Assembly: GCA_015055505.1 (NCBI GenBank)
Contig: SVIB01000004.1
Span: 1 to 64,000, forward strand
Direction of reading: 5' to 3'
DNA from: Clostridiales bacterium
GTDB taxonomy: Bacteria > Bacillota > Clostridia > Christensenellales > Borkfalkiaceae
Length of the DNA stretch: 64,000 bases
The notes under the pieces were generated by a model. It saw nothing but the letters and a program-made list of their open reading frames with translations. It was not told the DNA's origin and ran no database searches. The position numbers and the translations under genes were made by a program. Every line of letters begins with the position of its first letter. Positions within the stretch are counted from its first letter, which is position 1. Of this stretch, positions 1 to 64,000 are shown piece by piece.

Positions 1-924
1 ATTTGGCCGATATCCGCTATGGCGGCTGGGGGAATGCTTGGTAATATTATTTTCTTTGCGGTATCCGGCTTTTGTCTTGCTGAAATAAAAGGTGGTTTTA
101 TTAAGTGGTACTTAAAAAGATTTTTACGCGTGTACCCAGTAATGGCAATATTTACGTTGATTACCATTTTAACGGGTTTTTATTCGGTAACAGGATTTAA
201 TGATGTTGTTAGATTTTTCGTGTATCCCACTAATTATATCTTTCTCGTTTGGCTAATGGTGTTATATGCAATATTTTATTTTGTCGCTTGGCTTGCTAAA
301 AAGGAAGAAAAAGTTTGGTGGATAACGATTGTTGCTGTCTTTGTTTGCTGGATAACCGTATATATGTTGTTTGTGGACAAAACGAAGTACGTAATTGACG
401 ACGTAAGTTCTCCGTTTATTATGTTTTTATATTTTTCGTCAATGCTCATTGGCGCGTTGTTTAAAAAGAAGAAAAATAGTTTTACAAAAATAAAATGGTA
501 TGAGTTGTTGTTATTGGCTGTAAGTTTAATTTTGTATTTCGGTTCGAAAATAATTTTTTCAAAGAAAGCGGAGATAGCAAGCGTCCAAATAGTAAATCAA
601 TTTTGCATTTTGTTCGCATTAGTTATGATATTTATCGTTATGATTGGAATGGAATCAACGCTTTCAAAGTTTAACGGTAAAATAAAATCGATTATAAAAT
701 TCGTTGCAAATATAACGTTACAAATCTATATCGTTCAATTTATAGTGATAAGAAAATTTGAAAGTTTAGTTTTTCCGTTGAATTTTGTCGTCGTTACGGC
801 ATTGATTATTCTCCTTGCATCGCTTGTGTATTTTGCAGAAGTGTTTATAAGGAGAGGTATAACGGCTATGGTAAAAAATAAAAAGGAAGAAAAGGTTGAA
901 ACAAGTGGACAAAGTAATAATTAA
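1..924 (+). CDS. acyltransferase-3-like integral membrane protein, 5' truncated by window edge
   Basis: Frame open from base 1; multi-TM, 'FFAVSGFCLAEIKGGFIKWYLKRFLRVYP' resembles OafA/YrhL-type acyltransferases. Confidence 0.7.
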   Translation: MWPISAMAAGGMLGNIIFFAVSGFCLAEIKGGFIKWYLKRFLRVYPVMAIFTLITILTGFYSVTGFNDVVRFFVYPTNYIFLVWLMVLYAIFYFVAWLAKKEEKVWWITIVAVFVCWITVYMLFVDKTKYVIDDVSSPFIMFLYFSSMLIGALFKKKKNSFTKIKWYELLLLAVSLILYFGSKIIFSKKAEIASVQIVNQFCILFALVMIFIVMIGMESTLSKFNGKIKSIIKFVANITLQIYIVQFIVIRKFESLVFPLNFVVVTALIILLASLVYFAEVFIRRGITAMVKNKKEEKVETSGQSNN

Positions 925-1846
925 TAGAACTGATTTAAAGGTTTCTCCCGTGTGTATGGGCGGTTGTCCGCTTGGGGGCTACGGTTGGGGAAATACCGAG
1001 CATGAAAGTTTAATAAGTACCGTTAGAGAAGCGGTTAATTCGGGAATAAACTTTTTCGACACGGCAGACGTATACGGACTTGGCGAAAGCGAAAGGAATT
1101 TAGCGGAGGCGCTTGGAAAAGATATAAATAACGTCGTTATTATGACTAAATTCGGCGTTAGAAACGAAAACGGAAAGTCGTTTTATGATAATAGCCCCGA
1201 ATATATACGAAAAGCGGTTGAGGGTAGTTTAAAAAGACTAAATAGAGATTACATAGATTTGTATCAAGTGCATTACCGTGACGGAGTTACTCCTCTTGTT
1301 GACGTAGCGGAAACGTTAGAGGATTTAAAAAAACAGGGGAAAATACGTTATTACGGACTTTCTAATATTCATCAAAACGACGTTGCGGAAATTTCTACGT
1401 TTAAAGAAAATCCGTTTATATCATTTCAGGACGAGTACAGCTTAGCATGTCGAAAGAATGAAAAGGATATGTTTACGTTTAGGGATGAGTTTAAAATGAC
1501 TCCGTTTACTTGGGGTAGTTTAGGGCAAGGAATTTTGACTGGCAAATACGATAAAAATCGCGCCTTTGAGTCAAACGATAGAAGGTCAAGAGAAATATAC
1601 GTAAATTTTCACGGAGAGAAACTTTTAAAGAACCTCGAGATTGTAGAGGTTATGAAAGAGATTTCAGCGGAGATTGGTAAATCGGTGTCGTCTATTGCTA
1701 TAAGATGGATTTTAGATTATTTAAAGGGCTCTATTTGTTTAGTAGGAGCAAAAAAACCGAGCCAAATACAGTCTAATGCAGAGGCTCTCGGTTGGAATTT
1801 AACAGAGGAACAAATAAACAGATTAGAAAAAATATCAAGGGGATAA
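896..1846 (+). CDS. aldo/keto reductase
   Basis: 'FFDTADVYGLGESERNLAEAL', 'IDLYQVHYRD', 'YYGLSN' AKR motifs. Confidence 0.92.
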   Translation: MKQVDKVIINRTDLKVSPVCMGGCPLGGYGWGNTEHESLISTVREAVNSGINFFDTADVYGLGESERNLAEALGKDINNVVIMTKFGVRNENGKSFYDNSPEYIRKAVEGSLKRLNRDYIDLYQVHYRDGVTPLVDVAETLEDLKKQGKIRYYGLSNIHQNDVAEISTFKENPFISFQDEYSLACRKNEKDMFTFRDEFKMTPFTWGSLGQGILTGKYDKNRAFESNDRRSREIYVNFHGEKLLKNLEIVEVMKEISAEIGKSVSSIAIRWILDYLKGSICLVGAKKPSQIQSNAEALGWNLTEEQINRLEKISRG

Positions 1847-1848
1847 GA

Positions 1849-2697
1849 ATGAACAGTAAACAGTTGGCATGGCTTATTAAAAGACACGGAATAGAGATGA
1901 CTCATTTATCACATGGCAGTCATATAGCGTCTATACTGTCCGTATCCGACGTCGTTGCGGTTTTATATAACGACGTTGCAAATATAAGTCCACAAAATCT
2001 TAACGACGAAAACAGGGACAGAATAGTATTGAGCAAAGGACACGCCGGCGGTGCGATTTACGCGGCTCTTGCAGAAAAGGGCTTTTTCGATAGAGAAGAG
2101 TTAAAAACTCATTATCAAGACGGTAGCCGTTTGTCGGGACATGTTTCGCATAAGGGAATTCCGGGCGTAGAGGTGTCTACCGGCTCGTTAGGTCACGGCG
2201 TTTGTATGGCGGCGGGAATGGCTCTTAATGCAAAACTTGAAAATAAAGATTACTGTACTTTTGCGATAGTTGGCGACGGTGAGTGCGATGAGGGCTCGGT
2301 TTGGGAAATGGCGTTGTTTGCTAACCAATTTAAACTTAACAAGTTGGTTGTTATAGTTGACAGTAACAAAATGCAAAGCCTTGATTATTGTGAAAATACG
2401 CTTGCTCTTGCTCCTTTTGCTGAAAAATGGAAGTCCTTTGGTTGGAACGTTCTTGATATTGACGGTCACGACCATGACCAAATACGCGAGGCGTTAATAA
2501 CTGCAAAAAATAGCGAGGACAAGCCTACCGTTATTATTGCTAATACCGTGAAGGGAAAAGGAATTTCTTTTATGGAATTTAATATTTTATGGCATTACCG
2601 TTTCCCGCATGAAGGGGAAGAATACGACACGGCTATTAAAGAATTAAACGCTATAAAGCCTGAAGGGGTAGAGGATCCGTACGAGGTGATAAGATGA
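1849..2697 (+). CDS. transketolase, N-terminal (TPP-binding) subunit
   Basis: 'SKGHAGGAIYAALAEKG', 'GDGECDEGSVWEMALFA'; internal ATG at 1849 follows the AKR stop better than the tracked 1792 start. Confidence 0.92.
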   Translation: MNSKQLAWLIKRHGIEMTHLSHGSHIASILSVSDVVAVLYNDVANISPQNLNDENRDRIVLSKGHAGGAIYAALAEKGFFDREELKTHYQDGSRLSGHVSHKGIPGVEVSTGSLGHGVCMAAGMALNAKLENKDYCTFAIVGDGECDEGSVWEMALFANQFKLNKLVVIVDSNKMQSLDYCENTLALAPFAEKWKSFGWNVLDIDGHDHDQIREALITAKNSEDKPTVIIANTVKGKGISFMEFNILWHYRFPHEGEEYDTAIKELNAIKPEGVEDPYEVIR

Positions 2698-3611
2698 GAG
2701 ATACCTTTGTTAAGACGTTGCTTGAAATAGCAAAGAAAGATAAAAACGTTTACATAGTTACGGGTGACCTTGGTTTTGGTGTGTTAAAACCGTTTTGGGA
2801 TGAACTTCCTAACCAAATTATAAACGCAGGCATAGCCGAGCAAAATATGACTTCGGTTGCGGCAGGACTTGCTATGCAAGGAAAGACCGTTTATACGTAT
2901 TCGATAGGAAATTTTCCGACTCTTCGTTGTATTGAACAAATAAGAAACGATTGCGCTTATCATGATGCAAACGTAAAAATAGTATGCGTTGGCGGTGGAT
3001 TTGTATATGGGTCGCTTGGTATGAGTCACCACGCAACGGAAGATATTGCAATGATGAGGGCTCTTCCAAGCGTAACGGTTATGGCTCCGGGCGATTTGGT
3101 AGAGGCAGCGTGCGCAACGAAAGCAATATATGAAACCAAGGGGACGTGTTATTTAAGACTTGGAAGAGGCGGAGAAAAGAGAATACACGAAAAAATTGAC
3201 GGCTTTAAAATCGGCAAGGCAATAAATATTCAAGACGGAGAAAAGGTAGCAATTTTTTCAACCGGCGCGATTTTTGACGAGGTGCATGAGGCATGCGAGA
3301 GGTTAAAGCAGGAAGGGATTAATCCGACGGTATATACTTTCCCGACGGTTAAGCCGATAGACAAAGAAGTAATAGAGCATTGCGCAAAAACGCACGGAAC
3401 AATACTTACCGTAGAAGAGCATAATTTAAGCGGTGGGTTTGGATCGGCTGTTGCTGAGGTTTTGGCGGAAATGGACGGAGCTAAGGCAAAGCTTGTACGC
3501 ATAGCTTTAGATGATAGATATTCGAGTATTGTAGGCAGTCAAAAATATTTAAGAAAGCAATATTCAATAGATTCCAAGACGGTAGAGGAAAAGGTAAAAG
3601 AGAACTGGTAA
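2694..3611 (+). CDS. transketolase, C-terminal subunit
   Basis: 'DLGFGVLKPF', 'NAGIAEQNMTSVAAGLAMQGKTVYTYSI'; 4-nt overlap with N-terminal subunit gene. Confidence 0.92.
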   Translation: MRDTFVKTLLEIAKKDKNVYIVTGDLGFGVLKPFWDELPNQIINAGIAEQNMTSVAAGLAMQGKTVYTYSIGNFPTLRCIEQIRNDCAYHDANVKIVCVGGGFVYGSLGMSHHATEDIAMMRALPSVTVMAPGDLVEAACATKAIYETKGTCYLRLGRGGEKRIHEKIDGFKIGKAINIQDGEKVAIFSTGAIFDEVHEACERLKQEGINPTVYTFPTVKPIDKEVIEHCAKTHGTILTVEEHNLSGGFGSAVAEVLAEMDGAKAKLVRIALDDRYSSIVGSQKYLRKQYSIDSKTVEEKVKENW

Positions 3612-3612
3612 T

Positions 3613-4683
3613 ATGAAAAAAATACTTATTTTAGCAAATGACGTAACCACTATTTTACAGTTTAGATGCGAGCTTATATCGGCTCTTGTAAATGACGGTA
3701 ACGAGGTTACGGTAAGCGTTCCCGAGCATGAGAGAACGAAAGAAATCGAGGCTTTGGGGGCTAAAGTGGTAAACACTAACGTTTCAAGGCATGGGAAGAA
3801 TCCTTTTAAAGATATTAAGCTTTATAAGGACTATATAAAGCTAATAAAAGAGATTCGTCCGGATATAGTGCTTACGTTTACCATAAAGCCTAACGTATAC
3901 GGTGGAATGGCATGCGGAAGGCTTAAAATTCCGTACGTTGCAAACGTTACGGGGCTTGGCGTTGTTGGGGATAAGGGATTATTACAAAAATTGATGCTTT
4001 TCTTATATAAAAAAGGTATAAAAAAGGCAAAATGCGTATTTTTTCAAAACAAGGCTAATAAAGACTTTTTTGAAAGTAAAGGTATTGTGGGTAAGCAGGG
4101 TGAATTGTTGCCGGGCTCGGGAGTAAACGTCGAAAAGTTTAAATATATGGATTACCCCAAGGACGGTGTCAACAATATCATATTTATAGGAAGAATTATT
4201 AGAGATAAAGGAGTTTATGAGCTTGCTGAAGCGGCAAAAAATCTTGAAGAAAGAGCGGATTTAAAGTTTACTGTTTTAGGCGACGTTGAATACGGCTCAG
4301 AAAATCCCTTTATAGGCTTAAAAAACGTAGAGTGCGTAGGGTATAGAAAAAACGTTGTAGACTATTTAAGAGATGCTCATGCAATCGTGTTGCCGTCTTA
4401 TCATGAGGGGATGGCAAACGTGTTACTTGAGGCGGCATCTTGTGGCAGAGTTGTAATAGCATCAAATATATCCGGTTGTCAGGAGTCTTTTGACGAGGGG
4501 AAAACAGGTTTTGGGTTTGAAGTAAGAAATGCGGATAGTTTAAGAGCTGCAATAAATAGTTTCCTTTCATTGTCTTATGAAGAAAAGAATACGATGGGTG
4601 TTGCAGGACGAAACAAAATGGAAGTTGAGTTTGATAGAAATATTGTAATAAATAAGTATCGCAATCAAATAAATACGCTATAA
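3613..4683 (+). CDS. glycosyltransferase family 4
   Basis: 'FIGRIIRDKGVYELAEAA', 'VLPSYHEGMANVLLEAASCGR'. Confidence 0.9.
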   Translation: MKKILILANDVTTILQFRCELISALVNDGNEVTVSVPEHERTKEIEALGAKVVNTNVSRHGKNPFKDIKLYKDYIKLIKEIRPDIVLTFTIKPNVYGGMACGRLKIPYVANVTGLGVVGDKGLLQKLMLFLYKKGIKKAKCVFFQNKANKDFFESKGIVGKQGELLPGSGVNVEKFKYMDYPKDGVNNIIFIGRIIRDKGVYELAEAAKNLEERADLKFTVLGDVEYGSENPFIGLKNVECVGYRKNVVDYLRDAHAIVLPSYHEGMANVLLEAASCGRVVIASNISGCQESFDEGKTGFGFEVRNADSLRAAINSFLSLSYEEKNTMGVAGRNKMEVEFDRNIVINKYRNQINTL

Positions 4684-4700
4684 ATTAAGGAGAAATGGAA

Positions 4701-6017
4701 ATGTACACAAATCTTTATGAAAAAATTGTAAAAGGCGAAGAAAAAATCTCACTTGTAGGTCTTGGTTACGTTGGTATGCCAATTGCTGTTGCTTTTGCAA
4801 AGAAAGTAAAGGTTGTCGGTTTTGACCTTAATAAAGGTAAAATTGAAACTTACAAATCGGGAATAGACCCAACTAACGAGGTAGGCGACGAGGCTATAAA
4901 GCAAACTACCGTAGAATTTACTGCAGATGAAACTAAGCTTAGAGAGGCAAAATTTCATATAGTTGCTGTTCCAACTCCCGTATATGATGATCATACCCCC
5001 GACCTTTCTCCCGTGGAAGGAGCAAGCCGTATTGTCGGTAGAAATCTTGTAAAGGGAAGTATCGTTGTTTATGAATCAACCGTGTACCCCGGTGTTACTG
5101 AAGACGTTTGCGTTCCTATTTTGGAAAAAGAGTCAGGACTTAAGTGCGGAGTTGATTTTAAAGTAGGGTATTCGCCTGAAAGAATAAATCCCGGAGATAA
5201 AGTTCACCGTCTTGAAACTATAACGAAAATTGTTTCGGGTATGGATGATGAAACTTTGGACGTTGTGGCTAAAGTTTATGAACTTGTCGTTGAAGCGGGT
5301 GTTCATAGAGCGTCTTGCATAAAGGTTGCCGAGGCTGCAAAGGTTATCGAAAATAGTCAAAGAGATATAAATATTGCGTTCATGAACGAGCTTTCAATAA
5401 TATTTAATAAGATAGGCATTGATACAAAGTCAGTTTTAGAGGCAGCAGGAACTAAATGGAATTTCTTAAAATTCTATCCCGGACTTGTTGGCGGACACTG
5501 TATCGGCGTTGATCCATATTACCTTACTTATAAAGCAGAGATGCTCGGTTATCACAGCCAAGTTATTTTAGCGGGAAGAAGAATAAACGACGATATGGGT
5601 AAATACGTTGCCGAAAACGTCGTAAAAAATCTTATTAAGGCTGAAAAAGCAGTAAAGAATGCAAAGGTTGCAATTCTTGGTTTTACTTTTAAAGAAAACT
5701 GTCCCGATACTAGAAACTCTAAAATATACGATATAGTAACAGAGCTTCGCGAATACGGTATAGAGCCGACTATTGCAGATCCTACCGCAGATGCTAAAGA
5801 GGCTAAACAGCTTTACGGTGTGGAATTTGTAGATATTTCCACAATAAAGGATATGGACGCTATAGTTTTAGCCGTAGCGCATAATGAATTTGCTCATTTT
5901 ACCGTGGAAGAAATGGATAAAATGTTTGGAAAAGGAAAGAAAGTCCTTCTTGACATAAAAGGACTTCTCGATAGAAAGACTTTTGAAAAAGCAGGATATA
6001 GCTACTGGAGATTATAA
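4701..6017 (+). CDS. nucleotide sugar dehydrogenase (UDP-GlcNAc/GalNAc dehydrogenase, VipA/WbpO type)
   Basis: 'VGLGYVGMPIAVAFAKK', 'YSPERINPGD', 'VGGHCIGVDPYYL'; RBS AAGGAG at 4687 favours ATG 4701 over 4695. Confidence 0.9.
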   Translation: MYTNLYEKIVKGEEKISLVGLGYVGMPIAVAFAKKVKVVGFDLNKGKIETYKSGIDPTNEVGDEAIKQTTVEFTADETKLREAKFHIVAVPTPVYDDHTPDLSPVEGASRIVGRNLVKGSIVVYESTVYPGVTEDVCVPILEKESGLKCGVDFKVGYSPERINPGDKVHRLETITKIVSGMDDETLDVVAKVYELVVEAGVHRASCIKVAEAAKVIENSQRDINIAFMNELSIIFNKIGIDTKSVLEAAGTKWNFLKFYPGLVGGHCIGVDPYYLTYKAEMLGYHSQVILAGRRINDDMGKYVAENVVKNLIKAEKAVKNAKVAILGFTFKENCPDTRNSKIYDIVTELREYGIEPTIADPTADAKEAKQLYGVEFVDISTIKDMDAIVLAVAHNEFAHFTVEEMDKMFGKGKKVLLDIKGLLDRKTFEKAGYSYWRL

Positions 6018-6020
6018 GAA

Positions 6021-6995
6021 ATGGGATATAAGCATTTAAAGTTTCCCGCAGGGGCAAAGTTTTTGGTTACTGGAGGAGCAGGATTTATAGGTTCTAATCT
6101 CTGTGAGGCAATACTTAATTTAGGTTATAGAGTTCGTTGTTTAGATGATTTATCTACGGGAAAACAATCTAACGTGGATATGTTTTTAAATAATCCTAAT
6201 TATGAGTTTATAAAAGGGGATATAAAAGACCTTGATACTTGTATGAAGGCTTGTGAAGGAGTAGATTACGTACTCAATCAAGCTGCTTGGGGTAGTGTTC
6301 CCCGTTCAATAGAAATGCCTATTTTTTATTGTAGGAACAATATTGAAGGAACTTTAAATATGCTTGAGGCAGCAAGACAAAAGGGCGTAAAGAAGTTTGT
6401 TTACGCCTCGTCGTCTTCAGTTTACGGTGATGAGCCAAACTTACCTAAAAGAGAAGGCAGGGAAGGAAATCTTCTTTCGCCATACGCATTAACAAAGCGT
6501 TGTGATGAAGAATGGGCTAAATTATACACAAAACTGTATGGTTTGGACACGTACGGCATGCGTTATTTCAATGTGTTTGGGCGTAGGCAAGATCCGAACG
6601 GCGCATACGCGGCAGTTATTCCTAAATTTATTAAGCAGCTTTTGAATGACGAACAGCCGACAATTAACGGTGATGGTAAGCAAAGCCGTGATTTTACGTA
6701 TATAGAAAACGTTATCGAGGCGAATTTAAAGGCTTGCTTGGCGTCGAGTGAGGCGGCGGGCAGAGCTTATAATATCGCTTATGGCGGTAGAGAGTATTTA
6801 ATTGATATATATTATACCTTGACGAAAGCGTTGGGTAAAAATATCGAGCCGAATTTCGGACCTGACAGAAAGGGGGATATTAAGCATTCTAATGCGGATA
6901 TTTCTAGCGCAAGAGAGCTGCTTGGTTATGAGCCCGAATATGATTTTGCGCGCGGTTTAAATGAAGCAATCGCTTGGTATAAGGAGAATTTGTAA
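6021..6995 (+). CDS. NAD-dependent epimerase (UDP-GlcNAc/GlcNAcA 4-epimerase, VipB/WbpP type)
   Basis: 'VTGGAGFIGSNLCEAIL', 'YASSSSVYGD', YALTK SDR motifs. Confidence 0.9.
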   Translation: MGYKHLKFPAGAKFLVTGGAGFIGSNLCEAILNLGYRVRCLDDLSTGKQSNVDMFLNNPNYEFIKGDIKDLDTCMKACEGVDYVLNQAAWGSVPRSIEMPIFYCRNNIEGTLNMLEAARQKGVKKFVYASSSSVYGDEPNLPKREGREGNLLSPYALTKRCDEEWAKLYTKLYGLDTYGMRYFNVFGRRQDPNGAYAAVIPKFIKQLLNDEQPTINGDGKQSRDFTYIENVIEANLKACLASSEAAGRAYNIAYGGREYLIDIYYTLTKALGKNIEPNFGPDRKGDIKHSNADISSARELLGYEPEYDFARGLNEAIAWYKENL

Positions 6996-7072
6996 TGTCT
7001 CAAAGTATAAGATTTAGTATTGTAATTCCAATTTGCAATGAAGAAAAGTTTTTTAATCAAAAGAGTATGTAA
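6995..7072 (+). pseudogene. truncated N-terminus of a family 2 glycosyltransferase (25 codons)
   Basis: ATG overlaps the epimerase stop (TAATG); MSQSIRFSIVIPICNEEKFFNQKSM* matches the GT2 'FSIVIPVYNEEK' start and then stops. Confidence 0.65.
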
Positions 7073-7101
7073 AAAATAAAGTGGAGAATATAAGGTGTAA
7101 A

Positions 7102-8277
7102 ATGAAAATATTATTTATCACTAGCCGAAACATATTAACAACTTGTGGAGAATTAAGACTTATAAAAAATAGAGCAATAAGTTTTTTTGAAGATTATCAA
7201 ATAAAGACTGACTTTTTGGTGTGTAGAGGAGATAAATACAAAAATAAAAGCCGAGAAGATATCGGAGCGGAGTCCACATTGGAAGAATTTTTATATCCGC
7301 AAAACAATATTTTCAAGATGAAAAAACAGCAAAAAAAACTTAAGAAAAGAATTTTTGAGTTGTTAAAACAAAAAGATTATTCCGCTGTAGTTGTGTCTGG
7401 CAATTTAGTATTAAGTTTATGTAAACAAATAAAGAGAAATTTTCAGCAAGTAAAGCTGATTATAGATGTTCATGGCGCGGTTGAAGAATTAATTGAGTTT
7501 AAAAATAAGGGCTTTTTTGGAAACATTGTAAGAAGTGCCATATATAAAATTTTTAAAACTCAAGAAAAAAAGTATTTTCATTTTGCGGATGCATTTTTTG
7601 TCGTTTCTAAAGCTCTAAAAGAGTATGTTATACAGGAATATAATGTAGCCGAAAAAAAATTTTTTATTGTTCCGTGTGCGCAAAGTAATGTGGTTTTAAA
7701 ATTTGATGAAAAAGTAAAAAGTAGAAATGAAGCACGGAAGAGGTATGGGATTGCTGAAGAAGAAAAAGTTTTCGTTTATTCTGGAGGCGTATCTCCGTGG
7801 CAGTGCATAGAAGAGTCCGTAGAGTTATTTAATAAAATAGCAATGAGGTTGAACAATTGTAAAATGTTGCTTTTATCGGGTGATAAAACTGCGGTAGAAA
7901 AATATGCAAGTGAAAAAATAATTGTTGATTCGTTACAGTATAGTGCTGTTAATAGTACTATTTGTGCGGGGGATTTCGCTTTTTTATTAAGAAAAGATTG
8001 TGTGACAAATAATGTGGCATACCCAAATAAATTTATCGAGTATGTTCAAAGTGGTATGAAAATAATAGCAACACCTTATGTAAAAGATGTAGCAGAACAA
8101 ATTGACGAATATAATTTGGGCGTAGTTATAGAAGATTTCAATGATGAGCCTATATTAAATCTACTAATGAATTCTGAAGGCTATATGTTAGATAAAAATA
8201 ACCGCCAAGAACTTTTAAACAATGTTAATTTTTGTAATAGACTTTTACCTTGCGTTAAGTTTTTAAGAGGAGAGTAA
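7102..8277 (+). CDS. glycosyltransferase (GT4-like)
   Basis: 'MKILFITSRN', 'FFVVSKALKEYV', 'VFVYSGGVSPWQCIEESVELF'. Confidence 0.7.
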   Translation: MKILFITSRNILTTCGELRLIKNRAISFFEDYQIKTDFLVCRGDKYKNKSREDIGAESTLEEFLYPQNNIFKMKKQQKKLKKRIFELLKQKDYSAVVVSGNLVLSLCKQIKRNFQQVKLIIDVHGAVEELIEFKNKGFFGNIVRSAIYKIFKTQEKKYFHFADAFFVVSKALKEYVIQEYNVAEKKFFIVPCAQSNVVLKFDEKVKSRNEARKRYGIAEEEKVFVYSGGVSPWQCIEESVELFNKIAMRLNNCKMLLLSGDKTAVEKYASEKIIVDSLQYSAVNSTICAGDFAFLLRKDCVTNNVAYPNKFIEYVQSGMKIIATPYVKDVAEQIDEYNLGVVIEDFNDEPILNLLMNSEGYMLDKNNRQELLNNVNFCNRLLPCVKFLRGE

Positions 8278-8279
8278 AA

Positions 8280-9311
8280 ATGAAAAAGATTTATATAACG
8301 GTTGATACGGAATGTCATGATATAAATCAAGTAAATAGTTATATTTGGGGAAAAGTAAAGGATAAGGAATATGGGATTAAGTTTATTCTTGAGCAGGGTA
8401 AAAAATATAATATCCCGATTAATTTCTTTTTTGATATGTGTGAGTCTTTTAGGTACGGACAAGAGTATTCAAAAGAGATAATAGAAACAATTAGGAAGTA
8501 CAATCAACCGATATATTTACATATTCATCCAAACTATATTTCAGGAAATGACGATAAATCTTTTTTATGGCAGTACACTAAAGAAGAACAAAAGGATATT
8601 TTAAGAAAAGGATTTCAGCAATATTGTGACTTGTTAGGAAAAGAAAAATGTGCAGCATTTAGAGTTGGTAGGTATGCTGCTTGTTTGGAAATGTACGAAT
8701 GTTTGCAAGAATTAGGGGTTGAAACAATCGATTTGTCCTATTGTTACAACAACCATAAAATGTGCCATCTATATTTTGATGAAATTAATGTGATAAATAG
8801 ACCTAAAATTTTTAAAGGCCAAACAGTGTTACCTAATACGCGGTTTGTGTGTTTAGATTTTTTAGGTGTAAAAAAGTCTTTAAATACAGATGTCCACGAA
8901 GCAACATTGCAAGAAATAAAAGAAGTTTTAAAAGAAGAATCTCTAGAGCATGTTGTTTTGACAATGCATTCGTGGCATTTTATTGATAAAGCATTTTACA
9001 GAAAAAAAATCAGGGGAGATAAAAGACAGATTAAGAAATTCAACAAATTAATTCAATATTGTTTGAATAAAGGTTTTGAATTTGATAGAATTGAGAATTT
9101 AACATATAGGGATAATTGTTCAGAAGAACTATTAACGGAAAAAGAAATAAATAATTGTAGAGGGGTAAGAGGAAAAATAAAATCATTATTTTTTAATTTT
9201 TCTAGATTTCAAGAAATAGCAAAACTCAATAAAAAATATTTCTTTATATACGCAGGATTTTATTCTACAATCATATTAGCGCTATTAATATTACTAATTG
9301 TTTTATTATGA
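8280..9311 (+). CDS. polysaccharide-deacetylase-like protein with C-terminal TM helix
   Basis: 'YITVDTECHD', 'IYLHIHPNY', 'LTMHSWHF'; hydrophobic C-terminus. Confidence 0.6.
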   Translation: MKKIYITVDTECHDINQVNSYIWGKVKDKEYGIKFILEQGKKYNIPINFFFDMCESFRYGQEYSKEIIETIRKYNQPIYLHIHPNYISGNDDKSFLWQYTKEEQKDILRKGFQQYCDLLGKEKCAAFRVGRYAACLEMYECLQELGVETIDLSYCYNNHKMCHLYFDEINVINRPKIFKGQTVLPNTRFVCLDFLGVKKSLNTDVHEATLQEIKEVLKEESLEHVVLTMHSWHFIDKAFYRKKIRGDKRQIKKFNKLIQYCLNKGFEFDRIENLTYRDNCSEELLTEKEINNCRGVRGKIKSLFFNFSRFQEIAKLNKKYFFIYAGFYSTIILALLILLIVLL

Positions 9312-10576
9312 GAATTTTAATTATAAGTAATTCTACTTGGGATGAGTCTAATAGTTTTGGTAATACTTTTTCGAATCTTTTTTGCGGAATGGATAATGTT
9401 GAAATTTACAACATTTGTTGTAAAAATGGAAAATCGAACAACACTATCGTAAAAAGAGCAATACAGATGACCGACAAGTCTATTTTAAAAAGTATCTATA
9501 AGTTTAATGACCCTTGTTGGGAAATAGGAGCCGAAGACAATAAAACAGAATTAAATGAAGAGGTATCACTCAAGGCAAGGAAGCAAAGACGGTTGATTGC
9601 GTTTATTATACGCGATATTATATGGAAGCTGGGAAGATGGAAAAAAAGTAAAACCTTAAGTGCATTTTTAAGTGAAACAAATCCGGAATTAATTTATTTG
9701 CCAATTTATTCTGCGCCTTATTTGTGCTGGGTACAAAAATTTATTGTTAAGAAATTAAAAGTCCCATGTGTTGCACATATTTCTGATGATGATTATGGCT
9801 ATAATCCAGGAATATCGTTTTTTAAAAAGATATATAAGAAAAAAACAAGAAAAGAGTTGCGTTGGCTATTTTCTAGATGCGCATATTTGGAAGTTTTTGC
9901 TGAAAACATGCAGGAAGAATATGGGAAAGAGTTTAATAAGCCCTGTTATTTAATAGGAAAAGGTGTTAATACGGAAAATTTATCGCCGATTGTATATGAG
10001 AATTACAAAAATGAAAAAATAAATTTAGTTTATACAGGCAATATCGGGGATGATAGGTATAAGGTTTTATATGAAATAGGACAAGCAATGGCTAAAGCCA
10101 AAATTAAAGGAGCTTTACATATTTATTCAGCCACACCGTTAACAGACGAAATTAAGGACAATTTTTCAAGATATGACACAATAAAGTTTCACGGTAAAAT
10201 ATCCAAGGATGAAGTGGATAAGGTTCAAAAAGAAGCTGACTATCTTGTACATGTTGAAGGGTTTACTGAAAATGCAATTTTTGCTACTAGAATGTCATTT
10301 TCAACAAAAATTATAGATTATCTTGTTTCCGGTAAACCGATATTTGCAGTTGGTCCTCAAGAAGTAAACTCAATACAAGTACTACAAAAAAACGGTATTG
10401 CAATTGTAGCAACTGATATAAGTCAAATAGAAAAAAAATTAAAAGCAATTTATAATAAGGATGTTAATTTGGCGGAAATTAGTCAAAATGTAGAGAAGTA
10501 TCTTAAAGAAAAAAGGGATATAAAAGTCATACAAGCAGGCATAAAAGAACGTATGGAAAATTTATTGAAAAAATGA
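9308..10576 (+). CDS. glycosyltransferase
   Basis: 'LVYTGNIGDDRYKVLYEIGQAM', 'FSTKIIDYLVSGKPIFAVGP'. Confidence 0.75.
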   Translation: MRILIISNSTWDESNSFGNTFSNLFCGMDNVEIYNICCKNGKSNNTIVKRAIQMTDKSILKSIYKFNDPCWEIGAEDNKTELNEEVSLKARKQRRLIAFIIRDIIWKLGRWKKSKTLSAFLSETNPELIYLPIYSAPYLCWVQKFIVKKLKVPCVAHISDDDYGYNPGISFFKKIYKKKTRKELRWLFSRCAYLEVFAENMQEEYGKEFNKPCYLIGKGVNTENLSPIVYENYKNEKINLVYTGNIGDDRYKVLYEIGQAMAKAKIKGALHIYSATPLTDEIKDNFSRYDTIKFHGKISKDEVDKVQKEADYLVHVEGFTENAIFATRMSFSTKIIDYLVSGKPIFAVGPQEVNSIQVLQKNGIAIVATDISQIEKKLKAIYNKDVNLAEISQNVEKYLKEKRDIKVIQAGIKERMENLLKK

Positions 10577-11769
10577 AAGTTTTACAAATAAACGCCGTGT
10601 ATGGTAACGGAAGCACAGGGGTTATAACTAAAGATATAGGTGAAATGCTAAAAAATAACGGTGACGAGCCGTATTTTGCCTATCAAACAACAAATGAAAA
10701 GGTAGATAACGGTTATAAAATCGGAAATAAGTTGGACTGGAAATTTCATGCTTTGTATTCGCGTTTGTTTGGTAAGCAAGCCTATGCAAGTAAAGGCGCA
10801 ACCCGAAGATTTTTAAAGTGGGTTGATAAAATAAAGCCCGACGTAGTGCATTTACATAACCTTCACAGTAATTATATAAACCTCAATATGCTTTGCAAGT
10901 ATTTAGCAAAAAACGATATTAAAACCGTGATAACTATGCATGATTGTTGGTATTTTACTGGTAAATGCTCGCACTATTCGGCGGTAAAATGCGATAAGTG
11001 GCAAACATCGTGCGGAAATTGCCCTCAAAACAAAACGGAAGTAAAAAGCTTGTTTTTTGATAATACTGCAAAGGTTTTAAAAGACAGAACGGATAATTTG
11101 AACAAGATTAAAGATCTAACCTTGGTTGGGTGTAGCAACTGGATTTCAAACGAGGCGAGAAGGTCCAAGCTAAAAAACGCGAAAATAACAACTATATATA
11201 ACGGCGTAGACACTTCTATTTTTACTCCAAGAGAGAGTAAAATTCGTAGTGAGTACGGTATAAAAAATGATGAGTTTGTTATACTTGGCATGGCGGATAA
11301 GTGGGTGCAACCGGCAAATCAAGAGATTGTAGAAAAAATCGTAACTGCATTCGGGTCTACAAAAATTATAATAGTTGGTTGTAAAGATTATCAAAAAGAA
11401 TATTTTTCAAGGTTCAAAAGCGTAATATCTATCGGCTACGTAACCGATAGAAAAAGGCTTGCGGAGATTTATTCTACTGCAAACGTTTTTGTGAATTTAA
11501 CGCACGCAGATACTTTGCCGACGGTAAATATGGAAAGTATTTGTTGTGGTACGTCTGTTATTACGTATAACTGTTGCGGTAGTCCCGAACTGATTGATAA
11601 CGATAGCGGATTTGTTGTTGATGAAAACGACGGAGAAGCAATAGTAGAAAGTATAAAAAAGATAAAAAATAATTTAATGCAATTCAGCGTTGAGGAAAAA
11701 CAAAATAAGTTTAACAAAGATAACTGTTATAAAAAATATTTAGAAGTATATAAAGAGGATAACTTATGA
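10573..11769 (+). CDS. glycosyltransferase family 4 (WcaC-like)
   Basis: 'MKVLQINAVYGNGSTGVITKDI', 'TMHDCWYFTGKCSHY'. Confidence 0.88.
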   Translation: MKVLQINAVYGNGSTGVITKDIGEMLKNNGDEPYFAYQTTNEKVDNGYKIGNKLDWKFHALYSRLFGKQAYASKGATRRFLKWVDKIKPDVVHLHNLHSNYINLNMLCKYLAKNDIKTVITMHDCWYFTGKCSHYSAVKCDKWQTSCGNCPQNKTEVKSLFFDNTAKVLKDRTDNLNKIKDLTLVGCSNWISNEARRSKLKNAKITTIYNGVDTSIFTPRESKIRSEYGIKNDEFVILGMADKWVQPANQEIVEKIVTAFGSTKIIIVGCKDYQKEYFSRFKSVISIGYVTDRKRLAEIYSTANVFVNLTHADTLPTVNMESICCGTSVITYNCCGSPELIDNDSGFVVDENDGEAIVESIKKIKNNLMQFSVEEKQNKFNKDNCYKKYLEVYKEDNL

Positions 11770-12836
11770 TTTTTTATTGCGTAGCCGCAATATTTCCCTT
11801 GCTTTCTTGGCTTGTTTACGATTTGCAAAGGACGGGAAAACAACTTAATAGCGAAGAGCAAGAAAGATTAAAGAAAAAACTTCTATTTATTGCTATATTG
11901 CCTATTGTCCTATTATTTGTATTAAGATATAAATATATTGGAGTGGATACAATTGGTTACGTTAGATTCTTTCAAGGAGAAATAAGAGGGTATTCTTTTG
12001 CCGACCTTTTGAATAAAGAGCTAATGAGAGTTGAAGTAGGCTATAGAGTATATGTAAAGCTTATTTCGCTATTAACTGATAATTATACGGTTTACTTTCT
12101 TATTAACGCGATAGTTATTTTTGGCGCGCTATATAGGTTTTCTTTAAAATATACAAATAACCCGTTTATTTTCTTTTATTTATTTATAACACTTGGAACT
12201 TATCAGTTTATAGAAACGGGTTTAAGACAAGCGTTAGCAATGACAATATGTCTTTGGGCTGTAGATTTTATAAAAGAGAGAAAGCCTATACGCTTTTTAC
12301 TTTTGGTTGTGCTGGCATATTTGTTTCACAAATCGGCAATGATCTTTCTTTTATTATATCCATTGTGCGCAATAAAAAAGTATAAGTGGATGATAATAAC
12401 CTATGTAATTTTAGCAGGTGCCTTTATTGTCGGTTTTGCGGCTTTTCAAGGTTTCTTTAACGAATTGCTTGGATATGAGTACGAAATTGAGGAAACAGGA
12501 AACGGCGGTATATTTTTAATGATAACAATGTTAATTTGCGGATATGCTATTGTTGTAATGAAAGGTAAGGACGCTGAAAAAGAGAATCAAACTGTAATTA
12601 TTCAAATGGCGTTAATGACAGTTGTTTTTTGGATTTTAAGACTTATATCAAGGACGGCAGAAAGAATAAGCTTTTACTTTATGTATGGACTATACGCTTA
12701 TTTTTCACAAACGGTAGATTATAACGATGCAAGAATAAAAACACTTTTTAAGTGGTTAATATTAGGCGCTTGTATAGCTTTATTTGTATACCGAAATTTA
12801 GGTATAGGTTATAAATTTTTCTGGCAAGGAGTTTAA
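11766..12836 (+). CDS. EpsG-family polysaccharide polymerase (Wzy-type)
   Basis: 'YKYIGVDTIGYVRFF', 'ETGLRQALAMTICLWAVDFIKERKPIRFLLLVVLAYLFHKSAMIFL'. Confidence 0.88.
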   Translation: MIFYCVAAIFPLLSWLVYDLQRTGKQLNSEEQERLKKKLLFIAILPIVLLFVLRYKYIGVDTIGYVRFFQGEIRGYSFADLLNKELMRVEVGYRVYVKLISLLTDNYTVYFLINAIVIFGALYRFSLKYTNNPFIFFYLFITLGTYQFIETGLRQALAMTICLWAVDFIKERKPIRFLLLVVLAYLFHKSAMIFLLLYPLCAIKKYKWMIITYVILAGAFIVGFAAFQGFFNELLGYEYEIEETGNGGIFLMITMLICGYAIVVMKGKDAEKENQTVIIQMALMTVVFWILRLISRTAERISFYFMYGLYAYFSQTVDYNDARIKTLFKWLILGACIALFVYRNLGIGYKFFWQGV

Positions 12837-12837
12837 A

Positions 12838-13812
12838 ATGGAGCAAAAGTTAAGTGTTGTCGTTCCGGTATATAATGCTGAAAAATATTTGAGTAAGTGT
12901 GTTAACAGCATTTTAAATCAAACGTATTCAAATATAGAACTACTTCTTATCAATGACGGGTCAAAGGATAGGAGTTTAGAGTTGTGTTATGAATTTGCAA
13001 AAAAGGATAAAAGAATAAAGGTTTTTGATAAGCCAAACGGTGGCGCGGCCTCGGCAAGAAATTTAGGGATAAGAGAGGCAACGGGAAGTTATATTGGCTT
13101 TTGCGATGCGGACGATTATTTTGACAATGATGCTTTTTCCATGCTGCTTTCAGTTATGGAAGAAAATAATTTATCAACAGTAGAATGTGTGTCACGTGTA
13201 GTTAATAATAATGGGGATGTACTTGTAGAAGATGCTAAGGATAAGTGTATATGTCGTAAAACAGCAGAAGAGGCTATTCGTGACATTTTTTTAAGAAAAG
13301 GGAATGTTCATTTGGCAACGCGTATTACAAAGTCGGAATATATTAAATGTTTGCAAATACCAGAAGGGAAAAGAGTAGAAGATTTTTATTTTACAATTTT
13401 GCTTTTATTAAATACGCAAGGAACTGCAATTTATAATTTTCCATTTTATAATTATTTGCTAAGTGAAGGGAGTGTTACTCGTAGCGGAGGAGGAAATATT
13501 TATTTTGATGCGTTATATTTTTATTATAAGTCATTAGAAGCAATAAAGGACAAAAAGTATCAGATACAGGAAGAGCAAGAATATTATTTGTTTAAAATGT
13601 ATTATCTACTGGCTGTAAGCCTTACAAGAAAAGAAAGAAAACAGTATAACGCCGAAATAAAGTTAATAAAGAAAGAGATAAAATTAAACAAAAATAAAAT
13701 AAAAGCTAATAAATATCTTTTACAAAAAGAGAAGATAGTTCTACAAATTGCATCAATAATTTTTGCAATGCCAAAGCTAATGTACAAGTTAAAAAATCGG
13801 AGAAAACAATGA
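12838..13812 (+). CDS. glycosyltransferase family 2
   Basis: 'LSVVVPVYNAEKYLSKCVNSILNQTYSNIELLLINDGSKD'. Confidence 0.95.
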   Translation: MEQKLSVVVPVYNAEKYLSKCVNSILNQTYSNIELLLINDGSKDRSLELCYEFAKKDKRIKVFDKPNGGAASARNLGIREATGSYIGFCDADDYFDNDAFSMLLSVMEENNLSTVECVSRVVNNNGDVLVEDAKDKCICRKTAEEAIRDIFLRKGNVHLATRITKSEYIKCLQIPEGKRVEDFYFTILLLLNTQGTAIYNFPFYNYLLSEGSVTRSGGGNIYFDALYFYYKSLEAIKDKKYQIQEEQEYYLFKMYYLLAVSLTRKERKQYNAEIKLIKKEIKLNKNKIKANKYLLQKEKIVLQIASIIFAMPKLMYKLKNRRKQ

Positions 13813-14720
13813 AAATAGCATATTTAATATTAGTTCATAGAGATCCATTACAAATTAAAAGACTTACAAATCGATTGCTAAAAACGGGAGATTGTTTTAT
13901 ACATTTAGATAAAAAAAGTGACTGTAAAAGTTTTTTAAATCAGTTCGGTAAAGAAGAAAGGGTAGACATTATATCTAAATATAGGGTGTCTTGGGCTGGC
14001 TGGACAATGGTTCAAGCATATTTAGAGTTGTTGGAAAAGGCTTTAAAAAGCGAAAAAAAATACGATAGATTTGTTTTTATGACGGGACAAGATTATCCCT
14101 TAATGACTGATGGACAAATATGTAATGAGTTTCAAGCTAATTTAATAACTGAATATGTAATGGCGTATAAAATTTCTACGTCTACTATAGCAACCGATAA
14201 AAACAAAATCTTAAAGAGATGGTATTTTGACGTCCCTTTTAAAAATAGATTTTTGCGTAGAGTGTATTTGAGCGTTATGTATCGTTTTATCACAAAACCG
14301 TTTACAAAGAAAGAGTTGTTAGTAAAGTTAGACGGAAAGAAGGTTGAACCTTACTTTGGGCAGATGCTATCAGCCTATACTAGAGAAGGTGCTTCACTAA
14401 TTCTAAATACTTATCATAATGACAAAGTGTTTAACAGACAGATGAAGAGAGTGCATGCTGCGGTAGAAATATATTGGCAAACAATTATTTTCAACTCAAA
14501 ATTACGAAAAAACACGATTCAACATGGTGAAGAGCATGAGATAACTGAGCATTTTGGTTGGGCGCCTCTTCATTATCATTCATACGATGAAGACACAGCG
14601 ATATATACGGAAAAAGACTTTGAAGAATTGAAAAATAGTGGCTATATGTTTTGTAGAAAAGTTATCCCTGGAATTTCAGATACATTGATGGACAAAATAG
14701 ACGAAATGAGAAAAGAGTAG
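13809..14720 (+). CDS. beta-1,6-N-acetylglucosaminyltransferase-like (GT14 / core-2/I branching)
   Basis: 'IAYLILVHRDPLQIKRLTNRL', 'FIHLDKKSD', 'FVFMTGQDYPLMTD'. Confidence 0.85.
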   Translation: MKIAYLILVHRDPLQIKRLTNRLLKTGDCFIHLDKKSDCKSFLNQFGKEERVDIISKYRVSWAGWTMVQAYLELLEKALKSEKKYDRFVFMTGQDYPLMTDGQICNEFQANLITEYVMAYKISTSTIATDKNKILKRWYFDVPFKNRFLRRVYLSVMYRFITKPFTKKELLVKLDGKKVEPYFGQMLSAYTREGASLILNTYHNDKVFNRQMKRVHAAVEIYWQTIIFNSKLRKNTIQHGEEHEITEHFGWAPLHYHSYDEDTAIYTEKDFEELKNSGYMFCRKVIPGISDTLMDKIDEMRKE

Positions 14721-14722
14721 TT

Positions 14723-15907
14723 ATGAAAAAGGAAGTATTAATAGTCTCTAGTAGTCTAAATATGGGCGGGTTAGAAAAGTGCCTTATAAACTTTTGCGAT
14801 AACTTTGATTATGATAAATATGAAGTTGATTTGTATTTGTTTAATGAAGGTAGAGCTTTACTTGAAAAGCTTAATAAAAACGTAAATCTTTTACCGGATT
14901 CGCCATATTATTCAACTGTTTTCAATAGACCAGTAGGGGATAGTATAAAATCGCTTTTTAAGCAGAAAAAGCTTGGTTTTGCTTTTTATAGAATTTTAAG
15001 ATTTATAAAAGCAAGGCTTAAATTAACGAATTTTACAGTAGGCGACTGGCGACAGATGAAGAAAACAATGCTTAATATTGGCAAAGAGTATGACGTTGCT
15101 ATCGGATATGAAGAAGGCTCGGCGTGCTATTTTGTCGCCGAATGCGTAAAGGCAAAGAAAAAAATAGGATGGATACATACTGATATAAAAAAAATATCGC
15201 CTAATAAGAAATTGGATAGCCGCGCTTTTGAAAAGCTTGATAATATTATCACGGTGTCTGAAAATTCATTAAATTCTTTAAAGGAAATATATCCTAAATT
15301 TTCCGATAAGTTTAGCGTAATAAAAATCCCCGGACTTATGAATTATAGGGAAGTTGATAGACTTTCAAAAGAAGAAAACGAAATGGATTCGACTACTACA
15401 AATATATTGTCGGTTGGTCGCATTGTTGAACTTAAGGGCTTTCATCTTTGCGTTGAGCCGTGTAAAAGACTTATAGATGAAGGTTATAACGTAAAGTGGT
15501 ACGTTGCAGGTGATGGCGATTACCGTGATATTATACAAGAAGAAATAAAAGAACACGCTTTAGAAGATAAGTTTATACTGCTTGGTAATAAGCAAAATCC
15601 GTATACCTATTATAGAACGGCAGATATAGTTGTTCAGCCGTCAAGCTATGAAGGATTTGGAATGGTAATATTAGAAGCAAAAATGTTTCAAACAGTTATA
15701 GTAGCATCTAATATTCCTAGTTATAAGGAAATGATTGAAGACGGCGTAAACGGAATTATAATAGAGAGAAATAAAGAGGATATTTATAAAGCAATCAAAG
15801 GGCTTTTAGATAACCCCAAAAAAATGGAAGAGATTGCAAAAAAGCCCATAAGTGGGAATTCTACAAATACACAAATTATGCAAGAAATAGAGGCCTTATT
15901 TGAATAA
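14723..15907 (+). CDS. glycosyltransferase family 4
   Basis: 'SSLNMGGLEKCLINF', 'SVGRIVELKGFHLCVEPCKRL', 'VQPSSYEGFGMVILEA'. Confidence 0.92.
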   Translation: MKKEVLIVSSSLNMGGLEKCLINFCDNFDYDKYEVDLYLFNEGRALLEKLNKNVNLLPDSPYYSTVFNRPVGDSIKSLFKQKKLGFAFYRILRFIKARLKLTNFTVGDWRQMKKTMLNIGKEYDVAIGYEEGSACYFVAECVKAKKKIGWIHTDIKKISPNKKLDSRAFEKLDNIITVSENSLNSLKEIYPKFSDKFSVIKIPGLMNYREVDRLSKEENEMDSTTTNILSVGRIVELKGFHLCVEPCKRLIDEGYNVKWYVAGDGDYRDIIQEEIKEHALEDKFILLGNKQNPYTYYRTADIVVQPSSYEGFGMVILEAKMFQTVIVASNIPSYKEMIEDGVNGIIIERNKEDIYKAIKGLLDNPKKMEEIAKKPISGNSTNTQIMQEIEALFE

Positions 15908-17369
15908 AATGGGTAAAATTAAATTGTTTTTTCAAAAAATAAATAGTTTATCGCCGGCGGCAAAGGCTTCGTTTTGGTTTGTTGTTTCTAACGTTATGCT
16001 CAAAGGCATATCGTTTATAACGACGCCTATTTTTACTAGGCTTTTGGACCCAACGGATTACGGTATTACAAGTGTATTTGTGTCGTGGGAAGGAGTAATA
16101 AGCATTTTTGCAACCCTTTCACTTGCCGGTGGGGTGTATAACGTTGCGCAAACTAAATACGGACATGATATTGAGGGTTACACCTCAAGCATGATAGCCT
16201 TGACGTTTGTTTCCTCTTTGCTTATATATACAATATGTATAACGATAAACCTACTTTTTCCGTCACTTTTTCAATTGAGTACGGGTTATTTAGTGTTTAT
16301 GTGGCTACAAACCTTTACTAACGCTGCAATAACCTTCTGGCTTATGCGAAAGAGGTTTATTTACGACTATAAAAGCGTTATCACTTATACTTTTATCAAT
16401 GCAATATTAAGTCCGGCAATAGCAATTCTCGCAATTCTTCTTTTCCCCAAAAATCCTGCTTATGCAAAAGTCATTGGCGCTGGTGTAAGCGGAATTGCAA
16501 TAGGACTATATTTAACTATATATTGGCTTGTAAAAGGCAAAAAGACTTATGAAAAAAACTATTGGGGATACGCCTTAAAGTTTAATTTACCGCTTATTCC
16601 GCATTATTTATCTTCAACGCTACTTCATTCTAGCGATAAGTTGATGATAAATTCTATGATAAGTACGGCAGCTGCGGGAATTTACGGTATAGCCCACAGT
16701 ATAACGGGATTAATAGGTATAATTACGCAATCTATAAATCATTCACTTATACCGTATACTATGCAATCAATAAAAAACGGTAATTTAAAGGGGTTAAAAA
16801 ACACTATTTCAGCTTGCGTTGCATTAGTTGCGACAGTTTGTGTGGGTGTTGTGTTGTTTGCAAAAGAAGGAATATTGATATTTGCGACTAAAGAATATAT
16901 AGATGCTGTTTGGTTTATTGCCCCACTTTCGTTATCAACGTTATTTTCTTTTATTTACGGCATCATAGGAAATATAATGTATTATTATGAAAAGACGTGG
17001 CAAATGTCAGTTATAACGATGTCAATTGCAGTAGTAAATATAATAACGAACTTATTAGGTATATATTGGTTTGGTGCTATTGCAGCAGGATATACAACAC
17101 TTATTTGTAGTATTTTACAAGTTACTGCGTATTATTTTGTGGTTAGCCGTTACGAAAAAAACCTTAATAAAATTATAGATTTGAGGCTGTTTGCTTTAAT
17201 TATTTTATGCTATATAGGGGTTATGATATACAGTATGGTATTTTATAATTCTTTTTGGTTTAGAGCGGGGCTTATTGTTGCGGTTTTAATAGCAGTAGTT
17301 GTTTTGCGAAATAAAATCATTAACGTTTTTAAAAACATGAAGAAAAATGATGAAAATAATAACGGTTAA
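15900..17369 (+). CDS. Wzx-type polysaccharide flippase (MOP superfamily)
   Basis: Multi-TM; 'FITTPIFTRLLDPTDYGITSVFVSW'. Confidence 0.9.
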   Translation: MNKMGKIKLFFQKINSLSPAAKASFWFVVSNVMLKGISFITTPIFTRLLDPTDYGITSVFVSWEGVISIFATLSLAGGVYNVAQTKYGHDIEGYTSSMIALTFVSSLLIYTICITINLLFPSLFQLSTGYLVFMWLQTFTNAAITFWLMRKRFIYDYKSVITYTFINAILSPAIAILAILLFPKNPAYAKVIGAGVSGIAIGLYLTIYWLVKGKKTYEKNYWGYALKFNLPLIPHYLSSTLLHSSDKLMINSMISTAAAGIYGIAHSITGLIGIITQSINHSLIPYTMQSIKNGNLKGLKNTISACVALVATVCVGVVLFAKEGILIFATKEYIDAVWFIAPLSLSTLFSFIYGIIGNIMYYYEKTWQMSVITMSIAVVNIITNLLGIYWFGAIAAGYTTLICSILQVTAYYFVVSRYEKNLNKIIDLRLFALIILCYIGVMIYSMVFYNSFWFRAGLIVAVLIAVVVLRNKIINVFKNMKKNDENNNG

Positions 17370-17380
17370 AGGTGATTTTC

Positions 17381-19630
17381 ATGAAAAAAAAGATAGGGGT
17401 TATTACAGTACATAATAATACTAATTATGGCGCAAATTTACAGGCGTTTGCAAGCTGTGAGTATTTAAATAAGCAAGGTTATAACTGTAAGTTGATTGAT
17501 TATACAATTTCATCGCATTTAAAAAGCACAAAGCTGTTATCGTGGTTAAAAGTTTCGTGGGATAACGAAAAAAACAAGTCTTTATCTCGTAAAATTAAGC
17601 TTGGAATTTCCCTTTTACTGTCTGCAGGTTGGAAAGGGAAAAGATTAAAGAACTTTAGCACGTTTAGAAAAAACAATATAAAAACGACTGCAAATTGTAA
17701 AGATGCTAAAGACGTGGAAAATTTAGGATTAGACGTAATTGTTTGCGGAAGTGATCAAATTTGGAATCCTACTATAATGGACGGGGTCAATCCTATTTTC
17801 TTTGGTGATATTGACGGAATAAACACTAGGGTTTCCTACGCTGCAAGTGTAGGTAAAGATAAATATAGTGAAAACGAAGAAAAACAGGTGAAAGGGCTTG
17901 TAAGGCAATTAGACTACTGTTCAGTACGAGAAGAGCAGACGGCAGATTATCTTTCTAAAGTGTCAAACGTTAACGTGCAAACTGTGTGCGACCCCGTATT
18001 TTTACTTGAAAAACAAGATTATGAAAAAATTATAAAAAAGCAAGTAATAAAGGGTGATTACGTTCTTCTTTACAGTGTAATACATAATGAAGAGATGTCG
18101 AAGGTTGCTCAGGAGTATGCAGATAAAAAGGGTTTAAAACTAATAGAAATTTGCGCAGGTAAAGATAAGAACGTTAGCCATAAACAAATTTTATCTTATG
18201 GACCTATAGAATTTTTAAGCGCATTCAAATATGCAAAAACTGTTATTACAAATTCTTTTCACGGAACGGCTTTTTCTATTATATTTGAAAAGGAATTTTA
18301 TGTGTTTGACAATAAACACGGTGGATCAAGAATAACGAACGTTTTATCAAAGGCGGGGCTTTTAGAAAGGCTTATTGATAGTAAAATAGAGAAGGAATAT
18401 AAGAGTATAGATTATATAGACGTAAAAGAAAATGTAAAAAATTACGTTCAATCATCAAAAGAGTTCCTTGATAAAGCTCTTAATTCTGAAAAAGAGAATA
18501 TAGCAAAAGACGCTTGCGTTGGGTGTGGGGCTTGTGTGTCTGTTTGCCCAAAAGACGCAATAAGAATGATAACGACAAAAGAAGGCTTTTTGCAAGCATA
18601 TATTGATAAATCAAAATGTATAGATTGCGGTTTATGCAAAAATGTTTGTCCCGCGCTAAACAAAGTGGAAAAGAGCGAACAGTCTAATAAGGTATATGCT
18701 TTTAAAGCGGAAAATGAGATTAGAAAAGAAAGCGCGTCAGGCGGAGCGTTTTATGCCTTAGCAAAAGCTGTTATTGATGGCGGCGGAGTTTTTTACGGAG
18801 CAAAATTATGTAATGATTTTACTGTTAAGCACGTAAGGGGGGAAACCGAAGAACAGCTGTCAAAAATTCAGGGAACAAAATATGCGCAAAGCAAATTAAG
18901 TGAATGTTATAAACCGCTATTATGCGATTTAAAAAGTGGTAAGACAGTTTTATTTTCGGGAACGCCCTGTCAAATTGATGCGGTTAATCGCTTTGTAAGG
19001 GCTAAAAATGTTTCTATTGAAAACTTGATAACTGTTGATATTATTTGTCACGGAGTTCCATCTCCAAAAATATACAACGAATATATTAAATGGCTTGAAA
19101 ATGAGTATGGAAGTAAAGTCGCCAAATATTATTTTAGAAGTAAAAGAATTTCTTGGAGGGGTAATTCGTGTTTGGCTGTTTTACAAGACGGCAGAGAAAT
19201 AAAAAACGACAAGAAATTAAACGGCTTTATGAATTTATATTATTCTAATAATATAACGCGGAAATGTTGTTATAATTGCAAGTATACGACTCAAGAAAGG
19301 GTTGCAGATATAACGATAAGTGATTATTGGGGAATAGAAAATATAAATAAAGAGTTTGAAGATGAATTAGGTGTTTCAATGATAATTGCAAACACTGAAA
19401 AAGGGAATGATTTATTTAACTCTATAAAAGGTAAAAAGATAAAAGGTAGTTTAGAAGGGGTTAAACAACCTCAATTAAAAGAACCACCTCAAAAGCCAAC
19501 GCAGAGAAAAGAGTTTTGGCAAGATTATGAGTCGGGTGGATTAAAAGCCGTACTAAAAAAATACGGTGGAGTAAAAAAAGATTCATTAAAAGAAAAAGCT
19601 TATCATTTAATAAGAGGAAATAAGTCATGA
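17381..19630 (+). CDS. fusion: polysaccharide pyruvyl transferase + 2x[4Fe-4S] / coenzyme F420 hydrogenase beta-like
   Basis: N-term 'VITVHNNTNYGANLQAFA...GSDQIWNP...SFHGTAFSIIF'; middle 'CVGCGACVSVCP' and 'CIDCGLCKNVCP'; C-term 'SGTPCQIDAVNRF', 'DIICHGVPSP', 'ADITISDYWG'. Confidence 0.92.
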   Translation: MKKKIGVITVHNNTNYGANLQAFASCEYLNKQGYNCKLIDYTISSHLKSTKLLSWLKVSWDNEKNKSLSRKIKLGISLLLSAGWKGKRLKNFSTFRKNNIKTTANCKDAKDVENLGLDVIVCGSDQIWNPTIMDGVNPIFFGDIDGINTRVSYAASVGKDKYSENEEKQVKGLVRQLDYCSVREEQTADYLSKVSNVNVQTVCDPVFLLEKQDYEKIIKKQVIKGDYVLLYSVIHNEEMSKVAQEYADKKGLKLIEICAGKDKNVSHKQILSYGPIEFLSAFKYAKTVITNSFHGTAFSIIFEKEFYVFDNKHGGSRITNVLSKAGLLERLIDSKIEKEYKSIDYIDVKENVKNYVQSSKEFLDKALNSEKENIAKDACVGCGACVSVCPKDAIRMITTKEGFLQAYIDKSKCIDCGLCKNVCPALNKVEKSEQSNKVYAFKAENEIRKESASGGAFYALAKAVIDGGGVFYGAKLCNDFTVKHVRGETEEQLSKIQGTKYAQSKLSECYKPLLCDLKSGKTVLFSGTPCQIDAVNRFVRAKNVSIENLITVDIICHGVPSPKIYNEYIKWLENEYGSKVAKYYFRSKRISWRGNSCLAVLQDGREIKNDKKLNGFMNLYYSNNITRKCCYNCKYTTQERVADITISDYWGIENINKEFEDELGVSMIIANTEKGNDLFNSIKGKKIKGSLEGVKQPQLKEPPQKPTQRKEFWQDYESGGLKAVLKKYGGVKKDSLKEKAYHLIRGNKS

Positions 19631-20814
19631 AAATAGCGTTTTTTTCTAATTTTTTAAATCATCATCAGCTGCCTTTATGTGAAGAATTTAACAAAAAACA
19701 AGACGTTGAATTTGTGTTTGTGGCAACAGAACCTATATCGCAGGATAGACTTGATATGGGGTATGCAGATATGAATAAGCAATATTCTTTTGTTTTGCGT
19801 TCCTATGAAGAAGGCGCGGAAGAAAAAGCTATGAAAATCGCAGAAGAGTTTGATGTGGTAATTTTTGGAGCGGCGCCACTTAAATATCTTGAAAAGAGAA
19901 TGCAAAAAGACAAGCTTACGTTTTATTTTTGCGAGCGTCCGCTGAAAAAGGGGTATTGGCGTAGATTTATACCTATTACTCGAAGAAAACTAAATAATGC
20001 TTTTATAAAATTTAAAAATAAGCCGTTGTATCTATTGGGGGCGAGCGCATATGCATCTTACGACTTAAAATTATGCGGTTTTAACGAAAAAAAATGCTTT
20101 AAGTGGGGGTATTTCCCCAAGATTGAAACAAAAAACTTAACGAAATTGTTATCTTTAAAAAACAATAATAATAAAGTTGAGATTTTATATGCCGGAAGAA
20201 TATTAAAGCTAAAAAGAGTAATTGATTTTGTAAAAGCGGTTAAAATTCTTGTGTGTGAAGGTGAAAGTAACTTACATTTTACCATTATAGGTGATGGTGA
20301 AGAAAAAAACAATATTGAAAAATATATTGCTGACAATAAAATTGATAAGTATATAACGATTTTACCGTTTAAAACACCAAGCGAAGTAAGGTGTTTTATG
20401 GAAGGAGCGGATATTTACGTTTTCGGAAGTGATTTTAATGAAGGCTGGGGCGCAGTTGTAAATGAAGCGATGAATAGCGCATGCGCTCTTGTTGTTAGCC
20501 ACGCTGTCGGGTCTGTACCTTATTTAATAAAAAATGGGGATAACGGCTTAATTTATCAATGCGGAAAAGTTGAAGAAATAGCTAGAAACTTAAAAATTTT
20601 AATTGAAAATAAAAAGCTAAGAGATCAAATTGGTGAAAACGCTTATAAAACAATAACTAAGCATTGGACAGCAGAGGTTGCAGCAACAAGGTTGATTGCA
20701 GTTGCCGAAAAAATTCAACAAGGAGAAACCCCATTTTTTGAAGAAGGTGTTTGTTCTTGTGCGACGCCTATAAAAAACTATTGGATAAAAAAGGAAAAGG
20801 AGAATATCAAATGA
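19627..20814 (+). CDS. glycosyltransferase family 4
   Basis: 'ILYAGRILKLKRVIDFVKAVKIL', 'GSDFNEGWGAVVNEAMNSACALVVSHAVGS'. Confidence 0.9.
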   Translation: MKIAFFSNFLNHHQLPLCEEFNKKQDVEFVFVATEPISQDRLDMGYADMNKQYSFVLRSYEEGAEEKAMKIAEEFDVVIFGAAPLKYLEKRMQKDKLTFYFCERPLKKGYWRRFIPITRRKLNNAFIKFKNKPLYLLGASAYASYDLKLCGFNEKKCFKWGYFPKIETKNLTKLLSLKNNNNKVEILYAGRILKLKRVIDFVKAVKILVCEGESNLHFTIIGDGEEKNNIEKYIADNKIDKYITILPFKTPSEVRCFMEGADIYVFGSDFNEGWGAVVNEAMNSACALVVSHAVGSVPYLIKNGDNGLIYQCGKVEEIARNLKILIENKKLRDQIGENAYKTITKHWTAEVAATRLIAVAEKIQQGETPFFEEGVCSCATPIKNYWIKKEKENIK

Positions 20815-21863
20815 GTTTATTTAAAGGAAAAACTTTACTTATAACAGGTGGAACGGGAAGCTTTGGCAACGCCGTTTTAAACAGATTTTTAAAAACAGAT
20901 ATCGGAGAAATCCGTATCTTTTCAAGAGATGAGAAAAAACAGGACGATATGCGTCACGAATTTCAGGCAAAAATGCCCGAGGTTGCTGAAAAAATTAGAT
21001 TTTTTATCGGTGACGTAAGAGATTTGCAGTCAATAAAAAATGCAATGTATGGGGTGGATTACGTTTTCCACGCGGCAGCATTAAAGCAAGTTCCGTCTTG
21101 TGAATTTTTCCCTATTGAGGCAGTAAAAACGAACGTTTTAGGAACGGAGAACGTTTTAACAGCCGCTATTGAGGCAGGAGTTAAAAACGTCGTTTGTCTT
21201 TCAACGGACAAGGCGGCATATCCTGTAAATGCAATGGGTATTTCAAAGGCTCTGGAAGAGCGCGTTTCTGTTGCAAAAGCCCGTACTGTTTCTCCCGAAA
21301 AGACTAAAATTTGCTGTACTAGGTACGGAAACGTTATGTGTAGCCGCGGTTCGGTTATTCCTCTTTGGATAGACCAAATTAAGTCGGGTAAGCCTATAAC
21401 TTTAACTGACGGCTCTATGACTAGATTTATTATGTCGCTGGATGAAGCCGTTGACCTTGTTATATTTGCGTTTGAAAACGGTGTAAGCGGCGATATTCTT
21501 GTGCAAAAAGCCCCAGCTTGTACAATTCAAACTCAAGCAGAGGCAGTTTGTGAGCTTTTTGGCGGTGATAAAAACAATATTAAAACGATAGGAATTAGAC
21601 ACGGTGAAAAAATGTACGAAACACTTTTGACTAATGAGGAATGCGCTAATGCAATAGACCTTGGCAATTTCTACCGTGTTCCTGCGGATAACCGTGGTCT
21701 TAACTATGATAAATATTTTAATAACGGCGACGTAGAGAGAAATACCTTAACAGAATTCAATTCTAATAACACGACTCTTTTAACGGTTGAGGAAGTAAAA
21801 GCAAAGCTTTTAACTCTTTCTTATATTCGTGAAGAACTCGATAAAATGGGTAGAAAATATTAA
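20811..21863 (+). CDS. capE: UDP-GlcNAc 4,6-dehydratase/epimerase, CapE/WbjB type
   Basis: 'LLITGGTGSFGNAVLNRFL', 'SRDEKKQDDMR', 'AALKQVPSCEFFPIEAVKTNVLGTENV'; ATG at 20811 preferred over tracked 20751. Confidence 0.88.
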   Translation: MSLFKGKTLLITGGTGSFGNAVLNRFLKTDIGEIRIFSRDEKKQDDMRHEFQAKMPEVAEKIRFFIGDVRDLQSIKNAMYGVDYVFHAAALKQVPSCEFFPIEAVKTNVLGTENVLTAAIEAGVKNVVCLSTDKAAYPVNAMGISKALEERVSVAKARTVSPEKTKICCTRYGNVMCSRGSVIPLWIDQIKSGKPITLTDGSMTRFIMSLDEAVDLVIFAFENGVSGDILVQKAPACTIQTQAEAVCELFGGDKNNIKTIGIRHGEKMYETLLTNEECANAIDLGNFYRVPADNRGLNYDKYFNNGDVERNTLTEFNSNNTTLLTVEEVKAKLLTLSYIREELDKMGRKY

Positions 21864-21872
21864 GGACAAGCT

Positions 21873-23075
21873 ATGAAAATTTTAGTTACAGGTGCAAAGG
21901 GCTTTGTAGGGAAAAACCTTTGCTCGTCGCTCAAAAATTTAAAAGAAGGCAAGGATAAAACCCGTCCAAATTTACTTATTGAGGAAATTTACGAGTACGA
22001 TTTAGACGGAACGGAAAAAGATTTAGACGAATATACAAAACAAGCCGATTTTGTGTTTAATCTTGCAGGGGTAAACCGTCCTCAAAATAACGAGGAATTT
22101 ATGCAAGGTAATTTTGGATTTGCCTCAACGCTACTTTCATTATTAAAAAAGCACGGCAATAAGTGTCCTATCATGATATCCTCGTCAATTCAAGCTACTT
22201 GTATAGGTCGCTATGACAGTGATTACGGCAGAAGTAAAAAAGCGGGTGAAGACCTTGTTTTTGCTTACGGCGAAGAGACGAAAGCAAAGGTTTGCGTATA
22301 CCGTTTTCCTAATCTTTTTGGGAAATGGTGTAGACCAAATTACAATAGCGCAGTTGCGACGTTTTGTAATAATATTGCAAACGATTTACCGATTACCGTA
22401 AATGATAGGGCGATTGAACTTGAACTTCTCTATATAGACGATTTAGTGACGGAAATGCTTGACCTTTTGGAAGGCAAAGGACATCGTTGCGATTATGACG
22501 GTTTGACGCCTATTGAGAGGGAAAATGGTAGATATTATTTTGCTCCGATTACTCACAAAGTAACGCTTGGCGAGATTGTGGATTTGCTCCATTCTTTCCG
22601 TGAACAAAGCGAAACGCTTATTATTCCCGAAATTCCAAACGGTAGTTTTGCAAAGAAACTCTATTCGACTTATTTGAGTTATTTGCCCAAAGAAAAAGTG
22701 GCGTTTGATCTGAAGATGAAAGAGGATGCGCGCGGTAGTTTTACTGAACTTTTGAAAACCGAGAAGTGTGGACAAGTTTCAATCAATATATCAAAACCTG
22801 GTATAACTAAAGGTCAGCATTGGCACCATACAAAATGGGAGTTTTTTATAGTTGTCGCAGGTCATGGGCTTATTCAACAGAGGAAGATAGGCACGGATGA
22901 GGTCTTAAATTTTGAAGTGAGTGGCGATAAAATCCAAGCGGTACATATGCTTCCCGGCTACACTCACAATATAATCAATTTATCGAAAACTGAAAATTTA
23001 GTGACGGTAATGTGGGCAAACGAGCAGTTTGATCCCGCTCACCCCGATACTTTTTTTGAAATAGTGGAGAAATAA
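21873..23075 (+). CDS. capF: CapF/WbjC-type reductase with C-terminal cupin domain
   Basis: 'ILVTGAKGFVGKNL', C-term 'ISKPGITKGQHWHHTKWEFFIVVAG'; between CapE- and CapG-like genes. Confidence 0.88.
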   Translation: MKILVTGAKGFVGKNLCSSLKNLKEGKDKTRPNLLIEEIYEYDLDGTEKDLDEYTKQADFVFNLAGVNRPQNNEEFMQGNFGFASTLLSLLKKHGNKCPIMISSSIQATCIGRYDSDYGRSKKAGEDLVFAYGEETKAKVCVYRFPNLFGKWCRPNYNSAVATFCNNIANDLPITVNDRAIELELLYIDDLVTEMLDLLEGKGHRCDYDGLTPIERENGRYYFAPITHKVTLGEIVDLLHSFREQSETLIIPEIPNGSFAKKLYSTYLSYLPKEKVAFDLKMKEDARGSFTELLKTEKCGQVSINISKPGITKGQHWHHTKWEFFIVVAGHGLIQQRKIGTDEVLNFEVSGDKIQAVHMLPGYTHNIINLSKTENLVTVMWANEQFDPAHPDTFFEIVEK

Positions 23076-23076
23076 T

Positions 23077-24261
23077 ATGGCAATAAAAACTGATTACTCT
23101 GAAGTTAAGTTTAAGGATAACGGAAAATTAAAATTGCTTATAATAGTGGGTACTCGCCCTGAAATTATAAGGCTTGCAGCGGTAATAAACAAATGCCGTC
23201 AGTATTTTGATTGCATTCTTGCGCACACGGGACAAAATTATGACTATAATTTAAACGGGGTATTCTTTAAAGATTTAAAACTTGCCGATCCCGAAGTGTA
23301 TATGGATGCCGTCGGCGACGATTTGGGCGCTACGGTTGGCAATATTATAAATTGCTCGTATAAACTTATGTCGCAAATTAAGCCTGACGCGTTACTTATT
23401 TTGGGCGATACTAACAGTTGTCTTTCGGCAATTCCTGCAAAAAGACTTCATATTCCTATTTTTCACATGGAGGCAGGTAACCGCTGTAAGGATGAGTGTT
23501 TGCCAGAAGAAACAAACCGCCGAATTGTAGATATTATTTCGGACGTCAATTTGGCGTATTCCGAGCATGCGCGCCGTTATCTTGCGGATTGCGGACTTCC
23601 TAAAGAGAGAACTTACGTAACTGGTTCGCCAATGGCAGAAGTTTTGCATAGTAATTTGCAAGAAATAAAGGATAGTGACGTTTTAACAAGGCTTAATTTG
23701 GAGCCTAAAAAATACATTTTACTTTCGGCGCACAGAGAAGAAAATATCGACACCGAAAAGAACTTTTTATCGCTTTTTACAGCAATAAATAAAATGGCGG
23801 AAAAATACGATATGCCTATTTTATATTCTTGTCATCCAAGAAGCAAAAAGAGATTAGAGGCAAGTGGATTTAAGCTTGATAGTAGAGTAATTTGTAACCA
23901 ACCGCTAGGGTTTCACGACTACAACAACCTTCAAATGAATGCTTTTTGTGTAGTATCCGATAGTGGAACTCTTCCCGAGGAAAGCAGCTTTTTTACAAGC
24001 GTAGGAAATCCTTTCCCTGCCGTATGTATTCGTACGTCGACTGAAAGACCTGAGGCTCTTGATAAAGCTTGCTTTGTGTTGGCGGGGATTGACGAAAAGA
24101 ATCTTTTGCAAGCGGTTGAAACTGCGGTTGAGCTTACAAAAGACGGAAGTCACGGTATTTCGGTGCCCGATTATGTAGAGGAAAACGTGTCTACAAAGGT
24201 TGTAAAAATAATTCAATCTTACGTTGGAATAGTTGACAAAATGGTCTGGAGAAAGTATTAA
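23077..24261 (+). CDS. capG: UDP-N-acetylglucosamine 2-epimerase family, CapG/WbjD type
   Basis: 'IIVGTRPEIIRLAAVINKC', 'HTGQNYDYNLNGVFF', 'MEAGNRCKDECLPEETNRRI'. Confidence 0.88.
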   Translation: MAIKTDYSEVKFKDNGKLKLLIIVGTRPEIIRLAAVINKCRQYFDCILAHTGQNYDYNLNGVFFKDLKLADPEVYMDAVGDDLGATVGNIINCSYKLMSQIKPDALLILGDTNSCLSAIPAKRLHIPIFHMEAGNRCKDECLPEETNRRIVDIISDVNLAYSEHARRYLADCGLPKERTYVTGSPMAEVLHSNLQEIKDSDVLTRLNLEPKKYILLSAHREENIDTEKNFLSLFTAINKMAEKYDMPILYSCHPRSKKRLEASGFKLDSRVICNQPLGFHDYNNLQMNAFCVVSDSGTLPEESSFFTSVGNPFPAVCIRTSTERPEALDKACFVLAGIDEKNLLQAVETAVELTKDGSHGISVPDYVEENVSTKVVKIIQSYVGIVDKMVWRKY

Positions 24262-24269
24262 AAGTAGGC

Positions 24270-24285
24270 CTATAAGTTGATTATT
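24270..24285 (+). repeat. repeat motif copy A: CTATAAGTTGATTATT
   Basis: Begins 8 nt after capG-like stop. Confidence 0.88.
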
Positions 24286-24319
24286 TGCAAAAACAAGTAA
24301 ATACACGGAGAAATATTAA

Positions 24320-25492
24320 ATGCGTTGCAACGAAAAATTTACCGAAACGTATAAAAAAGAGCCTGCGGCGATAGCGTTTTGTCCCTACCGCGTGTGCCCG
24401 ATAGGCGCGCACAGCGATCATCAATACGGAAAAATAACCGGATTTGCTATTGATAAGGGAATACATATTGCTTACTCGCCTAAACAAAACGGCGTTATTG
24501 AGCTATCTTCCTTACAATTTAACAAACGCGCACAATGGCACGTAAGGTCAGTTTCTGAAACGAAAGAAAACGACTGGGCAGATTATCTGCGTGGCGCAAC
24601 GTTAATGCTATCGCAAAAATATCCGTTAAAGGTAGGTCTTTGCGGAGTTATTGAGGGGACTCTTCCTATAGGTGGGCTTTCGTCGTCTGCTGCCGTAACT
24701 ATTGCTTTCTTGTCTGCTCTTTGTAAGGTAAATGAAATTCATCTTACCGAGCTGGAAATGATTTTAACCGCGCAAGCGGCAGAAAATAAATACGTTGGCG
24801 TGTCGTGCGGAAAGCTTGATCAATCATGTGAGGTGTTTGCTAAACGGGACAAGCTTTTGTACCTTGATACAAAAGACGATTCGTATGAGCTTATTTCTGC
24901 TCCGAAGACAATGAAACCGTATAAGTTTGCTATTTTCTTTTCAGGCGTTGAGCGTTCTCTTGCCGGCAGTAAATTTAATATGCGAGTGGACGAGTGCCGT
25001 AGTGCGGCTTATGCGTTAAAGGCGTTTAGCGGTATGGAATACGGTAAATTTAGCGATACGTTTCTACGTGACGTGCCCTATGAAACGTATTTAAAATATA
25101 GAGATAAGCTACCGGAAAACTGGCGCAAGCGCGCTGAGCACTGGTATACGGAATTTAAGCGTGTAGAGGCTGGCGCAGAAGCTTGGCGTAGGGGTGATAT
25201 TGAAACTTTCGGTAAGCTCTCTTTTGAAAGTGGAAATTCTTCTATTTATAATTATGAAACAGGCTCTGAAGAATTGAAAACGTTATATGAAATTATGCTA
25301 AAAACAGACGGTATTTATGGCGGAAGGTTTAGCGGCGCAGGATTTAAAGGGTGCTGTATGGCGATTATTGATCCAAGCTATGCTGATAAAATAGAGAAAA
25401 AAGTTACAAATGAATATTTGAAAGCTTTTCCGGCATTAGGCGGAAAGTTTTCGGTGCATATTTGTGATACTGCGGACGGTGTAGAATTATGA
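24320..25492 (+). CDS. GHMP kinase, galacturonokinase-like
   Basis: 'CPYRVCPIGAHSDHQ', 'PIGGLSSSAAVTIA', 'GGRFSGAGFKGCCMAIID'; resembles recalled plant GalAK motifs. Confidence 0.8.
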   Translation: MRCNEKFTETYKKEPAAIAFCPYRVCPIGAHSDHQYGKITGFAIDKGIHIAYSPKQNGVIELSSLQFNKRAQWHVRSVSETKENDWADYLRGATLMLSQKYPLKVGLCGVIEGTLPIGGLSSSAAVTIAFLSALCKVNEIHLTELEMILTAQAAENKYVGVSCGKLDQSCEVFAKRDKLLYLDTKDDSYELISAPKTMKPYKFAIFFSGVERSLAGSKFNMRVDECRSAAYALKAFSGMEYGKFSDTFLRDVPYETYLKYRDKLPENWRKRAEHWYTEFKRVEAGAEAWRRGDIETFGKLSFESGNSSIYNYETGSEELKTLYEIMLKTDGIYGGRFSGAGFKGCCMAIIDPSYADKIEKKVTNEYLKAFPALGGKFSVHICDTADGVEL

Positions 25493-26223
25493 AATGCTTA
25501 ATATTAGCGGCGGGATACGCTACAAGATTATATCCTTTGACTGAAAATTTCCCCAAGCCATTATTAAAGGTGCAAGAAAAGACAATTCTTGACTGGCTAC
25601 TTGACGATATTGAATCGCTTGGCGCGGTTGATGAATACGTAGTTATTTCTAATCATAAATTTGCAGATTGCTTCCATAGCTGGAGCTCGCAAAAGCAACA
25701 AAAAATTACCGTTGTTGACGACGGAACGAGTACAAATGAAACTAGACTAGGCGCGGTGAGAGATATTCAGTTTGCTATTGACGAGCTTAAGCTTGATGAC
25801 GATATGCTTGTAATTGCGGGAGATAATCTTCTTGATTTTAGCTTAACTAAATTTATCGTTTATGCTCAAGAGAAAAAAACCTCTTGTATTATGCGTTATT
25901 TTGAGGAGTCTGTTCAAAGGCTGCAAAAATGCGGCGTGGCAGAGGTGGATGAGACCGATAAGGTTATTCATTTAACGGAGAAGCCGTCCAAACCTAAGTC
26001 TAATTGGGCTTGCCCGCCGTTCTATTATTACACAAAAGAGGACGCGAGACTTATAAAGAAGGGAATTGAAAGCGGCTGCGGAGTAGACGCGCCCGGTAGT
26101 TATATAGCTTGGCTTTGCTCGCAAACCAAAGTGCATGCTATGGAAATGCCCGGAAGGCGTTACGATATCGGGAATTTGGAAAGCTACGAAAAAGTACAAA
26201 AGGAGTACAAAGGTATATGTTAA
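25489..26223 (+). CDS. sugar-1-phosphate nucleotidyltransferase
   Basis: 'MKCLILAAGYATRLYPLTENFPKPLLKVQEKTILDWLLDDI'. Confidence 0.92.
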   Translation: MKCLILAAGYATRLYPLTENFPKPLLKVQEKTILDWLLDDIESLGAVDEYVVISNHKFADCFHSWSSQKQQKITVVDDGTSTNETRLGAVRDIQFAIDELKLDDDMLVIAGDNLLDFSLTKFIVYAQEKKTSCIMRYFEESVQRLQKCGVAEVDETDKVIHLTEKPSKPKSNWACPPFYYYTKEDARLIKKGIESGCGVDAPGSYIAWLCSQTKVHAMEMPGRRYDIGNLESYEKVQKEYKGIC

Positions 26224-27290
26224 AGTCAAACGTAGAGCTAAATAATAAAACTGTTTTAATAACGGGAGCAGCTGGGTTTATAGGTTGTAATCTCGTGTTG
26301 GAGCTTTTACGTTCTTATCAAAACACTCATATCGTCGGTATTGATAATATGAACGACTACTACGACGTATCTATCAAAGAATACCGACTTAGCGAAATAC
26401 AAAAAGCGGTTAGTAAAAAAGATGATTGTAAGTGGGATTTCATACGCGGAAGTATTGCGGATAAGACTCTTATCGATAATGTTTTTACTAAGTATAAGCC
26501 TGCGGTTGTCGTTAATTTGGCAGCGCAAGCAGGAGTTAGATATTCGATCACTAATCCCGACGTGTATATTGAGGCAAATTTAATAGGCTTTTATAATATT
26601 TTAGAAGCGTGCCGTCATAATCCCGTAGAGCATTTAGTGTACGCGTCCAGTTCGTCGGTATACGGTTCAAACAAAAAAGTGCCGTATTCAACAGAGGATA
26701 AGGTTGATAATCCCGTATCTTTATATGCGGTGACAAAAAAATCTAATGAGTTATTAGCGCACGCGTACAGTAAACTGTACAATATTCCATCAACCGGACT
26801 TCGTTTCTTTACTGTTTACGGACCGGCAGGAAGACCTGATATGGCATATTTTGGGTTTACTAATAAGCTTTTGAAGGGCGAAAAAATCCAAATTTTCAAC
26901 TATGGAAACTGCAAGCGTGATTTTACGTTTGTTGATGATATCGTAGAGGGTGTAAAGCGAGTTATGCAACATGCGCCCGAAAAGAAAAATGGCGAGGACG
27001 GATTGCCGTTACCGCCGTACAAGGTGTATAATATAGGAAATAGCAGTCCTGAAAATCTACTTGATTTTGTGGATATTTTGCAGCAGGAGCTTATCCGCGC
27101 AGAGGTATTACCGGCTGATTATGATTTTGAGGCGCATAAAGAGCTTGTGCCGATGCAGGCGGGAGACGTACCTATTACGTATGCCGATACCTCGGCGCTT
27201 GAGGCGGATTTAGGTTTTAAGCCGGCAACGCCTCTTCGTGTTGGGCTTCGCAAATTTGCCGAATGGTATAAAGAGTTTTATAAAGTGTAA
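26217..27290 (+). CDS. UDP-glucuronate 4-epimerase-like SDR
   Basis: 'VLITGAAGFIGCNLVLELL', 'GIDNMNDYYDVSIKEYRL', 'FFTVYGPAGRPDMAYFGFT'; ATG 26217 preferred over tracked 26109. Confidence 0.9.
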   Translation: MLKSNVELNNKTVLITGAAGFIGCNLVLELLRSYQNTHIVGIDNMNDYYDVSIKEYRLSEIQKAVSKKDDCKWDFIRGSIADKTLIDNVFTKYKPAVVVNLAAQAGVRYSITNPDVYIEANLIGFYNILEACRHNPVEHLVYASSSSVYGSNKKVPYSTEDKVDNPVSLYAVTKKSNELLAHAYSKLYNIPSTGLRFFTVYGPAGRPDMAYFGFTNKLLKGEKIQIFNYGNCKRDFTFVDDIVEGVKRVMQHAPEKKNGEDGLPLPPYKVYNIGNSSPENLLDFVDILQQELIRAEVLPADYDFEAHKELVPMQAGDVPITYADTSALEADLGFKPATPLRVGLRKFAEWYKEFYKV

Positions 27291-27431
27291 AATTAAGTTT
27301 GCAACCGAGTTGCCATAGGAGACACCATAGGGACAAGGTCGCAGCTGTATTTTCAAAGAATAGATTTTTCGCTACGGAGACGTTTGGATAGGAATTTGTT
27401 CCTTCATAATGAATATTAAGGAGAAAATTAA

Positions 27432-28616
27432 ATGAAAATAGCAGTCGCAGGGACCGGTTACGTCGGTCTTTCTATGGCAGTGTTGCTTGCGCAACATAAT
27501 GAAGTAACGGCAGTAGATATAATTCCTGCCAAGGTAGAGCTTATCAACAATAAAAAATCGCCTATAGCAGACAAAGAAATTGAAGAATACTTGGCGACAA
27601 AGGAACTAAATTTAGTTGCAACGACAAATGGCGCAGAGGCGTATAGAGAAGCAGAAATAGTTATAATTTCAACGCCTACAAACTATGACGAAAGAAAGAA
27701 TTATTTTGACACCTCGTCGGTAGAAAGCGTTATAGAACAGGTGATAGAGGTAAATCCCGACGCGGTAATGATTGTAAAAAGCACCGTTCCCGTTGGATTT
27801 ACAGAAAGCGTACGTGAGAAATACTGTTGCGATAATATTCTTTTCAGCCCCGAATTTTTAAGGGAAGGAAGAGCTTTATACGACAACTTATATCCAAGCC
27901 GTATTATAGTCGGCGTTCCCGTAAGAAACGCAAGGCTAAAAAAGGCGGCGGAGCTTTTTGCTCAATTATTACAGCAAGGCGCAATAAAAGAAGATATAGA
28001 AGTGCGGTTTATGAATCCTACCGAAGCTGAGGCTGTTAAGTTGTTTGCTAACACTTATCTCGCTTTAAGAGTTTCGTTTTTTAACGAACTGGATACTTAT
28101 GCGTCGGTACGCGGTCTAGATACGAAATCAATAATTGAAGGCGTAGGGTTAGATCCCCGTATAGGAAGTCATTATAATAATCCGTCGTTTGGTTACGGTG
28201 GGTATTGCTTGCCAAAAGATACAAAACAGCTTTTAGCAAACTATAACGACGTGCCTCAAAATATAATTTCCGCTATCGTTGCGGCTAATAGCACGAGAAA
28301 GGATTTTATTGCCGACCAAATTATAGCAAGACGTCCAAAGGTGGTGGGCGTATATCGATTAACAATGAAGGCGGGAAGCGATAATTTCCGTCAAAGTAGT
28401 ATTCAGGGCGTAATGAAGCGCATAAAGGCAAAAGGTATTGAGGTGGTTATTTATGAGCCGACAATGCGGGATAATACCTTCTTTAATAGCCGTGTAATTA
28501 GAGATTTAAACGAGTTTAAAAATACGTGCGACGTTATTTTAGCAAACAGATACAGTGAAGAAATTTCAGACGTTTTAGACAAAGTATATACTAGAGATTT
28601 GTATTTTAGAGATTAA
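27432..28616 (+). CDS. ugd: UDP-glucose 6-dehydrogenase
   Basis: '[25 protein letters not shown]', '[24 protein letters not shown]', '[18 protein letters not shown]'. Confidence 0.93.
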
Positions 28617-29813
28617 ATGGATGTATGTAATATGACTAATACCGAAAGGTTTTTTATAGAATGCGTTAAAAAAGGAATAAACAATGAAAAGCTTGAAAAT
28701 AAAGAGCTTATTCCCAAAGACGTAGATTATAAACAACTTTATAAACTTTGCGCGTCGCATTCAATGAGTGTGATTGTTTGTAAGGCGATAGAAAACGTTA
28801 GACAAGAAATGCCTGAAGGGTTTTTAAACGCCATAGATAGGTCGGTGCAACGACACGTTATAAAAGACGTGCAAAGCGAGATTGATATAAAAACAGTGCT
28901 TGATGCTTTTGAGGATAACGGAATAAAACACATGCCTCTTAAAGGTTATCATCTTAAAAAGTTGTATCCGTCAACCGAAATGAGATATGCGTCCGACTGT
29001 GACGTTTTAATTGATATTGAGCAGTTAAAACAAGTGCGCGCTTTAGTTGATGAGTTAGGTCTTGCGACTAAACGCCATGACGAGCATCACGATATTGTAT
29101 ATTATCCTGAAACTAAAACGATTTTTGAACTTCATAAATGTATTTTCGTAGGTCCTTTAAAAAAATATTTTGGTATTGGTTTTGAAAGGGCGACTGTAAA
29201 AGACGGTTATAAATATTTTTATGAAATGAATAGAGAGATTTTTTACATTTCAATTCTTGCACATTCTGCTTATCATTTTGCTGAAAGCGCAGGTGTTGGT
29301 ATTAGGCATTTAACGGATATTTATCTTTATAGAAAAGCCTATGACTTAAATGAAGAATATTTAGACGAAGAACTTAAAAAGTGTGGGCTTTTACAGTTTA
29401 AAAACCAATTTGAAAAACTGTCGAATTTCTTTTTTAAGGACGAGCAAGCGGACGAGTTTACTTTAAAACTTGCGGATCATATAATTGAATCTACTTTGTT
29501 TTCAAATGAAGAAAAGAAAGCGGCGTCAGACGTCGCTTCTAAAAGTAATGATAGTAGTTGCGACGTTAAAAAGGCAAAAAAACGCACTTTTTGGAGTGCT
29601 CTTTTTCCACCTAAAGAAAATATGCAGTTTTCATATCCTATATTAAAAAAACATCTTTGGCTTTTACCGATATTTTATTTTGTTAGATGGTTTCACGTGT
29701 TGTTTACACGACCTAAAAATATTTCAAAATTAAAATCGGTAGGCAAAGTAAAAAGCGAAGAATTGGATGAGATGAAGTATATCCGTACAGGACTTGGAAT
29801 AAATGAACTTTAA
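28617..29813 (+). CDS. uncharacterised nucleotidyltransferase-fold protein (NTP_transf_5-like)
   Basis: 'HMPLKGYHLKKLYPSTEMRYASDCDVLIDI'. Confidence 0.78.
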   Translation: MDVCNMTNTERFFIECVKKGINNEKLENKELIPKDVDYKQLYKLCASHSMSVIVCKAIENVRQEMPEGFLNAIDRSVQRHVIKDVQSEIDIKTVLDAFEDNGIKHMPLKGYHLKKLYPSTEMRYASDCDVLIDIEQLKQVRALVDELGLATKRHDEHHDIVYYPETKTIFELHKCIFVGPLKKYFGIGFERATVKDGYKYFYEMNREIFYISILAHSAYHFAESAGVGIRHLTDIYLYRKAYDLNEEYLDEELKKCGLLQFKNQFEKLSNFFFKDEQADEFTLKLADHIIESTLFSNEEKKAASDVASKSNDSSCDVKKAKKRTFWSALFPPKENMQFSYPILKKHLWLLPIFYFVRWFHVLFTRPKNISKLKSVGKVKSEELDEMKYIRTGLGINEL

Positions 29814-29814
29814 T

Positions 29815-29852
29815 AAAAATGGGGCTATAAGTTGATTATTGCCCCATTTTTT
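29815..29852 (+). terminator. intrinsic terminator closing the EPS locus; loop is repeat motif copy B
   Basis: AAAAATGGGGC / GCCCCATTTTTT arms flanking TATAAGTTGATTATT. Confidence 0.88.
29825..29840 (+). repeat. repeat motif copy B: CTATAAGTTGATTATT
   Basis: Identical 16-mer to copy A; terminator loop. Confidence 0.9.
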
Positions 29853-29928
29853 GTTATTTAGGTTGTTAAATTTTTAATTAGAAGTATCCAAAAACAAATA
29901 ATTGTTTAAATTTAAAGCGTAATAAAAC

Positions 29929-29957
29929 TTGAAAAATGAATTATAATTTGATATAAT
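29929..29957 (+). promoter_or_regulatory. sigma-A-type promoter TTGAAA-N17-TATAAT
   Basis: Boxes read directly; ATG at 29964, 6 nt after the -10. Confidence 0.8.
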
Positions 29958-29963
29958 GAAAAT

Positions 29964-30473
29964 ATGGAACTAAAAGAGATTTTGTTTAACGATTTTGACG
30001 GTATTTATGCCGAGATGGAGAAAAATTTTATAGCAAGTGAAAGGCGAGATTATAGCGAGCAAAAAAATCTTTTAAATAATCCGTTGTTTAAAACATATCA
30101 TATCATAATTAAGGATAAAAAAGTTGGATTTATTACTGTTTGGCTATTAAAAAATTGCGCTTTTATTGAACATTTTGTGATATTTGAAGAAGAGAGAGGA
30201 AAGGGTTTAGGCGAGCAAACTTTAAATATGATAAAACAAATTTATAACAACGTTGTTTTAGAGTGTGAGCCTGAGACTTTGTCTGCTTTAGCAAATAGAC
30301 GTTTAAACTTTTATAAGCGAAACGGCTTTTATAATAACGGAATAGAATATTTTCAACCGCCGTACAGAAAAAACGGTTTAGCGGTTAGATTGGAGTTGAT
30401 GAGTTATCCAACTCCGCTTTTAGAAGTTGAAAAAGTCGTTGAAGAAATTTATCAAAAGGTATATAATAGATGA
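29964..30473 (+). CDS. GNAT family acetyltransferase
   Basis: 'FIEHFVIFEEERGKGLGEQTLNMI'. Confidence 0.82.
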   Translation: MELKEILFNDFDGIYAEMEKNFIASERRDYSEQKNLLNNPLFKTYHIIIKDKKVGFITVWLLKNCAFIEHFVIFEEERGKGLGEQTLNMIKQIYNNVVLECEPETLSALANRRLNFYKRNGFYNNGIEYFQPPYRKNGLAVRLELMSYPTPLLEVEKVVEEIYQKVYNR

Positions 30474-31315
30474 AAAGTTGTGACTTACATACTCACTCGG
30501 TTTTTTCCGATGGCACGTTTACGCCTGAAGAGTTGATAAAAGAGGCTCAAAACAAAGGGCTTTCGTCAATAGCCCTTACCGACCATAACAATATCGGCGG
30601 TATTGAACGATTTAAGGCTGAGGCAAAAAAAACTGACGTTGAGGCAGTAGCCGGAATAGAATTTTCCACAGATTACGGAGATACCGAACTTCATATTTTG
30701 GGGTTGTTTTTAAAAGAAGAATACTTTCCTCAAGTGAATGAACGCGCTAAAGAACTTATAGAAAGAAAGGACGAAAGCAACCGAATTTTGGTCGAGAGAT
30801 TAAACGGTGCCGGCTACGAAATTGATTACGACAGTATAAAAAAGTCGACCATGGGTACTGTAAATAGGGCGCATATAGGAGAAATTTTATACAAAAAGGG
30901 CTACGTATCTTCTATTAAGGAGTCGTTTACAACTTTATTGTCCAAAAACAGTCCTTATTATCACACGCCTAAGCGATTAGACGTTTTTGAAACGATTGAT
31001 TTTATCCGTTCGATAGGTTCGATTCCCATACTTGCACATCCGTTTTTAGACCTTGATGCGCCGAAATTGAGAATTTTCTTAGAAAAAGCAGTTAAATTTG
31101 GGCTTGTTGGAATGGAAACGGTGTATTCAACGTACGACAGCGGAACTACGCTTTTATGCAAAAAAATAGCAAAAGAATTTAATTTAAAGGAGAGTGGCGG
31201 TAGCGATTTTCACGGTGAGAGAAAACCGTATATTTCTCTCGGCATCGGAAAAGGTAATTTGTTTATACCCTACGAATTTTGTGAAAATTTACGCCCAAAA
31301 AAGATATGTATATAG
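30470..31315 (+). CDS. PHP-domain phosphoesterase
   Basis: 'CDLHTHSVFSDGTFTPEELI', 'IALTDHNN', 'GGSDFHGE'. Confidence 0.93.
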   Translation: MKSCDLHTHSVFSDGTFTPEELIKEAQNKGLSSIALTDHNNIGGIERFKAEAKKTDVEAVAGIEFSTDYGDTELHILGLFLKEEYFPQVNERAKELIERKDESNRILVERLNGAGYEIDYDSIKKSTMGTVNRAHIGEILYKKGYVSSIKESFTTLLSKNSPYYHTPKRLDVFETIDFIRSIGSIPILAHPFLDLDAPKLRIFLEKAVKFGLVGMETVYSTYDSGTTLLCKKIAKEFNLKESGGSDFHGERKPYISLGIGKGNLFIPYEFCENLRPKKICI

Positions 31316-32250
31316 GACTTGATATTGGTGGAACGAAATGTGCTGCCGTTGTTGGCACTGCGGATACCGAGGTTAATATTTTAGATAAAATAGTATTTCC
31401 AACAGCAGGGAAAACGCCTGAACAAATACTTACTTTGTTTTCAAATTTTATAGAAGAGCAACGTAAAAAATACACTGTTGACGGTATTGGTATTGCGTGC
31501 GGTGGACCTCTTGACAGTAAAAACGGCATAATAAAAAAACCCCCGTCACTTCCTCTTTGGGACGGAATAAAAATTGTTGAATATTTTGAAAATAAATTTG
31601 GAATAAAGACTTATCTTAAAAATGACGCAGACGCATGTGCCGTTGCCGAGTGGCTTTACGGAGCGGGAAAAGGCACTCAAAATATGATTTTCATAACATT
31701 TGGTACGGGTTTTGGCTCGGGACTTATTTTAAATGGAAAATTGTATTCAGGAACAAACGATAACGCAGGGGAAATAGGTCACGTAAGACTTAGAAAAAAC
31801 GGTCCCGTAGGCTATAATAAAGCAGGCTCTTGCGAGGGCTTTTGTAGCGGTAGCGGAATTAGACGTCTTGCGCTGTTAGAACTTGAAAAACTCAAAAAGA
31901 AGAATATCGTGCCTGAATTTGTTCAAAAAGTTGGGGGAGAAGATAATATTTCGGCTAAAACTATTGCTGAATTTGCAAGGCAAGGTGATAAATTTTGTCT
32001 TGGAATTTATAAAAAAAGCGGAAAAATGCTCGGCGAAACTCTCTCGATTTTAATAGATTTATTTAACCCTGAAAAAATCGTTATCGGCGGAGTATTTATG
32101 CGTAGCGGAGATTTAATGTATCCGTACGCTGAAAAAGTAATAAAAAGAGAAAGTCTTTGTTATGCGAGGGAAGTGTGTGAAATCGTCCCTGCAAAACTGC
32201 ATGAAAACATTGGCGACGTGTCGGCGCTTGCCGTAGCAAAAGGAATTTAA
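31306..32250 (+). CDS. ROK family sugar kinase (glucokinase-like)
   Basis: 'IGLDIGGTKCAAVVG', 'KNDADACAVAEWLYGAGKGTQNMIFITFGTGFGSGLI'. Confidence 0.92.
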   Translation: MYIGLDIGGTKCAAVVGTADTEVNILDKIVFPTAGKTPEQILTLFSNFIEEQRKKYTVDGIGIACGGPLDSKNGIIKKPPSLPLWDGIKIVEYFENKFGIKTYLKNDADACAVAEWLYGAGKGTQNMIFITFGTGFGSGLILNGKLYSGTNDNAGEIGHVRLRKNGPVGYNKAGSCEGFCSGSGIRRLALLELEKLKKKNIVPEFVQKVGGEDNISAKTIAEFARQGDKFCLGIYKKSGKMLGETLSILIDLFNPEKIVIGGVFMRSGDLMYPYAEKVIKRESLCYAREVCEIVPAKLHENIGDVSALAVAKGI

Positions 32251-32260
32251 GGAGATTGTT

Positions 32261-32899
32261 ATGAAAAATTCTACTAAGATGATATTTGATGAACTTATAT
32301 CAAAATATCCTGCACTTAACGTTTGTAAAAGCGGTATAATGGATGCTTTTAAACTGTTAAAAAAATCTTATGAAGATGGTGGAAAGGTTCTTACGTGCGG
32401 AAACGGTGGTAGCGCGGCGGATAGTGAGCATATAGTCGGCGAACTTATGAAGAACTTTAAAAAATGTAGAAAGGCTAACCAAAATTTACTAAACAACCTT
32501 CCAGAATGTGAAGAAAGTGAGAGATTAAAGGCTGTTTTAGAGGGTAATTTACCGGCAATATCTCTTACTTCGCATATATCTTTAACAACGGCATATTCAA
32601 ATGATAAAGAACCGTCAGCCGTGTTTGCACAACAACTTGCAGGGCTTGGAGAAAAGGGAGATACTTTGATTGCTATATCAACTTCGGGTAATTCATTAAA
32701 CTGTGTGTACGCTTGTTTGGTTGCAAAAGCGAAAGGGCTTAAAACCGTTGCTATGACGGGACAAAAAACGAGTAGACTAAGCGCTCTTGCTGACGTGACT
32801 ATTGCGGTACCCGAGATGGAAACTTATAAAATTCAAGAATTACACCTTCCAGTATATCACGCTTTATGCGCTATGCTTGAAGAAGAGTTTTTTGATTGA
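32261..32899 (+). CDS. SIS-domain sugar-phosphate isomerase (GmhA-like)
   Basis: 'LTCGNGGSAADSEHIVGEL', 'GDTLIAISTSGNS'. Confidence 0.88.
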   Translation: MKNSTKMIFDELISKYPALNVCKSGIMDAFKLLKKSYEDGGKVLTCGNGGSAADSEHIVGELMKNFKKCRKANQNLLNNLPECEESERLKAVLEGNLPAISLTSHISLTTAYSNDKEPSAVFAQQLAGLGEKGDTLIAISTSGNSLNCVYACLVAKAKGLKTVAMTGQKTSRLSALADVTIAVPEMETYKIQELHLPVYHALCAMLEEEFFD

Positions 32900-32907
32900 T
32901 AAATTGT

Positions 32908-32942
32908 AAAACCGCGCGATAATCGACTTATAGCGTGGTTTT
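32908..32942 (+). terminator. intrinsic terminator with repeat motif copy C in its loop
   Basis: AAAACCGCGC / GCGTGGTTTT (one G-U) around GATAATCGACTTATA. Confidence 0.8.
32918..32933 (-). repeat. repeat motif copy C: CTATAAGTCGATTATC (minus strand)
   Basis: 15/16 to copy E; terminator loop. Confidence 0.88.
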
Positions 32943-32961
32943 ATTATAAATGGGAGATAAA

Positions 32962-33636
32962 ATGTTTCATATTTTAGTTGTAGATGACGATAAGAATATT
33001 CGCTACGTTATGAAAGAGGTTTTGAAAACCGCTCAATATGAAGTGTTTACGGCGAAAAATGGGGAAGAGGCTTTCAATATATTAGAAAGAGAACATATTG
33101 ACCTTGTAATTGTAGATATTATGATGCCAAAGATGGACGGGTATGAGTTTACGAAAGAGTTGCGCGTGTTTGACAGTGAATTGCCCGTTTTGATGGTTTC
33201 AGCAAAGCAACTTCCCGAAGATAGAAAAAAGGGATTTGTCGTTGGTATTGACGACTATATGTCAAAGCCTATTGATGCGGAAGAACTACTTCTTCACGTA
33301 AAGGCACTTTTAAGACGGTCTAAAATTATAAACGAAAGGAAAATTACGGTTGGCTCGGTTACTCTCGATTATGACAGTTACACTGTTGAGAGGAATGGAG
33401 AGGTACACGAACTTCCACAAAAAGAATTTCTTTTGCTCTATAAATTACTATCATTCCCTAACAAGATTTTTACAAGAATCCAACTTATGGATGAAATTTG
33501 GGGAGTAGAGTGTGAAACGGGTAGCGAAACTGTAACCGTACACGTAGGTAGGTTAAGGAAAAGATTTGAGCATTGGGACGATTTTGAAATAGAGGCGATA
33601 AGAGGCTTAGGCTATAAGGCGGTAAAGAAAAAATGA
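32962..33636 (+). CDS. OmpR-family response regulator
   Basis: 'ILVVDDDKNIRYVMKEVL', 'LVIVDIMMPKMDGYEF', winged-helix 'VTVHVGRLRKRFE'. Confidence 0.95.
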   Translation: MFHILVVDDDKNIRYVMKEVLKTAQYEVFTAKNGEEAFNILEREHIDLVIVDIMMPKMDGYEFTKELRVFDSELPVLMVSAKQLPEDRKKGFVVGIDDYMSKPIDAEELLLHVKALLRRSKIINERKITVGSVTLDYDSYTVERNGEVHELPQKEFLLLYKLLSFPNKIFTRIQLMDEIWGVECETGSETVTVHVGRLRKRFEHWDDFEIEAIRGLGYKAVKKK

Positions 33637-34691
33637 AAAAACCTATAAGCGGAATATCCGAAAAAAATAAAATAAGGGCGTTTTTTGTGTTTGGAGTTGC
33701 TGTTATTTTGCTATGTGCAATAGTTATGGTTGCAATTTTGGAATATTTAATGATAGAAACACAAAAATACGCCTCGTTTACAATAGAAGAAACACCGTTT
33801 TTGTGGGTGTTGATGTTTGCCGGAATTAGTTTGATTTTAGGTTTGGCGCTTACTTTTATATTTGGTAAAATAATAACCAGACCGTTTAACTTATTAATAG
33901 ACGGGATAACTAAACTTGCCGAGGGAGAATTTAATACGAGGCTTAATTTAGGAAGAGCAGGAAAGATAGTCGGCGTAAAAAGTTTAGAGGATAAATTCAA
34001 CGCGTTAGCAAGCGAATTACAAAAGACTGAAATTTTAAGGTCTGATTTCGTCAATAATTTTTCTCACGAATTAAAAACACCTATCGTTTCGGTAAGCAGT
34101 TTGATAGGGCTTATGAAAAATGATGATATTTCAAAAGAAAAACGGTTGCAGTATCTAAACGTAATTGAAGAAGAGATAAGCCGATTAACCGATATGACGA
34201 CTAATATTTTAAACTTGTCAAAAATAGAAAATCAAGGGATTTTAACGGACAAAACTGAGTTCAACGTCGCAGAGCAAATAAGGACGTGCGTTTTACTTCT
34301 TGAAAAAAAGTGGACGAAAAAGCAGTTAGAACTTAATATGGAATTCGACGAATTTCAAATCAGGGCAAACGAGGATTTGTTAAAACAGGTTTGGTTTAAT
34401 TTAATAGATAACGCGGTTAAATTCTCTAACGACGGAGGAGAATTGAAGATAGAGGTCGAAAAAATAGGCGAAGATATCGCGGTTACTATAGAAAATACGG
34501 GCGAAACGATTGACGAAAGCGAATATACGAATATATTCCAAAAATTTTATCAAGGAAATAAGAGCCACAAAAAAGAGGGTAACGGAATAGGACTTTCTAT
34601 CGTAAAGCATATAGTTGACCTTCACGGAGGTGAAATAACCGTAAAAAGCGAAAACGGAAGAACAAGGTTTTTCGTAATATTGCCAAGTTAG
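33633..34691 (+). CDS. sensor histidine kinase (HAMP-HisKA-HATPase)
   Basis: 'NFSHELKTPIVSVSSLIGLM', 'NLIDNAVKFSNDGG', 'GNGIGLSIVKHIVDLHGG'. Confidence 0.95.
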   Translation: MKKPISGISEKNKIRAFFVFGVAVILLCAIVMVAILEYLMIETQKYASFTIEETPFLWVLMFAGISLILGLALTFIFGKIITRPFNLLIDGITKLAEGEFNTRLNLGRAGKIVGVKSLEDKFNALASELQKTEILRSDFVNNFSHELKTPIVSVSSLIGLMKNDDISKEKRLQYLNVIEEEISRLTDMTTNILNLSKIENQGILTDKTEFNVAEQIRTCVLLLEKKWTKKQLELNMEFDEFQIRANEDLLKQVWFNLIDNAVKFSNDGGELKIEVEKIGEDIAVTIENTGETIDESEYTNIFQKFYQGNKSHKKEGNGIGLSIVKHIVDLHGGEITVKSENGRTRFFVILPS

Positions 34692-34721
34692 ATTAATGTT
34701 ATATATTGATAAAAAATTAAT

Positions 34722-34755
34722 GCGGGCGGTTGCAATTTTTTTTGCAACCGCCCGC
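34722..34755 (+). terminator. strong hairpin GCGGGCGGTTGCAA / TTGCAACCGCCCGC
   Basis: 14-bp perfect inverted repeat after the HK gene. Confidence 0.8.
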
Positions 34756-34847
34756 TTGTTTCGTTTCAGTTTATTTTTATTTGCTATAATAATGACGAAA
34801 ATAGTCGAAAACTATACTTTTTAGTAACTTTTAAGGAGAAAACGGTT

Positions 34848-36509
34848 TTGGAAAATAATTCTAATCAAAAAATAATTGACGGCGACTTGTTTGAAAAAAT
34901 TGTTATAAACGGCGCGCTTAATTTAAAAGCCAATTTAAAAACGGTCAATGACTTAAACGTATTTCCTATTCCTGACGGAGATACGGGCGACAATATGTTT
35001 ATGACCATAAAAGGTGGGCTTGGCGACCTTAAAGAAGTAAAAGAAAACTCCGTATGTAAAAAAGCCGAGGCTTTAGCAAACGGCATGCTTTTAAACGCGA
35101 GGGGAAATTCAGGGGTTATATTATCTCAACTGTTTGCAGGAATTGCCGAAGGTTTGAAAGACTGCGATAGGGCTACCGTTTCGCAATTTGGCTCGGCGTT
35201 AAAGTGCGGAGTGTGTAAAGCGTATAAGTCCGTGTCTAAGCCAGTCGAGGGAACTATACTGACGGTTGCAAGAGAAGCAACAGATTATGCTTGCGAAAAA
35301 TGTGGCGATAACAGTACTATAGGCGGGTTTTTGGTGGATTACATAACCGAAATGAAATGTTCTTTAGACCGCACGCCCGACCTTTTAGAAGCACTAAAAG
35401 AAGCAGGAGTAATTGATAGCGGTGGAGCAGGACTCGTTTATATTGCCGAAGGTATGAAAGGGGCTGTTGAAGGCAGAGAGGTTGGAAACGCTGAGTTTGA
35501 AGAATCTAACAAAAGTAGTATTGACTTTTCAAAGTTTAATGAAAACAGCGTAATGAAATACGGCTACTGCACCGAACTTTTATTGCAACTTCAAACGGTA
35601 AAAACCGACGTTAATAATTTTGATATAACCCCGCTTATCTCTTATCTTGAAAGTATAGGAGATTCAGTAGTTGCGTTTTTGACGGGAACCGTAGTAAAAA
35701 TACACGTGCATACTTTAACTCCTTATAAAGTGTTAGAATACTGTCAAAATTACGGTGAATTTTTAACTGTAAAAATTGAGAATATGACCCTTCAGCATAA
35801 CGGGGTTGAAAATGAAAAAAAGCAAGTTAAAAAGATAAGACCGAGAAGAAAATTCGGGCTTGTTACGGTTGCTACGGGTAAAGGTCTTATAGATACTTTT
35901 AAGGAAATCGGCGCTGATGAGGTAATTGACGGCGGTCAAGGTAAAAACCCCTCTATAGGTCGATTTATCGAGGCTTTTGATGACGTTAATGCTGACAATA
36001 TCTTCGTTTTACCTAATAATAGCAACATAATAATGGCGGCAAAACAGGCAGGCGAAAAGTACGGTAAGTCTAACGTTGTTGTAATTGAAACGAAAGACGT
36101 AGGTCAAGCGTATTCAGTCCTTTCGATGCTTGATTATTCAGCCGACGACGCGGAAAAAATTGCAAATCAAATGAATAGCGATATGCAAGGAGTTGTAACT
36201 GGCTTAGTTACCGTTTCGGTGCGTGACGCAAATATCGACGGCGTTGATATAAAAGAGGGCAATTACATTGGTTTTAAGGGAAAAACAATGCTTGCCTCTT
36301 GCGAAAGTAAAATAGATACGCTAATAGCGCTTACTGAAAAACTTGACGCTAAAGACAAAGTTTTTATGATTGTTTCCTACGGTGAAGGAGTAAGCGAAGT
36401 TGAGAAAACTGAGGTTTCTATAACGATTAAATCAAAATATCCAAACGTCGAGTTTTATGAAATTGACGGAGGACAGGAAGTTTACGATTTTATAGTAATT
36501 TTAGAATAA
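34848..36509 (+). CDS. fakA: DAK2/YloV family (FakA-type fatty acid kinase catalytic subunit)
   Basis: 'LNVFPIPDGDTGDNMFMTIKGG', 'LLNARGNSGVILSQLFAG', 'IDSGGAGLV'; TTG start with AAGGAG 9 nt upstream. Confidence 0.9.
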   Translation: MENNSNQKIIDGDLFEKIVINGALNLKANLKTVNDLNVFPIPDGDTGDNMFMTIKGGLGDLKEVKENSVCKKAEALANGMLLNARGNSGVILSQLFAGIAEGLKDCDRATVSQFGSALKCGVCKAYKSVSKPVEGTILTVAREATDYACEKCGDNSTIGGFLVDYITEMKCSLDRTPDLLEALKEAGVIDSGGAGLVYIAEGMKGAVEGREVGNAEFEESNKSSIDFSKFNENSVMKYGYCTELLLQLQTVKTDVNNFDITPLISYLESIGDSVVAFLTGTVVKIHVHTLTPYKVLEYCQNYGEFLTVKIENMTLQHNGVENEKKQVKKIRPRRKFGLVTVATGKGLIDTFKEIGADEVIDGGQGKNPSIGRFIEAFDDVNADNIFVLPNNSNIIMAAKQAGEKYGKSNVVVIETKDVGQAYSVLSMLDYSADDAEKIANQMNSDMQGVVTGLVTVSVRDANIDGVDIKEGNYIGFKGKTMLASCESKIDTLIALTEKLDAKDKVFMIVSYGEGVSEVEKTEVSITIKSKYPNVEFYEIDGGQEVYDFIVILE

Positions 36510-36534
36510 ATTAAGAAAAAGAGGAGAAAATTAA

Positions 36535-37440
36535 ATGAAAGATTACGTAATTTTAACCGATTCTTGCAGTGACCTTGACAAAGCGGACAGAGCGAAGTAT
36601 AATATTGAATATATTAAGATGCACTTTACGTGTGAAGGTCTTGAAAGTGAGGCGGATTTAGATTGGGGTAAAGTTTCTTTTGCCGACTTTTATAGCGTAA
36701 TGCGTGCAGGAAATAGAATTGTTACCTCGCAAGTCAACGCCTTAGAGTATAAAAAAGTTTTTGAAGAAATAGTTGCAAAGGGATACGATATTTTATATCT
36801 CGGTTGTTCTTCGGCGCTTTCAAGTTCCGTTAAGGCAAGTTACGTTGCCCGTGACGAGGTTATGAAAAATAATCCAAATGCAAAAATAGTGTGTATAGAT
36901 ACTCTTAACGCCTGTCTTGGACTTGGAATTTTATGTATGGTAGCGTCAGAGCAAAGAGCGAAGGGAAAAAGCATAGACGAAGTTGCAACTTGGATTGAAA
37001 AGAACAAGAAATTTATGCACCAAGAGGCAACGGTTGAAAAACTCACTTGGCTTAAAATGGCAGGAAGAGTATCGGCTACAAGCGCATTTTTCGGCGGACT
37101 TTTAAATATTAAACCTATTATTATTTGTGACGTAAACGGTGCAAACGTAGCGGTTGAAAAGGTTAAGGGCAGAAAAAACTCTTTTGAAAAAATTGCTCAA
37201 AGGTTTAAAGAAAACTACGCTGATTGCGAATATCAAAAATTATATATAGTACACGGTGACTGTGAACAGGACGCTATAGAACTTAAAAATGAGGTGGAAA
37301 AAGTTATTCCCGAAAATTTAAAGGGAATTGAAATTCAAATCCGTCCTTTAGGTCCTATAATCGGCGCGTCGTGCGGACCGGGAACTTTAGGTCTTTATTA
37401 TTTTGGAAGTGAAGTTACCTACGACGGCTCAAAAGCATAA
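36535..37440 (+). CDS. DegV/FakB fatty-acid-binding protein
   Basis: 'YVILTDSCSDLD', 'VTSQVNALEYKKVFEEIVAKGYDILYLGCSSALSSS'. Confidence 0.92.
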   Translation: MKDYVILTDSCSDLDKADRAKYNIEYIKMHFTCEGLESEADLDWGKVSFADFYSVMRAGNRIVTSQVNALEYKKVFEEIVAKGYDILYLGCSSALSSSVKASYVARDEVMKNNPNAKIVCIDTLNACLGLGILCMVASEQRAKGKSIDEVATWIEKNKKFMHQEATVEKLTWLKMAGRVSATSAFFGGLLNIKPIIICDVNGANVAVEKVKGRKNSFEKIAQRFKENYADCEYQKLYIVHGDCEQDAIELKNEVEKVIPENLKGIEIQIRPLGPIIGASCGPGTLGLYYFGSEVTYDGSKA

Positions 37441-37508
37441 ATTTGTTTGTGAGTTGCCGTTTGGTGAATAAAAATAACCCAAAATTTTAATTTGGGTGAA
37501 GGAAATAT

Positions 37509-38330
37509 ATGTATTACGATTTTAACGACAACTCATTACTTGGTAAATTAGATAGGAAATTCGGGCGCTACGGTTTTAAATACCTAACTATCGTTATTTT
37601 AGTTGGTATGGCTATAGTGGGCGTACTCGATTATGCCCTTTTAAGGGCAGGGTATTATCCTCTCTCAAGTTTATTGTGGTTTGATAAAGAACTGATATTG
37701 AGCGGAGAGGTGTGGAGAGTTATCACCTTCGTTTTCGTACCCGAAAGTTCGCTAAACCCAATATTCCTCGTTTTTTATTTGTATTTTTTCTACCTCATGG
37801 GCACGAGTTTGTCCCGAGAATGGGGAGATTTTAGATTTAACGTCTATTATCTTATAGGGTATCTTGGAACGCTCGGTTTTGGTTTTATAACGGGATATGC
37901 TTCAACCTATTATCTCAATTTGACCTTGTTTTTAGCGTTTGCAATATTAAATCCAAACGTTAGAATGTTGCTTTTTTACTTTATACCGATAAAAATTAAA
38001 TGGCTTGCGCTGGCAGACTGCGTATTGCTTTTAATAGACCTTATCATTTATCCTTTACCCTATAAAATAGCAATAATCATTTCTTTAGTAAACGTCGTAT
38101 TGTTCTTTTGGCGGTATTTATTCTACGCAGTTAAAAACTTTTTCCGTAGAAGAAAGTATAATAGGGAAATGAAAGCAGGTTACAAGGAATACGAAAAACA
38201 ACAAATGAAAGCCTTGAAAAAGGCACGCAAGGCAAAAATTAGAGTAGTAAAAGACGACGAGTTTTATCCAAACCAAAGTGGTGATAATAAGAAAAACGAA
38301 AATAGTAACGACGACCTATTCGGTTTTTGA
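37509..38330 (+). CDS. rhomboid-fold-like membrane protein
   Basis: Six or so TM segments, 'ILSGEVWRVITFVFVP' rhomboid/derlin-like; no GxSG seen. Confidence 0.6.
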   Translation: MYYDFNDNSLLGKLDRKFGRYGFKYLTIVILVGMAIVGVLDYALLRAGYYPLSSLLWFDKELILSGEVWRVITFVFVPESSLNPIFLVFYLYFFYLMGTSLSREWGDFRFNVYYLIGYLGTLGFGFITGYASTYYLNLTLFLAFAILNPNVRMLLFYFIPIKIKWLALADCVLLLIDLIIYPLPYKIAIIISLVNVVLFFWRYLFYAVKNFFRRRKYNREMKAGYKEYEKQQMKALKKARKAKIRVVKDDEFYPNQSGDNKKNENSNDDLFGF

Positions 38331-38341
38331 TTAAAAAATAC

Positions 38342-38368
38342 AGCCCGTGAACAAACTGTTCACGGGCT
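38342..38368. terminator. hairpin AGCCCGTGAAC-AAACT-GTTCACGGGCT between convergent genes
   Basis: 11-bp perfect stem, followed by TTTAAATTT. Confidence 0.85.
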
Positions 38369-38379
38369 TTAAATTTGCC

Positions 38380-38395
38380 GATTTTCAACTTATAG
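38380..38395 (-). repeat. repeat motif copy D: CTATAAGTTGAAAATC (minus strand), diverged
   Basis: 8 nt past the PPi-PFK stop. Confidence 0.7.
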
Positions 38396-38403
38396 GCGGA
38401 CTT

Positions 38404-39633
38404 TTACAGTTTAAACTTAATCATTTTAAGTTTGGCGTAAGATGGAAGTCCGTTTTCAATCCGTCTTTCGGGCTCGCCTTGAATTAAGGGGAGAGCGTAA
38501 TCTATAAACTCTTGAGTAAGTCCCGTACCGTCTTTGTTTATCCATTCAAGAGGAACGGTCTTTTCGGCGTTAGCAATAGTGGAGAGGTCTTTGCCGACGA
38601 AGTCAAGCGCGTATTCTCCGTCACGGCGAACGTAAGCAATCATTTTATCCGTTTCACCGTTTACTGCGTGTATAACGGATTGTCTGCCAACCTCGAAAGC
38701 CTCTTCAACGTCAGTTTTAGAGGCGACGTGAGATGCGCAACGTTGTAAAATATTAAGTTCTATTGCTTTACATTTATAACCGATAGATTTAACTGCCGAT
38801 TTAAGCACACCGCAAACACCGCCTAACGAAGAGTGTCCAAATACGTCCGTTGCGCTTGCGTCTTCTCCAACGTATTTACCTTCGGCGTTTTTAATTCCTT
38901 CGGAAACGGCGACTATGCAAACGCGCTTTTCGTCCACAACCTTTTTTACGTCGTTTTTAAACTTCTCTAATGAGAAAGGGATTTCAGGAAGATAAATAAG
39001 GTCTGCACCGCAACCGGTAAGTGATGCAAGAGCGGAAGATGCTGTAAGCCAACCTGCATTTCTTCCCATAATTTCAAGGACTATAACAAGTGGGCTTTCA
39101 TAAATAACGGCGTCTTTATAAACTTCGGTAATCGTCGTTGCAACGTATTTTGCCGCACTGCCGTAACCGGGGCAGTGGTCTGTTCCAACCAAGTCGTTAT
39201 CTATCGTTTTGGGGATACCTATAACGTTGACGGGATACCCTTCTTTTTCCATAAAACGTGAAATTTTATCGCAAGTATCCATACTGTCGTTTCCGCCGTT
39301 ATAGAAGAAATATTTTACGTCGTACTTTTTAAATATTTCAAGAATTTTTTTATAGTCGGTGTCGTCAACGTTAAAATCTTTAAGTTTATATCTTACCGAC
39401 CCGAATTCCGAGGCTGGAGTGTTTTTAAGCGCGTAAAGTTCGCTTAAATCTTCCTTGCCGATATCGACGAAATCTTCGGTTAAAACGCCTTTAATTCCGT
39501 GAAGAGCGCACAAAACGTCGGTTATCAAATCTTGGTTTAAAGCCTCGATAAGTCCGCCTGCAATACTTGAATTTATGACTGCGGTAGGACCGCCCGATTG
39601 AGCAAAAACCGCTCTACCTTTTAAATTTTTCAT
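38404..39633 (-). CDS. 6-phosphofructokinase, PPi-dependent-type
   Basis: 'FFYNGGNDSMDTCDKI', 'GIPKTIDNDLVGTDHCPGYGSAAK' (Lys in PKTIDND). Confidence 0.88.
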   Translation of the reverse strand: MKNLKGRAVFAQSGGPTAVINSSIAGGLIEALNQDLITDVLCALHGIKGVLTEDFVDIGKEDLSELYALKNTPASEFGSVRYKLKDFNVDDTDYKKILEIFKKYDVKYFFYNGGNDSMDTCDKISRFMEKEGYPVNVIGIPKTIDNDLVGTDHCPGYGSAAKYVATTITEVYKDAVIYESPLVIVLEIMGRNAGWLTASSALASLTGCGADLIYLPEIPFSLEKFKNDVKKVVDEKRVCIVAVSEGIKNAEGKYVGEDASATDVFGHSSLGGVCGVLKSAVKSIGYKCKAIELNILQRCASHVASKTDVEEAFEVGRQSVIHAVNGETDKMIAYVRRDGEYALDFVGKDLSTIANAEKTVPLEWINKDGTGLTQEFIDYALPLIQGEPERRIENGLPSYAKLKMIKFKL

Positions 39634-39647
39634 AATATCCTCCTAAA

Positions 39648-40607
39648 TTAGCAAAGTAGAGCAGCAATATCGTAAAGGTTTTTGTCAATTTGTTTTTTCT
39701 GCGAAAGAGCCTCGGTGATATCAAGGTCAAAAATTTCTTTACCTTTACAACCTACGACTCTATTGGTCTTGTTTGCTATAAGAATTTCAATAGCGGCAAC
39801 GCCAAATTTAGCGGCAAGCATTCTATCAGCCATAGTAGGAGTACCGCCCCTTTGAATATGTCCCAAAGTGGAGAATTTAACGTCAGCGCCCGAAATAACC
39901 GAAACGACCGTTTTAATTTCTTGTTCGTTTCCTGCGCCCTCGGCTAAAACGATAATGCTTGAAGTTTTGCCCCTTTCCTTATTGGTTTTAATTTCGCTTG
40001 CGATTTTTTGGATATCGTAAGGAATTTCAGGAACGAGTATATATTCCGCTCCACCGCAAATACCAGCGTAAAGAGCAATATCACCGCAATGTCTACCCAT
40101 AACTTTAATAATAGAAACTCTATCGTGAGAAGTCATAGTATCACGGAGTGCGTTTATAGCCCATAAAACGGTGTTTACCGCCGTGTCAAAACCGAGAGTG
40201 AAATCGGTATAAGCAAGGTCGTTATCAATCGTACCGGGAATACCGACGACGTTAATGCCAAAGTCGTCCGAAAGCGCTTTAGCGCCTGTAAACGAACCGT
40301 CACCGCCGATAACTACAAGACCTTCAATGCCAAGAGCCTTAAGGTTGTCCGCGGCGATTTTTCTCGTTTCTTTTTCCTTAAATTCAAGGCATCTTGCAGA
40401 CTTTAAAATAGTACCGCCTCTATGGATAATTTCGCAAACGGAAGTAGAATGCATAGGGAAAATTCTATTTTCAACAAGACCTTTATAGCCTCTGTCTACG
40501 CCGTAAACTTCTAAACCGCTGTTAATTGCGCTTCTTACACACGCTCTTATACAAGCGTTCATACCGGGAGCGTCGCCACCGCTCGTTAAAATTGCTATTT
40601 TTTTCAT
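39648..40607 (-). CDS. pfkA: 6-phosphofructokinase, ATP-dependent-type
   Basis: 'ILTSGGDAPGMNACIRA', 'VVIGGDGSFTGA', 'GIPGTIDNDLAYTDFTLGFDTA'. Confidence 0.93.
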   Translation of the reverse strand: MKKIAILTSGGDAPGMNACIRACVRSAINSGLEVYGVDRGYKGLVENRIFPMHSTSVCEIIHRGGTILKSARCLEFKEKETRKIAADNLKALGIEGLVVIGGDGSFTGAKALSDDFGINVVGIPGTIDNDLAYTDFTLGFDTAVNTVLWAINALRDTMTSHDRVSIIKVMGRHCGDIALYAGICGGAEYILVPEIPYDIQKIASEIKTNKERGKTSSIIVLAEGAGNEQEIKTVVSVISGADVKFSTLGHIQRGGTPTMADRMLAAKFGVAAIEILIANKTNRVVGCKGKEIFDLDITEALSQKKQIDKNLYDIAALLC

Positions 40608-40639
40608 AATCGTTATCCTCCTGCTGGAAAAATTTAAAT

Positions 40640-43600
40640 TTACGCTTTAAAAAATTTTATATCGTCTTCGTCAACTATTGACAAAAGTTCGTTAAAAAGT
40701 CCACGGCAATTTCTTACCGTTTGAGTCATACGGTAATTTTTACCGTCTATTTTAAAATATACTATTATATCGCCCGGATAGGTCGAAAGTATGTCTATAA
40801 GTTCGTCTTTTGACTTTTCGGTTTCTTTATTGAGTATAATCCCCAAACATTCTCTGCCTGCTTTTTGAGTTTCAACTGCGCTTTCAGTCGGCGTTTCGTT
40901 GACTTCTTCGCAAACGTCAGCCATAACCGTTACTTTATCTTCGCGAAGTTGTAACCGTCCTTTTATTTTGACGATTTTTTCGGCTTGTAAAAGGTCTTTA
41001 TACTTTTCGTATTTTTTAGGGAAGAATATGCATTCGATAGCCCCGTATACGTCTTCAATATTTACAAAACTCATAAACGAGCCCGATTTAGTTGCAATTT
41101 TATCTGCGTTCGTTATTATACCGCCGAGAGTTACGTATTGGTCGTTTTTAACGTCGGTATAGGTTATCGTGCCGTCCTCGTCCTCTTCGTAGTTGGTAAG
41201 CATTTGCGTCGTGAACGTACAGTCTTTAAATTTGTCTTTAAATCCGTCGAGGGGATGTCCCGTAAGATAAAGTCCCGTTACGCTCTTTTCAAGCGAGAGT
41301 TTAGTTTTACTGTCGTATTCTTTTAAGTTTGGATAAGTAACCGTAAAAGTCGTATCTTCTTTAATAAAATCGCCGAAAAGACTCATTTGGTTGCTTTCTT
41401 TTTGTTTTGCAATAATGGCAACTCTGTCAATCAAGTCTTCGGAAATGCCTATAAGTTGGGTGCGGTGTTTGCCGAATTGGTCAAACGCACCGGCGTATAT
41501 GAGGTTTTCAACTAACCGTTTGTTTAAAACCTTGCTTTCGCATCTTGAAATAAAGTTTTCAAAAGAGGTGTAGTCGCCGTTTTTGTTACGCTCTTCCACG
41601 ATACTGTCTATCGCCGTAAGCCCGATACCCTTAATTGCCGCAAGTCCGTAACGGATTTTACCGTTTTTAACGCTAAAATGCCCGATACTCTTGTTTATGT
41701 CCGGCGGTAAAACTTCAATTCCTTCTTCCTTTGCGTAAGAAAGATAGTTCTTGATTTCGTCGATATTTGTAATACGGTTATTTAAAACTGCAGTTAAAAA
41801 TTCCGCCTCAAAGTAGGTTTTAAGATAGGCCGTTTGATAGGTTACGAGCGAATACGCCGCCGCGTGTGATTTATTGAAAGCGTATTTTGCAAAGTCTTTC
41901 ATTTCGCCCCAAATCTTTTTGGCAACGTCCTCGGGTACTCCGCGCTTTAAACAACCGTCGATTGCAGTCGAAACTTTACCGTGTTTATCGACGAGTTCGC
42001 CTCTGCCGTGAATAAATATTACCTCTTCCTTTACCATTGCTTCGACTTGCTTTTTACCCATCATACGGCGGACGTTGTCGGCTTGTCCTAAGGTGTAGCC
42101 TGCAAGAGATTGAACTATTTTCATAACTTGCTCTTGGTAAACTATACAGCCGTAAGTTTGTTTTAAAATAGGCTCTAAAAGTGGGTGGTCGAATTTTACA
42201 AGGTCGGGATTGTGTTTACATTTAACGAACTTAGGAATAGAGTCCATAGGTCCGGGGCGGTAGAGAGAAACGGCAGCGACTATATCTTCAAGACAGGTGG
42301 GGCGTAATTCTCTTAAGAATTTTTGGAATCCAGCCGATTCGACTTGGAATATAGCCTTTGTGTTTCCCGTAGATAAAAGTTCGTAAACTTTAGGGTCGTC
42401 GTAAGTCGATTTGTCAAAATCTATTTCTATACCGTGATTTTCCTTGATATAGTCTATCGCCATCTTGATATCGCTCAAGTTGCGAAGTCCCAAAAAGTCC
42501 ATCTTCAAAAAGCCGAGGTGTTCAAGTTCAACGCCGGTGTATTGACTCGTTATATCTTCTCCGTTTCTGCCGAGTGGCATGTGTTGGTCTAAAATATCTG
42601 CGCCAATAATTACTCCGCACGCGTGAGTGCTTGCCTGTCTTGGCGAGTCTTCAAGTTTCATTGCTATGTCGGCAACTCTTCTTATTTCGCTATCCTCGTT
42701 ATACATTTGCATAAGTTCGGGAACGGAAAAATCTACGCCGTAATCTTTTGCGCCCTCTTTTGGGTGGTACTGACCGAATACTTTCATTAAAATATTAGGT
42801 CTTTTAAGGTCGAATTCGTCCCCTTTAGCATTTTTTCTTACGAGTTTATTGGGGATAGTTTTGGTAACTCTGTCAGTTTCGGAGTAGGGAAGTTTTAATA
42901 CTCTTCCTACGTCTTTTATGGCGTTTTTAGCCGCCATAGTACCGAAAGTAACTATTTTACAAACACGGTTTTCGCCGTATTTTCTCTTAACGTATTCAAT
43001 AACTTCTTGACGGCGACAGTCTTCAAAGTCAACGTCGAAGTCGGGAGCGGAAACTCTTTCAGGGTTTAAGAAACGCTCGAAATAAAGGTCGTATTTTAAC
43101 GGGTCTATGTTGGTTATTCCTATAAGATAAGCGACGATAGAGCCTGCGCCCGAACCACGCCCCGGTCCTACTGAAATTCCCATATTTCTTGCGGCGTTAA
43201 TATAGTCCCACACGATAAGGAAATATTCAACGAATCCCTGTTTTTCTATAACTGCAAGTTCGCTCTCTATTCTCTCACGAATTTCAGGTGTTTCAGCGCC
43301 GTATTTTTTTTGAATACCCTTATTTATAAGTCCGCGTAAATACACGATTGGCTCTTCACCCGTTTCGGGGTAGTAGTGAGGGAACATATAATGTCCGTAC
43401 ACAAAAGAGAAATTACATTTATCGGCTATTTCTAAAGTCGTTTCAAGCGCCTCGGGGTCTTCTGGGAAGAGTTCAGCCATTTCTTCTTGGGTTTTTAAAT
43501 AGAATTCGTCGTTTGAAAATTTAAGTCTTTTTGGGTCGTCGTAATCTGCGCCCATTTGAACGCACATTAAAACGTCTTGGCTCATTGCGTCTTCTTTAGA

Positions 43601-44218
43601 AACGTAATGCACGTCGTTGGTAGCAACGAGTTTTATGCCGTATTTTTTAGCGTAAATCCTAAGATATTTATTAACTTCAATTTGTTCGGGAAGGTCGTGA
43701 TTTTGAATTTCAAGATAAAAATCCTCGCCGAAAAGGTCCTTAAACCATTTAACGAGCCTCTCAGCCTCTTCAAAATTTCTATTTAAAATGGCTTGGGGAA
43801 TATCTCCTGCAATACAAGCCGAAAGACAAACTAATCCCTCGTGATGCTCAGCAAGGGTTTTAAGGTCGATTCTCGGTTTATAATAGTAACCGTCCCTAAA
43901 GGCAATAGCGTTTAAAAGAGAAATGTTTTTATATCCCGTTTCGTTTTTGCACAGTAAAACGAGGTGGTTTAATTTGGTCTTCCCGCTCTTTACGGTCAAG
44001 TCGTCGCATACGTAAAATTCAGTACCGATTATGGCTTTAATGTCGTTTTTTTCGCATGCGTCGAAAAAAGCCACCGCGCCGTACATATTGCCGTGGTCGG
44101 TAATTGCAATAGCGGGCATACCGAGTTCTTTTGCTCTTTTCGTTACGTTTGCAATTCTCGCCGCGCCGTCTAATATGCTATATTCAGTATGAACGTGTAA
44201 GTGAACGAAATTTCCCAT
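40640..44218 (-). CDS. dnaE: DNA polymerase III alpha subunit
   Basis: 'FVHLHVHTEYSILDGAARI', 'GPGRGSGAGSIVAYLIGITNIDPL', 'APDFDVDFEDCRRQEVIEYVKRKYG'. Confidence 0.97.
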   Translation of the reverse strand: MGNFVHLHVHTEYSILDGAARIANVTKRAKELGMPAIAITDHGNMYGAVAFFDACEKNDIKAIIGTEFYVCDDLTVKSGKTKLNHLVLLCKNETGYKNISLLNAIAFRDGYYYKPRIDLKTLAEHHEGLVCLSACIAGDIPQAILNRNFEEAERLVKWFKDLFGEDFYLEIQNHDLPEQIEVNKYLRIYAKKYGIKLVATNDVHYVSKEDAMSQDVLMCVQMGADYDDPKRLKFSNDEFYLKTQEEMAELFPEDPEALETTLEIADKCNFSFVYGHYMFPHYYPETGEEPIVYLRGLINKGIQKKYGAETPEIRERIESELAVIEKQGFVEYFLIVWDYINAARNMGISVGPGRGSGAGSIVAYLIGITNIDPLKYDLYFERFLNPERVSAPDFDVDFEDCRRQEVIEYVKRKYGENRVCKIVTFGTMAAKNAIKDVGRVLKLPYSETDRVTKTIPNKLVRKNAKGDEFDLKRPNILMKVFGQYHPKEGAKDYGVDFSVPELMQMYNEDSEIRRVADIAMKLEDSPRQASTHACGVIIGADILDQHMPLGRNGEDITSQYTGVELEHLGFLKMDFLGLRNLSDIKMAIDYIKENHGIEIDFDKSTYDDPKVYELLSTGNTKAIFQVESAGFQKFLRELRPTCLEDIVAAVSLYRPGPMDSIPKFVKCKHNPDLVKFDHPLLEPILKQTYGCIVYQEQVMKIVQSLAGYTLGQADNVRRMMGKKQVEAMVKEEVIFIHGRGELVDKHGKVSTAIDGCLKRGVPEDVAKKIWGEMKDFAKYAFNKSHAAAYSLVTYQTAYLKTYFEAEFLTAVLNNRITNIDEIKNYLSYAKEEGIEVLPPDINKSIGHFSVKNGKIRYGLAAIKGIGLTAIDSIVEERNKNGDYTSFENFISRCESKVLNKRLVENLIYAGAFDQFGKHRTQLIGISEDLIDRVAIIAKQKESNQMSLFGDFIKEDTTFTVTYPNLKEYDSKTKLSLEKSVTGLYLTGHPLDGFKDKFKDCTFTTQMLTNYEEDEDGTITYTDVKNDQYVTLGGIITNADKIATKSGSFMSFVNIEDVYGAIECIFFPKKYEKYKDLLQAEKIVKIKGRLQLREDKVTVMADVCEEVNETPTESAVETQKAGRECLGIILNKETEKSKDELIDILSTYPGDIIVYFKIDGKNYRMTQTVRNCRGLFNELLSIVDEDDIKFFKA

Positions 44219-44237
44219 TATAACCTCAAAAGTTAGT

Positions 44238-44253
44238 CTATAAGTCGATTATT
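44238..44253 (+). repeat. repeat motif copy E: CTATAAGTCGATTATT
   Basis: 6 nt past the hemW stop, antisense to hemW. Confidence 0.88.
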
Positions 44254-44259
44254 CGACGT

Positions 44260-45369
44260 TTAATCCATAAAATAAATAATTATAGTGTTTTGCACGTAGA
44301 TATATTCGGGTTTTATTCTAATATCAGTATCCGTAATATCTAAGTATTTTTTTACCGCTTTAATTTTATCGGCGTACTTTTCTTTAAAGTCAACGCCAAA
44401 GCGGTTTTTAAAATCTTCAAAAGTAAAGCCTTCGTCTTTTCTTAGAGAAAGCATAATAAATTCAAATTCCCTTTCGTCGCCCTCTATATTTTCGGTAAAA
44501 ATTTCCGCAACCTTGCCTCTTAATATGCAAGCGGTGTATTCGTCTATTTTTTCGGTATTTGTAAAACGCCTTTCGCCTATAAACGAAGACGCGGAAACCC
44601 CAAAACCTATGTATTCGCCTCTATTCCAATAGTTGAGATTGTGGCGCGATTTATAGCCGTCCTTTGCGAAGTTGGACACTTCGTAGCGGTAAAATCCGTT
44701 TTCTTCCAAATATGATTTTGCAAAATCGTAAAGTTCAGCCGTTTCGTCCTCAGCGGGTAGGTCGCCGTTTAAATATTTACCGTACATCGGCGTACCCTCT
44801 TCGGCTTTTAACGCGTATGCGGAAATATGTTTTGCTCCGCCCTTTATTGCAAGGTCAATAGTGTTTTTTACGTCGTTTGCAGTTTGATTTTCAAGTCCGA
44901 GCATTACGTCAACGCTTAAATTCTCTCCTTTTAATAGGTCAACGGCAATTAAAAAATCCTCGGTTGTGTGTATACGGTTAAGACTTCTAAGCATTTTATC
45001 GTCAGCCGATTGAAGTCCTACGCTAAAACGGTTAATCCCCGCGCGTTTATACGCCTTTACTTTTTCGGCGGAGAGAGTGCCGGGGTTTACTTCTAAGGTA
45101 ATTTCAACGTCGTCGGTAAGTTTATAATAATTTTTAATTTGTCTAAGCGCCCCGACAATATATTTTTCCTCGACAAAAGAGGGAGTACCCCCACCGAAAT
45201 ATACGGTATCGAAAAGGTAATCCTTTAAACTTTCCGCCCTTGCCTTAATTTCTTTATAAAGGCAGGCAAAATATAAATCAGCCTTAGAAATTTCCCTTGG
45301 GTAGGAAGCAAAATCACAGTAAGTGCATTTGCTCTTGCAAAAGGGAATATGTACGTAAATTCCACTCAT
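44260..45369 (-). CDS. hemW: radical SAM HemW-type protein
   Basis: 'GIYVHIPFCKSKCTYCDFAS', 'YFGGGTPSF', 'NRFSVGLQSADDKMLRSLNRIH'. Confidence 0.93.
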   Translation of the reverse strand: MSGIYVHIPFCKSKCTYCDFASYPREISKADLYFACLYKEIKARAESLKDYLFDTVYFGGGTPSFVEEKYIVGALRQIKNYYKLTDDVEITLEVNPGTLSAEKVKAYKRAGINRFSVGLQSADDKMLRSLNRIHTTEDFLIAVDLLKGENLSVDVMLGLENQTANDVKNTIDLAIKGGAKHISAYALKAEEGTPMYGKYLNGDLPAEDETAELYDFAKSYLEENGFYRYEVSNFAKDGYKSRHNLNYWNRGEYIGFGVSASSFIGERRFTNTEKIDEYTACILRGKVAEIFTENIEGDEREFEFIMLSLRKDEGFTFEDFKNRFGVDFKEKYADKIKAVKKYLDITDTDIRIKPEYIYVQNTIIIYFMD

Positions 45370-45380
45370 TTTAGTTCTCT

Positions 45381-47195
45381 TTAACTGTTGCTGTCAATTT
45401 TAAGAATAGACATAAACGCCTCGCTCGGCACTTCAACAGAGCCTAACTGACGCATTTTCTTTTTGCCTTCTTTTTGTTTTTCTAAAAGTTTTCTCTTTCT
45501 CGTTATGTCACCGCCGTAACATTTAGCCAAAACGTCTTTTCTCATTGCTTTAACCGTTTCTCTTGCTATAATCTTACCGCCGACTGCCGCTTGAATAGGA
45601 ATTTCAAACAGTTGTCTTGGAATAACTTCCTTTAATCTTTCGGCTAAAGCCCTACCTCTTTGGTAAGCCTTGTCCTTATGGACTATAATTGAAAGGGCGT
45701 CGCAAATATCTCCGTTTAAAAGCATATCAAGTTTAACGAGGTCGCTTTTTACGTAGCCTGCTATTTCATAGTCAAAAGACGCGTATCCTCTCGTTCTGCT
45801 TTTAAGTCCGTCAAAAAAGTCGAAAATTATTTCGTTTAAGGGAAGAGTGTAATTAAGTTTTACACGCTTAGAGTCAAGATAGGTCATATCGGTAAATACA
45901 CCGCGCTTATCTTGGCAAAGTTCCATAATCGCTCCAACGTAATCGGGGGGAGTGAATATGTTTGCCGTAATGACGGGCTCTTCAGCGTAGTCGATAGTTG
46001 CAACGTCGGGAAATTTGCTGGGGTTATCAACGATTAGCATTTCGCCGTCAGTCTTGTATATGTGGTATGAAACGGACGGAGCGGTGGTGATAATATCAAT
46101 ATCAAACTCACGCTCAATACGTTCTTGAATAATTTCCATGTGCAAAAGCCCTAAAAATCCACATCTAAAACCAAAGCCTAAAGCGGTGGAATTGTCGGGT
46201 TCAAAAGTAAGCGACGCGTCGTTTAATTTAAGTTTTAAAAGAGCCTCTTTTAAGTCGTTAAATCTCGAACCGTCTAAAGGATAAATACCTGAGAATACCA
46301 CCGGTTGAACTTTTTTATAGCCGGGGAGTGGGTTTGGCGCGGGATTTACAGAAGTGGTAATCGTATCGCCAACGGCAATATCTTCAATACTTTTAATACT
46401 TGCGGCGATATATCCAACTTCGCCAACCGATAACGATTTTTTGGGGATTAAAGAGGGATTAAACGTGCCGACTTCGGTAACGTCGAACTGCTTTTCACCC
46501 ATAAACGTCCTAATTTTCATACCGGGAGCAATTTCGCCGTCAACGACGCGGACGAAACATATAACGCCCTTAAAATTGTCGTAATACGAGTCGAAAATTA
46601 AGGCTTTTAAAGGTGCGTCCTCATCTCCTTTCGGAGGTGGAACGAGTTCAACTATTTTTTCAAGAACTTGGTCGATATTAATACCGTTTTTAGCCGAAAC
46701 TCTCGGTGCGTCCGAACCGTCTAAGCCTATTACGTCCTCAATTTCTTTCGCCGTTTCGTCGGGCTGAGCGGACGCTAAGTCGATTTTGTTTATTACGGGA
46801 ACGATTTCAAGATTGTTGTCAAGCGCAAGGTAGCAGTTAGCAAGCGTTTGCGCCTCGATACCTTGAGTTGCGTCTACTATTAAAACCGCGCCCTCGCAAG
46901 CGGCGAGAGAACGGGAAACTTCGTAGGTGAAGTCAACGTGGCCGGGGGTGTCGATAAGGTTAAAAATGTATTCCTTACCGTTTTTCGCCTTATACGCCAT
47001 TCTTACGGGCGTAAGTTTTATGGTTATACCCCTTTCTCTCTCTAAATCCATAGAGTCTAAAAGTTGTTCTTCCATATCCCTTTCGGCTACTTGTCCCGTA
47101 AATTCCATAAGACGGTCTGCAAGAGTAGACTTGCCGTGGTCTATATGCGCTACGATACAAAAGTTTCTTATATTGTCCTTAGTCGTTATTGCCAT
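45381..47195 (-). CDS. lepA: elongation factor 4 (LepA)
   Basis: '[27 protein letters not shown]', '[38 protein letters not shown]'. Confidence 0.98.
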
Positions 47196-47423
47196 AAATT
47201 TCCTTTTTTCGGCTTGCTATTTTATCTTTGCGCTCCTATTAAGGTTTGCATGTGCCTTTTAATCTTAAGCCGTAATGCTCAATGTAAAGCAATGCAAAAA
47301 GTAAAATTAAAACAAACCAAAAATATCCATAATACTCTATGGTATCATTATACATAATTTGCGCTTTAAAATCAATTATATTTTAGCATTTTATTATTTT
47401 TAATAATAACTTTTCTTAACCGC

Positions 47424-47452
47424 TTGACAAAATAACCGTCTAAATATATAAT
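47424..47452 (+). promoter_or_regulatory. consensus promoter TTGACA-N17-TATAAT
   Basis: Exact -35 and -10 hexamers, 17-bp spacer, upstream of the GDPD gene. Confidence 0.88.
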
Positions 47453-47495
47453 TTTTATAGAATTCCTACCAAAACAGTGGGAATTAAGGAGAGGT

Positions 47496-48230
47496 ATGAA
47501 AAACAGAATTAGCGATAATCATTGGCTTATAAACAGAGCGTCGGCGCACCGCGGATTTCACGGAAACGGAATTCCCGAAAACAGTAAAGGCGCGTTTTTA
47601 AAGGCTATTGAATTAAATTATCCTATAGAAACGGATATTCAACTTACTAAAGATTTAGTTCCCGTTTGTTTTCACGACGATAACTTAAAGAGAATTACGG
47701 GCGTTGACAGTTTAGTATGGGATAAGACGCTTGAGGAGATTAAAAGTTTAAGTATTTGCGAAACTGAAGAGAAAATCTTGACTTTTGAAGAATTTTTGGC
47801 TTTAGTTGACGGAAAAGTTCCGTTACTTATCGAAATAAAATCTCAAAGGGAAAATAAAGCGGTCGTACAAAAGACCTTAGACCTTTTAAAGAATTATAAA
47901 GGCGAGTTCGTTATACAGTCTTTTGATCCAAGAGTGATGGGAGAAGTAAGAAAATTAAATCCAAGCATAATAAGAGGGCAATTAATGTGCAAAGAGCGTC
48001 ACGAAAACCTCTCGCCTTTAACTGACAAACTTCTTTCAAACGGCTTTTTAAACTTCTTGTCAAAACCCGATTTTATCAATATGAATCAAAAATTTCTTCC
48101 AATTCAAAAGCGCATTACGAGAGGAAAAAGGATTTTATGTTGGACGGTAAAAACCCAAGAAGAGGAAGAGAGGGCGCTTAACTTCGTAGACAGTTACGTC
48201 TTTGAAAATATCACTCCAAAAGTTAAATAA
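47496..48230 (+). CDS. glycerophosphodiester phosphodiesterase
   Basis: 'SAHRGFHGNGIPENSKGAFLKAIELNYPIETDIQLTKDLVPVCFHD'. Confidence 0.93.
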   Translation: MKNRISDNHWLINRASAHRGFHGNGIPENSKGAFLKAIELNYPIETDIQLTKDLVPVCFHDDNLKRITGVDSLVWDKTLEEIKSLSICETEEKILTFEEFLALVDGKVPLLIEIKSQRENKAVVQKTLDLLKNYKGEFVIQSFDPRVMGEVRKLNPSIIRGQLMCKERHENLSPLTDKLLSNGFLNFLSKPDFINMNQKFLPIQKRITRGKRILCWTVKTQEEEERALNFVDSYVFENITPKVK

Positions 48231-48241
48231 TCAACCTATAG
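48226..48241 (-). repeat. repeat motif copy F: CTATAGGTTGATTATT (minus strand)
   Basis: Overlaps the GDPD stop codon; extended match AAAAACCCCT upstream. Confidence 0.85.
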
Positions 48242-48259
48242 AGGGGTTTTTGTGTAAAA

Positions 48260-50692
48260 ATGATAAAAAAACAGTATACCGTTAGCGGAATGACCTGCTC
48301 GGCATGTTCGAGTAGGGTTGAAAGGACGGCTAAAAAAACCGACGGCGTTACTTCTTGTTCGGTAAACCTTATTTCGGGAATTATGAAAGTCGAAATGGAA
48401 AGGGACGTAAGCCAAGAATTAATGCAAGCGATAAAAGAGCAAGGGTATGGAATAAAGGAAGGGGTGGAGAGGAAAAAGGTTTCCGCAAGGGAACAAAATT
48501 TAAAGAAACGCCTTTTAATTTCTATACCGCTCGTGATTTTACTGATGTATATTGCAATGGGCAGTATGGTAGGACTTCCAATTCCTCAGTTTTTAGTAAA
48601 GCCTTTCCCGTTTGCACTCTCTCAAGCGATAATAGCCCTATTAGTCGTAGCGGTCAACTTTTCGTATTATACGGTTGGATTTAAAAATTTAATAAAGTTA
48701 AAACCTAATATGGACTCTCTCGTTGCGCTCGGCTCGTCGGTCTCGTTTTTGTACGGTGTGTTTGCAGTTGTTATGATAGCCGTAGGAAAAGACGTTCACA
48801 TTTACGCACACAACCTATATTTCGAGGGTGCGGCAATGATAGTTTCGCTTATTACTTTGGGTAAGTTTTTAGAAGAGAAAAGTAAAAACAAAACCATGAG
48901 CGCAGTTGAAAAATTAATAGGCTTAACCCCTGAAACGGCAGTCGTTGAAAGGGACGGAAAAGAGCAAGAAATTGCGATTAATGAACTTATAGAGGGAGAT
49001 ATCTTTATATTAAAGGACGGTTTTTCTATTCCTGCCGACGGCGAAATTATCGAGGGAGAAGGCTGGGCGGACGAGTCGGTCATTACGGGCGAAAGCGTCC
49101 CCGTTTATAAAGAAAAGGGTAGTAAGGCAATTTGCGGAACGTCCTTTTCAGGCGGGTTTGCAAAAGCGGTTGCAAAAAGCGTAGGTGAAGATACTACGGT
49201 ATATAAAATCGTGAAATTGGTAGAGGATGCAAATTCTACTAAAGTTCCAATAGCAGGCGTTGCAGATAAGGTTGCGGGCATTTTCGTTCCTACGGTAATT
49301 GCTATTTCACTTATAGTTTTAGCCGTTTGGCTAATAATTACGAACGATTTTGCGTATTCCTTTAATTTTGCGGTAAGCGTGTTGGTCGTATCGTGTCCGT
49401 GCGCGTTAGGCTTAGCAACACCTGCGGCGCTGATGGCTGGTACGGGCAAAGCCGCTGAAAACGGAATTTTAATAAAAAGCGGTGAAGCGCTACAAAAGTC
49501 GGCAAGCGTTGATACCGTCGTATTAGATAAAACGGGAACGGTCACTTTTGGGAAACCGCAAATTGAAAGCGTTAATAATATTGGAATAGAACGTGCGGAG
49601 TTTTTGAAAATTTGCGCCACTTTAGAAGATAAGAGTTCGCATATATTGGGAAAGCCTGTCGTAGAACTTGCAAATGACGAAAAGGTCGGCAGATATGAAA
49701 TTCAAGAGTTTGAAACCTTGCGAGGAAAGGGTGTTTCGGGACTTATAAACGGCGAAAAGTATTTCCTTGGCAATTTATCTCTCATAAAAGAAAATACTGA
49801 AAAGGAAGTCTTTTACGAGGCGAAAACGCAAGTTGAAAACCAAACGTCTAAAACCTTGCTAATATTGGCAACAAAAACTAAAACGTACGGCTATATATCG
49901 ATTAACGACCAAATTAAGCCGTCAAGCGTGACTGCGATAGACCTTTTAAAGAAGATGAAAATAAAAACGGTTATGCTAACTGGGGATAACGATTCTTCGG
50001 CGAAAGCGGTTGCGGAAAAACTTCAAATTGATTATAAAGCGGAAGTTTTACCCGAGGATAAACACCGTGAGATTGAAAGATTTAACGCCGAAGGGAAAAA
50101 GACTATGATGGTCGGCGACGGAGTAAACGACGCCCCCGCACTTACAAGCGCAAACGTAGGCGTTGCAATAGGCGCAGGTACGGATATAGCGATAGAAAGC
50201 GCGGACGTCGTGCTTATAAAAAACGAGTTGACGGATGCGGTAAACTGTATTAAAATAGGTAAGAAGGTAATGAAAAATATTAAGGAAAATCTCTTTTGGG
50301 CGTTTTTCTATAATATATTATTAATACCGATAGCAAGCGGAGTTTTGTCGGGTGTAGGAATACTTTTAAATCCAATGATAGCCTCGGCTGCAATGAGTTT
50401 ATCAAGCCTATTCGTAGTAGGAAACGCATTAAGACTAAGATTTATAAAATTTAACGAAAAAGGAGAAGAGCAAATGTTTTTTAAGAAAAAAGAAGGCAAA
50501 ACGGCTGTAATTGAAGGAATGATGTGTCAACACTGTCAAAAAAGGGTTGAAGGCGTATTTGAAAAGTTAGGAATAAAAGTAGAAATCAACTTAAAGAAAA
50601 AGACTGCTACTTTCCCAGTTACCGACGTAACTGACGAACAAATAAAAAGCGCAATCGAAGCAGAGGGTTATACCGTCGTATCAATAGAATAA
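48260..50692 (+). CDS. copA: Cu(+) P1B-type ATPase with N- and C-terminal HMA domains
   Basis: 'GMTCSACSSRVERT', 'VSCPCALGLATPAAL', 'DKTGT', C-terminal 'GMMCQHCQKRVEG'. Confidence 0.95.
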   Translation: MIKKQYTVSGMTCSACSSRVERTAKKTDGVTSCSVNLISGIMKVEMERDVSQELMQAIKEQGYGIKEGVERKKVSAREQNLKKRLLISIPLVILLMYIAMGSMVGLPIPQFLVKPFPFALSQAIIALLVVAVNFSYYTVGFKNLIKLKPNMDSLVALGSSVSFLYGVFAVVMIAVGKDVHIYAHNLYFEGAAMIVSLITLGKFLEEKSKNKTMSAVEKLIGLTPETAVVERDGKEQEIAINELIEGDIFILKDGFSIPADGEIIEGEGWADESVITGESVPVYKEKGSKAICGTSFSGGFAKAVAKSVGEDTTVYKIVKLVEDANSTKVPIAGVADKVAGIFVPTVIAISLIVLAVWLIITNDFAYSFNFAVSVLVVSCPCALGLATPAALMAGTGKAAENGILIKSGEALQKSASVDTVVLDKTGTVTFGKPQIESVNNIGIERAEFLKICATLEDKSSHILGKPVVELANDEKVGRYEIQEFETLRGKGVSGLINGEKYFLGNLSLIKENTEKEVFYEAKTQVENQTSKTLLILATKTKTYGYISINDQIKPSSVTAIDLLKKMKIKTVMLTGDNDSSAKAVAEKLQIDYKAEVLPEDKHREIERFNAEGKKTMMVGDGVNDAPALTSANVGVAIGAGTDIAIESADVVLIKNELTDAVNCIKIGKKVMKNIKENLFWAFFYNILLIPIASGVLSGVGILLNPMIASAAMSLSSLFVVGNALRLRFIKFNEKGEEQMFFKKKEGKTAVIEGMMCQHCQKRVEGVFEKLGIKVEINLKKKTATFPVTDVTDEQIKSAIEAEGYTVVSIE

Positions 50693-50708
50693 TTTAATAT
50701 CAAAATAG

Positions 50709-50748
50709 AAAAAGCCGAGGGAAATTTTTGTATTTCCTTCGGCTTTTT
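50709..50748 (+). terminator. terminator after copA
   Basis: AAAAAGCCGAGGGAAAT / ATTTCCTTCGGCTTTTT. Confidence 0.88.
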
Positions 50749-50813
50749 TAGTTAGGATACCTCACAATTCGTAACTATACCTAAAAAGTATATCAGTGTT
50801 TTGGTTAAAAAAA

Positions 50814-50836
50814 TCCCCGTGAATTATTCACGGGGA
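50814..50836 (-). terminator. terminator of the BspA-like gene
   Basis: TCCCCGTGAA-TTA-TTCACGGGGA followed on the minus strand by a T run. Confidence 0.85.
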
Positions 50837-50846
50837 GAAAATCTAC

Positions 50847-53000
50847 TTAAAGTAAAACGTATAAGTTTTCGTTGTATACGTAAAACCATACCGACACGTT
50901 TCCGTTTTCGTCGTAGTAGAAGTAATTGCCTGCGTAAGCCGTACCTTCTTCGTTAAGTTTAGGTGCGTTTGCGCTGTAAGTGTAGGTAATATCGCCGTTT
51001 GTAAAAGAATACTCCCAAACGACTTCGTCTCCGTAAATGTCGTAGAAGAAATAATTTCCGTCAAACGCGTCTTTAGTTTCGTTTAATTCGGGAGCCGTTG
51101 CACTATAAGTATATTCTACGTTGCCTTGTTTATAGGTGTATTCCCAAACGACTTTGTCACCGTTTTCGTTATAGAAGAAATAGTTACCGTCGAAAGCCGT
51201 GCCGTCTTGGTTTAAAGCGGGGGCAGTTGCACTATAAGTATAGGTTACTTCGTTTGCCTCGTAAGAGTGCTTCCAAATTGTTTTTCTACCGTATTTAGAG
51301 TAGAAGAAGTAGTTTCCGTCGTAATCGGTGCCGTCCTCGTTGAGTTTTGGCTCCGTTGCGCTATACGTATAAACGGTTGAGCCGTAAGTGTAGGTGTATT
51401 CCCATTTGATAGCCTCGCCTCTGCGGTTGAAGAAGTAGTAGTTGCCGTCGTAATCGGTCTTTTCTTCGTTGAGCGTGGGCTCCGTTGCGCTATAATAACA
51501 GTTGTAACCGTTAATATATTTTATATTATCCCAAATGCCAACCGAATAATCGTCGGTTGCAAACCAATAATTTCCGTCGAATTCAAGAGTCGTTTGGTCT
51601 ATTTGCGGAGTGGTTTTGCTATATGCGTAAACGTCGTATCTATTAAACGCGCCGTTGTCGTTTACTGACCAAGTTTCCCAATCTTTAGTAGTTCTAAAAT
51701 GGAAAACGTTAAGGTTTTTTGACGGGAATGCGTTTTCTCCAACGTATTCAACGGTGTCGAAAATAAAGATTGCGTTTTCTCCGATAACATTGTAAAAACC
51801 TGTAAGATTATCACATCCGTTAAACGCGAAAGGTCCTATATTTTTAAGAGAGATAAGAGTCGGCTTTAATTCTTCCGCTGAAAGTGAAATTGCAACTACG
51901 CTATCAAGATTTGAGCAGTTAAAGAATGCGTATTCCCCAATAGTTTCAAGGTTAGTGCTTACGTAAACGGAATTTAATTGGTTACATTCGTTAAACGTAT
52001 ACGCCTCGATAGTCTTTACCTTTGAAGGGATTTGAATACCGCGAATACCGCTATGGCTGAACGCACCGTTGCCGATAGAAGTAAGATTTTGAGGAAGTCT
52101 TACAGACTCAAGCGCGTTACAGTAAGCAAAAGCGCCCATACCGATAGTTTTAAGAGATTTAGGCATCGTAACGTTTTTAAGCGAAGAACAGTTATTGAAA
52201 GCCCAATCGCCAACCGATACGATTCCGTCGGGAAGGGTAATAGTTTCTAATGAAGAACAACCGTCAAACGCACCGCTTGCAATAACTTTAGTGTTTTCGT
52301 TTACAGAACAGGAAGTGATATCAGCGGGAACTTTATTTCCGTCTTTATCGCTAACGGTTGCTACCGAAATAAGGGCAACGTAATCGTTTTTGTTGTTTCC
52401 AAGATATAAAGCGTTGTCGTATTTTACAAAACGCATACCCGTACAGCCGTCGAAAGCCTCGTTGCCAATAAACTCAATGCTTTCGGGAAGACAAACGTTT
52501 ATAAGTGCCTTTGACTTATAGAAAGCGTGTTCGCCGAGAGTTTTAAGAGTGTTTGGGAATTCAACGGTAGTTAAAGAAGAGCAGTTTGTAAAAGCACAGT
52601 CGTCTATAACGACTAAACCGTCGTTAAATTTAATTGAATTAAGGGCTGTACACGAGAAAAATGCGTATTTACCTATTTCTTTTATACCGCCTTCAATCTC
52701 AAGAGTTTCGATAAGTTTATTTCTAAAAGCGTTATCCGCAATTTTAGTAACGGGTTTTCCCTCGTACTCGTCGTCAATGTAAACCGTTCTCGAACCGCCG
52801 GTGTATCCGGTTACTTCATAAGATTTTTCATCAGCAGTTAAAGAATAAACCAAACCTTTCGTGCTAAGCGAAGGCTGAGCAGTTCCCGCAGAGGGGGAAG
52901 ATTCAGTCGTTGGTTGCTTACAAGAAGCAAAGATGCAAACCGAAGATATGCAAACCGCAATTAATATAACGGTCAACAAAGTTTTTCTTAAGTTCTTCAT
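50847..53000 (-). CDS. BspA-type leucine-rich-repeat lipoprotein with C-terminal tandem repeats
   Basis: Lipobox-like 'ICISSVCIFASC' signal; LRR_5 'IGKYAFFSCTALNSIKF' repeats; ATG 53000 has GGAGGA RBS. Confidence 0.9.
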   Translation of the reverse strand: MKNLRKTLLTVILIAVCISSVCIFASCKQPTTESSPSAGTAQPSLSTKGLVYSLTADEKSYEVTGYTGGSRTVYIDDEYEGKPVTKIADNAFRNKLIETLEIEGGIKEIGKYAFFSCTALNSIKFNDGLVVIDDCAFTNCSSLTTVEFPNTLKTLGEHAFYKSKALINVCLPESIEFIGNEAFDGCTGMRFVKYDNALYLGNNKNDYVALISVATVSDKDGNKVPADITSCSVNENTKVIASGAFDGCSSLETITLPDGIVSVGDWAFNNCSSLKNVTMPKSLKTIGMGAFAYCNALESVRLPQNLTSIGNGAFSHSGIRGIQIPSKVKTIEAYTFNECNQLNSVYVSTNLETIGEYAFFNCSNLDSVVAISLSAEELKPTLISLKNIGPFAFNGCDNLTGFYNVIGENAIFIFDTVEYVGENAFPSKNLNVFHFRTTKDWETWSVNDNGAFNRYDVYAYSKTTPQIDQTTLEFDGNYWFATDDYSVGIWDNIKYINGYNCYYSATEPTLNEEKTDYDGNYYFFNRRGEAIKWEYTYTYGSTVYTYSATEPKLNEDGTDYDGNYFFYSKYGRKTIWKHSYEANEVTYTYSATAPALNQDGTAFDGNYFFYNENGDKVVWEYTYKQGNVEYTYSATAPELNETKDAFDGNYFFYDIYGDEVVWEYSFTNGDITYTYSANAPKLNEEGTAYAGNYFYYDENGNVSVWFYVYNENLYVLL
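50850..51625 (-). repeat. coding tandem repeat, 129-bp period, about 6 units
   Basis: Equivalent Ser codons of the YSA motif at 50973, 51102, 51231, 51360, 51489 and 51618, exactly 129 bp apart. Confidence 0.88.
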
Positions 53001-53156
53001 TATGTCCTCCAGTGGGTAAAATATACCTTGTATAGTGTAACACAAAATATTATAATAGTCAATAAAAAAGATAAAATTAAAAATTTTTAACAAAAGCGAA
53101 TATTGGGAAAATTTGCAAAATAAATATAAAATTTTGATAAAATTTTTAAAATGCTA

Positions 53157-53185
53157 TTGAAATTAGGGGAAAACCGTAATATAAT
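53157..53185 (+). promoter_or_regulatory. promoter TTGAAA-N17-TATAAT
   Basis: Hexamers and spacer read directly upstream of the EF-G-like gene. Confidence 0.75.
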
Positions 53186-53244
53186 ATAAGCAGATAGGCG
53201 CAAACAGTGCGTCTAAAACTATATGATAAAGGATGGAAAAAATT

Positions 53245-55308
53245 ATGGCAACGACGGACACCATCAGAAACGTGGCGATAATCGGCCACAGTGGTGAAGG
53301 CAAGACAACTCTTGCCGAAGCAATACTCTTTAACGCAGGCGCGATAGACAGACAGGGTAAAACTGACGACGGAAATACCGTATGTGACTTTGACCCCGAA
53401 GAAATAGCGAGAAAAAGTTCGATAAGTCTTTCGGCTGCAAGATGTGAATACACGGACAAAAAGGGAAGAAATATTACCTTTAACCTTATAGACGTACCGG
53501 GATTTTTTGATTTTGAGGGAGAATTTAATCAAGCTCTTGAAGCGTGCGACAGCGCTGTTATAGTTACGGGCGGTTCGGGTTCTTTAACGGTAGGAACCGA
53601 AAAGGCAATAGAATACTGTTTAAAAAATAAAATACCTTCAATTTTGTTTATTAACGGTCTTGATAAAGAAAACAGCAGTTTTATTAAAACCGTACATGCA
53701 ATAAAAGAAAAATACGGCAATAAGATAGCGCCAATGATCGTTCCTAACATGGTTGACGAAAAGATGAAAGGTTTCGTTAAGGTAGCGTACGGCGTACTTC
53801 GTGATTGGGAAAGAAACGAAAGTCCTATTCCCGATAGACTTCAAGAGGCTTACGAAGAGGCAAGAATGGCTATTTCGGAAGCGGCGGCAGAAAACGACGA
53901 AAAGCTTCTTGATAAATTCTTTGCAGGCGAAGAACTTACCGGTGAAGAAATTGAAAGAGGCGTAAAACTCGGCGTTAAGGCTTGTACGACTATTACCGTA
54001 CTCGGCGGTAGCGCGCTTAAAAACCAAGGCGTATACAATCTTATGGATAAGATGGTATCAACCCTTCCTTCTCCTGAAGATAGAAACGACGTCGTTTCAG
54101 TCGGTACGGGTGGTGTGGAAGTCGTAATCAACGCAAAAGACGACGATAAGGCAATCGTAAGAATATTTAAGACAGTAGTTGACCCGTTCGTTGGAAAAAT
54201 GAACCTTTTCAAGGTGTTGACGGGTACCGTAAAGACGGGTATGACGCTCACTAATTGCAGAGCTGAATCGGCTGAAAAAGTAAGCGCTCTTTACTTCGTA
54301 AGAGGTAAAAAACAAATACCTACCGAAGTTGTTGGAGCAGGAGATATCGGCGCGTTTGCAAAACTTAACAACGTTCAAACGGGCGACGTTTTGGTAGAGG
54401 GCGCAAGAGTTTCTCTTCCCGAAATCCCAATGCCTGCTGCTGAATACGCAATGGCTGTCGGCGCTGCTAAAAAAGGCGAAGAAGATAAGGTTTTTGCCGG
54501 TCTTAAGCGTTTACAGGAAGAAGATATTTCGTTTAGAGTTGAGAAAAATCACGATACGGGCGAAATGCTCCTCGTTGGCGTAGGCGAAACTCACTTAGCG
54601 GTAATTTGCAAGAAACTTAAAACTAAATTCGGTAGCGACGCAGTGTTATCTGAACCTAAGATTGCATACCGTGAAACTATAAAGAAGAGCGCTGAGGGTG
54701 AAGGTAAACATAAAAAGCAATCGGGTGGCGCAGGTCAGTACGGTCACTGTAAAGTTAAATTTGAACCGGGCGCAGAGGACGGCGCATACGAATTCGTTGA
54801 CGCAGTCGTTGGCGGTGTAGTACCTAAACAGTTTATTCCTGCAGTAGATAAAGGTCTTAGAGAGGCCGTTAAAGAAGGCGTTTTGGCAGGATATCCCGTT
54901 GTAAATCTTAAGTGTACTTTATTCGACGGTAGTTCACACCCCGTTGACAGTAAGGAAGTAGCATTCGTATCCGCTGCAAAACTTGCTTATGCGGAAGGAA
55001 TGAAGAAAGCCTCTCCGTGTATTTTAGAGCCCGTTATGAAGATGGAAATAGTCGTTCCCGATAACTATATGGGCGATATTATGGGCGATATGAACAAGAG
55101 AAGAGGTAGAATTCTCGGTACTGACGCTATAGGAACGCTTGCTGTTATTACTGCGGAAGCGCCTCAAGCCGAAATATTAAAGTACGCAACCGAACTTCGT
55201 TCAATGACTCAAGGAAGAGGTAGTTACACCACTGCATTCGAACGTTACGAAGAACTTCCTTCTCACTTGCAAGATAAAGTTATAGCCGACAGAAAGAAGG
55301 AGGCTTAA
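53245..55308 (+). CDS. elongation factor G-like GTPase (EF-G paralogue)
   Basis: 'VAIIGHSGEGKTTLAEAILFNAG', 'NLIDVPGFFDF', 'GGAGQYGHCKVKFEP', 'YMGDIMGDMNKRRGRILG'. Confidence 0.93.
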   Translation: MATTDTIRNVAIIGHSGEGKTTLAEAILFNAGAIDRQGKTDDGNTVCDFDPEEIARKSSISLSAARCEYTDKKGRNITFNLIDVPGFFDFEGEFNQALEACDSAVIVTGGSGSLTVGTEKAIEYCLKNKIPSILFINGLDKENSSFIKTVHAIKEKYGNKIAPMIVPNMVDEKMKGFVKVAYGVLRDWERNESPIPDRLQEAYEEARMAISEAAAENDEKLLDKFFAGEELTGEEIERGVKLGVKACTTITVLGGSALKNQGVYNLMDKMVSTLPSPEDRNDVVSVGTGGVEVVINAKDDDKAIVRIFKTVVDPFVGKMNLFKVLTGTVKTGMTLTNCRAESAEKVSALYFVRGKKQIPTEVVGAGDIGAFAKLNNVQTGDVLVEGARVSLPEIPMPAAEYAMAVGAAKKGEEDKVFAGLKRLQEEDISFRVEKNHDTGEMLLVGVGETHLAVICKKLKTKFGSDAVLSEPKIAYRETIKKSAEGEGKHKKQSGGAGQYGHCKVKFEPGAEDGAYEFVDAVVGGVVPKQFIPAVDKGLREAVKEGVLAGYPVVNLKCTLFDGSSHPVDSKEVAFVSAAKLAYAEGMKKASPCILEPVMKMEIVVPDNYMGDIMGDMNKRRGRILGTDAIGTLAVITAEAPQAEILKYATELRSMTQGRGSYTTAFERYEELPSHLQDKVIADRKKEA

Positions 55309-55316
55309 AAAGCGTA

Positions 55317-56243
55317 ATGATATTATCGGTATGTCCCAATCCTTCAGTAGATTGCACTATCGAACTTGACACTTTAAAGACGGGAGGTCTTAATAGGGTT
55401 GAGAATAAAATTATAACTTACTCGGGTAAAGCGTTAAACGTCGCCGTCGGTGTTTCAAGACTTGGCGGTGACAGTTTCGCAACCGGTTTTATGTTCAACG
55501 AAAACGGAAAAATGTTCGTGCATACTTTAGACGACGAAAGGGTGAAAAATACTTTCGTTTGGTGTAAAGGTAGCGCAAGAACAAATTATAAAATCGTTGA
55601 TAAAAGGTCAATGATGACCGAGATAAACGATAAAGGAGAATCCGTTTCCGTTCAAAAACAAAACGAACTCGTAAATTTAGTAAAACAACTTTCAGCCTCT
55701 GCAAAAATCGTAGTAATTAGCGGGTCGCTCCCATCGGGAGTTAAAAGCGATTATTATAGAAAACTTGCCGAAGTAATTCCCGAAGGAACTTTAAAAATCA
55801 TAGATACTTCGGGGGAAAATATGATAGAGGCTCTAAAGTCGGGCGCATTTATGGTAAAGCCTAATTTAGACGAACTTCAAAGCGTAACGGGTGAACATTA
55901 CGACAGTTTAGACGAAATGATTGGCGGTTGCCGTAAACTTATCGAAGCGGGAGCGGAAAACGTAATGCTTTCACTTGGACGGAAAGGCGCAATATTGACG
56001 GACGGTAATTCGGCACTGTTTTGCAGAAGTGCAAACGTAGCCGTAAACAGTACGGTAGGCGCAGGCGACGGTATGATTGCCGCGGCATCTGTAGCCTTAG
56101 AAAACGGCGAAAGTAGAGAGGAAGTTTTGCGTTGCGCCGTGGCGGCGGGGACTGCCTCGGTTACGACTCCGGGAACTAATCTTTTTTATAGAGATAAATT
56201 TCAAGAAATTTACGATAAAATACGCGTAGAAAAACTTTTTTAG
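55317..56243 (+). CDS. PfkB family 1-phosphofructokinase-like kinase
   Basis: 'SVCPNPSVDCTIELDTLKTGGLNRVEN', 'VNSTVGAGDGMIAA'. Confidence 0.9.
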   Translation: MILSVCPNPSVDCTIELDTLKTGGLNRVENKIITYSGKALNVAVGVSRLGGDSFATGFMFNENGKMFVHTLDDERVKNTFVWCKGSARTNYKIVDKRSMMTEINDKGESVSVQKQNELVNLVKQLSASAKIVVISGSLPSGVKSDYYRKLAEVIPEGTLKIIDTSGENMIEALKSGAFMVKPNLDELQSVTGEHYDSLDEMIGGCRKLIEAGAENVMLSLGRKGAILTDGNSALFCRSANVAVNSTVGAGDGMIAAASVALENGESREEVLRCAVAAGTASVTTPGTNLFYRDKFQEIYDKIRVEKLF

Positions 56244-56250
56244 TAGCAAT

Positions 56251-56286
56251 AGGGACGGAAATTTTATTTTCCGCCCCTAAATTTTT
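56251..56286 (+). terminator. terminator after 1-PFK
   Basis: AGGGACGGAAA / TTTCCGCCCCT (one mismatch) then T-rich. Confidence 0.7.
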
Positions 56287-56326
56287 GAAAAACTGTTGTG
56301 AAAATGCTTAAAAGAAGCCATAATAA

Positions 56327-56355
56327 TTGCCAAAACTAAAAAAATATGGTAAAAT
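56327..56355 (+). promoter_or_regulatory. promoter TTGCCA-N17-TAAAAT
   Basis: 17-bp spacer, upstream of lgt. Confidence 0.6.
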
Positions 56356-56384
56356 ATTTTTAACTTTTATAAAAGGAGTAAATT

Positions 56385-57197
56385 ATGTATAGTGACGCTC
56401 TTATTAAAATAGGCGACCAAGAATTTGTGACTTTATACGGTCTTTGTATAGCGGTAGGAATTCTTTGTTGTATATTGGTGCTTTTTAAATTTGCAAAAGG
56501 CAGAGTAACCGAAAACTTTATAGATTTTTTATTCTATAACGGAATAGCGTCTATTGCCATCGGCTTTTTCTCCGCCACGCTTTTTCAGTCCGTTTATAAT
56601 TATATCGACGCATTGAAAAGTAATCCTAACGCAAAGTTCCAATTTGGCGGAATGACCTTCATTGGCGGACTTATAGGCGGGGTTTCAACCTTTTTGATTA
56701 TCTACGCCATATTCCGTAAAAAACTTTCCAATAGACTCGTGGATATCGTATCTCTTCTTCCGTGCTGTATTTTAATTGCGCACGCGTTTGGTAGAGTAGG
56801 ATGCTTTTTCGCGGGTTGCTGTTACGGAATAAGAACGGATAGTTTTTTAGGCGTTAAATTCCCCGACCTTAGTTATAAGGTTCACCCAACTCAACTTTAC
56901 GAGGCGTTTTTCCTCTTCGTAATGTTTGCCGTATGTTTACTCTTGTATCTTAAAAAGGGATTTAAACATAATCTCTCGTTATATTTGGTTGCTTACGGAA
57001 TTTTTAGATTTTTAATAGAGTTTATAAGAGGAGATGAAAGAGGAGAATTTGTCGGAGGAGTTTCACCCTCGCAATTTTGGTCTCTTTTGATGATAGTTTT
57101 AGGTGTGGCTATTTACTTCCTTTTCGAATATCTTTACAAGTTACGCGCAAAAGAATTAGAAAAACAAACTGCCGAAACGGTTAAAGTCGAGAAATGA
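56385..57197 (+). CDS. lgt: prolipoprotein diacylglyceryl transferase
   Basis: 'FGGMTFIGGLIGG', 'GRVGCFFAGCCYG', 'HPTQLYEA', 'RFLIEFIRGDERG'. Confidence 0.85.
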   Translation: MYSDALIKIGDQEFVTLYGLCIAVGILCCILVLFKFAKGRVTENFIDFLFYNGIASIAIGFFSATLFQSVYNYIDALKSNPNAKFQFGGMTFIGGLIGGVSTFLIIYAIFRKKLSNRLVDIVSLLPCCILIAHAFGRVGCFFAGCCYGIRTDSFLGVKFPDLSYKVHPTQLYEAFFLFVMFAVCLLLYLKKGFKHNLSLYLVAYGIFRFLIEFIRGDERGEFVGGVSPSQFWSLLMIVLGVAIYFLFEYLYKLRAKELEKQTAETVKVEK

Positions 57198-57775
57198 AAA
57201 AACTGTTAGATTTAGCCCTATCTTATTTTAAGGTAGGGCTGTTCACTTTCGGCGGAGGTCTTGCAATGATTTCCATAATCGAAAGGGAATACGTTCAAAA
57301 ACGGAAATGGATAGAAAAGGACGAATTTGAAAACGTAGTTGCAATAGCAGAATCAACACCGGGACCGGTCGCTATAAATTGCGCTACTTATATAGGTTAT
57401 AAAGTCGGTAAGGTTTTAGGTGCGATTATAGCAACAGTCGCAGTATGCTTGCCGTCGTTTTTTATAATTTACGTAATTTCGCTCTTTTTTGACGCCTTTA
57501 TGTCCCTTAAAATTGTGCAGTATGCTTTTGAGGGAATTCAAATTGCCGTAATATTTTTAATCTTTTCAGCAGGGTTTAAATTTTTCAAAAATATGAAGAA
57601 AACTCCGTTTAATTTAACGGTCTTTTTCGCAACGTTTGGATGTATGTTGGCGTTTGCATTCTTTGGCGTAACGTTTTCTTCGATTTTTTATATTTTAATA
57701 GGCGGAGTTTTAGGTCTTACCGTTTATCTTTTAGGACTTTTACTAAAAAAGTCTAAAAAGGAGGGAAAGCAATGA
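57194..57775 (+). CDS. chromate transporter family, half-size subunit 1
   Basis: 'FTFGGGLAMISIIEREYV', 'IAESTPGPVAINCATYIGYKVG'. Confidence 0.9.
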   Translation: MKKLLDLALSYFKVGLFTFGGGLAMISIIEREYVQKRKWIEKDEFENVVAIAESTPGPVAINCATYIGYKVGKVLGAIIATVAVCLPSFFIIYVISLFFDAFMSLKIVQYAFEGIQIAVIFLIFSAGFKFFKNMKKTPFNLTVFFATFGCMLAFAFFGVTFSSIFYILIGGVLGLTVYLLGLLLKKSKKEGKQ

Positions 57776-58353
57776 GTATTTATTTAATGCTTTTTCTTAC
57801 CTTTTTAGAGATAGGCGCGGTTTCTTTTGGCGGTGGATACGGAATGATATCGCTAATGCGAGAGAAAACGGTAGGATATAATTGGCTTACAGACGGTGAG
57901 TTTTTAAATATGATTGCAGTTTCTGAGTCAACCCCCGGTCCTATTGCGGTAAATATTGCAACTTTCGTAGGTGCAAGCCAAGGCGGAATATGGGGCGCTC
58001 TTTGCGCAACTTTGGGAATTATTTTACCGTCGTTTATTATAATTTTAGTTATTGCCACTCTTATTGGTAATCTTATGAAATTTGCAGGAGTTCAATCGGT
58101 TGTAAACGGTATGAAACCTGCCGTAACGGGTATTATAATAGCAACGGCAATTACTATGGTTGTAAAGGCTATAATTTCAGTAGAAACAGTCGGTCAACCT
58201 ATCGACTTTTCATTAAGCCGTTCAATTATTTTCTCTCTTGTCGCCTTAGCCTTTTTCGGTTATAAAACGGTATTTAAAAAAGAAATTTCGCCAATTTTAC
58301 TTATTGTTATTTCGGCGTGTATCGGTATAGTGATTTGTCCGTTTATATCTTAA
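57772..58353 (+). CDS. chromate transporter family, half-size subunit 2
   Basis: 'VSFGGGYGMISLMREKTV', 'VSESTPGPIAVNIATFVG'. Confidence 0.9.
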   Translation: MSIYLMLFLTFLEIGAVSFGGGYGMISLMREKTVGYNWLTDGEFLNMIAVSESTPGPIAVNIATFVGASQGGIWGALCATLGIILPSFIIILVIATLIGNLMKFAGVQSVVNGMKPAVTGIIIATAITMVVKAIISVETVGQPIDFSLSRSIIFSLVALAFFGYKTVFKKEISPILLIVISACIGIVICPFIS

Positions 58354-58367
58354 TAATCGCCTTATAG
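58352..58367 (-). repeat. repeat motif copy G: CTATAAGGCGATTATT (minus strand)
   Basis: Overlaps the stop codon of chromate transporter subunit 2. Confidence 0.82.
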
Positions 58368-58482
58368 CCCTACTTATTTACGATAATGATAAAATTTCAC
58401 ACTAAGATAACAAAAAGGATTTTTCCTTGAATGCGCTAAACATTTAGAGAGTATTGTCCGTACCAATAGAGTAAAATAAAAA

Positions 58483-58505
58483 CTCCGCCGTAAAAATCGG
58501 CGGAG
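58483..58505 (-). terminator. terminator of the AraC-family gene
   Basis: CTCCGCCG-TAAAAAT-CGGCGGAG with minus-strand T-rich tail. Confidence 0.8.
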
Positions 58506-58512
58506 AAAATAA

Positions 58513-59346
58513 CTATTTTGAATTAAAGAAGTTTGACCTCGTTTTTTGCGGTGTTTCTTTTATAATATCTTTATACGTTCCTGAAAAATGAGATATAGAA
58601 TTATAACCGACGGAAAGAGCAATTTCACTTATTGGAAGATTGGTCGTTTTAAGTAACGTTTTCGCTTCGTTACAGCGTATTATGTTTAAGTCTTTTATTA
58701 TAGAAACACCGTATTTTTTCTTGTAAGCGTGAGCGAGATAATATTTATTTAAGAAGAAAAGATTTGCGATTTTGTCTAAAGTAATGTCATCTTGATAATT
58801 AGAGGTTAAGAAATTGTGAATATTGCTTATCGTATTGGGCTGTTCCGAAGAATGAAACGGGAGAGAAAGAAGTTGTTTTTTTCTAAGGATAAAAACCATA
58901 AATTTGTTAAATTCGTTCATTATGGCGTTTTTCCAGAACGGGCGTTTTTGCACGTCTTCATCCTCAATTACACGGATAACGTCAAACAAAAAGTCAAAAT
59001 CGGTGGTTAAATCGAAAATGAAAACCTGTTGAGATTCATCACTGTTGTTTTTTGAAAACGTCAAATTTTTAACGGCAAAAACAGCGTACTCAAGATGATT
59101 TTCAGCGTCGGAGAGTTCGGTGTGAATAGTCATAGGATTGATAAAAATGACCATTCCTTTATGAATATGATAGTCTTTTGATTTTGTATGGAGAACTCCC
59201 TTTCCGTCAGTAACGAAAAAGATTTCTGAAAAGGCGTGCATATGTTCGAAACTTTTCCAGTCTTTATTGTATCTTGCTCTGTCGTAATTTTCAAAAGAGA
59301 AGAAGAAATTTGTTAAATTGTTTGAATTTATATTAAATTGTTTCAT
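58513..59346 (-). CDS. AraC family transcriptional regulator (cupin + HTH)
   Basis: 'HAFSEIFFVTDGKGVLHTKSKDYHIHKGMVIFINPMTIHTE', 'ISEIALSVGYNSISHFSGTYKDIIKETPQKTR'. Confidence 0.92.
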   Translation of the reverse strand: MKQFNINSNNLTNFFFSFENYDRARYNKDWKSFEHMHAFSEIFFVTDGKGVLHTKSKDYHIHKGMVIFINPMTIHTELSDAENHLEYAVFAVKNLTFSKNNSDESQQVFIFDLTTDFDFLFDVIRVIEDEDVQKRPFWKNAIMNEFNKFMVFILRKKQLLSLPFHSSEQPNTISNIHNFLTSNYQDDITLDKIANLFFLNKYYLAHAYKKKYGVSIIKDLNIIRCNEAKTLLKTTNLPISEIALSVGYNSISHFSGTYKDIIKETPQKTRSNFFNSK

Positions 59347-59493
59347 ATTTTACCTTTAAATTTTATAAGTCATAAGTTGTGACAGAGTCTAAAATATTGT
59401 CAACAATTAAGTTTATTTTATCACAAAAAAAAATAAAAATCAAGGAACTTTTTAAAAATCGCAATTTTGTTAAAACTGATAGCAATTTTACTC

Positions 59494-59522
59494 TTGATTA
59501 CTAAACGTAATATAGGTATACT
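59494..59522 (+). promoter_or_regulatory. promoter TTGATT-N17-TATACT
   Basis: Upstream of 59555 CDS, divergent from araC-like gene. Confidence 0.6.
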
Positions 59523-59554
59523 TTTTATATAAAACGTGTTTGGAGAGATAGTTT

Positions 59555-60781
59555 ATGGAAAAACGTATTATGAAAGTGGCGTATAAAATGCCCCCTCAAG
59601 AAAATTGGAATGCTTTTCGCGACGAAAAACAAACCAATGAAAACCATATAACGGAGAAAGATTATCAAGCGATAATAGACGCAGGATTTACTCACGGTAT
59701 GGGACTTTTAGAGCATGGCGCAGAAATTGCTGAAAGAGCGCTTCAGGTTGCTGAAAAAGTTGGTCTTAAATATTACGTAAGGGACGCGGTAAACTGGGCG
59801 AATATTCTTCATCCCGATTATTATTATTACAACCGAGATAATTATGAAAAATACGCGAAGTATTCGTCGTTTGCGGGATTGTACGTATATGATGAACCCA
59901 ATGCGAATAAGTATCCCGACCTTGCAAAAATGGTGCAGGGATATTACGACTTTTTTAAAGGGATTGGAGAGCCTCTCGTCAATCTATTGCCAACCTACGC
60001 AAACGAAGTTGAACAGTTGGGTGCTAAAAATTACGAGGAATATATTGAAAAATATATTCAAACGGTACCGACGAACTACGTTTTATACGACCACTATCCG
60101 TTTAGAGTTAAAAATAAGGTTGAAGAGTATTTAAGTGAGGAATATCTTTATAATTGTGACGTCGTTGCAAAAGCGTGTAAAAAAGGCGGTAAGCAACTTA
60201 GAACGTTTATTCAGTCTGCAGTAATGGATAACGGAGAAATCGAGTTATTGCCGGAAATTATAGATTTTCAAATTCATACGCATTTAGCATACGGTTCAAG
60301 GGCTATAATATATTATTACTATTGGGGCGATGAAAACCGTGTAGATAATAAATCGGGACTTGTTAATTGGGACGGCGAGCCGACGGAGTTGTACTATAGA
60401 GCAAAAAAGGTGCATGCCGAAATAAGCGAATACGAAGATAAACTTTGCGAGAGTAAATGGCAAAAAACCTTATATTTTAAGGGACAAAATAAACATTTAA
60501 ACGAAAAAGAGTTCTCCCATTTTGAAATTGACAATTCTAATAAGTTCGTGTTTTCTTACGACGGAATTGTGGGATTGTTTGATTACAAAGGTAAAGAAGC
60601 GTATTATCTTGTAAATTATACGAATCCAAGATTGGGGCTTGAAAACGAGGTGGAATTAAATCTTGACGGAGATTATTACGTTTGGGTTGGCGGTCAAAAG
60701 GCCGAACTTAAAAAGGGAGTAAATAAAATCACGATTCCATGTGGAAGAGGTGCTTTTTTGCTTCCAATTATGAAAAACTGA
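59555..60781 (+). CDS. hypothetical protein, possible TIM-barrel glycoside-hydrolase-like
   Basis: 'FAGLYVYDEPNANKYPDLAKMV', 'VLYDHYPF', 'AYGSRAIIYYYYWG'. Confidence 0.55.
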   Translation: MEKRIMKVAYKMPPQENWNAFRDEKQTNENHITEKDYQAIIDAGFTHGMGLLEHGAEIAERALQVAEKVGLKYYVRDAVNWANILHPDYYYYNRDNYEKYAKYSSFAGLYVYDEPNANKYPDLAKMVQGYYDFFKGIGEPLVNLLPTYANEVEQLGAKNYEEYIEKYIQTVPTNYVLYDHYPFRVKNKVEEYLSEEYLYNCDVVAKACKKGGKQLRTFIQSAVMDNGEIELLPEIIDFQIHTHLAYGSRAIIYYYYWGDENRVDNKSGLVNWDGEPTELYYRAKKVHAEISEYEDKLCESKWQKTLYFKGQNKHLNEKEFSHFEIDNSNKFVFSYDGIVGLFDYKGKEAYYLVNYTNPRLGLENEVELNLDGDYYVWVGGQKAELKKGVNKITIPCGRGAFLLPIMKN

Positions 60782-60867
60782 TACTGAAATTTATCAGTTG
60801 CATAATTTAACACAAAAGAAACGCTCTAAGCGGATAAATTTCCGCTTAGAGTTTAAAGGAGAAACAA

Positions 60868-63285
60868 ATGCAAAAATGCGTTAGAAAACTGTTAGTTTAC
60901 GTTTGCTATACGCTGTTTGTTATATTTGCGCTTATTTTTGTTTATACGTTTAATATAAATGTTACAGCAAGTGAGAATCCCCCTACTGTACAAATGATAA
61001 ACGGAGCGCAAATAAGAAAGACTGTTGGTGAACCGGGGATTAAATTTACAGCCAAAATCAGTGGGTACGAAAAAGGGCAAACACGATATAATTTCGGTAT
61101 GCTGATTATACCGAAACTTGCGTTTACAAACGAGATATTGACAATGGATGGGAATTACCATAAGCAGTTAGAAGGTAAGGTTTATGCGGGACAAGAATGT
61201 TCCCCTTACCAAAAAGATTGCGAATGGTATATTTCTTTTTCTTTAAAAAATATATTAGAAGAGAATTACGATTTAAGTTTTGTGGGGATAGCGTATATTT
61301 ACGATACCGTAAACGGGCAATATACCTATACGGACGTAAATTTAAGCGATAATGCAAGAAGTATTGCTTACGTTGCTCAAATGGCGTTAAAATACGAAAC
61401 TGATTTAGTCGGGGAACAAATAGAGGCTCTTGAAAGATTTTCAAATCCTAACGGAGAAACTGTTGAAGAAGAGATTTTGATGGATTTAACTGACGGCGGA
61501 TATTCTGCAGTCGGCGAAAATATTTCGGTAACCAATACAGATAACTTCGCAAAACTCAATTTTAGCGCGTATAGAGATAACCGTTTGGGATATACGACAA
61601 AACGGGCATATTCCAATATAACGCAAATATCTTTAGACGTTTTAGTTCCCTCTACAAATGAGAAGAATTTTTGGTGGGGCATAGTTCCCGTTGCCGACAG
61701 ATTGAGTGAAAACGCCTATATAGGAATGGGCGCAAGCGCAAGCGTGCAAAACATTGGAGAGATTATCAAAAGTCAAAATTGGGTAGACGTTTGGGTAACT
61801 TTGACGTATACCGTAAGCGGAAAACGATGGGCATTATCGTGTTCCCCAAAGGGAAGTTCTACCGTTTATAATGCAAGCGAATTTGATTTTTCGGGCGACG
61901 AGTTTTCTTTAAACGGTGCGTCTTACGTTAATATAAGCGCAAATCCGTCAAAAGAAGAAAGTTGGGGAATATATCTTGACAATTTTTCTATAACTTCAAA
62001 CGGCAACACTTATACGGACGGTTTTGACGGAAGTAAAAGCCAACTTTTTATAGAAAACGAAAACTTGGAAGAAGTTGCAAGTTACGGACACAGTAAAACC
62101 GACGGCTATATAGAAATTGGAGCAAGCGAGGCTATCGGGGAGTCAAACGGACAAGATTCAACCGAAAGCGTAGATTACGCGATTATAGATTTTAACGATT
62201 TACCCGAAGACAAACAACCGCTTATAACAGCGGAAAAATATACGAATATAACGAAAGTTACGGTTGACGTTTTTATTCCGTCGACAAATACTTGTAGCGG
62301 ATGGTGGGGTTTTGCTCCGTTAACGTCAAATACAGGTACTGCGTACGCTGCGCAAAACGCGGTAAACGGCAAATTCAATATTAATCAGTTATTGACTAAA
62401 TATTTTTCATGGCAAGATCAATGGGTAACGCTAACTTATACCGTAAGCGAAAAGAATTGGACTTTATCTGTCAATAAAACGGGGACAAACGAATCCTACT
62501 TGACCCAAAAGTACACGGCGTTATCGTCAACCGTATACTTTGCGTTGTCAGCGCAACCTAAAACGGTGGGGAAATGGCGTATTTACGTGGATAATTTATC
62601 CATTACAACGACGGAAGATACCGTTTATACGGACTCATTTACAGGCGGGGAAAGTGAACTTTTCACCGATAACGTAGGTTGTTTAGAGAATATAGAACAA
62701 ACAACGGACGTAAATGAAGAAGAATATTTTGACAGTTTAATTGAAGAAGGAAAAGGGGTTGACTGCGTTTTAGATGCGTTGGATAAAAGGAGTGTAAAAT
62801 CTAAAACGGTAGGAGATTTTAGCGGTATTTCTTCAAGTATGGCTGTTATGGTCGGCGAATTTTCTTGCTCTTTTAACGGATATAAAGATTTGGCTATCGT
62901 GTTATATAAAAATCAAACGACGGCGGACTATCTACGGATAAATGCAAATCAAATTGCACTTTATAACGGAAATAACAAAGTAAAAAGCATTGAAATAGGC
63001 GGTAATTATAATTATTTTAAACTATCGGTCTTAAAAGACGGAGAAGTTATAGTAAGAGTCAATAGTGGAAGTTACGTCGGCTTGGGATATTTGACGGGCG
63101 CGCCTACCCAATTTGCTATTGTGGATATTTTAGGTAGCGGAAAAGCGACGGTAACGGATTTGACCGTAACTCAGTTCGTATCGGCGCAAGCGGATACGCA
63201 AAGCGAACAAACGGAAATAGGTTTATTATCAGTTGCAAGTGAAACACCGAGCGTTTATAACCGTAAACAAAGGTGGGTATTATGA
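60868..63285 (+). CDS. secreted multidomain surface protein with duplicated ~200-aa beta-rich module
   Basis: Signal peptide 'VYVCYTLFVIFALIFVYTFNINVTA'; two modules 'YxNITxxxxDVxxPSTNxxxxWWGxxP ... WVTLTYTVSxKxWxLS'. Confidence 0.65.
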   Translation: MQKCVRKLLVYVCYTLFVIFALIFVYTFNINVTASENPPTVQMINGAQIRKTVGEPGIKFTAKISGYEKGQTRYNFGMLIIPKLAFTNEILTMDGNYHKQLEGKVYAGQECSPYQKDCEWYISFSLKNILEENYDLSFVGIAYIYDTVNGQYTYTDVNLSDNARSIAYVAQMALKYETDLVGEQIEALERFSNPNGETVEEEILMDLTDGGYSAVGENISVTNTDNFAKLNFSAYRDNRLGYTTKRAYSNITQISLDVLVPSTNEKNFWWGIVPVADRLSENAYIGMGASASVQNIGEIIKSQNWVDVWVTLTYTVSGKRWALSCSPKGSSTVYNASEFDFSGDEFSLNGASYVNISANPSKEESWGIYLDNFSITSNGNTYTDGFDGSKSQLFIENENLEEVASYGHSKTDGYIEIGASEAIGESNGQDSTESVDYAIIDFNDLPEDKQPLITAEKYTNITKVTVDVFIPSTNTCSGWWGFAPLTSNTGTAYAAQNAVNGKFNINQLLTKYFSWQDQWVTLTYTVSEKNWTLSVNKTGTNESYLTQKYTALSSTVYFALSAQPKTVGKWRIYVDNLSITTTEDTVYTDSFTGGESELFTDNVGCLENIEQTTDVNEEEYFDSLIEEGKGVDCVLDALDKRSVKSKTVGDFSGISSSMAVMVGEFSCSFNGYKDLAIVLYKNQTTADYLRINANQIALYNGNNKVKSIEIGGNYNYFKLSVLKDGEVIVRVNSGSYVGLGYLTGAPTQFAIVDILGSGKATVTDLTVTQFVSAQADTQSEQTEIGLLSVASETPSVYNRKQRWVL

Positions 63286-63413
63286 AAGAGTATATAAAAG
63301 CGGAAGTAGAGGTTTTGTGTTACCGTCAAAACATTTTTACTGAAGAGTCTACTGAAAACGACGTTGTAGACGATCCGTACGGTGAAAGCAATAAATGGTG
63401 GGAAAACAATTAA
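63282..63413 (+). CDS. small 43-aa protein, translationally coupled to the surface protein gene
   Basis: ATGA overlap at 63282-63285; MKEYIKAEVEVLCYRQNIFTEESTENDVVDDPYGESNKWWENN*; below the ORF-track size limit. Confidence 0.6.
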   Translation: MKEYIKAEVEVLCYRQNIFTEESTENDVVDDPYGESNKWWENN

Positions 63414-63465
63414 GAAAGAGGGAAACGAACTGTTTTTGGATTCCCTCTAAATCGCAAAAACCCCT

Positions 63466-63482
63466 CTATAGGTCGGTTAATT
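63466..63482 (+). repeat. repeat motif copy H: CTATAGGTCGGTTAATT
   Basis: Preceded by CAAAAACCCCT as in copy F; inside an AAATCGCAAAA / TTTTGCGGTTT stem. Confidence 0.75.
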
Positions 63483-63669
63483 GATAAATTTTCATTTCTT
63501 TTGCGGTTTAACTAACACTGAATTAACCCGTTTAAAGAATCGCTGGAGCAATAGGTATAAGGGTAGCGCGGTAGTTGTTTCGTTAACGATTTTATGCCTT
63601 TAATGATGCCGATATATTTCTTTATAAGTGTTTAAAAGTGTAAGGACTTATTTTTTATCCGTTAAAAAC

Positions 63670-63698
63670 TTGAACTATATTTAATTTTTTGATATAAT
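63670..63698 (+). promoter_or_regulatory. promoter TTGAAC-N17-TATAAT
   Basis: Upstream of the 63741 CDS. Confidence 0.75.
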
Positions 63699-63740
63699 AA
63701 TCGAATGAAGATACGTTAAGGGGAAAGAAGTTTTGCTATT

Positions 63741-64000
63741 ATGACTGAAAAGAGATTGGGAACTAAAACTTTTATATGGGCAATAATTATGAGTGCGCCA
63801 AGTCCGCTGGTAGTAGGTCTTGGGCTTCTCGTAGGCAGAAGTTCCACGCAAATTGCAGACTTCGTGCGAAAAAGTGCCGAACTTTTTGCAATTATTATTT
63901 CTTTCATAGTTTTTTTAAGGACTCAAAAATACGTCGAACGTGATGAGATGAGAAAGCAAACGTTAGAACGCCGAGCCAATATTTTCGTCGGTTTAATGAT
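63741..64000 (+). CDS. putative membrane transporter N-terminus (cation-efflux-like), truncated by window end
   Basis: MTEKRLGTKTFIWAIIMSAPSPLVVGLGLLVGRSSTQIADFVRKSAELFAIIISFIVFLRTQKYVERDEM...; open to the window edge. Confidence 0.5.
   Translation, partial: MTEKRLGTKTFIWAIIMSAPSPLVVGLGLLVGRSSTQIADFVRKSAELFAIIISFIVFLRTQKYVERDEMRKQTLERRANIFVGLM

Follow-up and report, generated by a model that had tools for sequence, protein, structure and literature searches.

A repeated DNA element in uncultured Clostridia as a candidate IHF-type bend site with phased A/T flanks

How supercoil domains come to be positioned in bacteria has long been an open question, and proteins of the HU family are generally taken to be non-specific. 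Published IHF sites span 35 bp, have proline kinks 9 bp apart and carry an A-tract on the left, and in simulation IHF pins the apices of plectonemes (PMC9519438). Periods above 10.5 bp have been interpreted as plectonemic (PMC4132750). For DNA gyrase, the E. coli motif is symmetric, extends over 130 bp and has G/C phased at 10.75 bp, with BIME-2 elements located in intergenic DNA (PMC6379681), and the type IIA determinants -4G/+8C are conserved across enzymes (PMC12324340). In the genomes analyzed here, a conserved site present in hundreds of copies, a phasing signal spanning 200 bp and a 90-residue HU paralogue that is a candidate for site-specific binding coincide.

The window (the whole stretch of 64,000 nucleotides that was analyzed) contains the following sites of the element TATAAGTYGATTATT:

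Positions 24260-24294, plus strand: site with core 24271-24285, 10 bp past the stop of a UDP-GlcNAc 2-epimerase gene; no stem; matrix score 36.2.
Positions 29815-29849, plus strand: copy B, with core 29826-29840, A-tract 29815-29818 and an A/T block beyond, 12 bp past the stop of a nucleotidyltransferase-like gene (28617-29813); also a strong terminator hairpin, with the strongest stem; matrix score 36.9.
Positions 32909-32943, minus strand: copy C, with core 32918-32932, between an SIS-domain gene (32261-32899) and a response-regulator gene (32950-33636); also a hairpin; matrix score 32.3.
Positions 35943-35977, plus strand: intragenic site with core 35954-35968 (TATAGGTCGATTTAT), within a FakA/DAK2-family gene (34848-36509); matrix score 24.6.
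Positions 38371-38405, minus strand: site with core 38380-38394 (TATAAGTTGAAAATC), with convergent genes on either side; matrix score 26.7.
Positions 44228-44262, plus strand: site with core 44239-44253, flanked by two minus-strand genes (stop at 44260, start at 44218); matrix score 36.4.
Positions 48217-48251, minus strand: site with core 48226-48240, overlapping the stop of a GDPD-family gene (47496-48230); matrix score 31.2.
Positions 48968-49002, minus strand: weaker intragenic site with core 48977-48991; matrix score 18.9.
Positions 58343-58377, minus strand: site with core 58352-58366, at the stop of a chromate-transporter-family gene (57772-58353); matrix score 31.3.
Positions 63456-63490, plus strand: intergenic site with core 63467-63481 (TATAGGTCGGTTAAT); matrix score 24.6.

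Copies B and C were the starting point, having been presented in the preliminary description as two terminators with unrelated stems around a common 15-nt loop that is inverted in C; both positions and folds bear this out. In copy B, the exact 15-mer lies on the plus strand between the arms AAAAATGGGGC and GCCCCATTTTTT and folds as RNA into a stable hairpin (-18.0 kcal/mol, z -4.4). Copy C holds the 15-mer on the minus strand (TATAAGTCGATTATC, one mismatch relative to TATAAGTYGATTATT) between the complementary arms AAAACCGCGC and GCGTGGTTTT, with folding energies of -17.3 kcal/mol (z -4.8) on the plus strand and -13.4 kcal/mol (z -3.9) on the minus strand. Both loops contain an inner 4-bp ATAA/TTAT mini-stem, so they are not merely open 15-nt loops. 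As evidence, the two hairpins are real and stable but unrepresentative: when the first 113 copies are ranked by stem strength, B is first and C second, which means that the first reading had met the extremes. Most of the further window copies (24271, 44239, 48226, 58352, 38380 and 63467, and the intragenic 35954 and 48977) lack such a hairpin, and folding of the first four did not yield one of the B/C type. No Rfam families were found within the window.

The element is abundant well beyond the window. In the 1.6-Mb, 58-contig genome to which the window belongs, the element matches 143 times when up to one mismatch is allowed, as opposed to a single match for the reversed pattern. A 27-column matrix at a score of at least 20 located 139 sites in 613 kb of this genome, and 43, 49 and 38 sites in G026 (from a sister genus), G006 and G002, respectively, with none in any of the reversed sequences. 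This corresponds to about one site per 4.4 kb, or an extrapolated ~360 per genome, all densities being derived from sampled stretches of the genomes. Named matches were all to metagenome-assembled genomes (MAGs) of uncultured Clostridia, mostly from the ruminant gut; the scattered single matches on viral contigs among the matches listed are probably background. A literature search for the core sequence returned no paper. By genus, g1 (the genus of the window's genome), g13 and g16 have the motif in abundance; g15 also has it and g8 has sparse copies, but none was found in g17 or in any other genus sampled. A search for dialects in the form of enriched dyads gave none in g8 (280 kb) or g17 (178 kb). 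Such dialects do occur in G026, which is enriched in the variants TATAGGTCGATTA and TATAGCGCGATTA. Within the window's own genus, G003, G005, G007 and G012 have very few or degenerate copies.

Conservation extends over a zone of ~35 bp, from -11 to +23, that reads AWAA, RY, NN, G, Y, C and TATAAGTYGATTA, followed by an A/T block at positions 20-23. The core TATAAGTYGATTA agrees in its major form with the E. coli IHF consensus WATCARNNNNTTR at eight of nine positions, the single fixed mismatch being a change of C to A; the expected number of matches is 7.63 of 9, a value equalled by a fraction of only 0.0006-0.001 of randomized motifs. The A-tract AWAA lies 7 nt upstream of the core, compared with 8 nt at the consensus-matching site 27764 of lambda attP, and TpA steps recur 9 bp apart, at position 2 in 98% of copies and at position 11 in 89%. 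As with E. coli IHF sites, either orientation is used. Unlike them, the sites described here number in the hundreds, are highly conserved and are located within genes or past stop codons, not at promoters or att sites, and they are embedded in phased A/T flanks. To our knowledge, 200 bp of phased flanks have not been reported for known IHF sites. The sister-genus variants TATAGGTCGATTA and TATAGCGCGATTA fit the IHF consensus less well, which counts against the comparison.

The phasing of A/T in the flanks was determined over 265 sites, with a period of 11.52±0.06 bp that is the same in each of four genomes, symmetric about position 6-6.5 and detectable to about ±100 bp. It is also found in 81 deeply intragenic copies, where it exceeds jitter nulls out to 106 bp, and control positions chosen by A-tracts or by a similar arrangement of A/T gave no comparable wave. 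In the outer blocks of the flanks, AA/TT steps are enriched and TA is depleted. The phased A/T "structural code" of cyanobacteria (11-11.6 bp) has the same period and the same proposed role at plectoneme tips; unlike that code, the phase observed here is locked to a discrete, sequence-specific core.

With genes taken as simple open reading frames, which makes the counts of context and frame approximate, 105 of 261 classified copies (~40%) are intragenic, 99 lie in tandem gaps, 46 in convergent gaps and 11 in divergent gaps. In tandem gaps, the center of the site falls a median of 20 bp past the stop codon, and intergenic copies in general lie ~10-30 bp past stops. Spacing between sites is a little more even than random (CV 0.91). 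Orientation is balanced, whether it is scored against the direction of local genes (137:128) or against the upstream gene (51 same, 48 anti), and a search for replication polarity of the KOPS or Chi kind found none (137:128). The complementarity of the flanks in 113 copies is near chance when compared with re-paired or shuffled flanks (z 0.8). Among the 265 copies, strong stems are found in 16 intergenic ones versus 8.1 expected (p 0.004) and in 3 intragenic ones versus 4.0 expected, so that genes contribute no excess. Near-chance stems, the large intragenic share and unbiased orientation indicate that the site is read as DNA, as the preliminary description had considered at least as likely as recognition of the RNA, and they do not sustain its view of the element as primarily a terminator loop. 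A DNA-level architectural site is well supported.

The positions of the copies are in part inherited. Gene-end sites common to G006 and G002 number 11 of 15 (2.4 expected, P 2e-9), and those common to G000 (the window's genome) and G002 number 8 of 17 (3.5 expected, P 0.002), with no excess between more distant pairs of genomes. Sixty-nine of 92 intragenic copies occupy one preferred reading frame. Selection on the element itself, as proposed earlier, agrees with our results; its alternative, insertion of the element between pre-existing arms, does not, because copies lie in real genes, keep a preferred frame and are partly retained between species. Recent duplication alone does not explain the conserved loops either, since the copies have unrelated flanks and recur at orthologous positions. 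The gap of copy C holds the element at the same place in five related species, in either orientation. Comparison of the orthologous gaps in L253-L257 with window positions 32899-32950 shows that species differ in the orientation of the element; a strong stem, where present, could allow such flipping by exchange between its two arms.

Judging from sequence, we lean cautiously towards the element being an IHF-type bend site for a divergent HU subfamily, probably fixing plectoneme tips; binder, bend and plectoneme role are what we infer from the features above. On this reading, the two TpA steps, separated by 9 bp, would be kinked by an HU/IHF (DNABII) dimer that also clamps the A/T blocks on both sides, and the DNA would make a U-turn within a footprint of ~35 bp. 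Through the outer A/T tracts, whose 11.5-bp phasing reaches about ±100 bp, the arms would continue as a right-handed plectoneme, and each site would fix one supercoil tip; by analogy with published phased A/T tracts and with IHF at tips, such arms might hold the plectoneme at the site. Positions just past stop codons would do the least harm to promoters and proteins and would be the meeting place of transcription-driven supercoils. A more doubtful extension, which we offer tentatively, is that ~360 plectoneme tips may be encoded chromosome-wide, with a clade-specific HU paralogue that is site-specific, arms phased at 11.5 bp, branches at gene ends and dialects among genera.

The likeliest predicted binder is the HU subfamily with the signature EYVHISGFATF, whose representative, encoded at G000:C17:14030-14299, is the only HU/IHF (DNABII) protein found in G000; unlike in E. 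coli, an alpha/beta pair of IHF was not found there, only this single HU-like protein. The subfamily is monophyletic, with a support of 0.999 against other HU proteins, and was detected in every sampled genome of g1, g8, g13, g15, g16 and g17. It is absent from the 12 other sampled genera, all of them motif-free; their HU proteins, where they have any, are of other types. Given its presence in g17, where no motif was found in 178 kb, and in g8, with sparse copies, the association looks necessary without being sufficient; nor are the co-occurrences phylogenetically independent, as the genera are mutually related. The subfamily is also kept in the motif-poor species G005 and G012 of the same genus, which suggests that in such species the sites were lost or drifted.

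That same distribution in two genera without a clear motif leaves some room for a different clade-specific architectural or nucleoid protein, other than HU, gyrase, Lrp or RemA, to which the DNA-level data would apply equally. We consider this unlikely, as it requires an additional protein although the consensus and A-tract fit DNABII, as would the predicted length of the footprint and spacing of the kinks.

The main rival to the IHF-type reading is DNA gyrase, in which case the sites would be strong gyrase sites comparable to the Mu SGS or E. coli BIME-2, with the core as G-segment, the flanks wrapping the two GyrA C-terminal domains and gyrase acting at gene ends. Several features speak for it: in published work, gyrase sites are marked by extended G/C phasing, the pattern here is likewise helically phased and symmetric about position 6-6.5 around a core, sites lie at gene ends, a period above 10.5 bp is compatible with right-handed wrapping, and the right arm of the Mu SGS carries A/T blocks ~11.5 bp apart. 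GyrA with a GyrA-box-like motif also occurs in the window's own genus, and a comparison of GyrA lengths and tails yielded nothing decisive. However, the period is 11.5 rather than 10.75 bp, phasing to ±100 bp exceeds the 130-bp motif, and the core is strictly conserved and also occurs outside intergenic DNA. The type IIA cleavage determinants -4G/+8C are absent when the dyad is placed at 6.5 (both positions are A), with only -2A/+6T fitting, and in a scan with a template of the site, the annotated Mu gyrase site does not stand out and ranks far down. Moreover, gyrase is universal, whereas the motif is limited to a few genera. Taken together, we judge a gyrase site to be quite unlikely.

A third possibility, a DNA uptake signal for natural transformation, appears very improbable. 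The element shares with the USS/DUS of Pasteurellaceae and Neisseriaceae its copy-number class in the hundreds, its occurrence in both orientations, in and outside genes, with preferred frames for the intragenic copies, its mildly even spacing, its genus dialects and its occasional use in terminators, including an inverted pair. ComEC is encoded in G000 and in most of the genus, but it is just as present in motif-free genera, and no T2SSE/PilB-type ATPase for pilus assembly exceeds the family cut-off in G000 or in most motif-rich genomes, G011 being a motif-bearing exception. Phased flanks spanning 200 bp are also unlike USS/DUS.

The frame of the preliminary description, intrinsic terminators whose conserved RNA loop is recognized by a protein, receives the least credence from us. 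Copies B and C are good hairpins, sites do follow stop codons, and intergenic copies show the modest excess of strong stems given above; nevertheless, ~90% of intergenic copies have no strong stem, many copies lie within genes, orientation preference is absent and the position of the U-tract is only A/T. As a main role, the terminator loop was rejected on the near-chance stem complementarity of most copies. Under the IHF-type reading, a few percent of the intergenic copies would in addition have become intrinsic terminators, a co-option that is probable. At L155:9485-9508, a single long palindromic terminator (AAAAGACGGGCTATAAGTCGGTTAATCGACTTATAGCCCGTCTTTT) is made up of two copies that overlap in inverted orientation, an arrangement resembling the inverted DUS pairs of Neisseria.

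Lrp and RemA also wrap DNA, and sites for either were rejected, as PF01037 (Lrp/AsnC) was not found in g1 and g13 and PF04025 (RemA) was not found among 61 genomes of the family; a mobile repeat (MITE/REP) was rejected because flanks are unrelated save for the A/T phase and intragenic copies keep frame. Lrp/AsnC proteins, missing in g1 and g13, occur in most of the family's other genera. Orthologues without the site were gap-free in 9 cases and gapped in 8, the gapped ones being distant.

Other repeated sequences were observed in the same material. The G000 sample contains the overrepresented 11-mers TGGCGGTAGCA (20 copies) and ACCAACAAGGT (15 copies), for which the site does not account. Genus g17 (G082, stretches L471-L475) shows enrichment of another repeat, with k-mers such as AGTGCCCTTTT, TTTTTCTCACA and AAAACGCACAA.
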